Source: Candidatus Altimarinota bacterium (GTDB taxonomy: Bacteria; Patescibacteriota; Gracilibacteria; BD1-5; UBA6164). Taken from it: DNA of 64,000 nucleotides. Position numbers and translations under genes: made by a program. The DNA is taken from assembly GCA_028688895.1 (NCBI GenBank), contig JAQTXG010000001.1:124001-188000 (forward strand). Reading direction: 5' to 3'. Of this stretch, positions 1 to 64,000 are shown in pieces. Position 1 is the first letter of the stretch. The number at the start of each line of letters is the position of its first letter. The notes beneath the pieces are model-generated. The model was not told the origin of the DNA. It did no database searches and saw only the letters and a list, made by a program, of their open reading frames with translations.

Positions 1-2
1 GA

Positions 3-650
3 TATACATTACAGCCAATTATAAAAACAAAATGAAAATATATTTGGTGACCATACTCAATATATAAAACAGGTGAAATATTTTTAGATATACCGAATTA
101 TCACAAGCTTCCAGCAAATTTTAATGCACCTAAAACTACTGAATTATTAAAAAAGAAGTATGAAGAAATTGAAAAAAACTTAGAAGTAGTAATAACAGAT
201 ATAATTAAAAATCATACATGAATTGTAAAGAACAATATTTGGTTAAATAAAATAGATAAATCTCTAAAAGATGATTTATGAGATATAGACATACTATGAT
301 ATATTGATGATAAAAATGTGATATTAAGTATTGAATCAAAAATTATTTGAAAATCATTCTGTTTGAAGGATAGCAAAAGGGAAAAAGAGTATATTTATGG
401 TAGAAGTAGTAGTAGTTGAAAATTTAAAAAATGATATTTACAAAAACATGAAGCAAGACATTTTTACCTTTGTAATGAATATAAATCTGTATTTCAGAAA
501 TTATGAATTGATATTATTAAAGATAATCCTAAAATCATTTCATTATTTGTCACAAAAAATTCTTCATGGTGGACTAATACAAGTGAAATAGATACTGAAA
601 TTAAATTTTTAGAAGTTAAAGTATTAGATGATTTTTTAAATTCTTTATAA
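3..650 (+). CDS. PD-(D/E)XK nuclease-like protein, 5' truncated by window edge
   Basis: The open frame enters from the left edge and stops at TAA 648-650, giving 215 residues, so the true start lies outside the window. Near the middle the protein reads GDIDILGYIDDKNVILSIES followed by KI. This Asp, spaced strand and E-x-K arrangement is the PD-(D/E)XK nuclease core (D at about residue 92, E-x-K at about 105-107). The C-terminal part has no motif I recognise. It leads a run of same-strand genes inside an integrated element, so a role in DNA cleavage or defence is plausible but inferred. Many glycines are TGA. Seen: the motif. Inferred: nuclease activity. Confidence 0.6.
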
Positions 651-739
651 TTATATATAAATAATAAAAATTTTTAGTATATTGATTTATATTTATAATT
701 ATGTATATTATAAAAAATTTATTATAATATATTATGATT

Positions 740-1384
740 ATGAACAAAAAAGCAGAGAATGAAAAAAATGATAAAGGTTTAATATTCATTATTAATAATT
801 TAAATTCTATTACAAATAATAAATGAATAATAATACTTGTTTATAGTATATTATTATTATTTCAATATTATATAATTTATATAATTACTTGAAGAATTGA
901 TTCTATATATTTTGTTAATTTAACATTTTCTTTATTATTATTATTTGTAATTTTCTCATCAATAATTGTTTCATTATTATTATCAATATTAATTTTGTGA
1001 TATACATTTTTTCTTAATTGAGCATATATATTATTTTATATAACTTTATGAATTGGTTTAGGATTTTTAATTATTTTGATTTATGAATATATTTATAGAT
1101 ATCACAATAAACACATTAATAAGTTAGCTAATATTTCCAATATATTTATAAATTTATATTTAAAATTATTAATTTTTATATGAATTTGTTTTTATCTTTA
1201 TTCATTTAATATATTTATTAACACATTAATAAATTCACCTAAAAATGTATTAGTAGAAAATGATAAATGACTTAATGAATATAAACTACGTTTTTATAAT
1301 ATAAATTATTATTTTTTAGAAAATAATAGCTGATCAGTAATAATATATAATAGTTCAAGTATTAAAAGTATTGAGTTTAAATAA
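740..1384 (+). CDS. Multi-pass membrane protein, unknown
   Basis: A 214-residue protein with at least four hydrophobic stretches (about residues 30-50, 60-85, 88-110 and 135-155) and a short hydrophilic start. The C-terminal 50 residues are polar and probably face one side of the membrane. I do not recognise a family. It follows the nuclease-like gene by 90 bases on the same strand, and the gap has no terminator-like hairpin, so co-transcription is possible. ATG 740 is the second of two nearby ATGs (the other, 734, is in the same frame) and gives the better-formed N-terminus. Small membrane proteins next to nucleases are common in defence cassettes, but no such role is shown here. Confidence 0.65.
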
Positions 1385-1461
1385 TTTCATTATTAATTAT
1401 TTCTTGATTATTTTTATATAAAAATATAATATTTAAGTATTATAAATAATAATAAAATCGA

Positions 1462-2214
1462 ATGAGTGAAATCTTTAAAAAAAATTATATAAATAGTGTT
1501 ATTTTTAGAATAGATTATGATAATATTAACTTAGATAAGATTTGAGAATTTTCATGAGTAATAAGTCATGAATTTTCTTTTTTATCACCAAAAAGTATTG
1601 AGTCAAATATGTTTTCTATTGATGAAAAATGAGATTTTAAAAAAATTCAACAAACCAATATGATATGGGTATCAAAGAATTCAGATAATACTAAAAACAT
1701 AGAAATAGGTAATACTCATCTATTTATTGAGTATAAAACTTATAAAAATAAGGATATTCTTTTAGAAGATATTGAACTTATTAATAGTTTTTTAAAAATA
1801 TTTTCAATTGATGTTATTAAAAGAATTTGATTAAGATATGTAAATATAATTAATGATGAAAAAATAAAAGAATTTATTGATTGGAATAATTATATAAATG
1901 AAAATTTATTATGAGTTGTTAATTTTACTTGAGATGATGAAAATAAACTTTGACTAAGGTATATATCTAATATTCATCTAAAAGAGGATAAATATTTAAT
2001 AAACATAATTTCATGAATTTATAATAATGATTATCCTAACCAAATTAGCAAACAAGAATTTATATTAGACTATGATTGTTTTTCCAGTTTTCCATTAATT
2101 ATAAATGATTCAGAATATAGTATAACTGAGATAGCAACAGAAATGAATGAAATAATTTCTAAACTTTTTATTAAAAGTATAAAACAAAATCTTATAGATA
2201 TAATGAATGGATAA
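1462..2214 (+). CDS. TIGR04255-like protein
   Basis: A 250-residue soluble protein. The central RIGLRYVNIIN (about residues 115-125) and the C-terminal part (DYDCFSSFP, then LFIKSIKQNLIDIMNG) match my memory of TIGR04255, a sporadically distributed family of about 250 residues often found in genomic islands. Its biochemical role is not established to my knowledge. The N-terminal region has the expected beta-rich ligand-like half. It sits between a small membrane protein and a tiny Asn-rich gene, all on the same strand, within the first integrated element. Full length for the family and no truncation. The family call rests on motif recall only; a profile search would settle it. Confidence 0.6.
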
Positions 2215-2241
2215 AAAATTTATTTTTTTAATTTTTTTCAA

Positions 2242-2397
2242 ATGACTAATAATAATTTATATAAAAATGATGGTAATAATTATAATCTTAATAAGCAATA
2301 TCTTAATGATAATGCCAGAAATTATAATGATAATAATCAAACATTAGGAAGTAGTTATATTTATAAATCAGATAAATCATTTTTTATTGAAAAATAG
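2242..2397 (+). CDS. Small Asn/Tyr-rich hypothetical protein
   Basis: A 51-residue frame starting 27 bases after the TIGR04255-like gene and ending 6 bases before the next start, so it fits tightly in the presumed operon. Composition is dominated by Asn, Tyr, Asp and Ser, and no Gly is encoded by TGA, which makes it a weaker coding candidate than its neighbours. Spacing and an A-rich start context are the main support. Function unknown. It may be a small partner of the flanking genes. Confidence 0.4.
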   Translation: MTNNNLYKNDGNNYNLNKQYLNDNARNYNDNNQTLGSSYIYKSDKSFFIEK

Positions 2398-2403
2398 TTA
2401 TAT

Positions 2404-2976
2404 ATGGAAAGTAAAATAAAAAAACATTATAAAAAAATAGATGATAAGAGTAGAATAGTACAATGAGATATTTATAGAAATATCTCTTTTAAGGTTATTT
2501 GATATGATTGAAATGATATAATTGTGGATTGGAAATATGCAGTTGTACTAACTCAAGATTGTGACTTAACATGGGATTATGAAGCAAGAAAAGTATATAC
2601 TTCAGGTAATAGTAATGATAAATTTTTACAGACAATTCTAATATGTCCTGCTTTTAATTACGAGGAATTATGTAACGGAGAACATATAGATTGATGGAAA
2701 ATGAGGACTTTTGAAAGTTCTAAAAAATGAGGATGACCAAGAGAAAAATTAGTTAATAATGATGAATTCAAGAGATATCATTTTTTACACGATGATGGTG
2801 AGTTAAAAATTCCTAGTTTTGTTATTGATTTTAAATTATTTAATACTGTGCCAAGAGAATTGCTATATTCTTTATGAAACGATAATTATATAGGTACAAT
2901 TGAAGAATTATTTAGAGAAAGTTTAGTACAAAGATTTACAAATTTTATTTGAAGAATTCCATTACCTGAATTGTAA
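2404..2976 (+). CDS. Hypothetical protein with TQDCDL motif
   Basis: A 190-residue soluble protein. After a basic N-terminus it carries the conspicuous VVLTQDCDLTWDYEARK (about residues 55-71), followed by a second Cys in ILICPAFNYEE. The C-terminal half is rich in aromatic and charged residues and ends near RIPLPEL. Proteins with a 'TQDCDL' box occur beside island genes, but I cannot name the family or its reaction. Cys and Asp in the box suggest metal binding or catalysis, which is inference. It is the fifth gene of a same-strand block and starts 6 bases after the preceding stop, which suggests translational coupling. ATG 2404 is the only reasonable start. Confidence 0.65.
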
Positions 2977-3014
2977 TAAAATAATAATTAAATCTTTTTA
3001 AAATATATTTTTAT

Positions 3015-3500
3015 ATGAAGCAAAAATATAACTGGCATAAACTAAAACTTGAATATTTTACAAGTCCTAAAATGGAAGTAAAAGAATTTTTTGAGTCAAA
3101 ATACAGTACTTATTCAGGCCATATAAAATCAAAAACAAATTGATGGAGAGATGATAAAAATGAGCTAATAAAAAAATGTAAGAATCAAGCAGAAAATGAG
3201 CTTAGAGATAATTTGAAAGAGATATATAAGCCATCAATAGAAGAACTCTCAAATATTTATAAATCATTAATGTTTATTATTAGAGCAAAGGTGGTAAATT
3301 TAAGCCAGAACATAATAAAAGATGAAAAAGGTAATATAACACTCCCAAGTGATTTAAACATAAGAGAACTTAAAATAATATGGGAAATTATAAGAACTGA
3401 AATGTGACTACCTGTTAAATTTAAACATAGTAAAATTGATTTTGATATTAGTATAAAAAATATAGTTGAAGATGAAAATATAATTATATATAAGAAATAG
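3015..3500 (+). CDS. Terminase-small-subunit-like helix-turn-helix protein
   Basis: A 161-residue protein beginning MKQKYNWHKLKLEYFTSPKM. The order 'W..LK.EY..S....KEFFESKY' followed by a basic stretch resembles the N-terminal DNA-binding domain of phage terminase small subunits and related HTH proteins. The rest (about residues 70-130) is helical and charged. No large terminase subunit or capsid gene is visible, so a packaging role is doubtful. It more likely serves as a DNA-binding protein of the integrated element. It ends at TAG 3498-3500, which forms part of a small hairpin with a T-run. Moderate confidence in the fold, low in function. Confidence 0.5.
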
Positions 3501-3522
3501 CATTTAATTGCTATTTTTTTAT
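3495..3522 (+). terminator. Rho-independent terminator-like hairpin
   Basis: Complementary arms ATAGCA and TGCTAT around a short AT loop, followed by a run of Ts, directly at the stop codon of the terminase-like gene. Confidence 0.6.
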
Positions 3523-3555
3523 TTGATAATTTTATTTTTTTAATATAATAAAAAA

Positions 3556-3702
3556 GCCAAAATATCCACATTATTTGATTAAAAAGCTATAAAAAGGCAA
3601 CTAAGTTGCTTTTGTCTTTTTGGTTTTTTAATCAGATTGGATGTTTTGGCGAACATTTAAAGCATATTTAGTTGCCTTTTTTTGTTCGCTATAACATCCA
3701 AT
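3556..3702. repeat. Interleaved inverted repeats with alternative pairings
   Basis: Several arms can pair in competing ways. 3556-3568 is complementary to 3638-3650 with one G-T wobble, with an inner stem (TGATTAAAAA near 3577 with TTTTTAATCA near 3625) and a terminal GCAAC/GTTGC hairpin near 3597. The same 3636-3654 segment is instead complementary to 3684-3702 (ATTGGATGTT with AACATCCAAT, and GCGAAC with GTTCGC). 3595-3603 pairs with 3669-3677. The order of arms makes the last two pairings pseudoknotted. It lies in the gap between the terminase-like and zinc-ribbon genes. No gene is visible here. Confidence 0.6.
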
Positions 3703-3736
3703 TTTTTGGTAATAATTTATTTATTACTATATATTT

Positions 3737-4150
3737 ATGACTAAAAGTGATATATTCGAATGTCAGTATTGTAAAACTGAAATAAAAAAATGAGCTACAA
3801 TTTGTCCAAATTGTAAAATGGATTTAAGATGATTTTTTAGTAAACATCCTATTTTTACAATGTTTCTTATATTTATAGGTTTATGAATGATTTGAAATAG
3901 TTTTACAGGTAATAATCAAAATGCTTCTAATAGTGGTAATGAAACGACAAGTTGAAGCTGTTCAAGTGATATGAAAATAGAAGTATCTAATGAATATAAG
4001 TCACCTAGCACTGTTAATTTTATAAGTTGTTATTGGGATAAAAGCAAATGAATTTTTTGAGAAGCAGATTCTCAAAATTGATTTTGAGCAATTGTTAGGA
4101 CCAGTTTTTTATGTAATTGAAATTCTTGTATAATTACTGAGAAAAAATAG
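3737..4150 (+). CDS. Zinc-ribbon membrane-anchored protein
   Basis: A 137-residue protein. The N-terminus has four Cys as two pairs (CQYC and CPNC at about residues 9-26), a zinc-ribbon. One hydrophobic segment follows (about residues 40-57), then a low-complexity Asn/Ser linker and a C-terminal domain with four more Cys. The layout, a cytosolic zinc ribbon, one membrane pass and an extracytoplasmic domain, is common in CPR proteins of unknown role. It is the last gene before recombinase 1 and is followed by 160 bases with two hairpins. Function unknown. The reading is well supported by the Cys pattern and by many in-frame TGA codons. Confidence 0.65.
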
Positions 4151-4172
4151 TTTTTTTATTAGTAAAAGGTAA

Positions 4173-4278
4173 AAAGGTATATATAATAAGATATTATAAA
4201 TAAAAATATTATTATACATACCTTTATTACTTAAATTTATTTTTTGGTTTTTCCTACCTTTCTTGTCCGTCAGGTAGG
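4173..4278. repeat. Two hairpins upstream of recombinase 1
   Basis: First hairpin: AAAGGTAT-type arm at 4173-4188 with ATACATACCTTT-type arm at 4211-4226. Second: CCTACC at 4253-4258 with GGTAGG at 4273-4278. They occupy the intergenic space just before the recombinase start at 4311 and could control its expression. This role is inferred. Confidence 0.45.
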
Positions 4279-4310
4279 AGAGATTAGAAAATAAATTTTA
4301 ATTATATAAG

Positions 4311-6182
4311 ATGGACAAAATGGCGGACAAACATAATAATCAGCGTATATTTGCTTATTTGAGGAAAAGTACAAAGAAAAAATGACAAAGAGATAGTATA
4401 GATAAACAAGAATGATATATAAAAGCCATATGTAAAAGAGCTAGTTTAGATTTTTCTAAAGTAGAATTTTTTATTGATGAATGATATTCTGGTTATAAGT
4501 GAGCAGATTATAGAAATACACAAAGTCAGAAATTGGTAAGAAAAAGAAAGAAATTTCAGGAAATGTTGAATGAAGCAAGAAAAAGTAAATTCCCTTGTAA
4601 AATTCTTGCTTGGAATGTTTCAAGATTTGCTAGAAATGTAAAAGAATGATGAGAGATAGCTAATTTATTATGAGATAATCTTGAAAGAGATATAAAAGTT
4701 GAAGGAGTATATTTTTTAGATGGAAAAAAATGGTCAGTTGGTACTTCAGAAGCAAGTATTATAGCTGATATAAGGGTTGCTCAACAATATAGTGAGGATT
4801 TAAGTATATGAGCTATTCAAAGAAAGATAAATTCATTAAGTAATTGATTTTTAGGAGAGATAAGACCTCCAAAATGATTAATAAAAGATTCTGAAACTAA
4901 AAAGTTAATAGAAAATGAAGCTATGATTTTTATAAGAAAAGCTTTTGAAATGAAAGGGGATTTATTACCAAATACAGAAATTCATAATTATTTAAAAAGA
5001 AATTGAGTAACTGTTTATAAGGATAAAATGTATGAATCTATATTTAGTAATACAGTTTATATATGATACTATACTGATAAAACAACTTGAGAATTATTTA
5101 ATTTAAAATATGTCGGTTGAAAACCTCCTATATCAATGGTTATTTATAATAAAGCTCATAATAATGTAAATAAAATGTCTTGAACATATTGAGAAAATCA
5201 AAAATGAGATTTATTGGTTAATTTACTAAAAACATCAAATTGAAGATCATTTACTGGATATGGTAAAATATATAAGCTATATAATAATACTACTGAAAAA
5301 ATACACATATCTCAGAAAAACATATTTAATGAATTCTGAGATATATTAAAAAAGATTTATTATACATATTATAAGATATACTCATCGATTGAAAAAACAT
5401 CTAATATTTTTTACTTTGAAGATGGTAGGGTAGAGGAAGTTTTTCCTGAATTAAAACTAATGACTTTTGAAGAATTTTGTAAGCCAAATAATCTTTCTGA
5501 TTTTATTGATAATATAAAAGTATCCCAATTATTAAAAGATAAGTGAATTGAAAATATTTTTACAGACGATTCGATAAAAAAATTAGCAAAGATATCAAAC
5601 ATTAATGAAGATGAAGTATTTGAAAAATTAAATTTTTCTTTATTGGAGGCAAGATTATTAGATGAGAATAGAATAAAAGATATTAGTAATGATGAAATAA
5701 AGAAAATAATATTTCATAATTGAAATAATGAATTAAAGAAAAATCAGTTAGATGTAGAAAATAATATAAAAGAATTATTAGAAAAAAAGGAAAAATTAGA
5801 AGTTAAAATTAAATCAGTTAAAATAAATGCCATTTTAAATTGATTTACAAAAGAAGATGTAGAAGAAGCTACTCAAGATATTATTAAAAGTATAAATGAT
5901 ATAGATGAAGAAATAATAAATGCTCAGAAAAATAACATTTCTGATAAAGATTTAGACAAATTTATAGAAGCGTTACAAAATATTTTCGAACACATTAGTA
6001 ATATGCTTCATAAAGGGATTACTGGGGTTTCTGATGAAGATATGCTTCATTTTATAAAATTAACAACTTTCGAACTAATAAAAAGCCCCTCTAAAGGCCT
6101 TGAAATAAAGCTTTTTGAGGGGCTAAAAAAGGTGTTTTATGATATTGGTACTCCCAAAGTGTTAGTGAGGGAGAACTTTTAG
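4311..6182 (+). CDS. Large serine recombinase 1
   Basis: A 623-residue large serine recombinase that cuts and rejoins DNA at att sites. The resolvase-type catalytic domain starts with RIFAYLRKSTKKKGQRDSID, with the nucleophile Ser at about residue 20. The conserved helix ILAWNVSRFARN (about residues 100-111) is present. The recombinase domain follows (about 190-280), then a long C-terminal region with a coiled coil (about 470-545). The place where a zinc beta-ribbon normally lies (around FTGYGKIYKLYNN) has no cysteines. The last codons run into a 13-bp core shared with tRNA-Glu (6145-6157), so the native C-terminus has been replaced at integration of the next element. A hairpin (6081-6124) is embedded in the coding sequence near the end. 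Confidence 0.9.
6081..6124. repeat. Hairpin inside the recombinase 1 coding end
   Basis: AGCCCCTC near 6081 pairs with GAGGGGCT near 6117, with a second inner AAGG/CCTT-type contact, about 20 bases before the att core. The second arm is followed by A-rich, not T-rich, sequence, so on the plus strand it is not a typical terminator. It may be an att-associated arm. Confidence 0.5.
6145..6157. other. attL-like core of element 2
   Basis: The 13-mer TTGGTACTCCCAA is identical to 15864-15876, where it forms the 3' end (acceptor stem plus CCA, antisense) of tRNA-Glu. It marks the left junction of element 2 with recombinase 1 of element 1. The sequence to its right, 6158-6226, is an open frame that matches the missing C-terminus of recombinase 2. 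Confidence 0.75.
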
Positions 6183-6226
6183 AGTTGTTGGATGAGGTTG
6201 ATAAGTTAAAAAATTTTAAAAAATAA
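6158..6226 (+). pseudogene. Detached C-terminal tail of recombinase 2
   Basis: Read from the att core, this segment encodes SVSEGELLELLDEVDKLKNF plus KK and a TAA stop. It has no start of its own and is not in the frame used by recombinase 1. If the two 13-bp cores are joined, recombinase 2 continues in frame from Gln (15874-15876) directly into this segment, giving 502 residues. It is therefore best explained as the native 3' end of the recombinase 2 gene, separated by integration. Confidence 0.7.
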
Positions 6227-6313
6227 ATATAAAAAAATTTATTAAATTAATAAAGTATTAGCATTTTATTAATTTATAATTAATCTATAAATATATTTTT
6301 TAATTATTATCAA

Positions 6314-6553
6314 ATGTTAACACAAGAAGAAATAAAAGAACTTAAATTTTTTTCAGATAAAGTTGTAGATGTTCATGGTTGAGAACATAATGAATATATA
6401 AGAATAAACGAAATTATAATGAATTCAGATTTTTTAAATATAAAAGATAATGACTTTGAAGAATTAAAAATTTTAACAAATAATTTCATAATACCAGAAT
6501 GAGCATGTAGAGCTCAAGAGACATTATTAAAATTATTAAAGAAAATAAATTAA
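6314..6553 (+). CDS. Small hypothetical protein
   Basis: A 79-residue acidic, helical protein (MLTQEEIKELKFFSDK...) with two TGA glycines, which supports coding in this code. It has one Cys and a HGGEHNEY patch (about residues 21-28) that could bind metal, but I do not recognise a family. It is the first gene of element 2, 88 bases after the detached recombinase tail, and is followed by a terminator-like hairpin, so it is probably expressed on its own. Function unknown. Confidence 0.55.
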
Positions 6554-6571
6554 TATAACAAAAATTTTCAT

Positions 6572-6602
6572 ATGAGAGGCCTTATTTATAAGGTTTTTTT
6601 GC
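6572..6602 (+). terminator. Rho-independent terminator
   Basis: CCTTAT and ATAAGG arms around two bases, followed by seven Ts, shortly after the 79-residue gene. Confidence 0.6.
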
Positions 6603-6627
6603 CTTTAATATTTTTTTAATAAACTTT

Positions 6628-6655
6628 TTGCAAAAAAATAATATTATGCTATTAT
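6628..6655 (+). promoter_or_regulatory. Promoter and operator-like palindrome before the AbrB-type gene
   Basis: TTGCAA at 6628-6633, a 16-base spacer, then TATTAT at 6650-6655. Directly downstream, 6662-6682 holds an inverted repeat ATGAAAA...TTTTCAT. The position suggests autoregulation by the AbrB-type protein encoded 26 bases later; this is inferred. Confidence 0.5.
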
Positions 6656-6707
6656 ATAAATATGAAAAATCATACTTTTCATATTTATATGATATAATAA
6701 TAGAAAG

Positions 6708-6935
6708 ATGTTAAAGAAAATAATAAATTTAAAAGTTGTAGGAACTACATCTATTTGAGCAAGGGGACAAATAGTAATACCAAAAGAAGTTAGGGATAAA
6801 TTATGATTAGAGGCTTGAGATAATATGGTTGTTTTAATGAAGGATGATAAATATGTAGGTTTAGTAAAAAATGATAATATATGAGATTTAATGAAGTATA
6901 TAACTTCAGAATGAGCAGTTGTTCCTGGAAAATAA
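6708..6935 (+). CDS. AbrB/SpoVT-type DNA-binding regulator
   Basis: A 75-residue swapped-hairpin DNA-binding protein. The signature GARGQIVIPKEVRDKLGL (about residues 17-34) followed by GDNMVVLMKDDKYVGL is the SpoVT/AbrB domain. Such proteins act as transition-state regulators or antitoxins. No toxin gene follows. Instead the adaptor of an RND pump starts 24 bases downstream, so it is likely the pump's regulator and co-transcribed with it. An inverted repeat upstream (6662-6682) is a candidate binding site. Its length fits the family. DNA-binding role: family knowledge. Pump control: inference. Confidence 0.85.
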
Positions 6936-6959
6936 AATAATATTCTTAATCAAAAAAAA

Positions 6960-8804
6960 ATGCGCAGTAAAACAAGTAATCTTGGAGTAAAAAAAATTAT
7001 TTTAATAATTATTTTAATATTTATATTTACTTCTTGTTCCGAAGAATCAGGGACAAAGGATATTGTATCTTTACAAAATAATGAGTGTGTATCTTGATTT
7101 AAAATTTGAGAGATTGATAAGGCTTCTTTTAAAGTTAAATGAGTAGTAGTAAGTGATGATATAAAAACAGTAAGTTCTCCGATGGCAGGAACTATTGATT
7201 ATTTAGATTGTGAAGCTTGACAAAAGGTTAATGCTAATAGTCTAATAGCTAAAGTGAGTCCTGATTTTAATAATCCAAATATTATAAACTTATCTATTCA
7301 AAAATGAAGTTTAGTTAATCAAAAAACTAATTTAGAATCAGTAAAAATTTCAACAATATCAAGTTTTGATATTCAAATTTCAAGTTTAGAAAATCAAATA
7401 TTAGATTTAAAAGATCAAATTAAAATAATTGAAAAAAATACTTTATTAACTAAACAATCTTCAGGTTTAAGTAAAAATGATTTAGAAAATCAAATCTCAA
7501 GTTTAGAAAAAACATTATCTAGTTTAGAAAATAATTTAGAACTACTTTCAAAATCTAAAGAAGAAGCACTTAAAAAACTTGATATATCAGGTAAAACTTT
7601 AATTACTAATATTAAATCTACTTCTAGTGATAATTTATTAAAAATAGATGAAATTTTTTGAATTACTGATGTAAAGAAAGATTTAAATAATAAATATGAG
7701 GCCTATTTATCAGCAAAAAATTCTAGTTTAAAAAATAAAGTTGATAATAATTTTAGAATATTAAATAATTTATTTAAAAATATTGATACATTAAATAATG
7801 AAGAAATATCATGATTTTTATGAGATTTAATTGAATTAGATAAACTTTCTAGAGATGCTATTAAGGAGTCTATAGAAAATGTTTATTTTACTCAGGTTCA
7901 AATAGATTCTTATTATAGTTTATTTTTGAATTACGGTAATAATATATCAACTTTAAAAGATTCGCTAGATTCTCTAGATAATACAAAAAAATCAACAAAT
8001 ACTAATTATGATACACAAATTTCATCACTTGAAAATCAAATAGCTACATCAATAAATAGTCTAGATAATCTTAAAACAAATAAAATTGATTCAGTTGATG
8101 TTTGACTTGATTTACAATTATCGTCATTAGATAGTCAATTAAAAACTCTAAATTCAAATTTAGATAATTTATTATCAAGTAAATCTAATTTACAAGCTAC
8201 AAAAGAAACACAGATATTAAATTTAAAAAATCAAATATTACAAATTGATCAAAATATTGATTCTTTAAATACCAATCTTTCTGCTAGAAATATCTATGCT
8301 GAAGTATCTTGAATAGTTAAACAAAAGGTTTCTTCTAAATGAAATAATGTATGAATAAATACTCCTTTGTGTCAGATTATACCAAATTCTAATTCAACAA
8401 AAATTAAAATATATTCTCCTATAGAACTAGATATGTGAGATAAATTAACTTTTGATTTTAATTGAATTAATTATGAAATAATTATTGAAAATGTTTTAAT
8501 ATATAAAGATCCTACAACGCAAAATTATGTATATGAATCAAATTATTTAGTAAAAGATACTTTTAAAGATTGAGAGATATTAAGTTTAAGTTTTAGTGAT
8601 ATTAGTATTACTAAAAATAGTGAAATGGAAAACAAAATAATTAAAATTCCAGTTTGATATGTAAAAAATAAAATTAACTGAAATTTTGTAAATATAAATT
8701 CTAATTCTTGAATTATAGAAAAGGAAATAAAACTGTGAGATATAAATTGAAATTTTGTAGAGATTAAATCTGGACTAGAAGAAGTAATAGAAATTTGTAA
8801 ATAA
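6960..8804 (+). CDS. RND pump periplasmic adaptor (HlyD/MFP-like lipoprotein)
   Basis: A 614-residue membrane fusion protein. It starts with a basic stretch, a hydrophobic segment and FIFTSCSEES, a lipobox-like Cys at about residue 26, so it is probably a lipoprotein. A biotinyl-lipoyl-like half (SSPMAGTIDYLDCEAGQKVN, about residues 70-90) leads into a very long coiled-coil region (about 110-450) of repeated LENQI/LDxL heptads. The second lipoyl half (EVSGIVKQKVSSKGNNVGIN) follows, then beta domains. This is the adaptor architecture, with a coiled coil several times longer than in AcrA. It is followed 16 bases later by the RND permease. No outer-membrane channel gene is nearby. Confidence 0.8.
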
Positions 8805-8820
8805 TCATTAATAAAAAAAT

Positions 8821-11800
8821 ATGTTAGTAAATCTTTTAAAACACTTTAAAGCTTTTATAATTATGCTGATGATTTTATCAGTTATAATTTGATTATATGC
8901 ATTTAAGACTTTTCCTAAGGAAGCTAGTCCTGCTATAAATGTACCATTTTTTACTATATCTATAGTTTATCCATGAGCTGATCCAGAAACAATTGAAAAG
9001 CAAGTAATTGAGAAACTTGAAAATAATTTATCAAGTGTAACTCAGGTTAAAGAAGTAAAATCTATATCAGCATATAATGTCTGAGTTATTTCTATAGAAT
9101 TTGATAGAGGTAAGGAAATATGAGAAGCTTATAGTGATTTAAATTCGGCTATTGATAAAACTAGATGAGATTTTCCAGATGATGTAAAAGAACCAGTTTT
9201 AAAAAGAGTAGATATGTCGGATTCTCCTATTTATACTTTTTCAATTACTTGACCAAATTTACCTAGTGTATTATATGATAAGATAAGGAATTTAGAAGAT
9301 AAATTGCAAGCTACTCCTTGAGTTTCAGAAGTTGATGTTATTTGATCATATACTCCTGAAATTAAGATTAAATTTGATTATGAAAAACTTCTTAAAAATA
9401 AAATAAATTTTTCATATGCTATATCTGAAATATCTACATATATAGATAAATTTCCAGCTGATAAAAAAGAGATAGATTCTACTCTATATACTTTTACATT
9501 AAAAACTTACCCAAATGATTTTGATAAAATAGTAGATTTTCTGGATAATTTAACATTGGTTAATCAGTTTTGAAATACTTTATTATTATGAGATGTAGCG
9601 AAGATTACAACTTGACCTTCAGTATATAAAAAAGAATCATATTTAATGAATAATTGAGAAACTTATTCAAGTGTAACTTATTCAATAAAAAAAATTCCTT
9701 GAAGTGATATATTGGAAACTATTGATAGTGTAAAGCAAGTATTAAATAATTATTGATTAAAATTTAGTGATTCAAATTATATTCCTGAACCTAATTTTAT
9801 AGATAAGATATTTTCTTCTAATAAAAATATCTCAGAAAATAATGATTTAAGTGATTTAGAAGTATATGAAATTAATTCACAAAAAGAAAAAATAGATTCA
9901 ACTTATAAAACTTTTCTTTCAAATTTTCGGCAAACAACAGTTATTATCTTTTTAGTTATTTTAATATTTATATGATATAGAGAGTCAATAGGGATAACTT
10001 TAGTATTTCCTTTAGTTTACTTGATATCTTTTATAGCTTTAAAAACTTATTGATATACATTTAATAACATTGTTTCATTTTCTCTTGTGTTAACACTTTG
10101 AATTATGGTTGATAATTTGATTGTAGTTATTGAGTGATTTGAAGAAGGAATGAAAAAATGATTAAAAAAATGGGATGCGATATCATTTTCTATAAAAACA
10201 TATTGGAAACCAATATTATCAGGAAATTTTACCACTATTTCTATGTTTTTACCTATTGGTTTTATGCTTAGTGGTAAAATAGGAGATTTTATGAAATATA
10301 TGCCTACAACTGTTGATGTTGTATTAATAATCTCAATTTTTGTTTCTTTAGTTTTTCTCCCTATAGTTTTAAGTTTTCTTACTTTTAAAATTGATATTAA
10401 AAAGAATAAAAAATGAGAAGATATAGAAGAAAATAAATTATTTTTAAAACTTGAATGATTTTTTAAGAAAATTATTATAAATTATAAAAAAGCTATTTTT
10501 GCTTTTGTATTATTATTTTTTATAACTATATGAATTGCTTCACAATTTTTAAAAGCGGATTTTCTACCTCCTACAGATACAAATAATATTTATGTTAATC
10601 TAAAATTTTCTAGTGATATAACTTTAGAAGAAAATAAAAAAATAGTATCAGATATTTCATATAAAATAGATAATTATTTTAAGGAAAATAAATGATTACT
10701 CGCTTATCAATGAATAAATATCTGAGATTATAAGAGTTTAGATCCTCTTGATAATGTAGTTTATGGGAATTCTTATAATCCTGATTTGGCATATATAGAT
10801 TTAAAACTTACAGATAAAGATTTTGAAAGAAAATATGAGTCTTACTCTATAGTACAAGATTTAAAAAATGTTATAAAAATAGATGATTTTGATACAAAAT
10901 TATTATCTATGGAAATATTTATACAAAAAAGTGGTCCAAGTTGAGGTAAAGATGTAAATTTTTATTTAGTTTGAAATAATCTAGATTCTCTAGTTACTTT
11001 TTACGATAAAATAGAGTCTGAAATAAAGGGAATTGCTTGAACTTACGATTGGTCAAATTCTTTAGAATATACAAATTGAAAATTTGATATCACTTGGGAT
11101 ATAGAAAAATTAAAACAATTTAATATTACAGCTAAAGAATTAGATGTACTTATTGCAAGTGTAGATAATTCAGAATCTTATGATCCAAATTGAATTTTAC
11201 TTAAAAAAATGGATGATTTTTCTAGTGATTTAATAAATGTAAAAGCCTTTACTGAAATATGAGAAAATAATATTTTAGACATAATGGTTCCAGGTAGAGA
11301 TATTTATTTAAAACAATTAATTAAAAATATAGAATTAGTTTGAGAAGTTAAAAGTATAATTCATACTGATTCTAAACTTATATTAAATATTTGAGCTTAT
11401 AAAACAAAAGAAACAAGTCTTTGAAGTATAACTCCAAATATTGATAAAATAGTAGAAAAATATAGTAATGAAATTCCTTGAGTTTCATTAGAATATGCTT
11501 GAGATGTAAAAGATATGCAAAACTCTATGATTGATTTAGTAAAAGCATTTGGGATATGAATTTTACTTATGTTTACAGTTTTAGTTTTACATTTTTGAAA
11601 TTTTAGACAACCATTTTTAGTTTTATCAGTTATACCATTTTTATTTATATGAGCTGTACTTTTACTTACTATCTCATGATTACCATTTAGTTTTCCAGCT
11701 CAACTATGAATGTTTGGTTTGATGTGAGTATGAGTTAATGATGCAATATTATTGATAGAAAGATATAATAATGAAAAGAATCAAAAATATAAAAATAATG

Positions 11801-12018
11801 ATGATTTAATTTTAGATGTTATTAGAGCTAGATTTAAACCAGTATTACTTACAACTCTTACAACAGTTCTATGATTATCAACTCTTGCTATAAAAGATGC
11901 TTTATGGTGAAGTTTAGCTGTTGCATTTATATGATGATTACTTTTAGGTACATTTATTATTTTAGTTTATATCCCAGCAATGTTAAAGTGGTGATTAGTA
12001 AGGAAAGATAAACATTAA
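8821..12018 (+). CDS. RND efflux permease (AcrB/HAE-type)
   Basis: A 1065-residue RND transporter, the usual length for the family. It has the N-terminal transmembrane helix, two large extracytoplasmic loops (about residues 35-330 and 580-880) and two groups of membrane helices. The helix-4 motif reads LGIMVDNLIVVIEG, with the first proton-relay Asp kept and the second position Asn, as in many RND pumps. GLMGVGVNDAILLIERYNN is the matching motif in the second half, and the C-terminal RARFKPVLLTTLTTVLGL is typical. It exports small molecules by proton motive force together with the upstream adaptor. It is an unusually large cargo for such an element. One CGG arginine codon occurs near 9928. 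Confidence 0.92.
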
Positions 12019-12101
12019 AAATCAATTTCTAGCTTTTTAAAATGTTTTGAGTTTTTCTTCTTCTTAAATATTATATATAGAATAATTCGTAATTTTACTA
12101 A

Positions 12102-12899
12102 ATGACTTACACTCAATCAATCTACAACAATACTCGCTATATAGTATTTATACAAACAAAATACCACCAAAATATACTTCCTGTAAATGATGTAAGTCCT
12201 CATTCTTTAGAAGTACTTTTGAAATGTATTTGAAACTACAAATGATATTTATTTAGAAGTATTAGAATATATAGAGATGATATAACTAGAATAAAAGTAT
12301 ATGAGATGAATTTTATAAATTATAAAAAAAATGTATTAGAAAAATCAGAAAATTGGAATAAAGTTTATAAAATTTTTAGTTTAATATCTTGATTTATTGA
12401 TTGGATTTTATATTTGTTTGTTTATAAAAGAGAAGTAAATAAGTTTTGAACCACTATTACAAATATTAAACCAAAATATTTAATAGATAAAACAGAAGCT
12501 TTTCATAATGTTTTGTATTGAAAAAATAAAGAATTTAAAATAAATAATGATTGAAAAGAAATAGTAGAACAAGTAGATTTTCATAATTGAAAATTATATA
12601 TAAATGAAAAGCCTTTTGAGTTGGATGAAAGCTTGAAAGCAAACTATTTTTTAGAATTATTTACAAAATATATTGAAAAGCAAGGAAATACTCATTATAT
12701 AGAACTATATGAATTTATAGATTTATATGAAAAAAACTGTGAAAAAGATTGATATGATTATAATTATCTTAAATTATCAAGTGATAATGTTAAAAAATCT
12801 TATATAAAAACTATCAATGATAATATTTTGAAGAAATATAATAAAGAAATTTTAGAGATAAGTAAAAACTTTATATGAATAATACAGGACTTAAATTAA
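12102..12899 (+). CDS. Hypothetical protein of element 2
   Basis: A 265-residue basic, Tyr/Lys-rich protein, MTYTQSIYNNTRYIVFIQTK at the start. One hydrophobic stretch (LISGFIDWILYLFVYK, about residues 105-120) could be a membrane segment or a buried helix. No family is recognised. It sits between the RND pump and the origin-like structure before the Rep gene, on the same strand, and is followed by two hairpins that look like terminators. By position it could take part in replication or transfer of the element. This is only context. Confidence 0.6.
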
Positions 12900-12925
12900 A
12901 TTTTAAATAATCAAAAAAGAGAAAC

Positions 12926-13021
12926 AAAAGAGATAATCTATCTCTTTTATATTTTTGCTATTTTAAGGCATATATACACAATCACACTCAGACAGTTTAT
13001 CTGTCTAAGTGTGATTTTTTT
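12926..13021 (+). terminator. Two successive terminator-like hairpins
   Basis: AAAAGAGATA/TATCTCTTTT at 12926-12948, then a strong stem at 12981-13015 (ATCACACTCAGACAG with CTGTCTAAGTGTGAT, one unpaired base) followed by Ts. They separate the 265-residue gene from the Rep region. Confidence 0.75.
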
Positions 13022-13048
13022 AAAGCTTTAATCACTCTTAAATATTAA

Positions 13049-13127
13049 AAAGACTCTGACATCAATAATTGTCAGAGCAGTTAACTATAAATTAGTACTA
13101 CTTTTATATTAGTACTCGCGAGTCTTT
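13049..13127. other. Three-way-junction structure before rep: candidate replication origin
   Basis: An outer stem AAAGACT (13049-13055) with AGTCTTT (13121-13127) encloses two hairpins: CTCTGAC/GTCAGAG (13054-13060 with 13071-13077) and AGTACT/AGTACT (13094-13099 with 13111-13116, the latter part of a direct repeat ATTAGTACT). It lies 12 bases before the start of a Rep_trans-like initiator, where rolling-circle plasmids carry their double-strand origin. The nick site cannot be assigned by eye. Confidence 0.5.
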
Positions 13128-13138
13128 ACATTTTAATA

Positions 13139-14185
13139 ATGGAAAATAATGAAATTTTAAATATTAAGGATAATATTATCCACTTTTGATTAGATCATCT
13201 CGAAATATTTTGAACTTTTAATCATGAAAAAGAATTATTTGAAAAATTAGATTTTGATAATTCTAACTATTGAGAACTTGAAGATTATTCATTTACAAAA
13301 AATGAAGTACCAAAATATAAATACAAAATTATATTTACTAAAGATAATTATTCTTTATTTGCATATTATAAATGAGATATTGATTCTAATAGTATTATAA
13401 AATCCAAAGATAAAATAGTTATTTATTCAACAGCATTTAAAGTATTAAATTATGAAAAAATTGAATATTTTCTTAATTGATACTTTAGTTTACAAAAATG
13501 TTTTAGATTTGATATTTGTATTGATATAAATATTGATATAAACATTATTTTAAACGAGTTTACAATACTTAAAACTTGAAAAGAATATAAGAAGTCGTGA
13601 GAGATAGAAACTCGTTATATTTGAGATTCAAATAAGTATAGGAATAAAAGGCAAGTAATAAGAGTTTATAATAAAATTCTTGATATAGTTGAGAAACATA
13701 AACACAAACTTTATAAAAAATATTTAGTAGAGGATTTTGTAACAAGAGTAGAACTTGAAATCCGTTCAGAACTTGCAAAGAATTTACCAATACAAGATAT
13801 TTTTGATAATGAAAAATTAACTTGTATTTTTAGAAATTATCTAAAAAAACACACTAAAATATTTGATAATGAAAATGCTAAAAATATTAGCCTATATCAA
13901 AAACCACTAAAAAAAATTACAGCAGAACAGTATCAAAGTACATATTACAGAAACCAAAGAAGAAAAATTTTTGTATGACATGCAAAATCTGTATATGAAA
14001 TGTGATATTGTCCAGTAAGAGTATTATTATGAGAATGATTAATAAAAGATGATACTAAAAAATTCTTAGATGTAGATATTGTTGATAGAATTGCAGAAAT
14101 TGAAACAATTTTAAAAAGAGAGGAGTTTTATAAACGGCAAAAGATACAAGAAAGAAGGTTTTCTAATTATAAAAAAAATGATTAG
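13139..14185 (+). CDS. Rep_trans-like rolling-circle replication initiator
   Basis: A 348-residue protein. The central ETRYIGDSNKYRNKRQVIRV followed by YNK (about residues 157-179) and VEDFVTRVELEIRSELAKN (about 200-218) match the pattern of Rep_trans initiators of Gram-positive plasmids and integrative elements (YIGS...R.YDK...RvElelr). The conserved Tyr in that region would be the nicking residue. The C-terminal third is basic. The upstream 100 bases form an origin-like structure, and the gene overlaps the next small gene by 8 bases. It probably lets the excised element replicate. Rare CGG codons occur. Family assignment rests on motif pattern, not a search. Confidence 0.7.
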
Positions 14186-14339
14186 AGAAAGAATAGAAAT
14201 AGATTTAAAACCTCATGAAAAATCTATAAAAAAACAATATCCTTTTTTAAATGATACAGAGGTAAAAGATTTAGCTTTTGAATTATATAAACTCCTAGAA
14301 AATCGGTATCATTTAGAAGTAGAAAGTATAGAAAATTAA
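14178..14339 (+). CDS. Small hypothetical protein overlapping rep
   Basis: A 53-residue protein (MIRERIEIDLKPHEKSIKKQ at the start) whose ATG overlaps the end of the rep gene by 8 bases, typical of translational coupling. Acidic and helical, no TGA codon. Its size and position, between Rep and the integrase, suggest an accessory or copy-control role. No family is recognised. Confidence 0.55.
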   Translation: MIRERIEIDLKPHEKSIKKQYPFLNDTEVKDLAFELYKLLENRYHLEVESIEN

Positions 14340-14346
14340 CATTATT

Positions 14347-14405
14347 TTAACAAGAAATATATTAAAAGTCTAGATAAAAATTAGAAACTCTTTATACTTC
14401 TTGTT
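14347..14405. repeat. Inverted repeat upstream of recombinase 2
   Basis: TTAACAAGAA near 14347 and TTCTTGTTAA near 14396, a perfect 10-bp pair about 40 bases apart, ending about 30 bases before the recombinase start. It may be an operator or a terminator stem of the rep operon; no long T-run follows. Confidence 0.5.
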
Positions 14406-14436
14406 AAGATTTATTATATAAAATCATAAATTAATA

Positions 14437-15921
14437 ATGAAAACAATAATATATTATAGAAAATCAACTGATAGAGATGATAAACAAGCTAATTCACTTG
14501 AACATCAATTAACAAATTGTAGAAAAACAGCAGATTTTAGGGACTTGCAAATATTTAAGGAAATAGGAGAAAGTAAGTCAGCAAAAACAGAATTTACAAG
14601 GGATTGATTTAATAAACTTATTAGATTGTGTAAAACTTGAAAGATAGATTATATAATTATTGATGAGCCAAAGAGATTATCAAGGAATAATATTGATACA
14701 TCTAGAATTATTGATTTGTTAGATAAAAAACAAATTAAATGAATACTTGCAACATCAAGAGAATATAATTCAGATAATTCAAGAGATAAATTTCTTTTAC
14801 AATTAGATTTATCATTATCAAAAATGGATAATGAGGATAGAGCAAAAGATATAAAAGATAAAATGATTACAGCTTTTAAAAGAGGGCAATGGATGTGAAA
14901 AGCACCTATTTGATACAAAAATATTACTATCAAAAAAGGACACAAAGATATAATTATAGATGAAAATACAGCACCATATATTAAAAAAGCTTTTGAATTA
15001 AGAATAGCTTGAAATTCATATACTAAGATAAGAGATTATTTATACGACAGTTGAATTAAATCAAGTGTAGGAAGTAAAATATGAGTTGAACAAATGAAAA
15101 GAATAATATCAAGGAAGTTTTATATGTGAATAATGGAGTGGGGAAATATAGAAGTAAAATGAAAATATAAACCATTAATTACAAAACTAGATTATTTGAA
15201 AGCAAATGATATATCAAAACCGGTCATACATACATATAAAAACAAAGTATATTCTTTGGCTGGAATTGTTAAAGATATTGATAAAATGAGTATGACAGGA
15301 TATACAAAAAAAGATATTGTATATTATCACAATTGAAGAAACAGTAAATATATAATAAACATTAGTGAAAAATTAGTTTTAAGTAAGTTTTTAGAAAAGT
15401 TACAAGATTTTATTTTGGAAAATTGATTAAAAAAAATTACAGTACCAATGCTTAAAGATTTATATGATAATGCTATAAAAAAATCTGAATGAGATAATGA
15501 AAAGATTAAGTCTAAAATAAAACATTTAGAACTAAGAAAAAACTCTTTGGTTGATAGTTTTTTAGATTGAGATATTGAAAAAAGTTTATATAAAAGTAAA
15601 TTGTTTGATATAGAATTGAAAGTTGAAGAATGTAATAAAAAACTACAACCTACTTCAAAGATAAATATAAAAAAGCTAGAAAAAATAAAATATGGGGGCG
15701 AACTCTTTGTAAACCTTTATTGAAGCTATCCTAAAGTTGAATTAAAAGAAAAGATTAATATTTTAAAATCATTCGGGAGCGAACTTTTAATAGACACTAA
15801 AAAAGAGCTACAGTTAGCTGAAAATCGCTTACTGGAACTCTTGAAAAAAGTATGTTTTCATATTTGGTACTCCCAACGAGACTCGAACTCGTGTATCCAC
15901 CGTGAGAGGGTGGTGTCCTAG
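14437..15921 (+). CDS. Large serine recombinase 2 (integrase of element 2), C-terminus altered by integration
   Basis: A 494-residue large serine recombinase in its present form. The catalytic start is IIYYRKSTDRDDKQANSLEH, with Ser at about residue 10. IIIDEPKRLSRNNID (about 70-84) is the conserved helix region, and a recombinase domain follows (about 145-240). The zinc-ribbon equivalent (SLAGIVKDIDKMSMTGYTKK) lacks cysteines. A coiled coil precedes the end. The frame runs through the 13-bp att core and antisense across tRNA-Glu to TAG 15919-15921, so the last 15 residues are encoded by tRNA sequence. Excision would replace them with the tail at 6158-6226. Confidence 0.9.
15864..15876. other. 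attR-like core in tRNA-Glu
   Basis: TTGGTACTCCCAA, identical to 6145-6157. On the minus strand it is the 3' end of tRNA-Glu including CCA. It marks the right junction of element 2 and the bacterial attachment site. Confidence 0.75.
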
Positions 15922-15940
15922 GCCACTAGACGATGGGAGC
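15865..15940 (-). tRNA. tRNA-Glu (CTC anticodon)
   Basis: A 76-base cloverleaf on the minus strand. The acceptor stem GCTCCCA pairs with TGGGAGT (one G-T type pair), the anticodon stem-loop is CCACC-CTCTCAC-GGTGG with anticodon CTC, the T-arm reads ACGAGTTCGAGTCTCGT, and CCA is encoded. It decodes GAG. It serves as the integration target of element 2 and probably also of element 1, and its antisense strand forms the present end of recombinase 2. Confidence 0.95.
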
Positions 15941-16039
15941 AAACATATGTAGACTTATTATATAAAAAACAAAAATAAATCAATATTATTTTAAAAAACA
16001 GCTAAAACAATAGACTAAAAATACATAAAAATTTTATTT

Positions 16040-16067
16040 TTGACAAAATATTAAAAAATATTAATAT
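16040..16067 (+). promoter_or_regulatory. Sigma70-type promoter for the SulP gene
   Basis: TTGACA at 16040-16045, a 16-base spacer and TAATAT at 16062-16067, 38 bases before the ATG at 16106. Confidence 0.55.
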
Positions 16068-16105
16068 TCATCCATTTTTTGTTTTTAGTTTCTAAAATAT
16101 ACAAA

Positions 16106-17770
16106 ATGGATACCCAAAAAGTAATATGATTATTAAAAAATAATTGGAAAAGTGGGCTCACTGTAGCTATTATAAATATTCCACTTTCTATATCACTAGC
16201 AGTAGCGAGCTGAGCAACACCTATCCAGTGAATCATTACTTGAATATGGGCATGAATAATAGCTTCGATTTTTGCTTCTAGTCATTATAATATATTTTGA
16301 GTAGCAGGAGCATTGACTAGTATCTTACTGACATTTGTATTAGCAAATGGTGAAAATGGAGTTGCATTATTACCACTTCTTGCGATATGTTCTGGTTTAA
16401 TTATGTATGTTATTTATTTACTAAAAATAACTAAATACATCACTCTCATACCTTCTACTGTGCTTCACTGATTTTTGATTTCAGTTTGAATAACTATAGC
16501 CCTTTGACAAATTTCTGGTGCATTGTGATTAAATAATCCAGTATTAAACGTACCCCAACACAAAGAAATATATATGAACTTGTTTGAAGTATTTAATCAT
16601 ATCACAAGCACTGATATAGCATCGTTTTTATTATTTGCATTTTGACTTGTATTTTTATTAATATTTAAAAAATATAAACCAACATTTCCAGCTGTTATAG
16701 TACTTACCATTGTTTGAATACTATTTTGAATGTTTACAAAAGAAAGTTTACCAACTATTCTACAACTTTCAGACAAATACACTGATCTCACATTTACACT
16801 ATTTCAAAATCCTTTCAATTTCAAAATTGCGAATATTAAGGAATTTGTAAGCCTAGCAAATATACTTTTTACTACTTCGCTTGTAATAGCTATTATAGCG
16901 ATACTAGAAACAATTATTTCAGCAAAAATAGCAGAAAAAATCACAAAAGTAAAATTCAACAAAGACAGGGAAGTATTGTGATTGGCTCTTTCAAATATGT
17001 GAAGTGGTATCATGTGATGACTACCAGCAACAGCAGTTTTTATCAGAACAGCACTCAATATCAAAAGCTGAGCTACACATAAAACATCTGCATTTTTGGT
17101 AGCTATTATTACACTTGTTATATCCGCATTGTTATTCAACTGATACTTCAAATACCTACCTTTTCCTATTATATCAGCTATTTTGATGAATATTGCACTT
17201 TGACTGATAGATATAAATCTACTCAAAAAATTGTACAGTATAGAAAAAATAGCATTTTACACTACTATTCTCACGACTGCTTTAGCTATTCTTATAGAAC
17301 CTATTTATGGTATATTAGCATGAATATCTGTCACATTACTAATATTTTTGAGAAGAGTGACTAAATCAGATGTAAATGTATCTATATTTAGAAAATGAGA
17401 ATTCACTATAAAAGACAAACTCACAAATTACTTACTAGATCAAAAAGTCTGAGACATACTACTCATGAAATTTAGTGGAGGACTCAATTATTTAAATATA
17501 GAAAATATATTTTCTAGTATAGAACAACTAAATCAAAAACAAACAATAATCATATCATTTTCACATATGTGAGACCTAGATATAGACTGACTAGAAATGC
17601 TAAATGAAATGATAGAACATCTTCATAATAACGAAGTAACCATTTACCTATCATGAATAGAATGAGAAAATAAAGATCTAATCTCAAAAATAGAGATATA
17701 CCCAGAAATGGAAAAAAATGGTATGATAAAAGACTCTACATCAGCTATTTTACAAGAACTTTTAAATTAA
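16106..17770 (+). CDS. SulP family anion transporter with STAS domain
   Basis: A 554-residue inner-membrane transporter of the SulP (SLC26) family, which moves sulfate, bicarbonate or related anions. The conserved N-terminal region is visible (LAVASGATPIQGIITGIWAG, about residues 28-47, then the HYNIFGVAGALTS stretch). Ten or more hydrophobic helices run to about residue 400. A C-terminal cytoplasmic STAS domain follows (LLMKFSGGLNYLNIEN through the HMGDLDIDGLEML loop, about 445-520). Length is normal. It stands alone between tRNA-Glu and a palindromic terminator. The substrate cannot be told from the sequence. Confidence 0.92.
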
Positions 17771-17792
17771 ACTTGCAATTACTCCAAAATAA

Positions 17793-17826
17793 ATAAAATC
17801 ATACAAAATATTTTGTATGATTTTAT
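17793..17826. terminator. Perfect 34-bp palindrome terminator
   Basis: ATAAAATCATACAAAATA and its exact reverse complement, back to back, between the SulP gene and the ATP-grasp gene, which starts 4 bases later. Confidence 0.7.
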
Positions 17827-17829
17827 TTT

Positions 17830-19083
17830 ATGCCAAAAATCTTTATAAACATTTCCAGAAAATACAACAAACACGATTATTACGAGACATCATATAATAA
17901 TCTATTCAAAAATCATGGTATAATCACATACCTTTTTTTTGATAAAAATCTATCAACTGAAATAAATCAAATCTCAAACAATTCATATACATATGTATTT
18001 TATTATAATGACAAAATAGACCTGATTAACCAATTGAAACTTATAAAAAAATCAGATATATATTATATAAATACTTTTGATGAAGTGATTGTATTGCTTG
18101 TAAATGAAGTAAAAAAAGAGCTTTGATTTAAAATATCTACACATTATGAAGCATTTAGAGACAAAAAATTACAAAGACAATTATTGCTAGAAAAATATCC
18201 AAATCTAACAGTATCTTATCATGAAATCGACTTAGAAAAAGATGAGATTGACAGTTTTTACAACAAACTAAGTTTTCCGTATATAATCAAACCAATATCA
18301 TGAGCACAAAGCTCTGGAGTAGTGCTAATAAATAATAAAACACAATTAGAAAAATATCTAGAAAATGTAGATCAACTAGATAAAAATCTGCTAGATAGAT
18401 GAATAGATAACAAAAAATATATAATAGAAGAATACATAGACTGACAAATGTATACAGTCAATTATTACGTAGATGATAATTGAAAAGCAAATTATTCTCC
18501 AACAGTAAAAGTAAATTCATCTAGAAATATAGGTATTGATGATTTTTCAAACTATGTAAGAATTTCATGAAATATAATAGACAGAGAAATCAGCTTTGAA
18601 CAAGTAAAAATATTCCTAGAAAAACAAATACAAACATTTTGACTAAAAAATACTTTCATACATCATGAGTTTAAACTAAACAGTAATTGAATTTTAAAAA
18701 ATATAGAAATAAATGCTAGAATAGGTTGATATAGACTGGAAATGATGCAAAATATCTACAACTTCAATTTACTAGAAATGCCACTTTGAATAGAAATGAA
18801 TATGAATTCAGATTTCTCAAATGCAGTTTTTGTATTTTACCCAAAAACAACTTGAATACTTAATGGTTTTAACGAGCAATTACTAGAACAATTCAAAAAC
18901 CTAAAATCATATACATGATGCAGAATCTCAAATCAAAAAATCTGACACAAAGTATGACCTACAAAAGACTGATTTAGTAGCCTAGTAGCTCTCAGACTCA
19001 AAAATACAGATACAGAACAATTTAAACATGATTATGATTTCGTAGAAAGTAAATATCATGAATTGATAATTTTAGATAATTAA
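17830..19083 (+). CDS. ATP-grasp enzyme
   Basis: A 417-residue ATP-dependent ligase of the ATP-grasp fold, which joins a carboxylate to an amine or thiol through an acyl-phosphate. The ATP-binding lysine segment FPYIIKPISGAQSSGVVLIN lies at about residues 151-170, the YIIEEYIDGQMYTVNYYV strand at about 196-213, and the metal-binding end IEINARIGGYRLEMM at about 295-309. The N-terminal 90 residues are a pre-ATP-grasp domain and the C-terminal 90 a small beta domain. Substrate unknown; D-Ala-D-Ala ligase-like or peptide ligase roles are possible. It follows the palindrome by 4 bases and converges with rplK on a shared terminator. Confidence 0.85.
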
Positions 19084-19135
19084 CATAATAAAAATAACAA
19101 AACAATAACAATAAATTAAAAATTTAACAAAAAAA

Positions 19136-19161
19136 CTTCTCAAAATCTGAGAAGTTTTTTG
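19136..19161. terminator. Bidirectional terminator
   Basis: ACTTCTC and GAGAAGT arms with A-run before and T-run after, between the convergent ATP-grasp and rplK genes. Confidence 0.8.
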
Positions 19162-19164
19162 TAA

Positions 19165-19635
19165 TTATGCTAATTTTGCAGCTATTTCAGCCTTAGTCAT
19201 ACCATCAATATCTGTAGTAATACCAGCAGATCTAGCAGTACCTTGAGCTATTTTCATCGCACCAGCTAAATCTATAGAGTTTAAGTCTGGCATTTTTTCT
19301 GTAGCTATTTCTTTTACTTGTTCTAGAGTCAAGTGTCCTACTTTTTCTTTATGAGGAAGTTTAGAACCACTTTTTAAGTTCAATTTAGCTTTAACCAAAA
19401 CTGACATAGGTGGTTGTTTTACGATAAAACTAAAAGTTCTATCTTCGTAAACAGTAATAACAACTGGTAATCTAACACCCATTTTGTCTCTAGTTTGTTC
19501 GTTGAATTTAGATGTAAATTCTTGAATAGGTACTCAGTGTTGACCTAGGGCAGGACCCACAGGAGGAGCTGGAGTAGCTTGTCCTCAATTGATTTGTAAT
19601 TTAATATATCCTTTTACTGCTTTTTTTGGTGCCAT
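19165..19635 (-). CDS. rplK: 50S ribosomal protein L11
   Basis: A 156-residue L11, slightly longer than the usual 141-145. It binds 23S rRNA in the GTPase-associated centre. The N-terminal GQATPAPPVGPALGQH (about residues 18-33), the GVRLPVVITVYEDRTFSF strand and the C-terminal RNA-binding DLNSIDLAGAMKIAQGTARS are all typical. Only two of about a dozen glycines are TGA; most are GGT. This fits codon bias in a highly expressed gene. It is alone here: neither nusG upstream nor rplA downstream is present, unlike the common bacterial order. A palindromic repeat lies just upstream of its start. Confidence 0.97.
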
Positions 19636-19677
19636 GATAATTTTTAATTATATTTTAAAGTATTTTAATCCTATATT

Positions 19678-19750
19678 TGAGCCTCTTTCCACTTACAATG
19701 AGGGAATTTATGCCCAGAAAGGGCATTACCCTATGGACAAGAGAGAGGTT
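19678..19750. repeat. Palindromic repeat, family R1
   Basis: Starts with GCCTCTTTCC and contains GAATTTATGCCC and GGACAAGAGAGAGG, the landmarks of a family present at least nine times here. The hairpin core differs in sequence from other copies. It is located just upstream of rplK. Confidence 0.75.
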
Positions 19751-20020
19751 AAATTATTAATTTTCTGTTGAAGTTTTAAATTATTCTTTATAAGTTGTTT
19801 TCGGGACAAACTAGAAATAATTTAGAACTACCTCTATAGAGAGGTTTTTAGAAGCCAGTGTATTGTATAAATAAATAGAAAAAAATCAAATTTTTTTTAT
19901 AAATAATTATATTTTATGATACTAAAACAAAAAAAGTCAAAACATAAAAAATTATAATCTTGTTTTTTCTCACAAAATAAGTAAAAAAGAAGTACATTAC
20001 TTTATTATTAATTATTTTTT

Positions 20021-21352
20021 ATGAAATATTTATTAAGTCTAGTATTTTTTATAACCATAAGTTTTTATACACTTAGTTTGGGCTTGGACCCATATTATAG
20101 TATGGTTATTCTTTTTGCATCATTGGCAGGTGGATATATGGCTATGAACATATGAGCAAATGATGTAGCAAATAGTGTTTGACCAGCTGTAGGTTCAAAA
20201 ACTATTACTTTGAAATGGGCAATAATTATTGCTGCAATTTGAAATTTTTCTGGTGCTTTAATCGCTTGATGAGATGTAGTATCTACAATCAAAGATTGAA
20301 TAATAGATATATCTGGTTTTGGATGAGATACTCATATGTTTATATTTGCTATGATTTCAGCTTTGGTTTCAGCAGCTATATGGTTAAATATAGCTACGTA
20401 TTTCAAGGCACCAGTTTCTACCACTCATTCTATAGTTTGAGGTGTTATGTGAGCTTGAGTTGCAGCTCTTTGAGTAAAAGTTGTTTCATGGTCTACGATG
20501 TGAAAAATAGTGGCTAGTTGGGTTATCTCACCAGTTTTGTGAGGTATTATAGCTGCTATTTTTTTATTTTTTATAAAAACTACGATTTTATTTAAAGATG
20601 ATAAAATAAAATCAGCACAAAAAATGGTTCCAATTTTTGTAGCAATAATGTCTTGGGCATTTTCTACATATTTGATTTTAAAATGACTAAAGCATCTCAT
20701 AAAATTGGATTTTACTCAAGCATCTATTATATGATTTATAATAGCTATCATAGTATATTTTGTGATGAGTAAAGTTTTAAAATGAAAAAATCACAAGATA
20801 AAAAATAATAGGGAATCAATAAATACATTATTTAGTATACCACTTATATTTGCAGTAGCACTACTTACATTTGCACATTGAGCCAATGATGTAGCAAATG
20901 CTATCTGACCACTAGCATGAATCTATGATGCCATAGTTAGCTGATGAATTACATGAAAAGCTAGTATTCCTATATGGATTATGGTTATATGATGAGCAGG
21001 TATTTCTATATGATTATATTTGTTCTGACCTAGAATTATCAAAAGAGTGTGATGAGAAATCACTGAGTTAGACCAAGTCAGAGCATTTTCTATAGCTCTA
21101 TCAGCAGCTCTTACTGTAATAATCGCAAGTCAACTTTGACTTCCAGTTAGTTCTACACATATAGCATTAGGTTGAATTTTCTGAGTATGATTTTTGAGAG
21201 AATACCTAGATAAAAAACACAACAAGAAAAAAGAAATACATGTAAAAAGAGATCTGATTTACAAAATAATAGCAGCATGGTTGATAACTGTACCTGTAGT
21301 AGCATTTTTATCAGGAATGGTATTTTTACTTATAGAAAGTTTGTACTTATAG
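20021..21352 (+). CDS. pit: PiT-type inorganic phosphate transporter
   Basis: A 443-residue inner-membrane phosphate:cation symporter. Both PiT signatures are present: MNIGANDVANSVGPAVGSKT (about residues 42-61) and AHGANDVANAIGPLAG (about 285-300), as is PVSTTHSIVGGVMGAG and its second-half copy PVSSTHIALGGIFGVG. About ten hydrophobic helices and a cytoplasmic loop complete the fold. The length is normal for the family. It is a single-gene unit with a strong terminator downstream. Several glycines of the signatures are TGA, which is direct support for code 25. Confidence 0.95.
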
Positions 21353-21371
21353 TTTCCTATAATAAAATTAT

Positions 21372-21406
21372 AAAAAATACTGAACATATATTGTTCAGTA
21401 TTTTTT
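21372..21406 (+). terminator. Rho-independent terminator after pit
   Basis: AATACTGAACA and TGTTCAGTATT arms followed by Ts. Confidence 0.85.
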
Positions 21407-21449
21407 ATAAACTAATTATTTACGAAGTCAATTTTTAAAAAATAATATT

Positions 21450-21477
21450 TTGACTTTTTATTAATTATAAATATACA
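21450..21477 (+). promoter_or_regulatory. Promoter before the 177-residue gene
   Basis: TTGACT at 21450-21455, 16-base spacer, TATACA at 21472-21477. Transcription would start only a few bases from the TTG start at 21488, so the mRNA may be nearly leaderless. Confidence 0.4.
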
Positions 21478-21487
21478 TAAATCACAA

Positions 21488-22021
21488 TTGCACAACAAAG
21501 TTATATGCGCATTTGAAAAACATAATATAATTTTGCTTAAAATAAGGAGAAGCAAAGTGAAAGAAAATACATATTTAGTCGGGATAGGTAACTACAATTC
21601 AAAAACTAAAGTTAAGTTTCAAAAAGTTATTAAACTAAACCAAGATGATAGTTTTTTAAGATTCTTATCTATAGCATTTGTTACCCAAATAGAATTATTG
21701 GATACTAAAGTTTTAGATTTTTCTAAACTAGATATAGATGATCTTATCATTGATGCATATAGCTATGGTTTTTGTGGATTTGCTATGTATCTAAATACAA
21801 TTAAGTCTACAAAAAAATTTGGTTTTATTACAATTGTAAAAAATGAAACAAATATAAATAGAATAGAACAAGCTCTGTTTGTCAAAGAAATGTTTAGACA
21901 AGGTACTTTGAAAAGAACCAATTCTGAAGAATATTCATTATTGGTAAAATCTTTAGAAACAATTAATTTTGCAGAGAATAAAAGCTTACCTTTAAATGAA
22001 CAAATATTTGAAGAAAACTAA
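21488..22021 (+). CDS. Hypothetical protein, no TGA codons
   Basis: A 177-residue soluble protein of unknown family. No in-frame ATG lies upstream before a stop, so a TTG start at 21488 is chosen; an alternative is the ATG at about residue 100, which is too late. It has mixed alpha/beta character, with a central ILIDAYSYGF-like segment and four Cys or fewer. All six glycines are GGN codons, none TGA, unlike its neighbours. This may mean high expression, or recent arrival from a standard-code genome. It is flanked by terminators on both sides and so is a single-gene unit. Confidence 0.65.
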   Translation: MHNKVICAFEKHNIILLKIRRSKVKENTYLVGIGNYNSKTKVKFQKVIKLNQDDSFLRFLSIAFVTQIELLDTKVLDFSKLDIDDLIIDAYSYGFCGFAMYLNTIKSTKKFGFITIVKNETNINRIEQALFVKEMFRQGTLKRTNSEEYSLLVKSLETINFAENKSLPLNEQIFEEN

Positions 22022-22043
22022 TGCTGAAAAAAAACGGAGGAAA

Positions 22044-22072
22044 AAAATGCAAACATTTAAGTTTGCATTTTT
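22044..22072 (+). terminator. Rho-independent terminator
   Basis: AAATGCAAAC and GTTTGCATTT arms followed by Ts, between the 177-residue gene and the convergent symporter gene. Confidence 0.8.
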
Positions 22073-22085
22073 GATTGTATTTATT

Positions 22086-23393
22086 TTAATCAATTATCTT
22101 TTCCATCAGGCTTTTCAAATGTTTATTATAATAATTATCTACTATCTTTGCAGTAATCAAATCTCACCATATATTTACAGATGTTCTAAACATATCTAGT
22201 ATCCTATCAAAAGCCATTATAGTTAGTAAAGCTTCTACAGGTAATCCTAGAGTCAAAAAAACTGTTGTCAAAATCACCATACCAGCTCCAGGTACTCATG
22301 CAGCTCATATAGATGCCAAAACTACTATAAAAATAACTATTATTTGTTGACTAAAATCTAGAGGTGCTCAAACCATTTGCGATACAAATAATGCTACTCA
22401 AGCCTGATAAAGAGCTGTTCCATTCATGTTTATAGTTGTTCCTAGAGGTATGTTGAAGTTTACTACATCTGGATTAAGTTTTGCTTTTTCTTTGGCTACA
22501 CTCATAGTAAGTCACATAGTTGCACTACTAGAAGCAGTTGAAAATCACAACAACAAAGCTTCTTTTATCAACATGAAATATTTAAAAGGATTAAATTTTC
22601 AAAATAAATATCACACCAAAGGTAGTGTTATAAAAGCATGAATAAACAGTGAAAGCAATATAATTACTACAAAAGGCAACATATTTCACATACTATCTAC
22701 TCAGTTTTCGGTCACGACTTTTGCTACAATAGCAAACACTCATAGTGGAGTCAATTTTATCACATATGATATAAATTTAAGTATTCAGTTATTTATAGCA
22801 TTAAATACATCTGCAACTAGATTTATATGGCTTTTGTTTTTTGTAGCCATTATAGAAATTCATAAAAGTATAGATATAACAACTATTTGAATAGCATTCA
22901 AATCTATAAAAGATTGCATTATATTACTAGGTATGATTCAGATCAAGAAATCAGATAAATTAGCAGGTTTTGTACTAGAATTAGCTACTTCACTAAAAAC
23001 TATGTCAGTATAACTACCAGGATTAAACAAATTCATCAAGGTCAATGAAGTCAAAATAGCCATTATCGTAGTACCTACATAATACATCAAAGTCCTGATA
23101 CCTATATTTCAAAGCTTGTTCAAATCGCCCAATCACAAAATCGCGATAATCACAGAGAAAAACAAAAGAGGACCAAGCAATACTTTTAATAGTTTCATAA
23201 ATACATCTCACATCCAAAAAAAGTTCTTTACAAATTCAGGAAAAAAACATCATACAACAGTTCCGAGTATCAAAGATGAAATTACCTGTACTTCAAGTCT
23301 TTTAAACAATTTCAAAAATTTCACAATCGAAAAATCAAACCTCAATTTATTCAAAGCAATTATAAATTTTTGCACAAAAGCAGTTTTAAACAT
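22086..23393 (-). CDS. Dicarboxylate/glutamate:cation symporter (SDF family)
   Basis: A 435-residue secondary transporter of the DAACS family (GltP/DctA type), which imports acidic amino acids or C4-dicarboxylates. The serine-rich hairpin GFSTASSSATMGLTM (about residues 265-279) and the downstream NFNIPLGTTINMNGTALYQA (about 293-312) are diagnostic. A further conserved stretch is GAAGVPGAGMVILTTV with two TGA glycines. Eight hydrophobic helices are visible. ATG 23391-23393 gives MFKTAFVQKF; an upstream ATG in frame would add an unlikely hydrophobic leader. Import of amino acids suits an organism with limited biosynthesis. Confidence 0.93.
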
Positions 23394-23456
23394 AATTATT
23401 ATTTTACATATTTTAATATATATAAATATCATAACATAAAAAAAATCATAACACAA

Positions 23457-23484
23457 AAAAAAGCCAATAATTGGCTTTTTTGTC
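23457..23484. terminator. Terminator-like hairpin
   Basis: AAAGCCAATA/ATTGGCTTT arms with A-run and T-run, usable on either strand, upstream of the symporter gene. The rest of the 23394-23723 gap holds this hairpin and one R2 repeat; no gene is seen. Confidence 0.7.
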
Positions 23485-23585
23485 AAGAAAAATTTAAAAA
23501 TATATGATTTATTTAAAAAAAGATTTTATGATAATTATAATTAAACATTTTTAAAGTATTTTTGATAACTAAATACTTATTTTAT

Positions 23586-23643
23586 AGCACTAGCTTTCTC
23601 CCATTTGCAAGGGGAGTACCCACAGGGGGAGGGGGTAAAACCA
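23586..23643. repeat. Palindromic repeat, family R2
   Basis: TTTCTCCC, a short spacer, GGGGAGTACCC and GGGGGAGGGGGTAAAACC. It shares these landmarks with copies at 44107-44457, 46458-46510 and 62056-62102. Confidence 0.75.
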
Positions 23644-23723
23644 TAGTACAAAATTTACAAAGTAAGCGAATAAGCAATTTTTTTTCTGACTTAGAAATCC
23701 GATTTTTTCAGAGTTTCTTTTCT

Positions 23724-25583
23724 CTATTTTTTATTTTGATTAGCAGTTATAACCTGCTCCTCATAATAACTAGCAATTATCTGAATACCTACATGTTCAG
23801 TACCAGCAAAGAACAATCATTGTCATACAGCAGCATTTAAAAGTATGTATTTTTCTTGCTCTGTTAGTTTATATATGTTTTGTAAAGCGTCTATTGAAGC
23901 ACTAGATTGTTTCAAAAGTAGTTGTATAGATGAGTTTGTCATGATTGGTTTTCAGTATTTACTACCGATGAAATCTTCCACATCTTGTGTAATTGTAGTG
24001 ATTCATAAACCGTATTTTCTCGCTCTTTTTACTAGTCAAAACAAAAACTTAGCAGAGTCTTCATGTTGCATTATATTCCAAGCTTCATCTATTACTAAAA
24101 GTCTTTTTTTGCTTTTTGATCTTACTTTGTTCCATATATGATTCAAAACTACATACATGGCAATAGGTCTCAACATATCATCCAAATCTCTCACTGAAAA
24201 TACTTGTAATCATTCATTTAAATCTATATTAGTCCTATTTGAGAATATTCATGAAAATATTCAAACTGTATATTTTTCTATTCTCTTTACCAAACTACCA
24301 GCTCAATCCATAGTTTCTAGTACATCTTGTAAATCTTTCATCACTGGTATTTCTTTTCAGACTATATTGTCATCTTCGAGTGTAATTCATTTCAAACTAT
24401 ATGTGGTTACTATAGCTTTTTCCATGATAGATTCTTCTTCAGCAGTCATTTTACCTAACATCAGATTCATCAGACCTAATAATCATATGATAGCACTTCT
24501 CAGCAAGTCACCAGGTTTTTCATCGTGGTCTTTTAAACCATATGGCAAATCAAAAGGATTTATTCTCTCACTAGAATTCAGTGACACATCTAGATAACTT
24601 CATCACACTTGGTTTACTAGTGGTTTGTATTCATTTTCAGGATCTATTATTATTACATCAGTCCCAAACATCAGACTTCTAAGTATTTCTAGTTTTACAG
24701 CAAAAGATTTACCTCAACCAGACTTGGCAAATACAGTCATATTTGCATTTTCAGTTCTAAATCTATCAAATATTATCAGTGAATTGTTGTGAGTATTTAC
24801 TCCATAAAGTATTCAATCATCATGCGTCAATGTACTAGATGAAAAAGGGAAGGTAGTAGACAATCATCACGTAGATATATTTCTATAAACACCTAGCTCA
24901 TCTTTACAAAATGGACCAGTAGAGATAAAAGCCTGTTCAGCTCTCAAATAAGCTTGTTTTTGCAATACATTTCTACCTGCCAAAACAGTTTCTATATCTT
25001 TTCATATTCTATTCAACTTTTCTTCATCTTCGGCGTATACAGTTATATACAATCACAAGTGAAAATATTTTTCTTCTCATCTAGTCAGCTTGTATCTCAA
25101 TTCTTCTACATCTTGTATTTGTGCTTCTATAGCTGGATCATTTATCAGTCACTTTTCAGCACTCATACTTCTTTCACTATGCAATTGAGTAAGTCTTTTC
25201 CTCAAGTATTTTTGTATAAATGCAGAGTCGATAGGATAAACAAAAAGACTCATATCAAATTTAACATCCCAGTTTATGATAGGCGACAACCAGTTTCATT
25301 CCAAAAAATTTGGGTAAGCATACACAAAAAAAGTCTTAACGTAAGTATCGTTAATTTTCAATTTATTTGGAAAGCTTTTCCAATACGCAGGTGCAATGGC
25401 ATCTTTTATATAAGCCAAAGCTTCTTTGTACTCTTTTTCAGATTCCAGTATTTCTTTGTCCTCTAGAGCTTTTTCCTTTTTGCTTTCCTTTGAGCTTTCA
25501 GGCTCTTTTTTTATATAAGAAAAAGTATCTCAGTTGATTCTCGTTGATACTAGAGTTATCAATTTATCATTTTTGTTTTCCAT
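23724..25583 (-). CDS. VirB4/TraC-like secretion ATPase
   Basis: A 619-residue AAA+ ATPase of the VirB4 family. Walker A reads FAKSGGGKSFAVK (about residues 286-298). Walker B and beyond read LLVIDEAWNIMQHEDSAKFL (about 492-511), and ARKYGLGITTITQDVEDFIG follows. The C-terminal sensor region NSSIQLLLKQS is conserved. The N-terminal 250 residues form the VirB4 N-domain and a Lys/Glu-rich linker. VirB4 powers type IV secretion or conjugation, but no other VirB gene is adjacent. CPR genomes often carry such isolated VirB4 genes, possibly tied to pili or DNA uptake. It is divergent from the collar-protein array. Confidence 0.88.
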
Positions 25584-25633
25584 TAAAATTACTTAGTTAT
25601 TATTCGTGAATTATTTTAATTATTAAATACTAA

Positions 25634-25667
25634 TTGTAAAGCAAGCTATACAATTTTCGCTTTACAA
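25634..25667. promoter_or_regulatory. Inverted repeat between virB4-like gene and collar array
   Basis: TTGTAAAGC at 25634-25642 and GCTTTACAA at 25659-25667, perfect 9-bp arms. It lies in the divergent intergenic region and could be an operator serving either gene. A TTGAAA (25732) and TATAAT (25753) pair downstream is a possible promoter for the array. Confidence 0.5.
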
Positions 25668-25785
25668 AAAAATATTAATATTTTTAATATTTTTTAAGAA
25701 ATAAATACACAAAAAGTAAAGTACAAAATAATTGAAATAAATATTAATTACATATAATAAAAACATTATAATTTAATTGTAAAAC

Positions 25786-26430
25786 ATGGGAATATTACAA
25801 AAAATAAAATGAGGTATCTACAATGGTATAGGTTTCATGTTAGTAGTCTGAATTACATGAATAGCCTACTGAGCATATGTAAGCATATCTGATGTTGCAC
25901 CAAATGATACATTGACAGCAAGTACATTTAATCAAGTATTAGCGAATATAGATTCATTAAATACAACAGTTACAGGATTATCTAGTTGAAATGTCCCAGT
26001 ATGAGCAGTTATGGCATTCAATGGAACATCATGTCCTACTTGATGGACTGCTGCTGATTGAAGTGGTGATGAGAAAAACACTAGTTGAGCAAATACTACA
26101 TTGGATTTAAGAGGTACATTTGTTAGATGATTGAACTGAAGTGCAAATAGTAGAGATGTAAGTAGGGCATTGTGAAATTATCAAGAAGATGCATTTCAAA
26201 ATATTACTTGAGAAATATATTGAACATATGCAGCATTGTATAGATATTCAAAATCATGAGTTTTTTCGTGATCAGCATGATCTGCATGAAGTGTATTAAC
26301 ATCACCATCATATAATACAAGTGCAGCTGCAGACAGGCTATCTTTTGATGCTTCAAATTCTTCATGAGCTAGAACTTCTACAGAAACTCGTCCAAAAAAT
26401 GTGACACTACTATACTGTGTAAAACAATAA
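25786..26430 (+). CDS. Collar-array protein A (tail-collar-like surface protein)
   Basis: A 214-residue protein, first of six tandem paralogues. A single N-terminal membrane helix ends in ITGIAYGAYVSISD (about residues 24-37). A short coiled stretch (LANIDSLNTTVTGL) follows. The tail-collar-like core VPVGAVMAFNGTSCPTGWTA starts at about residue 73, and DLRGTFVRGLNGSAN at about 108. It ends in RPKNVTLLYCVKQ. The core and end resemble phage tail-collar domains with a paired Cys (SCP and YC). Predicted to be membrane-anchored and exposed, perhaps as an adhesin. The centre (residues 125-195) differs from all paralogues except F, with which it shares the N-terminal half of the core. Confidence 0.8.
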
Positions 26431-26451
26431 TAAAATATAACCTATAAATAT

Positions 26452-27000
26452 ATGACAATTATAAAAAATATAAAATCATGAATATTTCAATGAATTTGAA
26501 TCTTATTAGTTATCTGAATCTCATGAGTAGCCTACTGAGCATATGTAAGTATATCTAGTGATGTAACAGATTGACAAACACTTACATCATGATTATTTAA
26601 CAATGTTTTGGAAAATCAAAGAAGTCTAAAAATTTTGGTAGACAATGCAGCTCCAGCATGATTTGTATGAGCATTCAACTTAGCTTCATGTCCTACATGA
26701 TGGATACCAGCAAATGGTTCAAATGGAACACCAGATTTGAGAGGTGAATTTATTAGATGATTGGACGGAGGTAGGTGAGTGGATAGTGGTAGAGTTCTTG
26801 CAAGTTGGCAAGCATCTACAAGTATAGCTGATTTTGCTACTGCAGCCAATAACTTATTATATCTATTTATTAAAAATTCAGATTGAACTGATTGAGTAAT
26901 AGCCGCAAATAATTGAGGAAATACTTGAAATTCAACGACTGCTATATATAGAACAGTTCGTCCTCGTAATGTAGCCCTGCTATACTGTGTAAAACAATAA
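26452..27000 (+). CDS. Collar-array protein B
   Basis: A 182-residue paralogue, the shortest of the six. The N-terminus has the shared anchor (VIGISGVAYGAYVSISS). It has a different stalk, LTSGLFNNVLENQRSLKILV, which is nearly identical only in protein F. The collar core reads AFNLASCPTGWIPANGSNGT then PDLRGEFIRGLDGGR, like C, D and E. It ends RPRNVALLYCVKQ. So its stalk is F-type while its core is C/D/E-type: a mosaic, best explained by recombination between array members. The variable centre is short. Starts 22 bases after gene A with the spacer type also seen before gene E. Confidence 0.78.
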
Positions 27001-27045
27001 TTCACTTGTCAACAGATGGCTTTAGCCATTTGTAATATTCATTAA
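27001..27045 (+). repeat. Array spacer hairpin 1
   Basis: TTCACTTGTCAACAGATGGC...AGCCATTTGT, a small stem (ATGGCT/AGCCAT). Near-identical spacers follow genes C and E. Without a long T-run it is not clearly a terminator. Confidence 0.65.
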
Positions 27046-27056
27046 AAAACAAAACT

Positions 27057-27662
27057 ATGAAAAAATATCTAGAAACATACTATAAATGATTAATTAATTG
27101 ATTATGAATTATAACTATTATCTGAATTTCATGAGTAGCCTACTGAGCATATGTAAGTATATCAGATGTAGCTCCAAACGATACACTAACAGCAAGTACA
27201 TTTAACCAAGTATTAGCAAATATAAGTTCTATAAAAACTTCAGTAGACAATGCAGCTCCTGTTTGAGCAGTAATGGCATTCAATTTATCGAGTTGTCCTA
27301 GTTGATGGTGACCAGCAAATGGTTCAAATGGAACACCAGATTTGAGATGAGAATTTATCAGATGATGGGATAATGGTAGATGAGTGGATGCTTGAAGAGC
27401 TATTTGAACATTACAAAGATGAAGTTTAGTTATGAATTCAAATAGTTATTGAGATGCAAGAGTTTTTAGTTTACTACAAGATAATGATTTATGATATGAT
27501 CCTGCAATAACAAATCCTTCAAACACTTATTGACGGAGAGATGATGTTGCTACATGATGATGAGCACCATGAACATGGGGATGAGCTTGATTTGTAGATA
27601 CTAATTATGTAAAAATGACACGTCCTCGTAACGTAGCCCTACTATATTGTGTAAAACAATAA
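27057..27662 (+). CDS. Collar-array protein C
   Basis: A 201-residue paralogue. It has the anchor ITIIGISGVAYGAYVSISD and the stalk TLTASTFNQVLANISS. The core is PVGAVMAFNLSSCPSGWGPA then TPDLRGEFIRGWDNGRGVD, and the end RPRNVALLYCVKQ. The variable centre (about residues 118-185) is rich in Gly/Asn/Ser and contains the aromatic patch YGRRDDVATGGGAPGTWG. One CGG arginine codon occurs there. Paired Cys in the core and the end are kept. Same predicted location and role as the other copies. Confidence 0.78.
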
Positions 27663-27718
27663 TTCACTTGTCAACAGATGGCTTTAGCCATTTGTATATT
27701 TTATAACAAAAACAAACT

Positions 27719-28396
27719 ATGAAAAATTACAAAGAAAAATTTATATGATGAATTATTTCATGATTATGAATAACACTGGTAATCTGAATTTCATGAATAG
27801 CCTACTGAGCATATGTATCTATGACTGATGTAACTAATGGAGAAACACTAACAGCAAGCACTTTCAATCAAGTACTAGCGAATATAGATTCACTGAATAC
27901 AACAGTTTCATGACTTTCAAATGTTCCAGCATGAGCAGTAATGGCATTCAATTTATCTTCTTGTCCAAGTTGATGGATAGAGGCAAATTGATGAAGTTGA
28001 ACACCAGACCTTAGATGAGAGTTTATTAGATGATTGGATAATTGAAGGTGAGTAGATAGTGGGAGAACATTAAATAGTTGGCAAGCTCCGTCAATTTTGA
28101 CTGCTTCAATTTGACCAGATGCAATTCAAGATTTAGTAATTGAATGATCTTCATCAAATCAAGTTACAACATCAGATTTCTATCTTGCAACACAAACTGA
28201 TATGATAAGTGATACATGGTATCCATCAACATTAAAGTGAAGCATATATAGTATTAGCACTGCATGATATACTTGAAACTCTGCTTGACGTCCGATTGAT
28301 ACACAAGCTAATCGTCCATTAAATAATTCAAATTTTTTTAAAGCCTGATGAACTCGTCCTCGTAATGTTACCCTTCTATACTGTGTAAAACAATAA
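27719..28396 (+). CDS. Collar-array protein D
   Basis: A 225-residue paralogue, the longest. Its anchor is LVIGISGIAYGAYVSMTD and its stalk ASTFNQVLANIDSLNTTVSG. The core AFNLSSCPSGWIEANGGSGT is followed by PDLRGEFIRGLDNGRGVDSG. The long variable centre (about residues 120-205) contains SSSNQVTTSDFYLATQTD and ends TRPRNVTLLYCVKQ. Its stalk has a single TVSGLS unit, whereas gene E has several. Preceded by the same hairpin spacer as C and F. Confidence 0.78.
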
Positions 28397-28415
28397 AATA
28401 TAACCTAAAAAATAT

Positions 28416-29057
28416 ATGTCTATAGCAAAAAATATAAAATCATGAATATTTCAATGAATTTGAATATTAATAGTAATCTGAATTTCATGAGTAGCATACT
28501 GAGCATATGTAAGTATCTCAGATGTAGCACCAAATGATACATTGACAGCAAGTACATTTAATCAAGTACTAGCGAATATAGATTCACTGAATACAACAGT
28601 TTCATGACTTTCGTGAACAGTTTCATGATTATCTTGAAATTATACTACTTTGGCATGAACTGTTTCATGACTTTCAAATGTACCAGCTTGAGCAGTTATG
28701 GCATTCAATTTATCATCATGTCCAACAGGATGGATAGCAGCAAATGGTTCAAATAGTACACCAGATTTGAGAGGAGAGTTTATTAGATGATTGGATGGTG
28801 GTAGATGAGTAGATAGTGGGAGAACATTATCAAGTTTTCAAGCTCAAGATTGGAAATGATTTTATCAACACAATACATGACAAAATACTACAGTTTATAG
28901 TCATTGACCAGTTTATATGTGAAAATCTACTTCTTCATATGTATGAAATTTGTTTGTATGAGGATGGTCAGCACCAGCAGCTGCTATGTGAACTATGTGG
29001 GATACTTCTGAAATACGTCCTCGTAACGTAGCCCTATTATACTGTGTAAAACAATAG
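28416..29057 (+). CDS. Collar-array protein E
   Basis: A 213-residue paralogue with the same anchor and stalk as D, but the stalk repeats the TVSGLS unit: TVSGLSGTVSGLSGNYTTLA followed by GTVSGLSNVPAG (about residues 64-95). The repeat is visible in the DNA as short direct repeats near 28600-28680 and suggests slippage-driven stalk lengthening. The core AFNLSSCPTGWIAANGSNST is followed by PDLRGEFIRGLDGGRGVDSG. The short variable centre has several Trp, Tyr and His residues, and the end is RPRNVALLYCVKQ. Confidence 0.78.
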
Positions 29058-29114
29058 TTCACTTGTCAACAGATGGCTTTAGCCATTTGTAATATTCATT
29101 TAAAAAACAAAACT

Positions 29115-29726
29115 ATGAAAAAATATCTAGAATGATATATGAGATGATTAAGTATTTGAATGTGAATAATTACTATACTTTGAATCACATGAATAGCATA
29201 TTGAGCATATGTAAGTATATCTAGTGATGTAACAGATTGACAAACACTTACATCATGATTATTTAACAATGTTTTGGAAAATCAAAGAAGTCTAAAAACT
29301 TTGGTAGACAATGCTGCTCCAGCATGAGCAGTAATGGCATTCAACGGAACTACATGTCCAACATGATGGACAGCAGCAGATTGAAGTTGAGATGAAAAAG
29401 ATACAAGTTGAGCTAATACAACTCTTGATTTGAGAGGTACATTTATTAGATGAATGAATTGAAGTGTAAATGGTAGAGATGTTAGTAGGGCATTGTGAAA
29501 TTATCAAGCTGATGAATTAAAAAGTCATAATCATGCAATAACTACTTATGATATATTTAATACAGCAGCATTTATAATAAATGATCACAGTTGAGATTCT
29601 ATAACATCATCAGATAATTCATCACCATATTGAGAAATAAAAAACAATAGATATTATACTGATACACTATGATGAACAGAAACTCGTCCAAAAAATGTAG
29701 CCCTACTATACTGCGTAAAACAATAA
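29115..29726 (+). CDS. Collar-array protein F
   Basis: A 203-residue paralogue and last of the array. Its stalk SLTSGLFNNVLENQRSLKTL-type sequence matches B almost exactly, but its core AFNGTTCPTGWTAADGSGDE and TLDLRGTFIRGMNGSVNG match A, and its end ETRPKNVALLYCVKQ also matches A. It therefore combines B-type and A-type segments. The variable centre (about residues 128-190) holds HNHAITTYDIFNTAAF. TAA at 29724-29726 is followed by two R1 repeats. Confidence 0.78.
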
Positions 29727-29752
29727 AAAATAACCTTTTCTTGAAACTACTT

Positions 29753-29800
29753 TTGTAGCCTCTCCAGCATAAGCTGGAGAATTTCAAGGATAGGTTATTT
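29753..29800. repeat. Short R1 palindromic repeat
   Basis: GTAGCCTCT, a hairpin CTCCAGCATAAGCTGGAG, then AATTTCAAGGATAGGTT. Same frame as other short R1 copies but with a different stem. Confidence 0.75.
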
Positions 29801-29803
29801 TTT

Positions 29804-29900
29804 TGTAGCCTCTTTCCACTGATACGTGTCCAGTCTTTAGCTGGAAGGGGAGAGAATTTATGCCCGAAGGGAGGTATCCTGTGGACAAGAGAGAGGTTAT
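29804..29900. repeat. Full-length R1 palindromic repeat
   Basis: GTAGCCTCTTTCC, then GATACGTGTCCAGTCTTTAG and CTGGAAGGGGAGAG, then GAATTTATGCCCGAAGGGAG and GTGGACAAGAGAGAGG. The first part (GATACGTGTCCAG...) recurs inside the nucleotidyltransferase gene near 61403. Confidence 0.8.
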
Positions 29901-29932
29901 TTTTTTGTGCTTCAGAATAGTTGAGTGAGTGT

Positions 29933-31132
29933 TTACCAATTCCATTCAGTAATAAATTCATTCTTTATTTCTTCAGGATAATCAGCATTTTTATCATAAT
30001 CAGCTCATTTATAATGTATCACTGCTAGAGTGATATCATCTAGTTGTACATGTTTGTATCACATAAATTTTGATAAATCCATAGTGATATTGTTAAACAC
30101 ACTTCTAGCAGATTTATAATCTCTACCAGTTACATTTGGAGCGTTGTTTATACTATCTTCTAGTCTGTTTTCGTTAAACATTTGTTCATTTCAGTCTTTT
30201 TTAGGAGCATTTATAGCTTCTGTGATTCAGTCACTATAAAGTACTATTATATCGTTTTCTTCAAATCTGATTTCAGATTCTTTTACTATTTTTGATATAT
30301 CTTTTACCATTCATAGAGCTACTCATCCAGATTTAATTCTAAATGTTTTGTTTTGTTTATGCTTATAAATCATTAGATATTCATGACCAGCTCCAGTCAT
30401 GTATATCTTTTTTTCTTTACTATCCCATCTCACCATTAGTAAGCTCATTAACAAGTTTGCTTTTACTCTGGGTTTAAGTATTTCATTTGTTTTTGCTAAT
30501 ATGATAGCTCCACTTTTAAAAACCTTTGCAAATCCACTAATCAGAGCATTTACCATTATCATGATAAATCAAGCTCCCACTCAGTGACCAGTAGCATCTC
30601 ATACATATATGTAATAATTTTCTCATTGGTTTATTATATCATAACTATCTCAACCTATTTCTCAAGCTGGTTTTGACTTAACAATTACTTCCAATTCAGG
30701 CACTTCTATCAATTTTTTAGTAAGCATTTTTCATTGTATTTCCTTACCCAAATCTACTTCTGATCTGATTTCCTTACCATGGATAAATTCATCTTTGATA
30801 TTTTTCAAAGTATTAAGAGTTTTAGAAAAAAATACTAGAGTATAATTCAAGTGAGGATTCATAGTTTTTTTGAATTCTATATCAGTATCCTTTAGATTTC
30901 ACACCAAAAAACTCTTTATAGTAAATTCTAGTTTCACGATAGGATCATGAAAGAATTTTTTCACGACAAAAAGTATAATCAAAAACTCGATTATCAGTAC
31001 AAAAGCAATAGTTATAAACCTTTTTTGCTCATCAAAACTAGCTAATTGTTCACTATACAATAAATACATCAAAGGGTTTGATATAAGTATTACCAGTATA
31101 ATTGTCTGAAAAATGGTATAAAATCATCTCAT
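29933..31132 (-). CDS. SpoIIE-type PP2C serine phosphatase, membrane-bound
   Basis: A 399-residue protein. Two N-terminal membrane helices (about residues 3-20 and 33-52) are followed by a linker and a PP2C/SpoIIE phosphatase domain (about 160-395). Metal-binding motifs are GGDSYDI (about 185-191), VGDATGHGVGAG (about 200-211) and YSDGITEA (about 318-325), ending VQLDDITLAV. Such enzymes dephosphorylate anti-sigma-factor antagonists or similar partners. No STAS/anti-sigma partner is adjacent, but the SulP STAS domain lies elsewhere in the window. A second, soluble SpoIIE-type gene is at 44470-46389. Target unknown. Confidence 0.88.
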
Positions 31133-31559
31133 ATGGAACTATTATAATATATATTAATATTATTTTATTATATTTTTACTTTATATGCAAATAATCACCA
31201 CTTTCACAACAATCAAACTTCGTCCATTAAAAGTAACACAATAATTTAAGAAAATACTGTAGCCTCTTTCTCTTTGACTAAAGGGAAAGAATTTATGCCC
31301 ATAGGGAGGTATCCTGTGGACAAGATAGGGATAACTTTCACCATCAAATAACTAGTATTACCCCAAAAATCATTTACCAATGCTACTTAAACAGCTTTTT
31401 TAACATTACTTTTAATAGTTATTTTGAAAAAGAATAATAGCTAGATATAATTTACATATAAAATAAGTGGAAGAAAAAGCAGAAAAGGCTTGTTAATGAC
31501 AGACAAACTAGTACAAAAAAATTGAACAAAAATAATAAAATTTAAACAAAAAAATAAAT
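31133..31559. repeat. Intergenic region with an R1 repeat (31258-31335)
   Basis: Divergent gap between the phosphatase and ftsA. It holds one full R1 copy starting TGTAGCCTCTTTCTC with stem CTTTGACTAAAG and the GAATTTATGCCC and GTGGACAAGATAGG landmarks. I see no convincing gene in the remainder. Promoters for both flanking genes should lie here but none stands out in the AT-rich sequence. Confidence 0.7.
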
Positions 31560-32798
31560 ATGTGAACAGCAAATACAATTACGACTATAGACATATGAAG
31601 TTCAAAAATCAGGACTGTAATATGATATTTTGATAGTGAAAACAGGGACAATTTTCATATTTTATGAGTAGGTATTTCAAATTCTAATGCTATTAGAAAA
31701 TGAAATATTCTAGATATGGAAGAATTTAAAAATAATCTGGATGCATCTCTAGCCGAAGCGGAAAAAATGGCTTGAGAACAGGTTAATTGAGCATATATAT
31801 CTTTCAACTCTTCTTCATTTGAAGTATTTAGAAACAAATGAGTAGTAGCAGTAACTGGTTGAGAAATATCAGAAGAGGATATAGATAGAGCATTAGAAAT
31901 GGCTAAAAATGGAGTAGATTTACCAAACAAAGAGATATTAAAAGTAATACCTGAGCATTTTTGAGTAGATTTGGAAGAATGAATAAAAAATCCTATTTGA
32001 ATGTCAGCTAGAAAACTAGAAGTGGTTTCAAATATCTTTTCTATGAATTTAAATGTATTAAATAATATTAGAAAAGCTATATGAGATATATGAATAGAGA
32101 TTTATGACATATATCCAAACTTACTTAGCTCTCCAGAAGGAGTACTTTCAAAGAGACAAAAAGAATTATGAGTAGTATGTATAGATATATGAGCATCTTC
32201 TACTTGAGTAACTGTTTATGAAAACTGAGTATTAAATTATTCTAGCATAATACCGATTGGTTGAGACAATGTTACAAACGATATAGCACTAGGACTTAGA
32301 ACTTCTACATGAGTAGCAGAAAAAATCAAGATAGATTACGCAGAATTGAACCTAGAAAAAGACGAATCATACGAAGATCACTGATTTGATTTAAACGAAT
32401 TAAATATGTGAGAAGAGTGAGAAGTTTCTAGAGTATATCTATCTAGAATAGTTACAGCTAGATACGAAGAAATACTATACTTTGTGAGAGAAGAACTGAA
32501 AAAAATAGGTAGAGATGGTATGTTGCCAGAATGAGCGATTTGTGTATGAGGAGGTGTAAAAATGAGATGATTTGTAAATCTAGCAAAAAAGAGTTTAAAA
32601 TTACCAGTTTTTATTTGAACACCAGTTTCAAAAGACCAATTGGTTGATTCATCTATAAGCGATCCAGTATTTGCTGCAGTTATAGGTACTATGATATTGT
32701 CAAATATGTATGGTACAAATTCAAATATATTTACATTTAATATATCTGGATTTATAGAATCACTAAAGAAATTGTGGAAAAAAATTATGCCAAAATAA
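31560..32798 (+). CDS. ftsA: Cell division protein FtsA
   Basis: A 412-residue actin-like ATPase that tethers FtsZ to the membrane. Phosphate-binding 1 reads TTIDIGSSKIRTVIG (about residues 8-22). The 1C domain region is GAYISFNSSSFEVF. Phosphate 2 is VVCIDIGASSTGVTVYENG (about 203-221), followed by IPIGGDNVTNDIA, and AICVGGGVKMRG (about 320-331) is the adenosine motif. The C-terminal LKKLWKKIMPK is the amphipathic membrane-targeting helix. Length is typical. ftsZ follows 34 bases downstream, the usual arrangement. Most motif glycines are TGA. Confidence 0.95.
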
Positions 32799-32832
32799 TT
32801 AAAATTAAATACTTTATAAATTAAATTACATT

Positions 32833-34068
32833 ATGATTACTAAAAGAAGAGAAGATAAATTAAAAAATTTACTTTGAAACAACAGAGATAGTTCAGCATT
32901 TGCTGGACCAGAAGAGATAAATATTTGAGGAGGTATTTCTCCAGTGGCTAGAATAAAAGTAGTATGAGTAGGTTGAGCATGACAAAATGCAGTAAATAGA
33001 ATGATAGAGTGAGGATTAGAATGAGTAGAATTTGTTTCTATAAATACTGATACTCAAGCATTGTACAACTCTCTAGCACCTACTAAATTAAATATCTGAA
33101 AAATAATTACTCAAGGTCTATGAGCATGAGCAGATCCAGAAATAGGTAAAAAATCAGCTGAAGAATCTAGAGAAGATATCAAAAATGCTTTATCATGAGC
33201 AGATATGGTATTTATTACTTGTGGTCTAGGTTGAGGTACTGGTACTGGTGCAGCTCCAGTTGTAGCAGAAGTAGCAAAAGAACTATGAGCTTTAACAGTA
33301 TGAATCGTTACAAAACCATTTTCTTTTGAATGACAAAATAGAATGAGTAAATCATTAGATGGTTATTCAAACTTAAAAGAAAAAGTAGATACACTTATCA
33401 CTATTCCAAATGATAGAATACTATCTATTATCGACAAAAAAACTCCATTATTAGATGCATTTTCTATAGTTGATGAAATACTTAATCAATGAGTACAATG
33501 AGTTTCAGACTTGATAACTCAACCAGGTTTGATCAATGTAGACTTTGCTGATGTGACATCTGTTATGAAAAACGCAGGTTCTGCACTTATGGGTATAGGT
33601 TATGGTTCTGGTGAAAACAGAGCTATAGAAGCAGCTAGAGCAGCGATAGATTCTCCACTATTAGAGTTATCTATTGCATGAGCTAAATGACTATTGTTCA
33701 ACATCACATGAGGTACAGATTTATCTATGTTTGAAGTAGATGAAGCTGCAAAAATCATTACTGAATCAGTAGACACAGATGCAAACATCATATTTGGTGC
33801 GACTATCAACGAAGAATACAATTGAGAATTAAAAATCACAGTTGTAGCTACATGATTTGATGAAGATTCAAACAAAAATTATAGTGAATGAGCTAGATCA
33901 AAACCACAAATAGTTGCAAACCCATTTGGCAGAAAACCAGTAACAGATTCTAGAATTACTCCTACTGTAACTCCTACAAACAATCCAAGTACAGGACAAG
34001 GTTCTACTTCAAATTCTCAACATCTAGATGACCTAGAAATCCCATCATTTCTGAGAAGAAAAATGTAA
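32833..34068 (+). CDS. ftsZ: Cell division protein FtsZ
   Basis: A 411-residue tubulin-like GTPase that forms the division ring. [19 protein letters not shown] is the N-terminal nucleotide-binding segment (about residues 37-55). The tubulin signature is [20 protein letters not shown] (about 133-152), with the central glycine of GGG encoded by TGA. The T7 loop and [20 protein letters not shown] (about 293-312) are present. A Thr/Asn/Ser-rich linker leads to the C-terminal tail [12 protein letters not shown], which binds FtsA. This gene gives some of the cleanest evidence for TGA=Gly. A terminator follows. Confidence 0.97.
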
Positions 34069-34069
34069 T

Positions 34070-34098
34070 CAAAAAAATCCTATTATAGGATTTTTTTG
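34070..34098 (+). terminator. Rho-independent terminator after ftsZ
   Basis: AAAAAATCCTA/TAGGATTTTTT arms. Confidence 0.85.
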
Positions 34099-34196
34099 AA
34101 TTTAAGTAAGGTCTGAAAAACTAATATATTTTAATATATTGCATTTTTTCTAAAAATATTTAACATTATAACAATATAAATACTAATTTTAAACAT

Positions 34197-34397
34197 ATGA
34201 ACATAAAAGTTATAAAAGAAAAAATCTGATATTCAGCTATTCTTAGTGATTTTGGTATTTTTACACAGTGAGATAATTTTGAAGAACTAACTATTAATTT
34301 AAAAGAAGCTATAGAACTTTATTATGAGAAAAACATGAAATTAAAAAAATGAGTTACTTTTAATGAATTCAAGGAATTCGATTTAGTATTAAATTAA
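34197..34397 (+). CDS. HicB-like antitoxin
   Basis: A 66-residue protein of the HicB type: YSAILSDFGIFTQGDNFEEL (about residues 12-31) followed by LKEAIELYYEKN is the partial RNase-H-like fold of HicB antitoxins. It lacks the extra C-terminal DNA-binding domain found in longer HicB. It lies 4 bases upstream of a HicA-like gene that is interrupted by a stop, so it is an antitoxin without a working toxin. Order antitoxin-toxin is one of the two usual orders for hicAB. Confidence 0.75.
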
Positions 34398-34401
34398 AAT
34401 T

Positions 34402-34641
34402 ATGGTCTATACTGATATTTCTTGAAAGGAATTAAAAAAATTATTAGAAAAATCATTTTGATATACTAGTGTTTCACAAAAATGAAGTCATATGAAAATT
34501 AGATATATAGATTAAAGTGTTATCATTATACCTAATCACAAACATATAAAAGAATGATTGTTTAATGCTATATTATCTCAAGTATGAGAAAAAACATTAA
34601 AATCTAAATTAGAAATATTTGCTGAATTATTCAAAAAATAA
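34402..34641 (+). pseudogene. HicA-like toxin gene with in-frame TAA
   Basis: The frame encodes MVYTDISGKELKKLLEKSFG, then YTSVSQKGSHMKIRYID, a TAA stop at 34513-34515, and resumes in the same frame with SVIIIPNHKHIKEGLFNAIL and a C-terminal helix to TAA 34639-34641. The two halves match the order of HicA (G.SHHI...VP.H..I..G.L..IL). The stop lies between the catalytic His strand and the next strand. TAA is a true stop in this code, so the toxin is inactivated, unless read through. No second change is seen in the rest, which suggests recent loss. Confidence 0.75.
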
Positions 34642-34653
34642 AGATATTATAAG

Positions 34654-34735
34654 TTAAGATTTTTATTCTTACCTATATATTTTGCATAGGCCCTTCAGTG
34701 TTTCATTAATAGTAAGAATAATATCTTAATGTAAA
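34654..34735. repeat. Imperfect inverted repeat
   Basis: TTAAGATTTTTATTCTTAC near 34654 and GTAAGAATAATATCTTAA near 34717, about 45 bases apart, downstream of the hicA remnant. It could terminate or mark the edge of the hic cassette. The remaining sequence up to 34865 shows nothing. Confidence 0.5.
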
Positions 34736-34865
34736 TATTAAACTAAAAAGAACTAGTTAGTTTTTTAAAAAATTATTTTTAATTACTCTTACTTATATTA
34801 AGGATTTTTTTGATTTTTGTATAATTATGTATATAATTTAGTTTATTATTTATTAATATATTTTA

Positions 34866-35138
34866 ATGAATCCAAAATTATCAGAATTTTTTTGAGTAAG
34901 TATATATGTATATTGGAATGACCATAATCCACCACATTTTCATGTAATATATAAAGATTTCAATTGTTATATTTCTATAAATGAATTAAAAATACTTGAA
35001 TGAAATTTGCCTCCAAAAATAGAAAAATTAGTTATTTCATGGGCAGAATTATATAATGAAGAATTACTTGAAGCATGGGAAGATGTACAAAATATGAAAA
35101 CTCCGAAAAAAATAGATCCTTTAATTTCTAAAAAATAA
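34866..35138 (+). CDS. DUF4160 family protein
   Basis: A 90-residue protein beginning MNPKLSEFFGVSIYVYWNDH and continuing NPPHFHVIYKDF. The 'I.IY.yw.DH.PPHFHv.Y' box is the DUF4160 signature. The C-terminal WAELYNEELLEAWE helix also fits. DUF4160 genes commonly sit directly next to DUF2442 genes, as here (3 bases apart), and the pair is suspected to be toxin-antitoxin-like, but no activity is established to my knowledge. Length is typical. Confidence 0.8.
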
Positions 35139-35141
35139 AAT

Positions 35142-35384
35142 ATGCATTTTGTAAAAGAAGCAACTTATATATGAGATTATAATATAAAAATTACATTTGA
35201 AGATTGAAAAGTAAAAGTTTTTGATATGTCACCATATTTGGAAAATAATTCACTTACTTTTAGACCATTAAAACAAAAAGATATTTTTAAAATGTTTAAA
35301 ATTAAGTGAAATACTATATCTTGGATTACATGAGCAGATATATCACCAGATTTTTTATATGAAAAATGAATAAATAAAAAATAA
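35142..35384 (+). CDS. DUF2442 family protein
   Basis: An 80-residue protein, MHFVKEATYIGDYNIKITFE at the start, then DGKVKVFDMSPYL and FKIKGNTISWITGADISPDF at the end. 'L.V.F.DG....DL.pyL' and 'W..G.DISPD.LYE' are DUF2442 hallmarks. It pairs with the DUF4160 gene just upstream with a 3-base gap, so the two are co-expressed. Function not established. Confidence 0.8.
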
Positions 35385-35526
35385 AATATTATCACTCAAA
35401 AAATTTGCAATTAAATAAAAAACTCTTAAAATACTTAAGAATTTAGAAGTAAAGACGGGGATTTGTGAAAACAAGTTCTCGTTTTCTTTTAAAAAATTAT
35501 TTTATTTTCCTTTATTTTCCTTATTT

Positions 35527-35580
35527 TGTAGCCCCTTTCTCTAAGTAGAGAAAGGATTCAGGATAGAGTTATGAAAGGGT
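35527..35580. repeat. Short R1 palindromic repeat
   Basis: TGTAGCCCCTTTCTC, stem CTCTAAGTAGAG-type, then GGATTCAGGATAGAGTT. It lies directly upstream of nusA. Confidence 0.7.
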
Positions 35581-35593
35581 TAATTATAAAACT

Positions 35594-36670
35594 ATGCTAG
35601 ATTTAAAACAAATAGAACAAGCAGTAAATATTATTTCTGTAGAGAAAAAAATACCAAAAGAAAAACTTATAGAGATTATAGAAGCAGCTATTAAAACAGC
35701 TTACAAAAAAGATTATTCTACAAAAGACGAGGAAGTAAATGTTAAACTAGATTTAGTAAATTACAATCTAGAAATAACAGTAGAAAAAACTGTAGTAAAA
35801 GAAGTTACAAATCCTTCTACTGAAATCTCATTTGAAGAATTATGAGATGACGCAGGTGATTATTCAGAGTGAGATATCATAGAACTAGATGTAACAGATG
35901 AGATAAACGCTGATGATGGATGAGAAAGTTTTTGAAGAATAGCATCTCAAGCAGCTAGACAAGTAATTATTCAAAAAATAGGTGATAGTGAAAAAGAAAA
36001 AATATATGATTTATTTGAGTGAAAAGAAGGTCAAGTAATCAATATGAAAGTAGAAATGGTTGAAGGTTGAAAAGTAGTTTTTGATTACAACGGTAACCAA
36101 GTAGTACTACCTAAATCAGAACAAGTAGCTAGAGATGTATATACTCCTGGAGCTAGATTTTTCTTGTATGTAGCAGAAGTATCAAAAAGTGAAACAGGTG
36201 CTCCAAAAGTAGTATTATCTAGAAAGAGACCAGAAATAGTTACTGCTATTTTTGCTGAAAATGTATCAGAAATCGGAGAGGGAATTATATCAATAGACAA
36301 TGTAGTTAGACAACCATGAGTAAAAACTAAAATATTAGTTTCTACTACATTTGATGAAATTGATCCAGTTGGTACACTTATAGGTCAAAAAGGTATCAGA
36401 GTAAAATGAGTGATGGATGAATTATCATGAGAAAAAATAGATATCATAGCAAATAGATGAGATGTGAGAGAAATACTTAAAAAATCACTTTCACCAGCAG
36501 AAGTTATCAGAGTAGATGTAGATGAAGAAAATGAATCAGCAATTTGTTATATACTACCAACAGAGAGAGCAAAAGCAGTAGGTAAAAATGGTTTAAATGT
36601 AAATTTAGCGTCAAAATTGACATGATACAGAATTTCTATTGAAGATATAGAAGTAAAAGAAGAGAAATAA
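35594..36670 (+). CDS. nusA: Transcription termination/antitermination factor NusA
   Basis: A 358-residue NusA. The N-terminal RNA polymerase-binding domain starts MLDLKQIEQAVNIISVEKKI (with the usual ALK/AIKTAYKK segment at about residues 30-40). An S1 domain follows (about 130-200; GQVINMKVEMVEGGKVVFDY). Two KH domains complete it (GTLIGQKGIRVKGVMDELSG at about 260-279 and the YILPTERAKAVGKNGLNVNL segment at about 318-337). It lacks the C-terminal acidic repeats of E. coli NusA, as do most bacteria. No rimP or infB neighbour is present. R1 repeats flank it on both sides. Confidence 0.96.
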
Positions 36671-36691
36671 AAAAAATATAATATAATCTTT

Positions 36692-36766
36692 ATTGAGTCT
36701 CTTTCCCCTGACAAGGGGAGAGAATTTATGCCCGAAGGGAGGTATCCTTTGGACAAGAGAGGTTTT
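36692..36766. repeat. Full-length R1 palindromic repeat
   Basis: TGAGTCTCTTTCCCC, stem CCCCTGACAAGGGG, then GAGAATTTATGCCCGAAGGG and TTTGGACAAGAGAGG. Placed between nusA and rplI. Confidence 0.8.
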
Positions 36767-36836
36767 TTATGTTTTTTTATTTGATAATTGTTTCATTATT
36801 CTTATAATAAAATCGTTAATTTGTAAAATATAGACA

Positions 36837-37286
36837 ATGAAAGTATTATTTTTAAAACATGTCGTGAATGTTTGAAAAGAAGGTGAAATAAAAGATGTAA
36901 AACCAGGTTATGCTACAAATTTATTATTACCACAATGATTGGCTATAGAGCTCACTCCAGAAGCTGAGAAAAAGTATTATGAAAAACTAAAAAAACAGGA
37001 AGCACACAAAAGAGAATTAATAGAAAATAGACATCAAATATCTGAAAAACTAAACTGACAAAAACTAGTTTTTACATTAAAAACTGGTACAAATCACAAA
37101 GTTTACTGAGGTATATGAGAAAAAGATATTATTAGTGAGATAAAGAAAAAGTTTAAATTGGAGCTGACTAAAAAACATATTGACTTACCAGATTGACACA
37201 TAAAAAAGCTTTGAGAGAGTCAGATATATGTAAAACTATGAAAAGATGCAATGGCTAAATTATTTATTATCATAAATGAAGAATAA
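36837..37286 (+). CDS. rplI: 50S ribosomal protein L9
   Basis: A 149-residue L9, the normal length. The N-terminal rRNA-binding signature GKEGEIKDVKPGYATNLLLP (about residues 13-32) is near-perfect. The central helix (AEKKYYEKLKKQEAHKRELI) and the C-terminal domain (GGIGEKDIISEIKKKFKLEL) follow. ruvX starts one base after the stop, so the two are co-transcribed. Many CPR bacteria lack L9, so its presence is worth noting and helps narrow the lineage. Confidence 0.96.
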
Positions 37287-37287
37287 T

Positions 37288-37680
37288 ATGTATCTTTGAA
37301 TTGATTTATGAGACAAGAGATGTGGTATATCTGTATATGTGCAATGAATTGTTTTACCTAAAGCAATAGTTTCTAGACATTTACTTGTTTGAGAATTGAA
37401 AAAACTTATAAAAGAGTATGATATAACTACAATTGTTGTAGGTTTACCATATGATTTATATGAAAAAAATTTAAAACAATTAGATAAAACAAAACTATTT
37501 ATACAAAAATTGAAATCTATATTTCCAAATATAAAAATAGATTGAATAGATGAGAGATTTACTAGTTTTGAAGCTGATTTAGTATTGGGAAGTATGTGAA
37601 TAAAAGACAAAAATTGAAAAAGAGATGATATATCAGCAGTGTTGATTTTGGAGAGTTACTTGAAACAAAATAAGGTTTAA
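37288..37680 (+). CDS. ruvX: RuvX/YqgF-type Holliday junction resolvase-like nuclease
   Basis: A 130-residue RNase H-fold protein. MYLGIDLGDKRCGISV carries the first catalytic Asp (residue 6), TTIVVGLPYDLYEKN the second strand, and IDERFTSFEAD the conserved Glu-Arg segment. KRDDISAVLILESYL (about residues 111-125) ends the active site with Asp. The family acts in 16S rRNA 5'-end maturation or junction resolution. It follows rplI with one base between the stop and ATG, indicating coupling. Confidence 0.93.
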
Positions 37681-37745
37681 ATGTCTAAGGAAACATTGAA
37701 AAAGTCCTTAATTTAACTTTTTTATAATTTATAACTAATACAAAT

Positions 37746-38603
37746 ATGAAAACTATAAATAAAATATTGTTTTTACTTGCTACAATTGGTTTATTAACAG
37801 CAAATACTTTTGCTGCAACATTGGATAAAATAGAAGCAATAAATAATAATACAGTAGAAATAACAGCTAGTAATGATGTGGTATTTTCTGATATAAAAGT
37901 TGATTGAGAAGTAAAATTATTAAAAGATATACCAGTTTCATTTAGTGCAAAAGATACTCAAAATCCAAAAAAAGTTCTATTAAATTTATCTAGTGATATT
38001 ACAGCAAATACTTCATATAGTCTTATTACAGTATTATGAGGTGAATGAAACATAGATTTTAAAATAGCTGAATTTTTACAATGAGAATTTGTAAACTCAA
38101 ATTTGATGGAATGAGAACATGGTATAGAAAAAGTTAATATAGTAGATTCTAGAACTATAGAAGTTTATTACAATGTTGATTTAACTCAAGATACATTTGA
38201 ATACAAAATATTAAGTGAATTAGAGACTTCTGGTTTAAAATCAAGCTGAAACAATGTACTTAATTTATCTGTAGCTAAAAATCTAGAAAAATCTACTAAT
38301 TATATATTGATGGTTATTTCTCTAAAAGACGCTACTGGTAAACCACTTAACCTAACAGAAGATTTATACGACTTACTTACTCCAGCTGATTTAATGGAAG
38401 TAGTTGCTGAAGAACCAGTTGTAGTTGCTACAACTGAACCTGATCCAATAGAAGTACAAGTTGAATCAAATACTTGAAATGTAGTAGAAGTAGCTAAAAC
38501 AGTTGAAACTACACCAGAAACAGGTGCAGCTACTAATGTATTATTAATGATAGCTTTTTTACTAAGTTTAGGTTTAATATTCAGAAAAAAATTTGCTAAA
38601 TAA
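37746..38603 (+). CDS. Secreted surface protein with sorting-signal-like C-terminus
   Basis: A 285-residue protein with a clear signal peptide (MKTINKILFLLATIGLLTAN then TFA, cleavage near residue 23). It continues with two or three beta-sandwich repeats (about 25-110 and 115-210; 'NTVEITASNDVVFSDIKV' and 'RTIEVYYNVDLTQDTFEY' align). A Val/Glu/Thr-rich stalk leads to a C-terminal TPETGAATN, a hydrophobic helix and RKKFAK. The end resembles a sortase-type cell-wall sorting signal (LPXTG-like). No sortase gene is in the window. The beta repeats look like the SbsA/Ig-like domains of extracellular proteins. Function probably structural. Confidence 0.75.
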
Positions 38604-38619
38604 TTATAAAATAATTAAA

Positions 38620-38655
38620 ACCAAAAAACATTTCCTCGGAAATGTTTTTTTTTGG
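38620..38655 (+). terminator. Rho-independent terminator
   Basis: AACATTTCC/GGAAATGTT arms around TC, followed by a run of Ts. Confidence 0.8.
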
Positions 38656-38700
38656 TAAGAAAAACTAAAACTAAAAACTAAAAGCTTTCATATTAAAAAT

Positions 38701-39110
38701 ACGGGGGTCTTAGGGCAATGCCATTAAGTTAAGGAAATAATTGTAGCCTCCTTCCTCTTTGACTAAAGGGGAAGGAATTCAAGGATGGGGATTTTATAAG
38801 CTTAACTTAATGGCATTGGGTCTTAGGGGGGGAGGACCGAGGTGATTACCCATAGAAAAGTAAAAACAAAGACAGCTGGAGCTTCTCCCCCCTAAGGCTT
38901 TTGCCATACTTTTGGCCCCAAAAGTATGAAAGACAAGTACCACACCAAATACAAAAAACAATAAATAATCCCCATCCTGAATCCTTCCCCTTTAGTCAAA
39001 GAGGAAGGGGCTACAAACACAAACCAAAAACTCTATCCTGTCCACTGGATACCTCCCTTCGGGCATAAATCCTTTCTCTAATTTTAGAGAAAGGGGCTAC
39101 AATATAAAAA
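38701..39110. repeat. Nested inverted-repeat region with three R1 copies
   Basis: A gene-free region between the surface protein and pilT. An 18-bp perfect inverted repeat (38716-38733 with 38801-38818) encloses an R1 copy (38743-38790). A near-exact reverse complement of that R1 copy lies at 38970-39014, and a third R1 copy, also inverted, at 39024-39104. Between them are CTTAGGGGGGG near 38822 with CCCCCCTAAG near 38886, and a perfect hairpin CATACTTTTGG/CCAAAAGTATG (38905-38928). GC is higher than in the surroundings. No open frame of note. Confidence 0.75.
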
Positions 39111-39244
39111 ACAAAAAAAAATACAAAATACAAAAAAATACAAATAAATTAAAAACAAAAAATAAAAATGCAATAATCCCCACATTTCTTGCAAAAACCA
39201 AAAACATATAGTAAAATAAAACTAATATAATTAACCACAAAGAA

Positions 39245-40330
39245 ATGGAACAAGTAATGAAAGCAGATCATCTGATAAAAGACCAACTTTTACAAGTAAT
39301 GATAGACAACGAATGAAGTGATATGTACATAACTGTATGAACTTACCCAGCAATAAAAATAGGATGAGAAATAGTAAAAATAGATGATGGTTTGGATTTA
39401 TTTACACCAAACGATACTATGGAATTTGCTCAATCACTTATCAGTGAAAAACAACACAATAGATTACTTGAAGAAAAAAACTTAGATTTTTCGTTTTCAC
39501 ATGGTGATAGGAGATTCAGATGTAATGTATCTTTTCAGATGTCATATTATATGGTAGTTTTGAGATTACTTACAGCAGATATACCAGATATAGAAGACTT
39601 GTGATTACCAGATATTTACAAAGATGTTACCAAACTGGGACAATGATTGATTTTGGTTACATGACCAACAGGTTCAGGTAAAACTACTACACTTGCAGCG
39701 ATGATAGATTATATAAATAGTAATTATACAAAACATATTATTACCATAGAAGATCCTATAGAATATGTACATCCACACAAACAATCTATCATGGAACACA
39801 AGGAAATAGGGAAAGATATACCAGACTATGAAACATGATTGATTTGAGCTATGAGACAGAATCCACAAGTAATATTATTTGGAGAGATGAGAAATCAAAA
39901 CGAAATGGAAATGGCTCTGAGACTGGCTGAAACTGGGCATATAGTTTTTTCTACACTACATACCAGAAGTGCATATCAAACTATTACTAGAATACTAGAT
40001 AGTTTTAGTGGAGAAGACAAAACCCAAATCAGGATGCAATTAGCAGATTCACTTGTAGCTGTATTTTCACAAAGACTACTTAAAACTCAAGATGGTACAT
40101 GAGTGAAACTAGCAAAAGAAATCCTAGTAAAAAATGCAGCAGTAGCCAACTTGATCAGGGAAAACGATTTACATCAAATCCCATCAGTGATACAAATGTC
40201 ATCTAGAGAATGAATGCAACTTTTAGAAACAGATATTATAAAACTGATTCAACTATGAGCCATCTCAGAAGAAGAATGATTGAAATACTCAAACAATCCA
40301 AAACTTATAAAAGAAAGTTTGAATACCTAA
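39245..40330 (+). CDS. pilT: Type IV pilus retraction ATPase PilT
   Basis: A 361-residue PilT-type hexameric ATPase that depolymerises the pilus. Walker A is [20 protein letters not shown] (about residues 138-157). The Asp box is [15 protein letters not shown], Walker [21 protein letters not shown] (about 203-222), and the His box [20 protein letters not shown]. The invariant Glu of Walker B is kept, but GEMRN replaces the more usual GEMRD. Length is normal. It is a single gene with its own terminator; pilB and pilC lie 2-7 kb away on the other strand. Confidence 0.95.
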
Positions 40331-40332
40331 AA

Positions 40333-40361
40333 AAAGAACGATTTATCGTTCTTTTTTTGAT
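40333..40361 (+). terminator. Rho-independent terminator after pilT
   Basis: AAAAGAACGAT/ATCGTTCTTTT arms followed by Ts. Confidence 0.85.
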
Positions 40362-40379
40362 AAGGAAGAAAATTGATTA

Positions 40380-40453
40380 ACCCTATCTTGTCCACAGGAT
40401 ACCTCCCTACGGGCATAAATTCTTTCCCTTAAGTCTAAGGGAAAGAGGATACA
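40380..40453. repeat. Full-length R1 repeat, inverted
   Basis: CCCTATCTTGTCCACAGGAT, then CTCCCTACGGGCATAAATTC, then the stem CCCTTAAGTCTAAGGG. It supplies the last codons and stop of the adjacent DUF559 gene. Confidence 0.8.
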
Positions 40454-40815
40454 ATTTTTTTTATTACATTATTGAGGTCATTTATTATTTCATCATTTGT
40501 AATTCTTATTACTTTAAATCATTTATTTATTAATAATTTTTCTTTTTCTTTATCCAATAAAAATATGTCATCTAAATCATGAATATTTCAATCTATTTCT
40601 AATATTAGTTTTATATCCAAACTACAAAAATCAGGAATTATATATCTATCCATTCATGAAATTTCTGTGTATAAATATATAGGTTTTTGTCTTAAAAATT
40701 TTTGTCACAATTTTTTATTCTTTATTTCATTCCAAATAATCTTTTCTGATTTTGTCATATTTTTTCTCAAATTTCTTGCAGCTTCTTTTAAAATATTTGG
40801 TATATATCAAGTCAT
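40435..40815 (-). CDS. DUF559 (Vsr-like) endonuclease-domain protein
   Basis: A 126-residue protein of the DUF559 family, which has a very-short-patch-repair-like endonuclease fold. NMTKSEKIIWNEIKNKKLGQ (about residues 17-36) and KFLRQKPIYLYTEISGMDRY (37-56) lead to the active-site strand IIPDFCSLDIKLILEIDGNI (57-76) then H, and the end FKVIRITNDEI. Asp, Glu and the DG..H motif are intact. The last residues and the stop codon come from an R1 repeat, so the original C-terminus may have been altered by repeat insertion. Role unknown; such genes are often found in islands. Confidence 0.8.
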
Positions 40816-40880
40816 TAAAATATTAAATTTATAATTAAAATTATTTCAATTATATAAAATATAAAAATAATACAAGATTA

Positions 40881-41100
40881 TTTACTTCATGCAGCCTTCC
40901 TCCCTTAGACTTAAGGGAGGAAATTCAAAGGTGGGTTAATTGATATATTAATTCTTATTTACTTCATGCAGCCTTCCTCCCTTAGACTTAAGGGAGGAAA
41001 TTCAAAGGTGGGTTAATTGATATATTAATTCTTATTTACTTCATGCAGCCTCCTTCCCTTAGGCTTAAGGGAAGGAATTCAAGGATGGGTTAATTAAAAG
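40881..41100. repeat. Three tandem R1-type repeats, 77-bp period
   Basis: Copies start at 40881, 40958 and 41035 with TTTACTTCATGCAGCC. The first two are near-identical, with stem CCTCCCTTAGACTTAAGGGAGG. The third is diverged to CTTCCCTTAGGCTTAAGGGAAG, changed on both sides so that pairing is kept. No gene is visible between 40816 and 41245 beyond these and a terminator. Confidence 0.85.
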
Positions 41101-41152
41101 GTTAATACACAATAATTCAACCAAGGATTAATAAAAATACTCTCCCCCCAAA

Positions 41153-41191
41153 AAAGAACCTTTTTTTCAAAAGGTTCTTTTTTTTCCTACA
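41153..41191. terminator. Terminator for the major pilin gene
   Basis: AAAAAAGAACCTTTT and AAAAGGTTCTTTTTT arms, usable on the minus strand downstream of the pilin gene. Confidence 0.8.
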
Positions 41192-41245
41192 TCATAATAA
41201 GTTCGTGACTCTTATTAAGATTTATTTTATGAAATTTACTATATA

Positions 41246-41977
41246 TTAGTAAGCTAAATCAGTAGTATCTAAGTTTTTAACAACTTTTGTTTTATCAGCA
41301 GTAGAACCGATAAGACCAGCTGACTCATCATTAGCTAGAGTTAAAGTTGTACCAGTATATGAAGAACTTAAAGTTAGAGTAACACCATCTCTAGAAACTT
41401 TATCAACAGTTCTACCACCATTAACTACATCACCAACTTTAAATCTGTTAGCATTTTCATCTTCCAATGAGAATGTAGTACCATCAGGAGTACCAGTGTA
41501 ACCAGTAGCTGTTCTAGCAGCATATGTACCATTAACCAAGTTAGTTTCATCTCCATCTTGTTCTAATACAGCAGCTACTTGGAATACTCCACCAGCTCTA
41601 GTAGTAGCACCGATTCTATATGCTTTATCTGATTTAGGATCTTTGAAATCTTTTTCAATTACATTTAAAACAGTGTAGCTAGGAGTACCAGCAGCATATG
41701 CTCCAGAAGCAGCAAGTACACCAATAGAACCACCAATATCTAGACCACCAGAAAGTGCATTAACATTTTCAGCAACAAAACTTAACAAAGGAACACCTTC
41801 TACTTGTTTCAAAGAGATTGCTGATTGGATATTTCCGATATCAGAAGTTCTTTTTGAGTTTCTAGCGTCAGCTGAGTAACCTTGTAAAGAAATAAACGCG
41901 ATAGTACCCAATATAGCCAAAATAGTAATAACAACAATTAACTCAACCAAAGTGAACGCATTTTTTGTATTTCTCAT
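41246..41977 (-). CDS. Type IV major pilin-like protein
   Basis: A 243-residue type IV pilin. The prepilin signature is MRNTKNAFTLVELIVVITIL (cleavage before Phe, with Glu at position 5 of the mature chain), followed by the helical spine to about residue 55 and a beta-rich globular domain rich in Gly, Thr and Ala. All 26 glycines are GGN codons and none is TGA, in a genome where most genes use TGA for many glycines. This is the pattern expected for the most highly translated gene. A strong promoter lies upstream and a terminator downstream. Cysteine is absent, so no disulfide loop. Its codon bias suggests it is the main pilus subunit. Confidence 0.93.
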   Translation of the reverse strand: MRNTKNAFTLVELIVVITILAILGTIAFISLQGYSADARNSKRTSDIGNIQSAISLKQVEGVPLLSFVAENVNALSGGLDIGGSIGVLAASGAYAAGTPSYTVLNVIEKDFKDPKSDKAYRIGATTRAGGVFQVAAVLEQDGDETNLVNGTYAARTATGYTGTPDGTTFSLEDENANRFKVGDVVNGGRTVDKVSRDGVTLTLSSSYTGTTLTLANDESAGLIGSTADKTKVVKNLDTTDLAY

Positions 41978-42045
41978 TTATATTATGATTAGGAAATAAA
42001 ATACAAAAATAAATTTCATAAATATGTCTTATTTAAGACTCATAT

Positions 42046-42074
42046 ATTCTATCCGATTTACTATGAAATTGCAA
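42046..42074 (-). promoter_or_regulatory. Strong sigma70-type promoter of the major pilin gene
   Basis: On the minus strand, TTGCAA (42069-42074), a 17-base spacer, and TAGAAT (42046-42051). The transcript leader of about 60 bases contains a small hairpin GTCTTATTTAAGAC (42027-42040). The rest of the 41978-42413 gap is AT-rich with no gene that I can support. Confidence 0.6.
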
Positions 42075-42413
42075 AAAAAAAGTATATTTTCGACTAGACT
42101 ATAGTACAAAAATCTATTTTAATAAAAATAAAAAAATATAAAAAACAAAAGTCAATAATCTATATTTACAATAACAAAGCACAAATCTATAATTTATTCT
42201 CAAAATGATAATGATTATTGATACGAGTAAAAAACACAAAAAAACACATAAAATTTACGACTATTTTTCACAAAAAATTATTTTACATTATAAAATTTTA
42301 TTATTTAATACATTTTATTGTTCAAAAATTTTACAAAAGTTTTTCACAAAAAAATATTTGTTTTATTATTATTAATACATATAATTTACACACAAGTATT
42401 ATATTAATTAATA

Positions 42414-42581
42414 ATGATTATTATGTTTAAAGTGATTTCAAACAATTGAAACAAAGTAACTGTTGAAATGGATATAGAAACATATGAGGAAATTAATAAT
42501 GAAATAATAGAAGATATCAATTTATATGAGTTTGTTTTTGATGAACCTATTGAGGTAAGTAAATTAGTAAATAATAAATAA
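42414..42581 (+). CDS. Small antitoxin-like protein
   Basis: A 55-residue acidic protein (52 if the second ATG, 42423, is used). It reads MIIMFKVISNNGNKVTVEMD followed by IETYEEINNEIIEDINLYEF. It has a beta start and an acidic helix, the usual build of antitoxins paired with RelE/ParE toxins. The toxin-like gene starts 4 bases after its stop. A small gene preceding and abutting a toxin is the normal order. No family is named with certainty. Confidence 0.6.
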
Positions 42582-42585
42582 TAAA

Positions 42586-42825
42586 ATGGTACAAAAATGG
42601 GAAAAATTCATTTCTAAGAATCCATATAAAAATATTATAAATGAAATAATAATTGATATTTTAAATAATAAATTAGACGATTATTATATAAAAAAATTAA
42701 CATGATATGATAATTATTTTAGAATTAGAAAATGAAATATTAGAATAGTATTTCAGAAGAGTAATCAAGAAAATAAAATTGTAGCAGTAGATACAAGAGG
42801 AAATATTTACAGGTGATTAAAATAA
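42586..42825 (+). CDS. RelE/ParE-superfamily toxin-like protein
   Basis: A 79-residue protein. KLTGYDNYFRIRKGNIRIVF (about residues 38-57) and the end KIVAVDTRGNIYRG follow the RelE/ParE pattern 'L.g....yRiR.g.yRivF......i.v..i..R...Y'. These toxins cleave ribosome-bound mRNA or inhibit gyrase. The basic Arg residues of the strand are kept. It forms a unit with the preceding 55-residue gene and is followed by a terminator. It stands between the pilin and pilC genes. Confidence 0.75.
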
Positions 42826-42831
42826 ACTTAA

Positions 42832-42866
42832 AAAAATATTCACAATTTTTGTGAATATTTTTTTAT
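42832..42866. terminator. Bidirectional terminator
   Basis: AAAATATTCACAA/TTGTGAATATTTT arms, between the convergent toxin and pilC genes. Confidence 0.8.
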
Positions 42867-44080
42867 AAACTTTTTGCGATTTTTCACATTTCAAAGAAAG
42901 GTAACATGATAGCTACTACTATTGTACCTACCAGTATTCAAACTATTACGATGATGATAGGTTCCATCATACTAGACAAGTTTCAGATATATCTCTTCAA
43001 CTCTCAGTTGTAGTTTATTCACACTTTTTTTAGTGAATCTGATAGACTTCAAGTTTCTTCACCAGTACTTACTACATAAGCAAATTCTTCCGGGAACAAT
43101 GGATTTAGATAAACACTAGCTTCATAATCCAAATTTAACCCTAGAGATTTAGATATAGTCAATCATACTTCTACTTCGTTTTTTATTCTGATTAATTCCT
43201 TTTTATAAGCCAAGTTTGGTACTACTTTACTAGAAGTTTTAAGTGATTCCAATAACAATACTCAAGAGTCTAACAATATAGTAAATGATTTGATAAAAAA
43301 TACTATATTTGATTGTTTTACTATGTATCAAAATATCGGCATTTTTGTAAACATTCTTGCAAACATCATTTTTCAGATATATGTAGAGTTTATCATTTTT
43401 ATAACCAAGATGATTCATATGATTCATATAATCATTTTTCAGTAGTCATTCATGAAAAAGTTTGAGATTCATACTACAAATTGAGTCAGAGCAGGTAATT
43501 GACTTCAAGCTTTTTCAAAAGATTCTGTAATCCTAGGTACGATAAATATCATCATAAAAGTTACCATAAGCAAAGTCAATCACAACAATATCATAGGATA
43601 TATCATCGCTCATTTTACTCTTCATTTCAATTCTATATTTTCTAGCAAGTTTTGATCTAGTTCAGCCAATATTTTTCATAGTTGTCATGTTTTTTCTCAT
43701 ACTCATACTAGAGCTGTAGTCAGTGAATCAAATACTTTTGGATATTCGTTCATAGTTTCACTGATACTTATTCAGTGATTTATATTTTCTTTCATTTCAG
43801 TTACTATCCTTTTCATATAAGGATTTTTTATCTGTTTAATCAAGATTCATAATGCTCATTTTACATCTATTCAAGAATTTACAAATATAGAAAATTTGTT
43901 TATAAATTCCCACAATTCTTTTTTTGAGACACTTTCAAATAAGGTAATTTCTATATTCATATTACCTGATTTGTGCATCTGTTTATTTCTTTTTGCTTTT
44001 CTAGCTTTTTCCAAAAGATCAACAAATTTTTGATTGTTGAAGTTTCAGTATTTATCATAAAAGCTTTTTCAGAATATCAT
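42863..44080 (-). CDS. pilC: Type IV pilus inner-membrane platform protein PilC
   Basis: A 405-residue protein with the two GspF domains of PilC. The first has FINKFSIFVNSGIDVKGALG (about residues 60-79) and the second FIKSFTILLDSGVLLLESLK (about 275-294). Each is followed by membrane helices; the final one is PIIIVIVGILVGTIVVAIML. It anchors the pilus and couples PilB/PilT motion to pilin assembly. Length is normal (about 400). Many glycines are TGA. It shares the strand with the SpoIIE-type phosphatase and pilB, separated by a tandem R2 array, so these may form one transcription region. Confidence 0.92.
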
Positions 44081-44106
44081 GTGTGTTATATAAAATGTTA
44101 TTATTT

Positions 44107-44457
44107 TTTGTTTTTCAATCTTTCTCCCCTTATCAAGGGGAGTGGCCTTTAGGCCGAGGGGTTAAAACCATGACTACTTTTTTTTTTCAATCTTTCTCCC
44201 CTTATCAAGGGGAGTGGCCTTTAGGCCGAGGGGTTAAAACCATAGACTACTTTTTTTTTTCAATCTTTCTCCCCTTATCAAGGGGAGTGGCCTTTAGGCC
44301 GAGGGGTTAAAACCATGACTACTTTTTTTTTTCAAACTTTCTCCCCTTATCAAGGGGAGTGGCCTTTAGGCCGAGGGGTTAAAACCATGACTACTTTTTT
44401 TTTTCAATCTTTCTCCCTTTGGAAAAGGGAGTACCCGCAGGGGGAGGGATTAAAACC
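44107..44457. repeat. Five tandem R2 palindromic repeats, about 73-bp period
   Basis: Units of TTTTTTTTTCAATCTTTC, the stem CTCCCCTTATCAAGGGGAG, TGGCCTTTAGGCCGAGGGG and TTAAAACCATGACTAC. Four units are near-identical. The fifth has stem CTCCCTTTGGAAAAGGGAG and ends in GGGGGAGGGATTAAAACC. On the minus strand the poly-A side faces pilC. No coding role. Confidence 0.9.
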
Positions 44458-44469
44458 AAGGATTATTTT

Positions 44470-46389
44470 TTACAAATTACCATCCTTACTTATTACTTCT
44501 TCTGCTTCTGATATTACTGTACCATAATCTCATTTTTTTAGCAACTCTAGCAATATATTATATTTATTTACTACTTTTTGGTTTTTTTGTTCTACTTTAT
44601 AGACTTTTTCATTATCTATGGCTTTTTTTAGATAAAAGTTTATTTTTTTATCTATAAATCATTCTTTTATGTATCTTATTGCTTCTTGTTTCAGTTTTAG
44701 TACTTCTCAAGTATAGTATAGAGTTTCTAGGTTTTTTATAATTCTTTCAGTTTCTTTTTTCTTTTTTAATACTTCTACTTCTTTATCTATATCTTCTATA
44801 GTTTTTCACTTAAGTTTATTTAAGTCACTAGATTTTAATCATTCTTTTGCTTTCAATTCTTGTAGATATTTAGAAGATATATCAACTACATCTTTTCTTA
44901 TATCTCTTTTCAAAAACAACATACTTACATCATCATCAAAATTTGCTCATCATCTAAATTCTTTTAGATCATTTATTAAATAATCATATATTCAGTGTAT
45001 ATCAGTTTGATTTTTACATACATGTCAATATACTTTCATTAATTTATCCAATCAGTAAAATTCTCAATCCATATTTTTACTTTCTATTACTCAGTCACTA
45101 TAAGTCAAAAGTATATCTCAGTCGTATAATTTTAAATTTTTTACCTTTATATCATTAGATTTATTTATAAGCCTTATTCAAGCTGCCAATCAACCAGGAA
45201 TAAATTTTTCTACTTCTCAAGTTTTTTTTCTATAAATAATCATTGGTTCATGTCACATTCAAACAAAATTTATTGTATCAGTATCATCCTTATATATATC
45301 AAAAAATATTCAAGTGATAAAGTTTCTAGATTTTAGATCTTGTTTCAATCAGTTATTTATTTCAAAAGTCAATTCTCTCAAAGTAGAATTTTTTACATAT
45401 TTATTAAATAATCTACTAAGTAGTGTAATTATAAATCAAGCTCTGATACCATGTCCAGTAGCATCTCATAAAAAGAAATTATACTTATTCTCATTTTCTA
45501 CAAATCAGAATGTATCACCAGATATTTTATCCGCTCAAAGGATTTTTCAGTACAATTCATATCATAGCATTTTATTACTAGATAATTCTTTTACCAATCA
45601 TTTATGTATGTTTGCCAATTTTCTAGCAGCCAAATCATTTTTGATTTTCGAATCTTCTTCAATAAGTAGATTTATTTCATCTAACAATTTCTTTTTTCTG
45701 ATTCTTTCTTTTATAGTTTTATAAAAATTTATTTTATCTTTCAATCTTGAAAAAAATCATTTTTTTACATCTTTTAGTGATTCTTCTTTTTGTAATTCTT
45801 CATTTTCTAGATTTACAGTTTTTCAGATCAACGCCATTGCTTCTAGTTTAGCATTGTTTTTCATCTTTTCATCCCTTTTTTTCAAATCTCTTTCTCTACT
45901 TTTTAGAATTATCTTTTTTTCTTTGTTGTAAAATCTAACTACTGAAGGTTTCTCAGCATTTTCTTCCAAAAATTTTTGTAACAAAGCAAGTGCATTATCA
46001 CTTTTTCTATTTCACATAAGTAAATCTAATTCATCTTTTATCTTTTTAAATCTGATTTTAAATCTTTCAGTTTCTACATTTAAGTTATATTTTTCTTCTT
46101 TTTTTTCTAGTAATTCATATAACTTATTTAATTTTTTTTGTTTTTCTTTTAGTTCATTTGTAAGTCTGATTTTTTCTTTTTCATTTATTCATTCTTTATC
46201 ATCCATTTTATCTATTTTGTCCAAGACTATGCTCAGAGATTCTTTTTCTTTATATTCTATTTCTTTTAATGCTTTTTTAGCTTTTTCCCACTCTGAAAGC
46301 ATGATAAAAAGTTCAGTAGCTTTCAACGCGCTATTAAACTCTTTTACATTTCCTGTTTCTACTTTTCTTTTTTTAAAAAAACCAAACAT
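44470..46389 (-). CDS. SpoIIE-type phosphatase with long coiled-coil N-terminus
   Basis: A 639-residue soluble protein. Residues 1-230 are Lys/Glu-rich, with TPR-like or coiled-coil helices (SEWEKAKKALKEIEYKEKES near 32-51). A SpoIIE/PP2C domain follows (about 255-480) with motifs KISGDTFGF, LGDATGHGIRAG (about 308-319) and LTYSDGVIESKNMDG (about 410-424), then GGANFDDDVSMLFL. A C-terminal helical region of about 150 residues ends the protein. It lies between pilC and pilB on the same strand, so a role in controlling pilus activity by dephosphorylation is plausible but inferred. Compare the membrane-bound paralogue at 29933-31132. Confidence 0.88.
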
Positions 46390-46457
46390 TTTTACATTTA
46401 TTAGAATTAAAATATTTCATACAATCCAATTAATATAAGAAAAAATACAATTTATTT

Positions 46458-46510
46458 CCAACTTTCTCCCCTTGGTAAGGGGAGTCCCCAAAGGGGGAGG
46501 GGTTAAAACC
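46458..46510. repeat. R2 palindromic repeat
   Basis: CTTTCTCCCCTTGGTAAGGG GAG-type stem, then GTCCCCAAAGGGGGAGGGG and TTAAAACC. Located between the phosphatase and pilB. Confidence 0.8.
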
Positions 46511-46558
46511 AATGTACACAATTCCTTAATTTAATTACAATTTTTTTACATTATTTTT

Positions 46559-47782
46559 TTACAACAACTTCAATGCTTCATCAACAGTAGTTTCTCATAA
46601 AACTGCTTTTAATAATGCATCTTGAGTAATTGTAATCATACCATTTTTAACAGCTTCATCTCTCATAGCATTAGCACTTTCTTTTTCCAAAATCAGTGGT
46701 TCCAAATAATCTCAAACAATAAGTACTTCATGGAATCACATTCTTCAGTTATATCCTGTGTAACCACATTTTTCACATCATTTTCAATGGTAAAATACAG
46801 CTGCATCTAGTTCACTTTTATCTATAATAGGTCATAATATTTCATTTACTTTTTTTCTTTGAATATCTTTTATTTGGTATTCTTCTTTACAATCACTACA
46901 TATTTTTTTTCAAAGTCTTTGAGATATTACCATTTTCATAGCAGAAGCTAACAAAAATGGCTCAACACCCATATTTATAAGTCTTTGTACAGTTCAAGTA
47001 GCACTATTCGTATGTATTGTTGACAAAACCAAATGTCATGTCAATGCAGCTTCTACTGCAAGTGTAGCAGTTTCTTTATCTCTGATTTCTCATACCATTA
47101 TGATATCTGGATCTTGTCTTACTAGACTTCTAAGTCATGTAGAAAATGTATATCAGATTTCAGGTTTTACTTGTGATTGATTTACATATTCTATAGCATA
47201 TTCGATAGGATCTTCTAGAGTAGAAATATTGTATTCTAGAGGATTAAAGTTTTTCAGTATACCAAATAATGTAGTAGATTTTCATGAACCTGTAGGTCAA
47301 GCTATCAAAACAATTCCATATTTACTTTTTAGCTCAGCTCTAACTTTTTCCAGATTTATATCTATCAATCATAGAGCTTCAATATTTATCAGAGATTCAT
47401 CTTGTTTTAGTATTCTCATAACTACTTTTTCTCAATAATTCGTAGGTAGAGTTGAAAGTCTTATATCTACATTTTGGCTTTCTTTTTCGTACATATAGAC
47501 TATTTTACCATCTTGAGGTTTTTTGTTTTCATCTATTTTGATTTTAGATAAAACTTTCAGTCTAGTAACTATACCACTTATGTTTTCTACATGCAATTTA
47601 TCATATAATACAAAATCTCCATCTTTACGAAATCTGATTAACAAGAAAAATTCAGTAGGTTCTATATGTATATCTGAAGCTCATAATTCAATAGCATTCA
47701 TAAACATTTTGTTTAAGTAATCTACTATATCTCAAACATCTCTTTTAAGTTTTAGAGCATCTATGTTTAAATTATTATTCAT
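46559..47782 (-). CDS. pilB: Type IV pilus extension ATPase PilB
   Basis: A 407-residue GspE/PilB ATPase that drives pilus growth. It lacks the N-terminal T2SSE_N domain of longer PilB. GASDIHIEPTEFFLLIRFRK begins the N2 domain (about residues 34-53). Walker A is LIAGPTGSGKSTTLFGILKN (about 155-174), Walker B RQDPDIIMVGEIRDKETATL (about 216-235), and the His box AALTGHLVLSTIHTNSATGT. The tetracysteine zinc motif (KICSDC ... GCEKCGYTGYNG, about 300-345) is intact. A 407-residue protein can still carry out ATP hydrolysis; membrane recruitment may differ because of the missing N-domain. Confidence 0.95.
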
Positions 47783-47850
47783 TTTTTAATTGATTAATTT
47801 ATATTTAATATATCTTAACATACTTTACAAAAATAGTTAAATAATTTACA

Positions 47851-47879
47851 TTGACAAATATAAAAACATTATGTATTAT
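47851..47879 (+). promoter_or_regulatory. Consensus-like promoter without a downstream gene
   Basis: Exact TTGACA (47851-47856), a 17-base spacer and TATTAT (47874-47879) on the plus strand. The only downstream feature on this strand is the terminator at 47905-47932; the next gene is on the minus strand. Confidence 0.4.
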
Positions 47880-47904
47880 ATAAAAATAATGTATTTATTA
47901 TAGT

Positions 47905-47932
47905 ATAAAACTCCTCATTTTTGAGGAGTTTT
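47905..47932. terminator. Terminator-like hairpin
   Basis: AAAACTCCTCA/TGAGGAGTTTT arms, serving the minus-strand gene at 47935-49209 and possibly a short plus-strand RNA. Confidence 0.75.
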
Positions 47933-47934
47933 TA

Positions 47935-49209
47935 CTATTTTATTCAAAATAATGCTTTATATTTTTCATGCAATATATCTTTAATAACTTCTTTTGTTTT
48001 ATTGAATTCTTCTTTTCTTTTAGCTTCTTGAGCTTTTGCTAATCTTTCAGCTTCAAGTTTTTGTTGTTCCAATCTAGCTTGTTCAGCAGCAATTCTTTCT
48101 TGTTCTAATCTAACTCTTTCAGCTTCTTGTTTCATAGCATTTGCTTCATTGTTTATAACAAGCATCATTTCATCTGATGTTTTATATATAATTTCTTTAT
48201 ATTTATATGTTTCACCTCACAAAATTTTCTTTTGAGTATAAGTATCAAAATTATAACTACCTACTGAAACTATATCTAGTGTCCAAGCTTTTTCTATATA
48301 ATTTTTATTAAATTCATTATAATTATTTGTTAAAACAGTTTTGTATTTTTCATATGAATGATTTTGAGGATCCAATATAAACAGTCCAGAAACAACTCCA
48401 GAAGTAATTAATATAAGTCATAAAACTAAAAGTATTCTAGTTTTTGGCTCTCTCAATCTTTCTCTAAATTTTTTATGTTCAGTTTCTACTTTTTCTATGA
48501 TTATATCTTCTTTTTTGATAAATTCAGATTTATAATTTCAAAATACTTCAGCATTATCATCTACTATTTCTTCGTTTGTTTCTTCAGTTCATTTTTTTAT
48601 TTTTTCATTTACTTCTTGCTCTACTTTTTCATTAATCTTTTTTTCTATTTCAGCCAAACTTTCCAAATCTACTTTAGCTACATTTTCATCTACAGTTTTT
48701 TCTACATTTTCTTCACTTGTTTCTATTTTTTCAGATTTTTCTACATTTTCGGATTCATTAGTAGATTTTACAGAATTATCTTCTGAAATATCAGATTTTA
48801 TTGAATTATCAGATTGTATTTCTGGTTCCAATGTTTCTAATAATTCTTCTTTTAATTCCTCATGTTCAATTTCTTCTCTTTCATCGTTTAATTCTCTTAT
48901 TTCAGCTGGAGTTTTATTTGTTTTGATTGAAGAAAGAGATATTCTAGGTATCAATGAAGGTTTTGCATCCTCTTTTTCTTTTTCTTTTTTATCCTCTAGT
49001 AAACTTTCTTTCAATTCTTCTACTATATTATCTTTCAATTCCTCTACAATATCATCCTTTAATTCTTCCACTATAACTTCTTTTGCTTCCTCTATAGCTT
49101 CAGAATTATTTTCAGTTGAAATATCTAGATCAGTTTTTACTTCATCTATTTTTTCAGCCTGTTTTTTCTTTGCTATAGCCGAAAGATTTATTTTTGGAGT
49201 TGGATTCAT
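47935..49209 (-). CDS. Acidic coiled-coil, single-pass membrane protein
   Basis: A 424-residue protein. Residues 1-230 are low-complexity and acidic, with repeated VEELKDNIVEELKDDI-type units at about 46-70 and many Glu/Lys/Ser. One membrane helix (ILLVLGLILITSGVVSGLFI, about 270-289) is followed by a small domain, and a second coiled coil (LEQERIAAEQARLEQQKLEA near 370-389) ends the chain. The cytoplasmic acidic arm and external coiled coil suggest a scaffold for the pilus or envelope; this comes only from context next to pilB. The repeats VEELK occur at least four times. No family is recognised. Confidence 0.7.
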
Positions 49210-49376
49210 AATTAAAAATTACAATTTAAAATTTATATATATACATAATAATACTATAATTAAAAAATTAAATCAAATTTTGAACTCAATTTAATTAATA
49301 TAAATACATAAATTTGATTTTTCTAGTTTATTTCATAATCTATTCGATATATTTATTTAATTAAAATGTTCTAAAA

Positions 49377-50693
49377 ATGATTAAACCAAAAGCAATTTCC
49401 GGATTTTATGAAAATTTACCAGATGCACAAATATTTGAAGACAATTACAAAGATGTTATTAGAAAAAATTATTCACTTTCAGGATTTACTCCTCTAGATA
49501 CACCAAACATAGAGAGAGTAGAAACTCTTACTTCAAAATGAGCAGATGACAATGAAATCTATGGTATAAAGAGACTAAAAGCAGAGTGAGATGAAAAAAA
49601 TGATTTCGAACTATGACTTCGTTTTGACTTAACAGTTCCATTAGCTAGATATGTAGCTCAATACGAATGAGATCTAGATTTCCCATTCAAGAGGCAACAA
49701 ATAGCCAAGGTTTATAGATGAGAAAGACCACAAAAAGGTAGATATAGAGAATTTTATCAAGCTGATATAGATATTATATGAAACTCAAAATTATCACTTT
49801 TTGCAGATGTAGAAATACTTTCTACTATATATAATTCACTAAAAGATTTAGAATTTTGAGATTTTGTAATAAATATAAACAACAAGAAATTGTTATCAGG
49901 ATATCTAGAAAGCATATGAGTAAAAGATATAGTTAAAACTATTTCTATAATAGACAAAAAAGAAAAAGTAAAATCAATAGCTCCAATGCTTGAAGAATCG
50001 TGAATAGATTCAGACACAATCAACCACATATTATCATACATAAATATATGAGAAGTCAGAAATAGTAGGGAAATACTAGAATATTTTTCTACTTATGAAA
50101 ACAAAGAATTACTAGAATGAGTATCAGAACTGAAATACGTATATGAAAATCTATTAAATCTAGGAGTACTAGAAAAAAACATAGTTATTAATCCATCTAT
50201 ATCTAGAGGATTAAATTATTATACTTGAACTGTATTTGAAACATTTATACTATGAGCAGAGTCTATGTGAAGTATAGCTTCATGAGGTAGATATGAAAAC
50301 TTGACTTCAAATTTTTGTAAAAATAATTATCCATGAGTATGATGAAGTATATGATTATCTAGACTTATATCAGTTTTAAATGAGATAAACAAAGTAGAAT
50401 TGAAAAACAAAACAGTTACAAAAGTTTTAGTTTTAAATATGTGAGAGGAGTATTTAACAAATAATTTACAAATTGTTAAAACATTGAGAGAAATGTTAAT
50501 AAATGCTGAAATATATCTAGACTCAGATACTAAAATTCAAAAGCAATTTAAATATGCAGACAATAAAAAAATCCCATATGTAATAATACAATGACAGGAT
50601 GAAATAGAAAAATGAATAATCCAGTTGAAAGATTTATCAGAAGGGACTCAAAAAGAAGTTAAAATTAAAGATTTGGCAAAAGAATTAATATAA
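49377..50693 (+). CDS. hisS: Histidine-tRNA ligase
   Basis: A 438-residue class II aminoacyl-tRNA synthetase that charges tRNA-His. Motif 1 region starts at SGFTPLDTPNIERVE. Motif 2 is FELGLRFDLTVPLARYVAQY, followed by KVYRGERPQKGRYREFYQAD (about residues 112-131). The HisRS-specific box is ISRGLNYYTGTVFE (about 280-293), motif 3 is GGSIGLSRL, and a C-terminal anticodon-binding domain ends the chain. Length is normal. It is the only aminoacyl-tRNA synthetase in the window and lies among pilus genes without obvious link. The arginine CGT in motif 2 and many TGA glycines are read normally. Confidence 0.96.
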
Positions 50694-50750
50694 ATTTTAA
50701 AATAGATTAGTTTCATAATCAAATTATATATTTTTTAATAAAATTTATTT

Positions 50751-52805
50751 ATGTACAAAAACAAAGGAGCAATTACCATTGTAGAATTGATTATAGTTAT
50801 ATCTATATTATCTATTTTATGAATAGTTGGATATTTAGCATATGGATCTTATTTAGTAACAGTTAGAGATTCTACCAGGTTGGTAGAAATAGAAAACATA
50901 GAAACATCTTTGGGATCATATGTATTAAAAAGTGGTTTTTATCCTGAACCTACTGATTCTACTAGTGTAACTTTTACTTGAGAAGTAGTATGGTATCAAT
51001 GAACTTTTTGAAATGATATAGCAAATATAGTATGATATTCAAGTGATGTATTTGATCCATTGACAAAATCAAGCTATACATACTCAATTAAAAATTCTAG
51101 GAAAGAATACTCATTGGCATGAGTATTAGAAGAAAGACCATGATTAGTAGCATTTAATTGATATTTACCTCAATCAAATGCAATTAATATATGATCAAAA
51201 AAATGAATTGCAAAAGTAGTATGAAATTATAATGGAGAAGTTATTTCTATAATTAAAAATTGAGTTACTAATATATTAGCAGTTCCTTCGATTGTTTCTA
51301 GTGATTTATCTAATCCTGATTTACAATACATATTAGATAACAATAAACTAGTATACAATGATTTTAATAATCTACCAGCAAGTTATTCATGAACTGTTTA
51401 TAATTTAGTAGATAATATAGATTTTTCACCAAATAATTTAATAGTATTCACTTGAAGTATAAGTAATTTGAAAGAAACTTATAATCAAGTTGCATTATTA
51501 CAAGATTTACATTTTGCATATAGTGGTAGTATTTTATGAAAATCTATTTCAGTAAATAGAATAGATTATTCAGAATTGTATTCACCAGAACCATCAAGTA
51601 GGATAAAAGTACTTGCATGTGATTTGATAAATTTTAAACTAAAATATTTTGTAGAATGTTGATCTGTTGATTTTATTACATTCTTTGTTGTAAATGTATT
51701 GCATATAGATATATCAAATTTACCATGATCAAAAATTACAACTGTTTACCAAGATAATGATTGAAATTTTGTGTTTTGAACAAATTGATGATTAGCATTT
51801 TTTGATTGAACAAACTGGATAGTATATGACCAACATGATAGTTGATTAATTCATAATTATATAACATCTATTACACAAGACAATAGTTGAAATTATTGGA
51901 TTTGAACACAAAATTGAATAAGTAAATTAATTATCTGAGATTTGTTAAACAAAGCTGATGATATATGGATAACAATTACTTGAGACTCATTAGTATCTAC
52001 ACACATCCAGTATATATATACTGATAATGATGGTATTATTTGGATATGAACAAATAAATGAGTATCTTCATATAATTGAGACATATGGTCTAGTTATACA
52101 AAGAAGTCTGATTGATTAACACATAATAACATTACTGCTATTTTTACAGATTCGCAATGACATGTATGGTTTTGAACTAACTCTAAATGAGTCGACAAAT
52201 TTATATTATCTGATGCAAATTGTCAAAATTATTGGCATGAATGAGATGATGACGATCACGATTGACATGACGATGATCATGATTGAGAAGATCATGATAC
52301 ACATTGCGACCATGATTGACATGATGACCATGATTGAGATGATCATTGAGATGATGATGATGAAAACGATCATGATTGAAATAATAACATTATAATTAAT
52401 TATAATTCTTGAAAACTACCGGATCATAGAGTTACATATATGTTTGAAGATAATACTTGAAAAATTTGGATTTGAACACAATGATGAATATGAGTAACTT
52501 CAGATTATTGAAATACATGGATTAATTATACAAATTCTAATACTTCTGGATGATTAATAGATGATTATATTACATATATGTTTCAAGATACATTATGAAA
52601 TGTTTGGATTTGAACAAATAATTGATTATCTAAATTTGATTGAAGTACTTGGGTAAATTATAGTACAAGTAATAGTCCAAATGCACCTCAATATTTGCTA
52701 TGAGATAATATATTTTTGATTTATCAAGATTCAAATTGAAATATAATGATATTTTCAGAATGATGACTAGATACTATTGATACTTCATGAAATATAATTA
52801 CATAA
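50751..52805 (+). CDS. Prepilin-like protein fused to a propeller with Asp/His-rich insert
   Basis: A 684-residue protein. The N-terminus is prepilin-like (MYKNKGAITIVELIIVISIL then SILG), with Glu after the processing site, and an extracellular region of about 250 residues. From about residue 325 it has repeated units 'VYQDNDGNFVFGTNGGLAFF-DG', 'SITQDNSGNYWIGTQNGISK', 'YIYTDNDGIIWIGTNKGVSS' and 'MFQDTLGNVWIGTNNGLSKF', the Reg_prop (two-component regulator propeller) repeat. Between repeats about 500-540 lies a stretch of nearly only Asp, His and Gly, including DDDDHDGHDDDHDGEDHDTH. This should bind divalent metals. A pilus-tip sensor or adhesin is a reasonable inference. Followed by a strong terminator. 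Confidence 0.85.
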
Positions 52806-52807
52806 AA

Positions 52808-52843
52808 AATACCACTTTCTCTAGAAAGTGGTATTTTTTATGG
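52808..52843. terminator. Bidirectional terminator
   Basis: AAATACCACTTTCT/AGAAAGTGGTATTT arms, between the convergent propeller and prepilin genes. Confidence 0.85.
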
Positions 52844-53626
52844 TAATACACATCAAGTATTAGTTAGATATCAAGTATTATCAAGTATTTGATATTGTTC
52901 AGTTCAAGTATCATGAATCAATTTTCCTGCTTCAGATATTTCATCACAGGTTCTAAAATCACTATTTTGCCAAAGTTTTATATTTCATCCAGATATTACA
53001 CTATCTAAAATTTCTCATGCATATACTATATCATTTGGTTTAGCTATACTATAAGGTAAGTTTTTTCATCCATTCAGTATAAATAGATTTCTATTTGCAG
53101 TCCCATCTCATACTCAAGTATGTATTTCTACACTTGAAGTAGATCAAGTAGCTAATATTAGACTAGGTAATACATTTATAGACACAGTTTTATAATCTCA
53201 ATCAAGTAAAGCAATAGGGAAGTCTCAGTTTTCCAAAGTCAAAGCTACTTCTGCTTCTTGCTTATTTTTTGAAATACTAAAAAAATAATATTTGCTAGTA
53301 TATGGATCTTTTGGAATATTATCCATAGTATTTAGAGTAACATCTTCATTTAATATTCATTGAAAAGCCACTATTTTAGTATTATTTAATATACTAAAAA
53401 CATTACCGGGAGTTGGATAAGCTCACCTTTTTTGTTTATATAGTTTTAGAGCAGTTTTTATTTCTCACATATTTGCTTTACGTTCACTATCTCTTGCTTC
53501 TCATAAATATCATACATAAGAATTAAATCATATAGTAGATAATATTGCAACGATTGTTATAGTTACTATCAATTCAACCAAAGTAAATCATTTTTTAGTT
53601 ATTGACTTATATTTTTGTTTATTCAT
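52838..53626 (-). CDS. Minor prepilin
   Basis: A 262-residue type IV prepilin. The start MNKQKYKSITKKGFTLVELI has Gly before Phe at the processing site, encoded by TGA, and Glu at mature position 5. The spine helix runs to about residue 45, with ARDSERKANMGEIKTALKLY next. The globular domain contains two or more Cys near the end (DFRTCDEI and NTGCVLP), which may form a C-terminal disulfide loop as in many minor pilins. Its stop lies in the terminator stem. Divergent from the 227-residue gene at 53717. Confidence 0.88.
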
Positions 53627-53716
53627 AAAATATTATTTATATGTTAAAATTTGTATTATAAAAAAATATATGTTACCATTTATTAGAACTTATTTTAATA
53701 ATTATAATAATAAGTA

Positions 53717-54400
53717 ATGAAAAAACAACAAATAAAAAAGTTTTTTGTAAACAATATATATATTGTTATAACTTCTTTTTTTATACTATGAACTGTATTT
53801 TGAGCCTATACTTCATATCAAATAAGTCCTCAATTAGCAACTAATACTTGATCATATGACAATGTAATAAGTTTTACTTGAACTATTTGAAATGAATGAT
53901 ATTACGTAAATAACAAAGACAATTCTTCTATAATATGAAATTATTTTAAGTGATATTACTATGATGATGTTTATTGATATTTTAAACTAGATTGGTCAAC
54001 TGATTCAATTGAAAATGTAAAAATAGTATGATCTACAACAGCATGTAGTACATGATATGGATACAAACTTTGATGAAAAGCATACAGTGAAATGTCTGGA
54101 TACATAGATTTCAATTACAACTCAAACACATTTGTTTACTACTGTTTGGATGATTGAAAATTACATTGAAAAGCATATTGAAAATATATATGATATCAAG
54201 ATTTTGAATGAATAGATATAAATATTGTAGTTGATGTAGTAAGTTTAGTAGAAAAAGTAAGTAACACTAGTTTATTTCAAAATGATACAACAAATGTTGA
54301 TTCTATAAACAATCTAACTCCTGAAGAACGTCAAGCTTTGGGGTGAAATATTATACAGTTTGACGATAAAAAAGAATCTATATTTTATATAATTAAATAA
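53717..54400 (+). CDS. Secreted or membrane-anchored hypothetical protein
   Basis: A 227-residue protein with an N-terminal hydrophobic segment (IYIVITSFFILGTVFGAYTS, about residues 14-33) and a Tyr/Gly-rich domain with four Cys or fewer (TACSTGYGYKLGGKAYSEMS near 105-124). The C-terminal 60 residues include LTPEERQALGGNIIQFDDKK. No family is recognised. It precedes the repeat adhesin by 24 bases on the same strand, so both are probably co-expressed and may form one surface structure. Anchor or signal peptide cannot be told apart. Confidence 0.7.
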
Positions 54401-54424
54401 TTTAAAACTTATAATAAATTAAAA

Positions 54425-55921
54425 ATGAAAACAAAAATAAATACAAAAATAAACAATATATTAATAATTTTTTTATTGTTAATTATTACAGTTAATTCAT
54501 CGTTCGCTGATGATCAACTAGATGTTAAAAATCGTGTAAATAATATGCAAAATGCAACTACACAAATTTGAATTTTGTGAGAAATATTTACAAAAATATT
54601 TGATACAAATGGTAAGATAAAAGAAGCATTTTTATCAATTACAAATACTGCAACAAATTGATATGTACCTATGTGGGACAATTTACAATTAATAAATAGT
54701 CCTATTTTTTACTTATCTTGAAAAATAGGTATAGGTACTACTGATCCTAGCGAAGCATTAGAAGTAAATGGTAATCTACATGTTTCAGGAAACATAACTC
54801 TTTCAGGAGGTATTGATGGAAATAGTATATATAATAGTAGTATAAACACTGATAAAATAGCAGACAATACAATATCTAGTGCAGATATAGCAGACAATAC
54901 AATAAGTAGTGCAGATATATCTGATAATTCAATAACTAGTAATGATATATCAGACAATTCAATAACAAGTAATGATATATCAGATGGAACTATATCAAGC
55001 AATGATATAGCAGACAATACAATTACAGAAACAGATATCAATGATAGTTTTGTCGCAAGAGATTCAAGTTTATTAGATTGAAAAGATTCTACTACTACTA
55101 TTTGAACAGATGATACAACAATACCTACTTCAAAAGCGATTAAAGATTTCATTGCTTTGTTAGGATTAAATGATTTAGTTGATGCAATTACTGAAAATGT
55201 AAATTCTAACTTATTTCTTTGATATACAAGTTGAATCAGTAATACATGACATTGAAATACTTGAGTATGAATAGGAGCATTATTTACTAATACTTGAGGA
55301 ACTGAAAACACAGCATTTTGATCTGAAGCATTATTCTCAAATACTTCATGATCAGCAAATACTGCACTTTGAATATTAAGCTTATCATCAAATACAATTT
55401 GAAATGAAAATACTTGATTATGATTATGAGCATTGTATTTTAATGAAACATGAAACTCAAATACAGCAATATGATTTTTTGCATTAAGTGAAAGTTCATC
55501 ATGAAGTAATAATACCATTATATGAAGTGAAGCATTATCCAATAGTAATCATTCAAGTAATAATGTAATTGTATGAGCTTGAAGTATGTTTTGGTGTTTT
55601 GATTGATGTAATAATAATACATCTATATGATTTGAGAGTTTAAATGACAATGATTGAAGCTGAAATGTTGCACTTTGATATCAAGCTTGATATAATGAAG
55701 CAGGCTCAAATAAATTATACATTGATAATAGTTCAACATCAAGTCCACTTATATATTGAGATTTTTCGACAAATAAATTAACTGTAAACTGATCGTTAAA
55801 AATATGAGTAGCTACCGATACTACATGTGATGCATTAAATGAAGGTTCTATCAGATATGATAATAGTTGAAAACATTTCTATGGTTGTAATTGAACAACT
55901 TGGCTACAATTGGATAATTAA
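54425..55921 (+). CDS. YadA-head-like repeat adhesin
   Basis: A 498-residue secreted protein with signal peptide (ending NSSFA, about residue 28). Residues 140-205 are repeats of DNTISSADI / DNSITSNDIS units, a pattern seen in tail-fibre-like beta proteins. Residues 270-390 repeat the motif NTGTENTAFGSEALFSNTSG / SANTALGILSLSSNTIGNEN, the 14-residue left-handed beta-roll repeat of the YadA/Hia head ('G..NTA.G..AL..N..'). About eight units can be counted. The C-terminal domain has Cys pairs and a DNSGKHFYGCNGTTWLQLDN end. No membrane anchor of the YadA type is present; a soluble or fibre-like role is likelier. Many TGA glycines. Confidence 0.85.
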
Positions 55922-55949
55922 TAAAATTTATATAAAATTAAAATATACT

Positions 55950-56414
55950 ATGAAAACAAAAATTACTTTATTATTGATATTATCTTTAGTTTTAGTTGCT
56001 TGTGATAAAACAAACAATACAGAATTAAACGATTTAGGAGATACGAATAATAATACAACAAACATAATTAATAAACAACCAGATAATAAATTAAGTTGAG
56101 ATACTATAGATAATAAAATAGAAAAAAAAGATATAGTACAAAATGTAAAGTTAAGTGAAAAAAATATTCAAGATATTTTGAATAAAAAAAATAATACAGC
56201 TACAATTACAGAAACAAATACTCAAAAAATAGAGGATAATAATGTAAATGAAAACTTGAATTGAACTACAAAAATTGATAATTCTGATTTAGATGAAATA
56301 AAAATAAATGCAATTAATAATTTTTTAGAGAAAAAAGAAAAATTTAAAGCAAAAAAAGCTGCAGAACTAAAAGCAAAAAAAGATGCAGAACTTAAAGCAA
56401 ATACACAAAAATAA
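55950..56414 (+). CDS. Small lipoprotein with Lys/Ala-rich tail
   Basis: A 154-residue protein with a lipobox: MKTKITLLLILSLVLVACDK, Cys at residue 18. After that come an Asn/Thr/Asp-rich disordered region and a helical tail with repeats AELKAKKDAELKAN. It is probably an anchored linker. It follows the adhesin by 28 bases on the same strand and ends the apparent three-gene unit 53717-56414. Function unknown. Confidence 0.75.
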
Positions 56415-56423
56415 TATTATTAA

Positions 56424-56460
56424 TAAAAAAACTAATCCAATATAAATTTGGATTATTTTT
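56424..56460. terminator. Terminator-like hairpin
   Basis: AATCCAAAT/ATTTGGATT-type arms with flanking A- and T-runs, between convergent genes. The 3' arm is inside the last codons of the minus-strand prepilin gene. Confidence 0.7.
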
Positions 56461-56890
56461 TTATTAATTTCTTCACACTCACTTTTATTATCTGATGAGT
56501 ATCTCATATAGAATTATCATCTCTCTCTATCCATAGAGTCCTAGCATATATATCACTTGAAAATCAAGCCAAATCATCTACTTTGTTTCAGTATTGGTCT
56601 ATGTATTTATATCATGCATTTACAGTTCCAGTAAAAACTAGAAATTCTTTATTAGTAGAGTCTTTATATAGATAAAAAATCTCAGTTTCTTTTATAGCAC
56701 TAGTATCTATATTTTTTATTACATTTTCAGTATTATTTTTTATGAGATTTAATACTTTTCTATCTTCGTATGATTCTACTATAGTTTTACTATTTATTAG
56801 TAGATTCGTTATTCAGAGAATTATAAAAGAGAGTATAAAAACTCATACAACTATTCAAATCAGCGATTCTCATAAATTATTTTTTATCAT
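56453..56890 (-). CDS. Short prepilin-like protein
   Basis: A 145-residue protein beginning MIKNNLGESLIGIVVGVFIL. Gly before Glu-Ser-Leu and a hydrophobic helix match prepilin processing (G|ESL variant, as in PilV/PilW-type minor pilins). The globular part is short (about 100 residues) with VDDLAGFSSDIYARTLWIER. It is probably a minor pilin. Divergent to another prepilin gene at 56957, with the two starts 66 bases apart. Confidence 0.72.
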
Positions 56891-56956
56891 TTTGAAAAAA
56901 GGAAAAAATTATTACAATTAGTTTATAAAAATTATATTTTTTGTAAAGTTTTTAAA

Positions 56957-57613
56957 ATGATAAATAACAAAAAATCTGTGTCAAAAGCATACTATAAAGA
57001 AAAAATAATAAATAAATTTAAACAAGCCTTTACTCTGACAGAAGTAGTAGTAGCTACTTTGATATCTAGTATAGTACTATGATTCATTTTTATTTTTCTT
57101 TGAGATATTTCAGGTGGTATAGTAGATACAAAAAGAGAGATTATACTTATGTCACACTTCTATGATTTTTCTTACAAGTTAAATAACCTACGCAATGTAT
57201 ATACTACAGGTAGTATTTTGGTAGACAACACGGGGACTTGAAGTGATGTATTTTTGATGAAAGATATTTCAGGACAAAACTGAGTATTATTTTGAGTAGT
57301 AAATATAGCAGATATGAAACTAGAGACTGATAATACAGTTTATGATGATAGATGAGTTTGATTTAGAAAACTATCTAGTAATGAACTAGCAGAAGTAGAT
57401 ACTAATGTAGATTTTATCTATGATTATGTATTTCAAGAAGATCAAGTTTTTTCAGACTTAAAAGTCCAAGATTTAAATATCGTCTCATACAATTCAGGTA
57501 GTATATATGACTTAAATATGAGTTTAAATCTAGACTTCCAAAATAGTTTGATTTGACAATACTGGACTGACTTACCTAGAGATGATTTAAAAAAGTTTAA
57601 TATTGATTTCTAA
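56957..57613 (+). CDS. Minor prepilin (PilW-like)
   Basis: A 218-residue protein. After a 25-residue basic leader, KQAFTLTEVVVATLISSIVL carries an Ala-Phe processing site and Glu at mature position 5. Then FIFIFLGDISGG completes the helix. The rest is a beta-rich domain with DLNMSLNLDFQNSLIGQYWT near the end. The long basic leader is unusual but seen in minor pilins. The next gene starts 3 bases after its stop, so both are translationally coupled. Many glycines TGA. Confidence 0.85.
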
Positions 57614-57615
57614 AT

Positions 57616-58782
57616 ATGAAAAAAAACAAAAAAGCTATAGTACTAATATATGTATTGTTTATGGTAACTATATCAGTTATTTTTGCTACTATATTACTGA
57701 ACAACAACTCATACTTATTCAATGTCTCAGATTTATTTGAAGTAGATTCAAAATTGTTATCAAATATAGATTCTGATGCCTATACATCAGTTCAGATAAA
57801 TAGTGAAAAAAACACTGATGGTAGTTGATTTGTAGACAACATATCATGTCCATGACCAGCAAGTGTTACTATGAGTTGAACTACAAACACAGCAACTATT
57901 TGAACTACACTTGTATATAGTGGTTCTATTTATTGTGAGTGAAATTATCTATGAGATAGTGTGAAACTGTATTTCAATACTTGAATAACCGATATAGTAG
58001 AAGCAGAGTACAAATGATTTATTTTGGCATTATCTTGATGATCTTGAGCTACTGATTTTTGAGATACAGATAATACATTTATAGATTTTTCTGCATACAA
58101 TTATTTCGTATCAGATTGAATAGATGATGACTTTGATAGTGACAATTATATGGTAACATCTACATGAAATACTTCTACAGGTACATACTATAGTAGTTGA
58201 TACCAAGATGACGATGTATTTGCTAGAAAACACTTTTACTGATTTATTTCTCCAGATTTTTGATACAAAAAAGTATTTTGGAATACTTCCAGTACTCTAA
58301 AAATGATAGATGAAAATACCAATAATAATGACAATCTAAATACCAAAATATGAAATGTCACTTCTGGATACCTATACTTTGATGTAGATTCAGATTTTGA
58401 TATAAAATTGTTAAAATTTGATAAATGAGTATATGATGAAACAAAAGAATTAAAGGTTTTACAAAGTTTAAACTGAGCATTATCAGCATCTATATGATAT
58501 TTACAAAACAATGCAGGAACTTTAGATTTATCAGAAACAATCACATGAAACGAATATACATTTGATTTTCAAAACAATGATTATGCACTTTTTATAAAAT
58601 CAGTCTGAACCTGATCGCTTTTATATACTATTTCTTGATTTTCATCAACTGGTACATGAATATACATAAATCCTATAGATGATAGTGCTACTGATTCTGT
58701 CAGATATTTATGAAATGAGATACTCATAGATAGTAGTTGAAAACATATATCAAAAGAAACAGAATTATTTTTCAAAAAATAA
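57616..58782 (+). CDS. PilX-like pilus-assembly protein
   Basis: A 388-residue protein. MKKNKKAIVLIYVLFMVTIS followed by VIFATILLNNNS is an N-terminal hydrophobic helix typical of PilX-type or 'GspK-like' minor pilin components, without the FTLxE box. The long extracellular part is Ser/Gly/Asp-rich, with TATIGTTLVYSGSIYCEGNY and DDDFDSDNYMVTSTGNTSTG. It is coupled to the preceding prepilin by a 2-base gap. Likely part of a pilus tip complex. Family assignment is by position and N-terminus only. Confidence 0.65.
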
Positions 58783-58818
58783 TCTTTACAAAGTACAAAA
58801 AACAAATAAAATGCTAAT

Positions 58819-58855
58819 TATAAGGATATCCTATTTTTATTAGGATATTTTTTTT
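58819..58855 (+). terminator. Rho-independent terminator
   Basis: AATATCCTAATA-type arms (GGATATCCTA and TAGGATATTT) followed by Ts. Confidence 0.75.
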
Positions 58856-58873
58856 AAATATTAACTTTACCAT

Positions 58874-60178
58874 ATGGATCCCTTACTCATACTTTTATTT
58901 CTAGTTTTGTTTTTACTTTCTGCCTTTTTTTCTGGTACTGAGTTAGCTCTTATGAGCTTACCAGTTCACAAAATAGATTCACTTATAAAACAAAATAAAT
59001 TTTGAGCAAAATCATTAAAAAAAATCAAATCAAATAATGATAGATTACTTATTACTATACTTATTTGAAACAACTTAGTAAATGTATATACAGCAGCTTT
59101 AGCTACAACTATAGCCATTTCTTTGTGAGAATCTCTTTGAATTCCACAAGCTACAGTTATATGAATAGCTACTTGAATTACTACTTTTTTATTGTTGCTA
59201 TTTTGAGAAATATTACCAAAAAGTATTGCTACTAAAAACGCATCAGCCATAGCTTTGACTGTTGCTCCTATATACAAGATACTTATGATTATTTTGTTTC
59301 CTGTTATCACTTTTATAGAAGTAATTATTAGACTATTTTCTACAAAATGAAAAGTAGAGAGGATGACAGACGAAGAATTAGAGAGTTTTATAGATATGTG
59401 AAGAGATAGTGGTACACTAGAAAAAGACGAACATGAAAAAATAAAAAATATTCTAGAATTGGAAGACACATATGTAGATGAGATAATGACTCCTAGAGTA
59501 AAAATAGAAGCACTTTCTTGTGACAAAACTATTAAAGAAGCGCTAGAATTTTACTTGTCTCATACTCATAGTAGGATACCTATTTACAAAGAAACAATCG
59601 ATAAAATAGACCATTTTATTACTTGAAGAGAATTATTATTACAAGTAAAGGATTGAAATTTTGATAAAAAATTATCAGAAATAGAGTTGCAAAAAGTGAT
59701 GAAAATTCCACTTAATCTACCACTTCCTACACTATTACAAAATTTCCAAAAAGCACACAAGATAATGGCAATAGTTATGGATGAGTACGGATGAGTAGCA
59801 TGACTTATTACACTAGAAGACATAGTAGAAGAAGTATTTTGAGAAATCAGAGATGAAACAGATAAAGAAGTAGATGAAATAAAAAAGACAGGAAAAACTT
59901 CATTTATGGTAGAACCAGATGTACTTATGGAAGATGTATTAGATAAGTTTTGACTTGATTTAAAACATATATGACTAGATGATAAAGAGTTTTCATGAGA
60001 AACAGTTAGTTATGTAATCACTCATGAACTAGAGAGATTTCCAGAACCTGGAGAAGTAATTACATTTGAATTGGTTAATGAACACTGAGAAAATGAAGAA
60101 AATCATAAAAAAATAGATTTCGTAGTTACAAGTATAAATGACCATACAATAGGTAAAATAGAAGTAAAAAAGAGTTAG
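58874..60178 (+). CDS. CNNM/CorC-type membrane protein with CBS pair
   Basis: A 434-residue protein. Residues 1-180 are the CNNM (DUF21) membrane domain: FSGTELALMSLPVHKID near 20-36, then LLLLFGEILPKSIATKNASA (about 107-126). Residues 200-320 hold the CBS pair (ELEDTYVDEIMTPRVKIEAL then the MAIVMDEYGGVAGLITLED stretch at about 300-318). Residues 350-434 are the CorC_HlyC domain. The family is linked to magnesium or cobalt transport, with the CBS pair binding ATP. Length is normal. It ends at a terminator that contains its stop codon. Confidence 0.93.
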
Positions 60179-60200
60179 TTTTCTAACTCTTTTTTGTATT
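60170..60200 (+). terminator. Rho-independent terminator
   Basis: AAAAAGAGTTAG/CTAACTCTTTTT arms. The first arm contains the stop codon of the CorC-type gene. Confidence 0.85.
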
Positions 60201-60221
60201 TTAAGTCTTTGTTTGTAATAC

Positions 60222-60249
60222 TTGACAATTATTATAAAAATACTACAAT
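60222..60249 (+). promoter_or_regulatory. Sigma70-type promoter
   Basis: TTGACA (60222-60227), 16-base spacer, TACAAT (60244-60249), 29 bases before the ATG at 60278. Confidence 0.6.
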
Positions 60250-60277
60250 AAAAATAAATACAATTTAACTATACATT

Positions 60278-61207
60278 ATGCAGAATGATATTTTCAATCA
60301 TTTAAATGAATCTTTTTTTGAACAAAAAATAAAATTATCACACGAACAACTTAGAGAAGACTCAAGGTATAGAGTAGAAGCAGTTTTGAGATGAGAAATC
60401 TATGATTACCATTCTAGGATGAAAGAATGAATGGTTCATACTGGAGTAAACATCACTACTAGCGATATATTGTCTATGTATTGATTAGAAATAAGTGATT
60501 TTGAAAACAAAGTGACTCTAGACATAGGATGAGGATTTTCAGATTTACCATTTTTGTTAGAAAATATATATTCTAAAACTATTATTGTAGATCCAATATT
60601 TGATTATATTATTAAATCACACATAGAAAAAAATATAAATACATTAGAAAAATACAAAGCACTTATGAATGATAGAATAAAAATTGATAAAAAAAGACTA
60701 AATGAAATAGAAAATATTTTAGATGTAATTGATTATTCAATAACTAGTCAGAGAATCCAACTCAATCAACTAAGTCAAGAAAAAAATTGATTAAATAAGC
60801 AAATAAATACCAAGAGAAAATTATTAAATACATATGATGCACTTATAACTACATTAAATAAATGGTTGGATTTAAGTGATTCTGAAATAGCATTGATGTT
60901 TTCAGAACAATGACATAAAATTTGAAAAAACACTTTAAACATAAATCCATCATCAGGCGACAATATAGAGTGAATACAAAACAATTCAATAGACTATATA
61001 TTTATAAACCATGTCATTACAAAATCTACTATTGATTCAGGCAAAGTATTAAAACAAGCGGATAGATTGCTAAAAGTATGATGAAAAATATATATTATGG
61101 AAAATGGTACTATATATGTATCAGAAAATGAGTATTTTCCAAATTATGACTTAGAAACTAAATACGAAAACGACAAAAGTATTTTTATACTTACAAAAAA
61201 GAGCTAA
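60278..61207 (+). CDS. SAM-dependent methyltransferase-like protein with coiled-coil insert
   Basis: A 309-residue protein. Residues 80-110 read VTLDIGGGFSDLPFLLENIY, the glycine-rich motif I of class I methyltransferases, followed by IIVDPIFDY with the acidic residue of motif II. Then comes a long helical insert (about 115-210) of Lys/Glu/Ile heptads, and the core resumes at NSIDYIFINHVITKSTIDSG and VGGKIYIMENGTIYV. The order is that of a Rossmann-type methyltransferase interrupted by a coiled coil. Substrate unknown. The stop overlaps the next, convergent gene inside a terminator palindrome. Confidence 0.7.
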
Positions 61208-61236
61208 TCACTAGTGATTAGCTCTTTTTTGATTTT
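61200..61236. terminator. Palindrome shared by two convergent stops
   Basis: AGAGCTAATCACT/AGTGATTAGCTCT, a perfect inverted repeat with A- and T-runs. TAA of the plus-strand gene (61205-61207) and TAG of the minus-strand gene (61204-61206) both lie in the left arm. Confidence 0.85.
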
Positions 61237-61995
61237 TTCTCTGATATCTCCATTATGAAACTTCAATAAATCATCATTTATAATAACCCCAAAAGGTTTT
61301 CATATTTCCTCAAAATGTTTCAAAGTTTTTGGAAGAAATATTTTTTTGAGAATAGTATTTAAATTACTTACAAATATTCCATCTATTTGTTTTTCATCTC
61401 CCCTGATACGTGTCCAGTCTTTAGCTGGAAGGGGAGAATTGAGAGGGGTTTTGTCTTTATATGATGTTCAATACCTTACATACTTTTTATTTTCCTCAAT
61501 TATCTCACTATATTGACCAAAATCTGCCCAACTACTATTTTTTTCCAAGAAAGATTCATAAGTATTATCATAATCCAAAATTGGCTTGAAATAAACAATC
61601 CAAAAATACAAATACACGTCATTTTCTAGCTTCCAATTAGAAAAATCCATTCAATCAGTCGTAGAAAAAAAACTCAGACAAAATCTACCAGAATGATGTT
61701 TTTCATTTTTTCTAACTCATAATATTTGAAAAAATAGTGTTATTATTATCCTATTCAACCACATAGAGTTTGGCGAAGTAACTATATATAAATCTATATC
61801 AGAATCACTAGTAGCGCTATTCATAGCTATACTATTTCATATTCAAACCATTTTTAACCCAGGTATCCATTTTATGTATTTGAGATATTTTTCTGTTTTT
61901 TTATAAAATCATTTTTCAATATCGCTAGGATTATTTTTGATATCAAAATAAGCTTTAAATTTTTCGTGTATGTTTTTATCAAATTTTTGTTTCAT
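61204..61995 (-). CDS. Nucleotidyltransferase-like protein with embedded repeat
   Basis: A 263-residue protein. MVGIGNSIAMNSATSDSDID (about residues 50-69) followed by LYIVT is the nucleotidyltransferase signature (G.S....S..SDiDL), with two metal-binding Asp. The middle is aromatic-rich and helical. At about residues 184-200 it contains NSPLPAKDWTRIRGDEK. Its DNA (near 61403-61440) is a palindromic repeat that occurs outside genes at 29815. The repeat is in frame and does not truncate the protein. Substrate unknown. The stop codon lies in the terminator shared with the methyltransferase-like gene. Confidence 0.75.
61400..61450. repeat. Palindromic repeat inside a coding sequence
   Basis: TCTCCCCTGATACGTGTCCA and GTCTTTAGCTGGAAGGGGAG, the same hairpin core as in the R1 copy at 29804-29900, followed by TTGAGAGGGGTTTTG. 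It lies wholly inside the nucleotidyltransferase-like gene. Confidence 0.85.
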
Positions 61996-62055
61996 TTTAT
62001 TTTATATATTTTTAAAATATTATGCATAGTATGTATTTTTGGGATTATTTTTCTA

Positions 62056-62102
62056 ATCCATCCCCCCCTGCGGGGTACTCCCTTTTAAAAAGGGAGAAAC
62101 TT
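62056..62102. repeat. R2 palindromic repeat, inverted
   Basis: CCATCCCCCCCTGCGGGG, then GTACTCCC, and the stem TCCCTTTTTAAAAAGGGAG-type. No gene is visible in the 61996-62226 gap otherwise. Confidence 0.7.
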
Positions 62103-62226
62103 AATTAGTTATTTATATATAGTATATTTATTTTATTTTTTAATTCCATAAAAAATTAGATTATGCTTATTTGCAATTTATAAAAAATAAGTACAATTAA
62201 TCTAATTAAAAATTAAATAAAAAACT

Positions 62227-62460
62227 ATGGCAACAATTATAATAGAAAATGTTCCTGAAAGTATAGTAAATATATATTGAACAAAAACCAACTATGAAAA
62301 TATTAGTTCCACATTTTTACCTAAAAAAAGAAAAGAAAACAGATTAAAATGATTATCAAAGGAAGAAATAGAAAATAAGTTTTATAATAAAGCTGATGAT
62401 ACATATGGACCTTTTGTATGAGAAGAGAATACTACTTTTTTAAAATCACTAATTAAGTAA
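62227..62460 (+). CDS. Antitoxin-like protein of a RelE/YafQ-type pair
   Basis: A 77-residue protein (MATIIIENVPESIVNIYGTK at the start). The first strand followed by helices fits a ribbon-helix-helix or similar antitoxin fold. It ends in TFLKSLIK and its stop is one base before the toxin start. The gene order and spacing, not the sequence alone, make it an antitoxin. Two or three TGA glycines support coding. Confidence 0.65.
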
Positions 62461-62461
62461 T

Positions 62462-62728
62462 ATGAAAATAAAGTACAATAAAAAATTTACCAAGAAATTC
62501 GAGAAACTAGATAAAATCATACAAGAAAAAACTATTTCAAGAATAGATGATTTTCAAAAAACACCATTCAGTGTAATTCTAAATAATCATGCTTTGACTT
62601 GAGACTACAAATGATACAGAAGCATAAATATTACCTGAGATTTCAGAGCTATTTTTAGAGAATATCCAGATTGAACATATGAATTTGTAGAATTTATAGA
62701 TATTTGAACTCATAGCCAATTATACTAG
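62462..62728 (+). CDS. YafQ/RelE-type mRNA interferase toxin
   Basis: An 88-residue protein. LNNHALTGDYKGYRSINITG (about residues 42-61) followed by DFRAIFREYPDG is the YafQ-type pattern 'L.g.y.g.ysi.itgD.R.iy'. The end EFIDIGTHSQLY carries the conserved His region ('iGtHs.lY'). These toxins cleave mRNA on the ribosome. All key strands are present, so it looks functional. It follows the antitoxin-like gene by one base and ends before a terminator. Confidence 0.85.
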
Positions 62729-62731
62729 TCA

Positions 62732-62764
62732 AAAAAATCTTACTCAAAAAGTAAGATTTTTTTG
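62732..62764 (+). terminator. Rho-independent terminator
   Basis: AAATCTTACT/AGTAAGATTT arms followed by Ts. Confidence 0.85.
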
Positions 62765-62821
62765 TTTCATTTTAAATTTTATTTATTATAATACATATAT
62801 TATATATTTTAAATCAAAATT

Positions 62822-63262
62822 ATGAAATATTTATGTACAAATTGTAATTATATTTATGACACAGCTTTTTGAGATGATGAAGAAGAGGTAAATATCTGAC
62901 AAGAGCTAGATATGTGCCCAGTTTGTGAAGAATACGATACTTTTCATGGTATAGAAGAAGAAGTGAACTACATAGACGACAATAGTAGACTAGAGTCAAT
63001 AGAAATAGAACATTTCCCAGAAGTAATTATAGAGTGAGATAAATTGGTAGTTTCTGTATGAAACGAGATTCATCCTATGTGAGAAGACCACAGAATAGCA
63101 TCAGTTTCACTATATGATGAATACTGAGACCTCATAGAGGAAAAATACTTAGAATTAGAAGAAGAACCTAGAGTAGTTTTTGATTTCGATGATCTAGACG
63201 AATATGAAATCAGAGTAAAATGTAGCCAACACTGAGTTTGGGGAAAGAGATTTGTGAACTAA
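62822..63262 (+). CDS. Rubredoxin / superoxide-reductase-like fusion
   Basis: A 146-residue protein. Residues 1-45 are a rubredoxin-like zinc/iron ribbon with two Cys pairs (CTNC at about 5-8, CPVC at about 32-35). Residues 58-146 match the desulfoferrodoxin/neelaredoxin domain: EIEHFPEVI, then EIHPMGEDHRIASVSLYDEY and the end RVKCSQHGVWGKRF. The Glu, four His and Cys of a superoxide-reductase Fe(His)4Cys site are all identifiable (EH, H, H, C..H). It would detoxify superoxide without releasing oxygen, fitting an anaerobic host. It stands alone. Confidence 0.85.
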
Positions 63263-63391
63263 AATCACAAGCTTTTTATTTGCAAAAAATAATAAAATAT
63301 ATTATAATTAGTTTGTAAACATTATTTATGCTTTTTGTGTATTTATAAGCCAATTCTTATACAATTATTGCGAAGAGTAAATAAACAAATT

Positions 63392-64000
63392 ATGGAAAAA
63401 AAGATATTAGAAATACTCGTTGATAAAAATAACATAAAATGACCTTGAGTGTTTGAACATATTTTGATAGTTCTGCACAAGGTTTTTGATGATTTTGAAA
63501 AGAAAAAAATATTCAAAAAAAACAAAAATTATTCTCAACCTACATTTTCATTTGAAATCACAAAAGTCTGAAATAGAATCAGATTTTTTATCGTATCTCC
63601 CAAAAAATACTCAAATTTCTTATCAAATCAAGTATATGCACACTACAACAATGTAGAGATCGTAGAAGTATGAGATTATCTAGAAAGCATACCTGAGGAC
63701 AAATTGTATGTTTGAAAAATAGAATTGGAAAAACATTATTTATATCCAATCAAAAGTTTTACAGAATTACAAGAAGAGGCAAGCAAAGACACTGTTGACC
63801 CATATTCTATGATTACTTCAGCTTTGTGAAGGACTTGAAAATATACACTTAACACATTTCAGATCAATTTCACACCAGTTTTAAGCAAAAAATGGAGTAA
63901 AGGATTGTCATGAACAATCAAAATACTAGTATCAAATTATCCAGATTTTTTAAAGAAAATCTTGTTAAATCCAAAAATGATTTATCTAAAGATATTACTA
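63392..64000 (+). CDS. Hypothetical CPR-type protein, 3' end outside window
   Basis: A frame open for 203 codons to the right edge, so only the N-terminal part is seen. It reads MEKKILEILVDKNNIKGPGV, FEHILIVLHKVFDDFEK, then FEITKVGNRIRFFIVSPKKY and QVYAHYNNVEIVEVGDYLES. The pattern 'G.i.FfI..P......v..qiYahYp..ei..v.DY' is one I associate with the N-terminal domain of large CPR proteins related to type IV secretion ATPases. That domain normally precedes a Walker A region, which would lie beyond this window. With the VirB4-like gene at 23724 it may belong to a secretion or DNA-transfer system. Tentative. Confidence 0.55.

Follow-up and report, generated by a model that had tools for sequence, protein, structure and literature searches.

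What would become of an integrase if the reaction that it catalyses replaced the end of its own gene? The question is raised by a tRNA-Glu locus in a Gracilibacteria-type genome of 1.8 Mb that reads TGA as glycine (code 25). In the window analysed here, a contiguous stretch of 64,000 nucleotides, the gene of a large serine integrase, recombinase 2, runs into the antisense strand of that tRNA gene (Table 1). With 15 in-frame TGA codons, recombinase 2 requires code 25, and its near named relatives are mostly from Candidatus Gracilibacteria. The protein has a catalytic resolvase domain (PF00239, 3e-21) followed by a Recombinase domain (PF07508, 2e-14); the nucleophile region (Y-x-R-K-S) and the arginines are present, with R8, S10, R80 and R83 invariant among 18 homologues. 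Its structural model shows long helices at residues 336-402, the model of its homologue L141 matches the SPbeta integrase, and a Pfam zinc-ribbon match is absent. Since the frame crosses the 3' end of tRNA-Glu, the last 18 residues (WYSQ...VVS), 14 of them beyond the att core, are read from the antisense of the tRNA; the initial annotation had recognised this origin, though its count of 15 residues needs correcting.

Table 1. Coordinates of the features discussed in the text (positions within the window).
Feature	Position	Strand	Basis or remark
Recombinase 1, serine recombinase of the neighbouring element 1	4311..6182	+	PF00239
Terminator-like hairpin inside the 3' codons of recombinase 1	6084..6124	-	Hairpin search
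Left-end att core TTGGTACTCCCAA of element 2, where element 1 adjoins in tandem	6145..6157	+	Exact repeat of 15864-15876
Codons for the native tail SVSEGELLELLDEVDKLKNFKK with the stop codon; continue recombinase 2 in the circular form	6158..6226	+	In-frame junction; homologous tails
GAACTTTT motif, probable P' arm of attP	6173..6180	+	Kept close to the core at the left ends of several elements; reading frame differs
Cargo RND efflux adaptor	6960-8804	+	PF13437 / PF00873 (adaptor and permease pair), NCBIfam
Cargo RND efflux permease	8821-12018	+	PF13437 / PF00873 (adaptor and permease pair), NCBIfam
265-aa protein, no known family	12102..12899	+	Also in the related G070 element
348-aa protein, no known family	13139..14185	+	Homologues near these integrases
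Recombinase 2, large serine integrase, integrated form, 494 aa, code 25	14437..15921	+	PF00239 and PF07508; last codons antisense to the tRNA
Terminator-like hairpin for the tRNA, inside the C-terminal codons of recombinase 2, followed by a U-rich run	15803..15842	-	Stronger than all 120 synonymous recodings
att core TTGGTACTCCCAA, tRNA side, attR of element 2	15864..15876	+	Exact repeat of 6145-6157
tRNA-Glu(CTC), target (attB) gene	15865..15940	-	ARAGORN

The 13-bp core has just two exact copies in the whole 1.8-Mb genome (at 6145 and 15864), and a reversed control pattern has no match in it. Between them lies what is probably an integrative element of about 9.7 kb (6145-15864), designated element 2. 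The earlier reading of the 6145 site as a chromosomal attL had to be abandoned: the 3' end of recombinase 1 forms its left half, which makes the site a junction between two tandem elements, and a third, slightly divergent att copy (TTTGGTACTCCCA) lies on the chromosome side, about 3.3 kb left of the window (G000:C16:120661), where it adjoins a hairpin with T-runs. Recombinase 1 crosses the core too, in another frame that gives GTP in place of WYS. The region is best read as a tandem array in the order att, element 1 (recombinase 1), att, element 2 (recombinase 2) and tRNA-Glu, and comparable tandems are found in G017, G032, G025 and G070. On the right side of the C16:120661 site, an RTF-type tail is encoded in the WYS frame, a mismatch with the neighbouring recombinase 1, which uses the GTP frame. 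In the single-contig genome G021, the same att left end occurs three times on C1 (317879, 1091754 and 1093475), one copy being far from the tRNA-Glu locus, which suggests past insertions or scars.

Joining the two cores keeps the frame of recombinase 2 open into the codons that follow the 6145 site, as the initial annotation had proposed. The resulting protein would have 502 residues and end in HIWYSQ-SVSEGELLELLDEVDKLKNFKK (stop at 6224-6226), as against the 494 residues and HIWYSQ-RDSNSCIHRERVVS end of the integrated form. Tails of the same kind occur in homologues, both naturally, in three uninterrupted genes with a native tail at attP-like junctions (L139, L141 and L142; the tail of L141 is ...SFGTPEKFDIRTFKKELSRLNIEDLREFHKFIKKLT), and in frame at the junctions of 13 elements whose far att copy could be found and whose circle was rebuilt. 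Homologous elements repeat a similar tail, in frame and equally far from the core, which argues against a one-off open frame. Moreover, in 10 of the 13 rebuilt junctions no open frame is longer than that of the integrase (p=0.0016), the other three including recombinase 1 with its own att; a chance open frame is ruled out by the homologues together with this frame test. The three natural cases may themselves be tandem or chimeric junctions, and L139 has a second P' copy. Taken together, the naturally tailed homologues, the 13 rebuilt junctions and the agreeing predicted structures leave little doubt that the C-terminus would be exchanged upon integration.

The structural predictions were obtained with AlphaFold, the tail structure being taken from the natural tailed homologue L141. 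There, the tail forms two helices (491-499 and 503-516; block pLDDT 81-88), and the tRNA-encoded end of recombinase 2 in its integrated form has pLDDT values of 42 and 36. The underlying alignments are shallow (pTM ~0.4), and the models do not fix the position of the tail relative to the body. When the L141 model is aligned structurally with the SPbeta integrase, the match covers residues 1-476 and ends before the core-encoded part, so the exchange should leave the known fold for catalysis and DNA binding in place.

The same layout recurs widely. Among the homologue matches in related genomes, 30 of 43 read into the antisense of a tRNA gene, the genes entered being those for Glu (CTC/TTC), Arg (GCG/CCT), Cys (GCA), Lys (TTT/CTT), Trp (CCA) and Asn (GTT). 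Homologues from standard-code Patescibacteria have the same arrangement at Gln, Leu, Ala and Ser tRNAs; the distant standard-code homologues L153-L172 (from Nomurabacteria, Zambryskibacteria, Woesebacteria and others) stop within a tRNA gene or next to one, except that L156 and L157 finish with an RTF-containing tail. Across homologues, the integrated integrase genes are mostly full length and intact, and they bear many unrelated tRNA-encoded tails. One integrase type is found with two different ends, a tRNA-Glu scar in G029 and a tailed gene in G070, the two diverging at the core; the tail of the G070 gene is that of the following element in a tandem. That tandem (G070:C1:37094-54647; L086, L130) comprises two elements with different serine integrases; integrase 1 continues into the tail of the second element without leaving its frame, a natural tail transplant. 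A single-protein search with the integrase gave no matches among viral contigs, and an alignment search gave four distant loci; of the viral loci, L177 ends at a WWS core, without a tRNA, and L176 continues into the antisense of rplK. The plasmid and phage collections yielded distant recombinases only.

The lengths and sequences of the tails vary widely. Near relatives of the recombinase 2 tail, read in the same frame, are found in other genera (G022, VSREELLKLLDEVEKLDL; G062, ISDEELLDLLDEL; G070, LDYEEFLRLVEEYERW; G021, NFYRLLEEI; G015, IEDNELIELLEEV), and tails in the WYS and GTP frames align nearly without gaps from the core onwards, with hydrophobic positions in common. Overlapping the tail is the GAACTTTT motif, which lies about 25-27 nt from the TGG at several element left ends and is translated as ELL in some elements and as RTF in others; spacing and frame covary, the spacing being 33 where the frame is WYS and 34 where it is GTP, and each combination yields RTF. 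We interpret this motif as probably the P' arm of attP, and its being read in different frames indicates that part of the conservation of the tail lies at the DNA level. As the sole cause, conservation of a DNA motif is ruled out, although a partial role is kept: past the motif, three independent pairs of related tails have 24 of their 39 differences at third codon positions (p=0.0003). Hence, both layers of selection, on protein and on DNA, seem to be present.

These observations bear on the alternative that survives best, namely that the exchange is real but functionally neutral, with attP placed at the gene end for compactness, the sequence right of the core kept mainly as the P' site and any tail tolerated. 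Such neutrality would sit well with a motif kept in different reading frames, with the many unrelated tRNA-encoded tails of integrated forms and with a known fold that is complete before the core. It does not sit well with the third-position bias past the motif, the hydrophobic pattern common to both core frames and the confident helical prediction, and we regard it as a serious possibility, albeit a minority one.

A further constraint acts on the sequence left of the core. Transcription of the tRNA enters the integrase gene from the opposite side, and in most family members the reverse complement of the C-terminal codons contains a hairpin with a U-rich run behind it, typically 20-63 nt past the 3' end of the tRNA. 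When each gene was redrawn synonymously 120 times, no recoding was as stable in 17 of 29 genes, and at most five were in 23 of them. By this synonymous-recoding test, the antisense hairpin is very probably real, beyond what the protein needs, and we infer that it terminates the tRNA transcripts. Other hairpins at the left flanks of several att sites are likely to be the displaced original tRNA terminators. The 3' end of the integrase gene would therefore serve together as protein code, attP and probably tRNA terminator, and such a hidden hairpin hints at how an element could insert at a tRNA 3' end and still leave tRNA expression unharmed.

The hairpin could also be taken to mean that the overlap is driven by the tRNA alone, the integrase 3' end restoring the tRNA 3' end and supplying a terminator, with the altered protein end a tolerated side effect. 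The 23 of 29 genes whose antisense hairpin beats nearly all synonymous recodings agree with this, as do the hairpins on left flanks, where displaced original terminators would sit. However, this explanation accounts for the sequence left of the core and not for the protein-level conservation of the tail to its right; as an account of the whole it is unlikely, and it is compatible with, rather than exclusive of, the interpretation that we prefer.

That preferred interpretation, to which we assign a probability of roughly 0.8, is an element with attP inside its integrase gene, an exchanged and accessory tail and an antisense terminator. The serine integrase would target the 3' end of a tRNA gene, with attP nested in the 3' end of its own gene. 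In the circle, it would end in the conserved helical tail, for which the P' side of attP codes; recombination at the tRNA gene would carry this side off to the element's far end, and the integrated gene would then end in tRNA-antisense residues. On the other strand, its 3' codons would provide the tRNA with a new terminator, the original one being pushed away. The integrated form would still be functional, for excision or at a low level, since the known fold is complete without the tail, and the mostly intact state of integrated integrases fits a form that is still used. The tail would be an accessory piece favouring attP x attB by aiding integration or the synapse; without it, the enzyme would be in a form suited to excision or rest. 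For this part of the proposal, a working integrated form and an accessory tail, with the state of the DNA setting the form of the enzyme, we would claim slightly less than even odds, and the earlier suggestion that the tail swap may act as a switch is plausible. More speculative, and in our view rather doubtful in its full extent, is a Patescibacteria-wide family in which the tRNA target would be a state sensor: the helical tail would make the enzyme integration-competent and the tRNA-encoded end, produced only once insertion has taken place, would render it excision-biased or quiescent, so that the reaction itself would write direction into the integrase gene; one gene stretch would combine code, attP and antisense tRNA terminator, and a tandem upstream integrase could take the downstream tail. 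Serine integrases are widely used genome-engineering tools, and their direction is normally set by a separate factor. A natural enzyme with a C-terminus exchanged by its own reaction would be a new, testable way of setting direction.

The closest precedent is that of the Myxococcus phage Mx8, whose integrase is a tyrosine integrase. Its integrase is treated with the tyrosine family by Islander (PMC4383910), and a review (PMC6070905; Tojo 1996 and Magrini 1999 cited there) describes attP within int, with integration producing a new int 3' end and a measured alteration of specificity, and terms this exchange a molecular switch. An attP core inside the coding sequence and a new integrase 3' end are common to both systems; recombinase 2 differs in being a serine recombinase, in showing the arrangement as a family trait and in its putative antisense terminator. 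Mycobacteriophage integration-dependent immunity, as outlined in PMC9934374 (citing Broussard 2013), likewise places attP inside a gene whose 3' end is removed by integration, but there it is the repressor gene that loses its end, a degradation tag, whereas here it is the integrase gene, and the end lost is a helical tail. That the tail might, by the same logic, be a degradation tag whose loss stabilises the integrase is very improbable and was rejected, as the tail ends are unrelated (NFKK, LDL, DEL, ERW, LKI, KLT), share no common terminal residues and include nothing ssrA-like.

With the serine integrase of phiRSM, recombinase 2 shares the 3' end of a tRNA gene (tRNA-Ser in phiRSM) as target, the reverse orientation and a 13-bp core, but the attP of phiRSM lies outside its integrase gene, between orf14 and orf15 (PMC3816273; PMC4471427), and that of recombinase 2 inside. 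The Mycobacterium AICEs also have serine recombinases at a tRNA gene, tRNA-Leu, and their description in the corresponding part of a 2011 survey, which calls such targeting rare, makes no mention of overlap between att and the integrase gene (PMC3218068). In solved structures, the SPbeta integrase (PDB 9dxh, 9dxd, 9y66) has the closest fold, the tail and the core-encoded linker lying outside the aligned residues 1-476. An SSV-type split integrase, whose gene is disrupted by integration, is not matched, as the genes here are mostly full length and keep the known fold. The combination of attP within a serine integrase gene, a tRNA target and an antisense terminator was not found in a collection limited to open-licence papers. 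Islander states that serine integrases are not known to target tRNA genes (PMC4383910), and the 2011 survey has such cases as rare (PMC3218068); against this stands a broad family at tRNA genes of many isotypes and in many lineages.

Two of the natural tailed homologues come from contigs labelled as proteobacterial: L139 (NVWN01000012.1, 8936-12893), on a contig labelled Arcobacter, has an integrase with many in-frame TGA codons and flanking genes that mostly do not need TGA, and the integrase of L142 (NZ_MIEQ01000078.1, 9995-11542), on a contig labelled Motiliproteus, also has many. They may reflect mis-binning, a chimera or a Gracilibacteria element in a proteobacterium. As for the other genes of element 2, an AbrB/MazE-like protein lies among the cargo within 6708-12018. 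The 348-aa protein was guessed from its sequence to be a rolling-circle initiator, which searches of Pfam, PHROGs, NCBIfam and PDB do not support, a convincing match being absent from all four. Its homologues lie near integrases in G017, G018, G025, G032, G006, G062 and G070, and its presence near so many of them points to a common element type.
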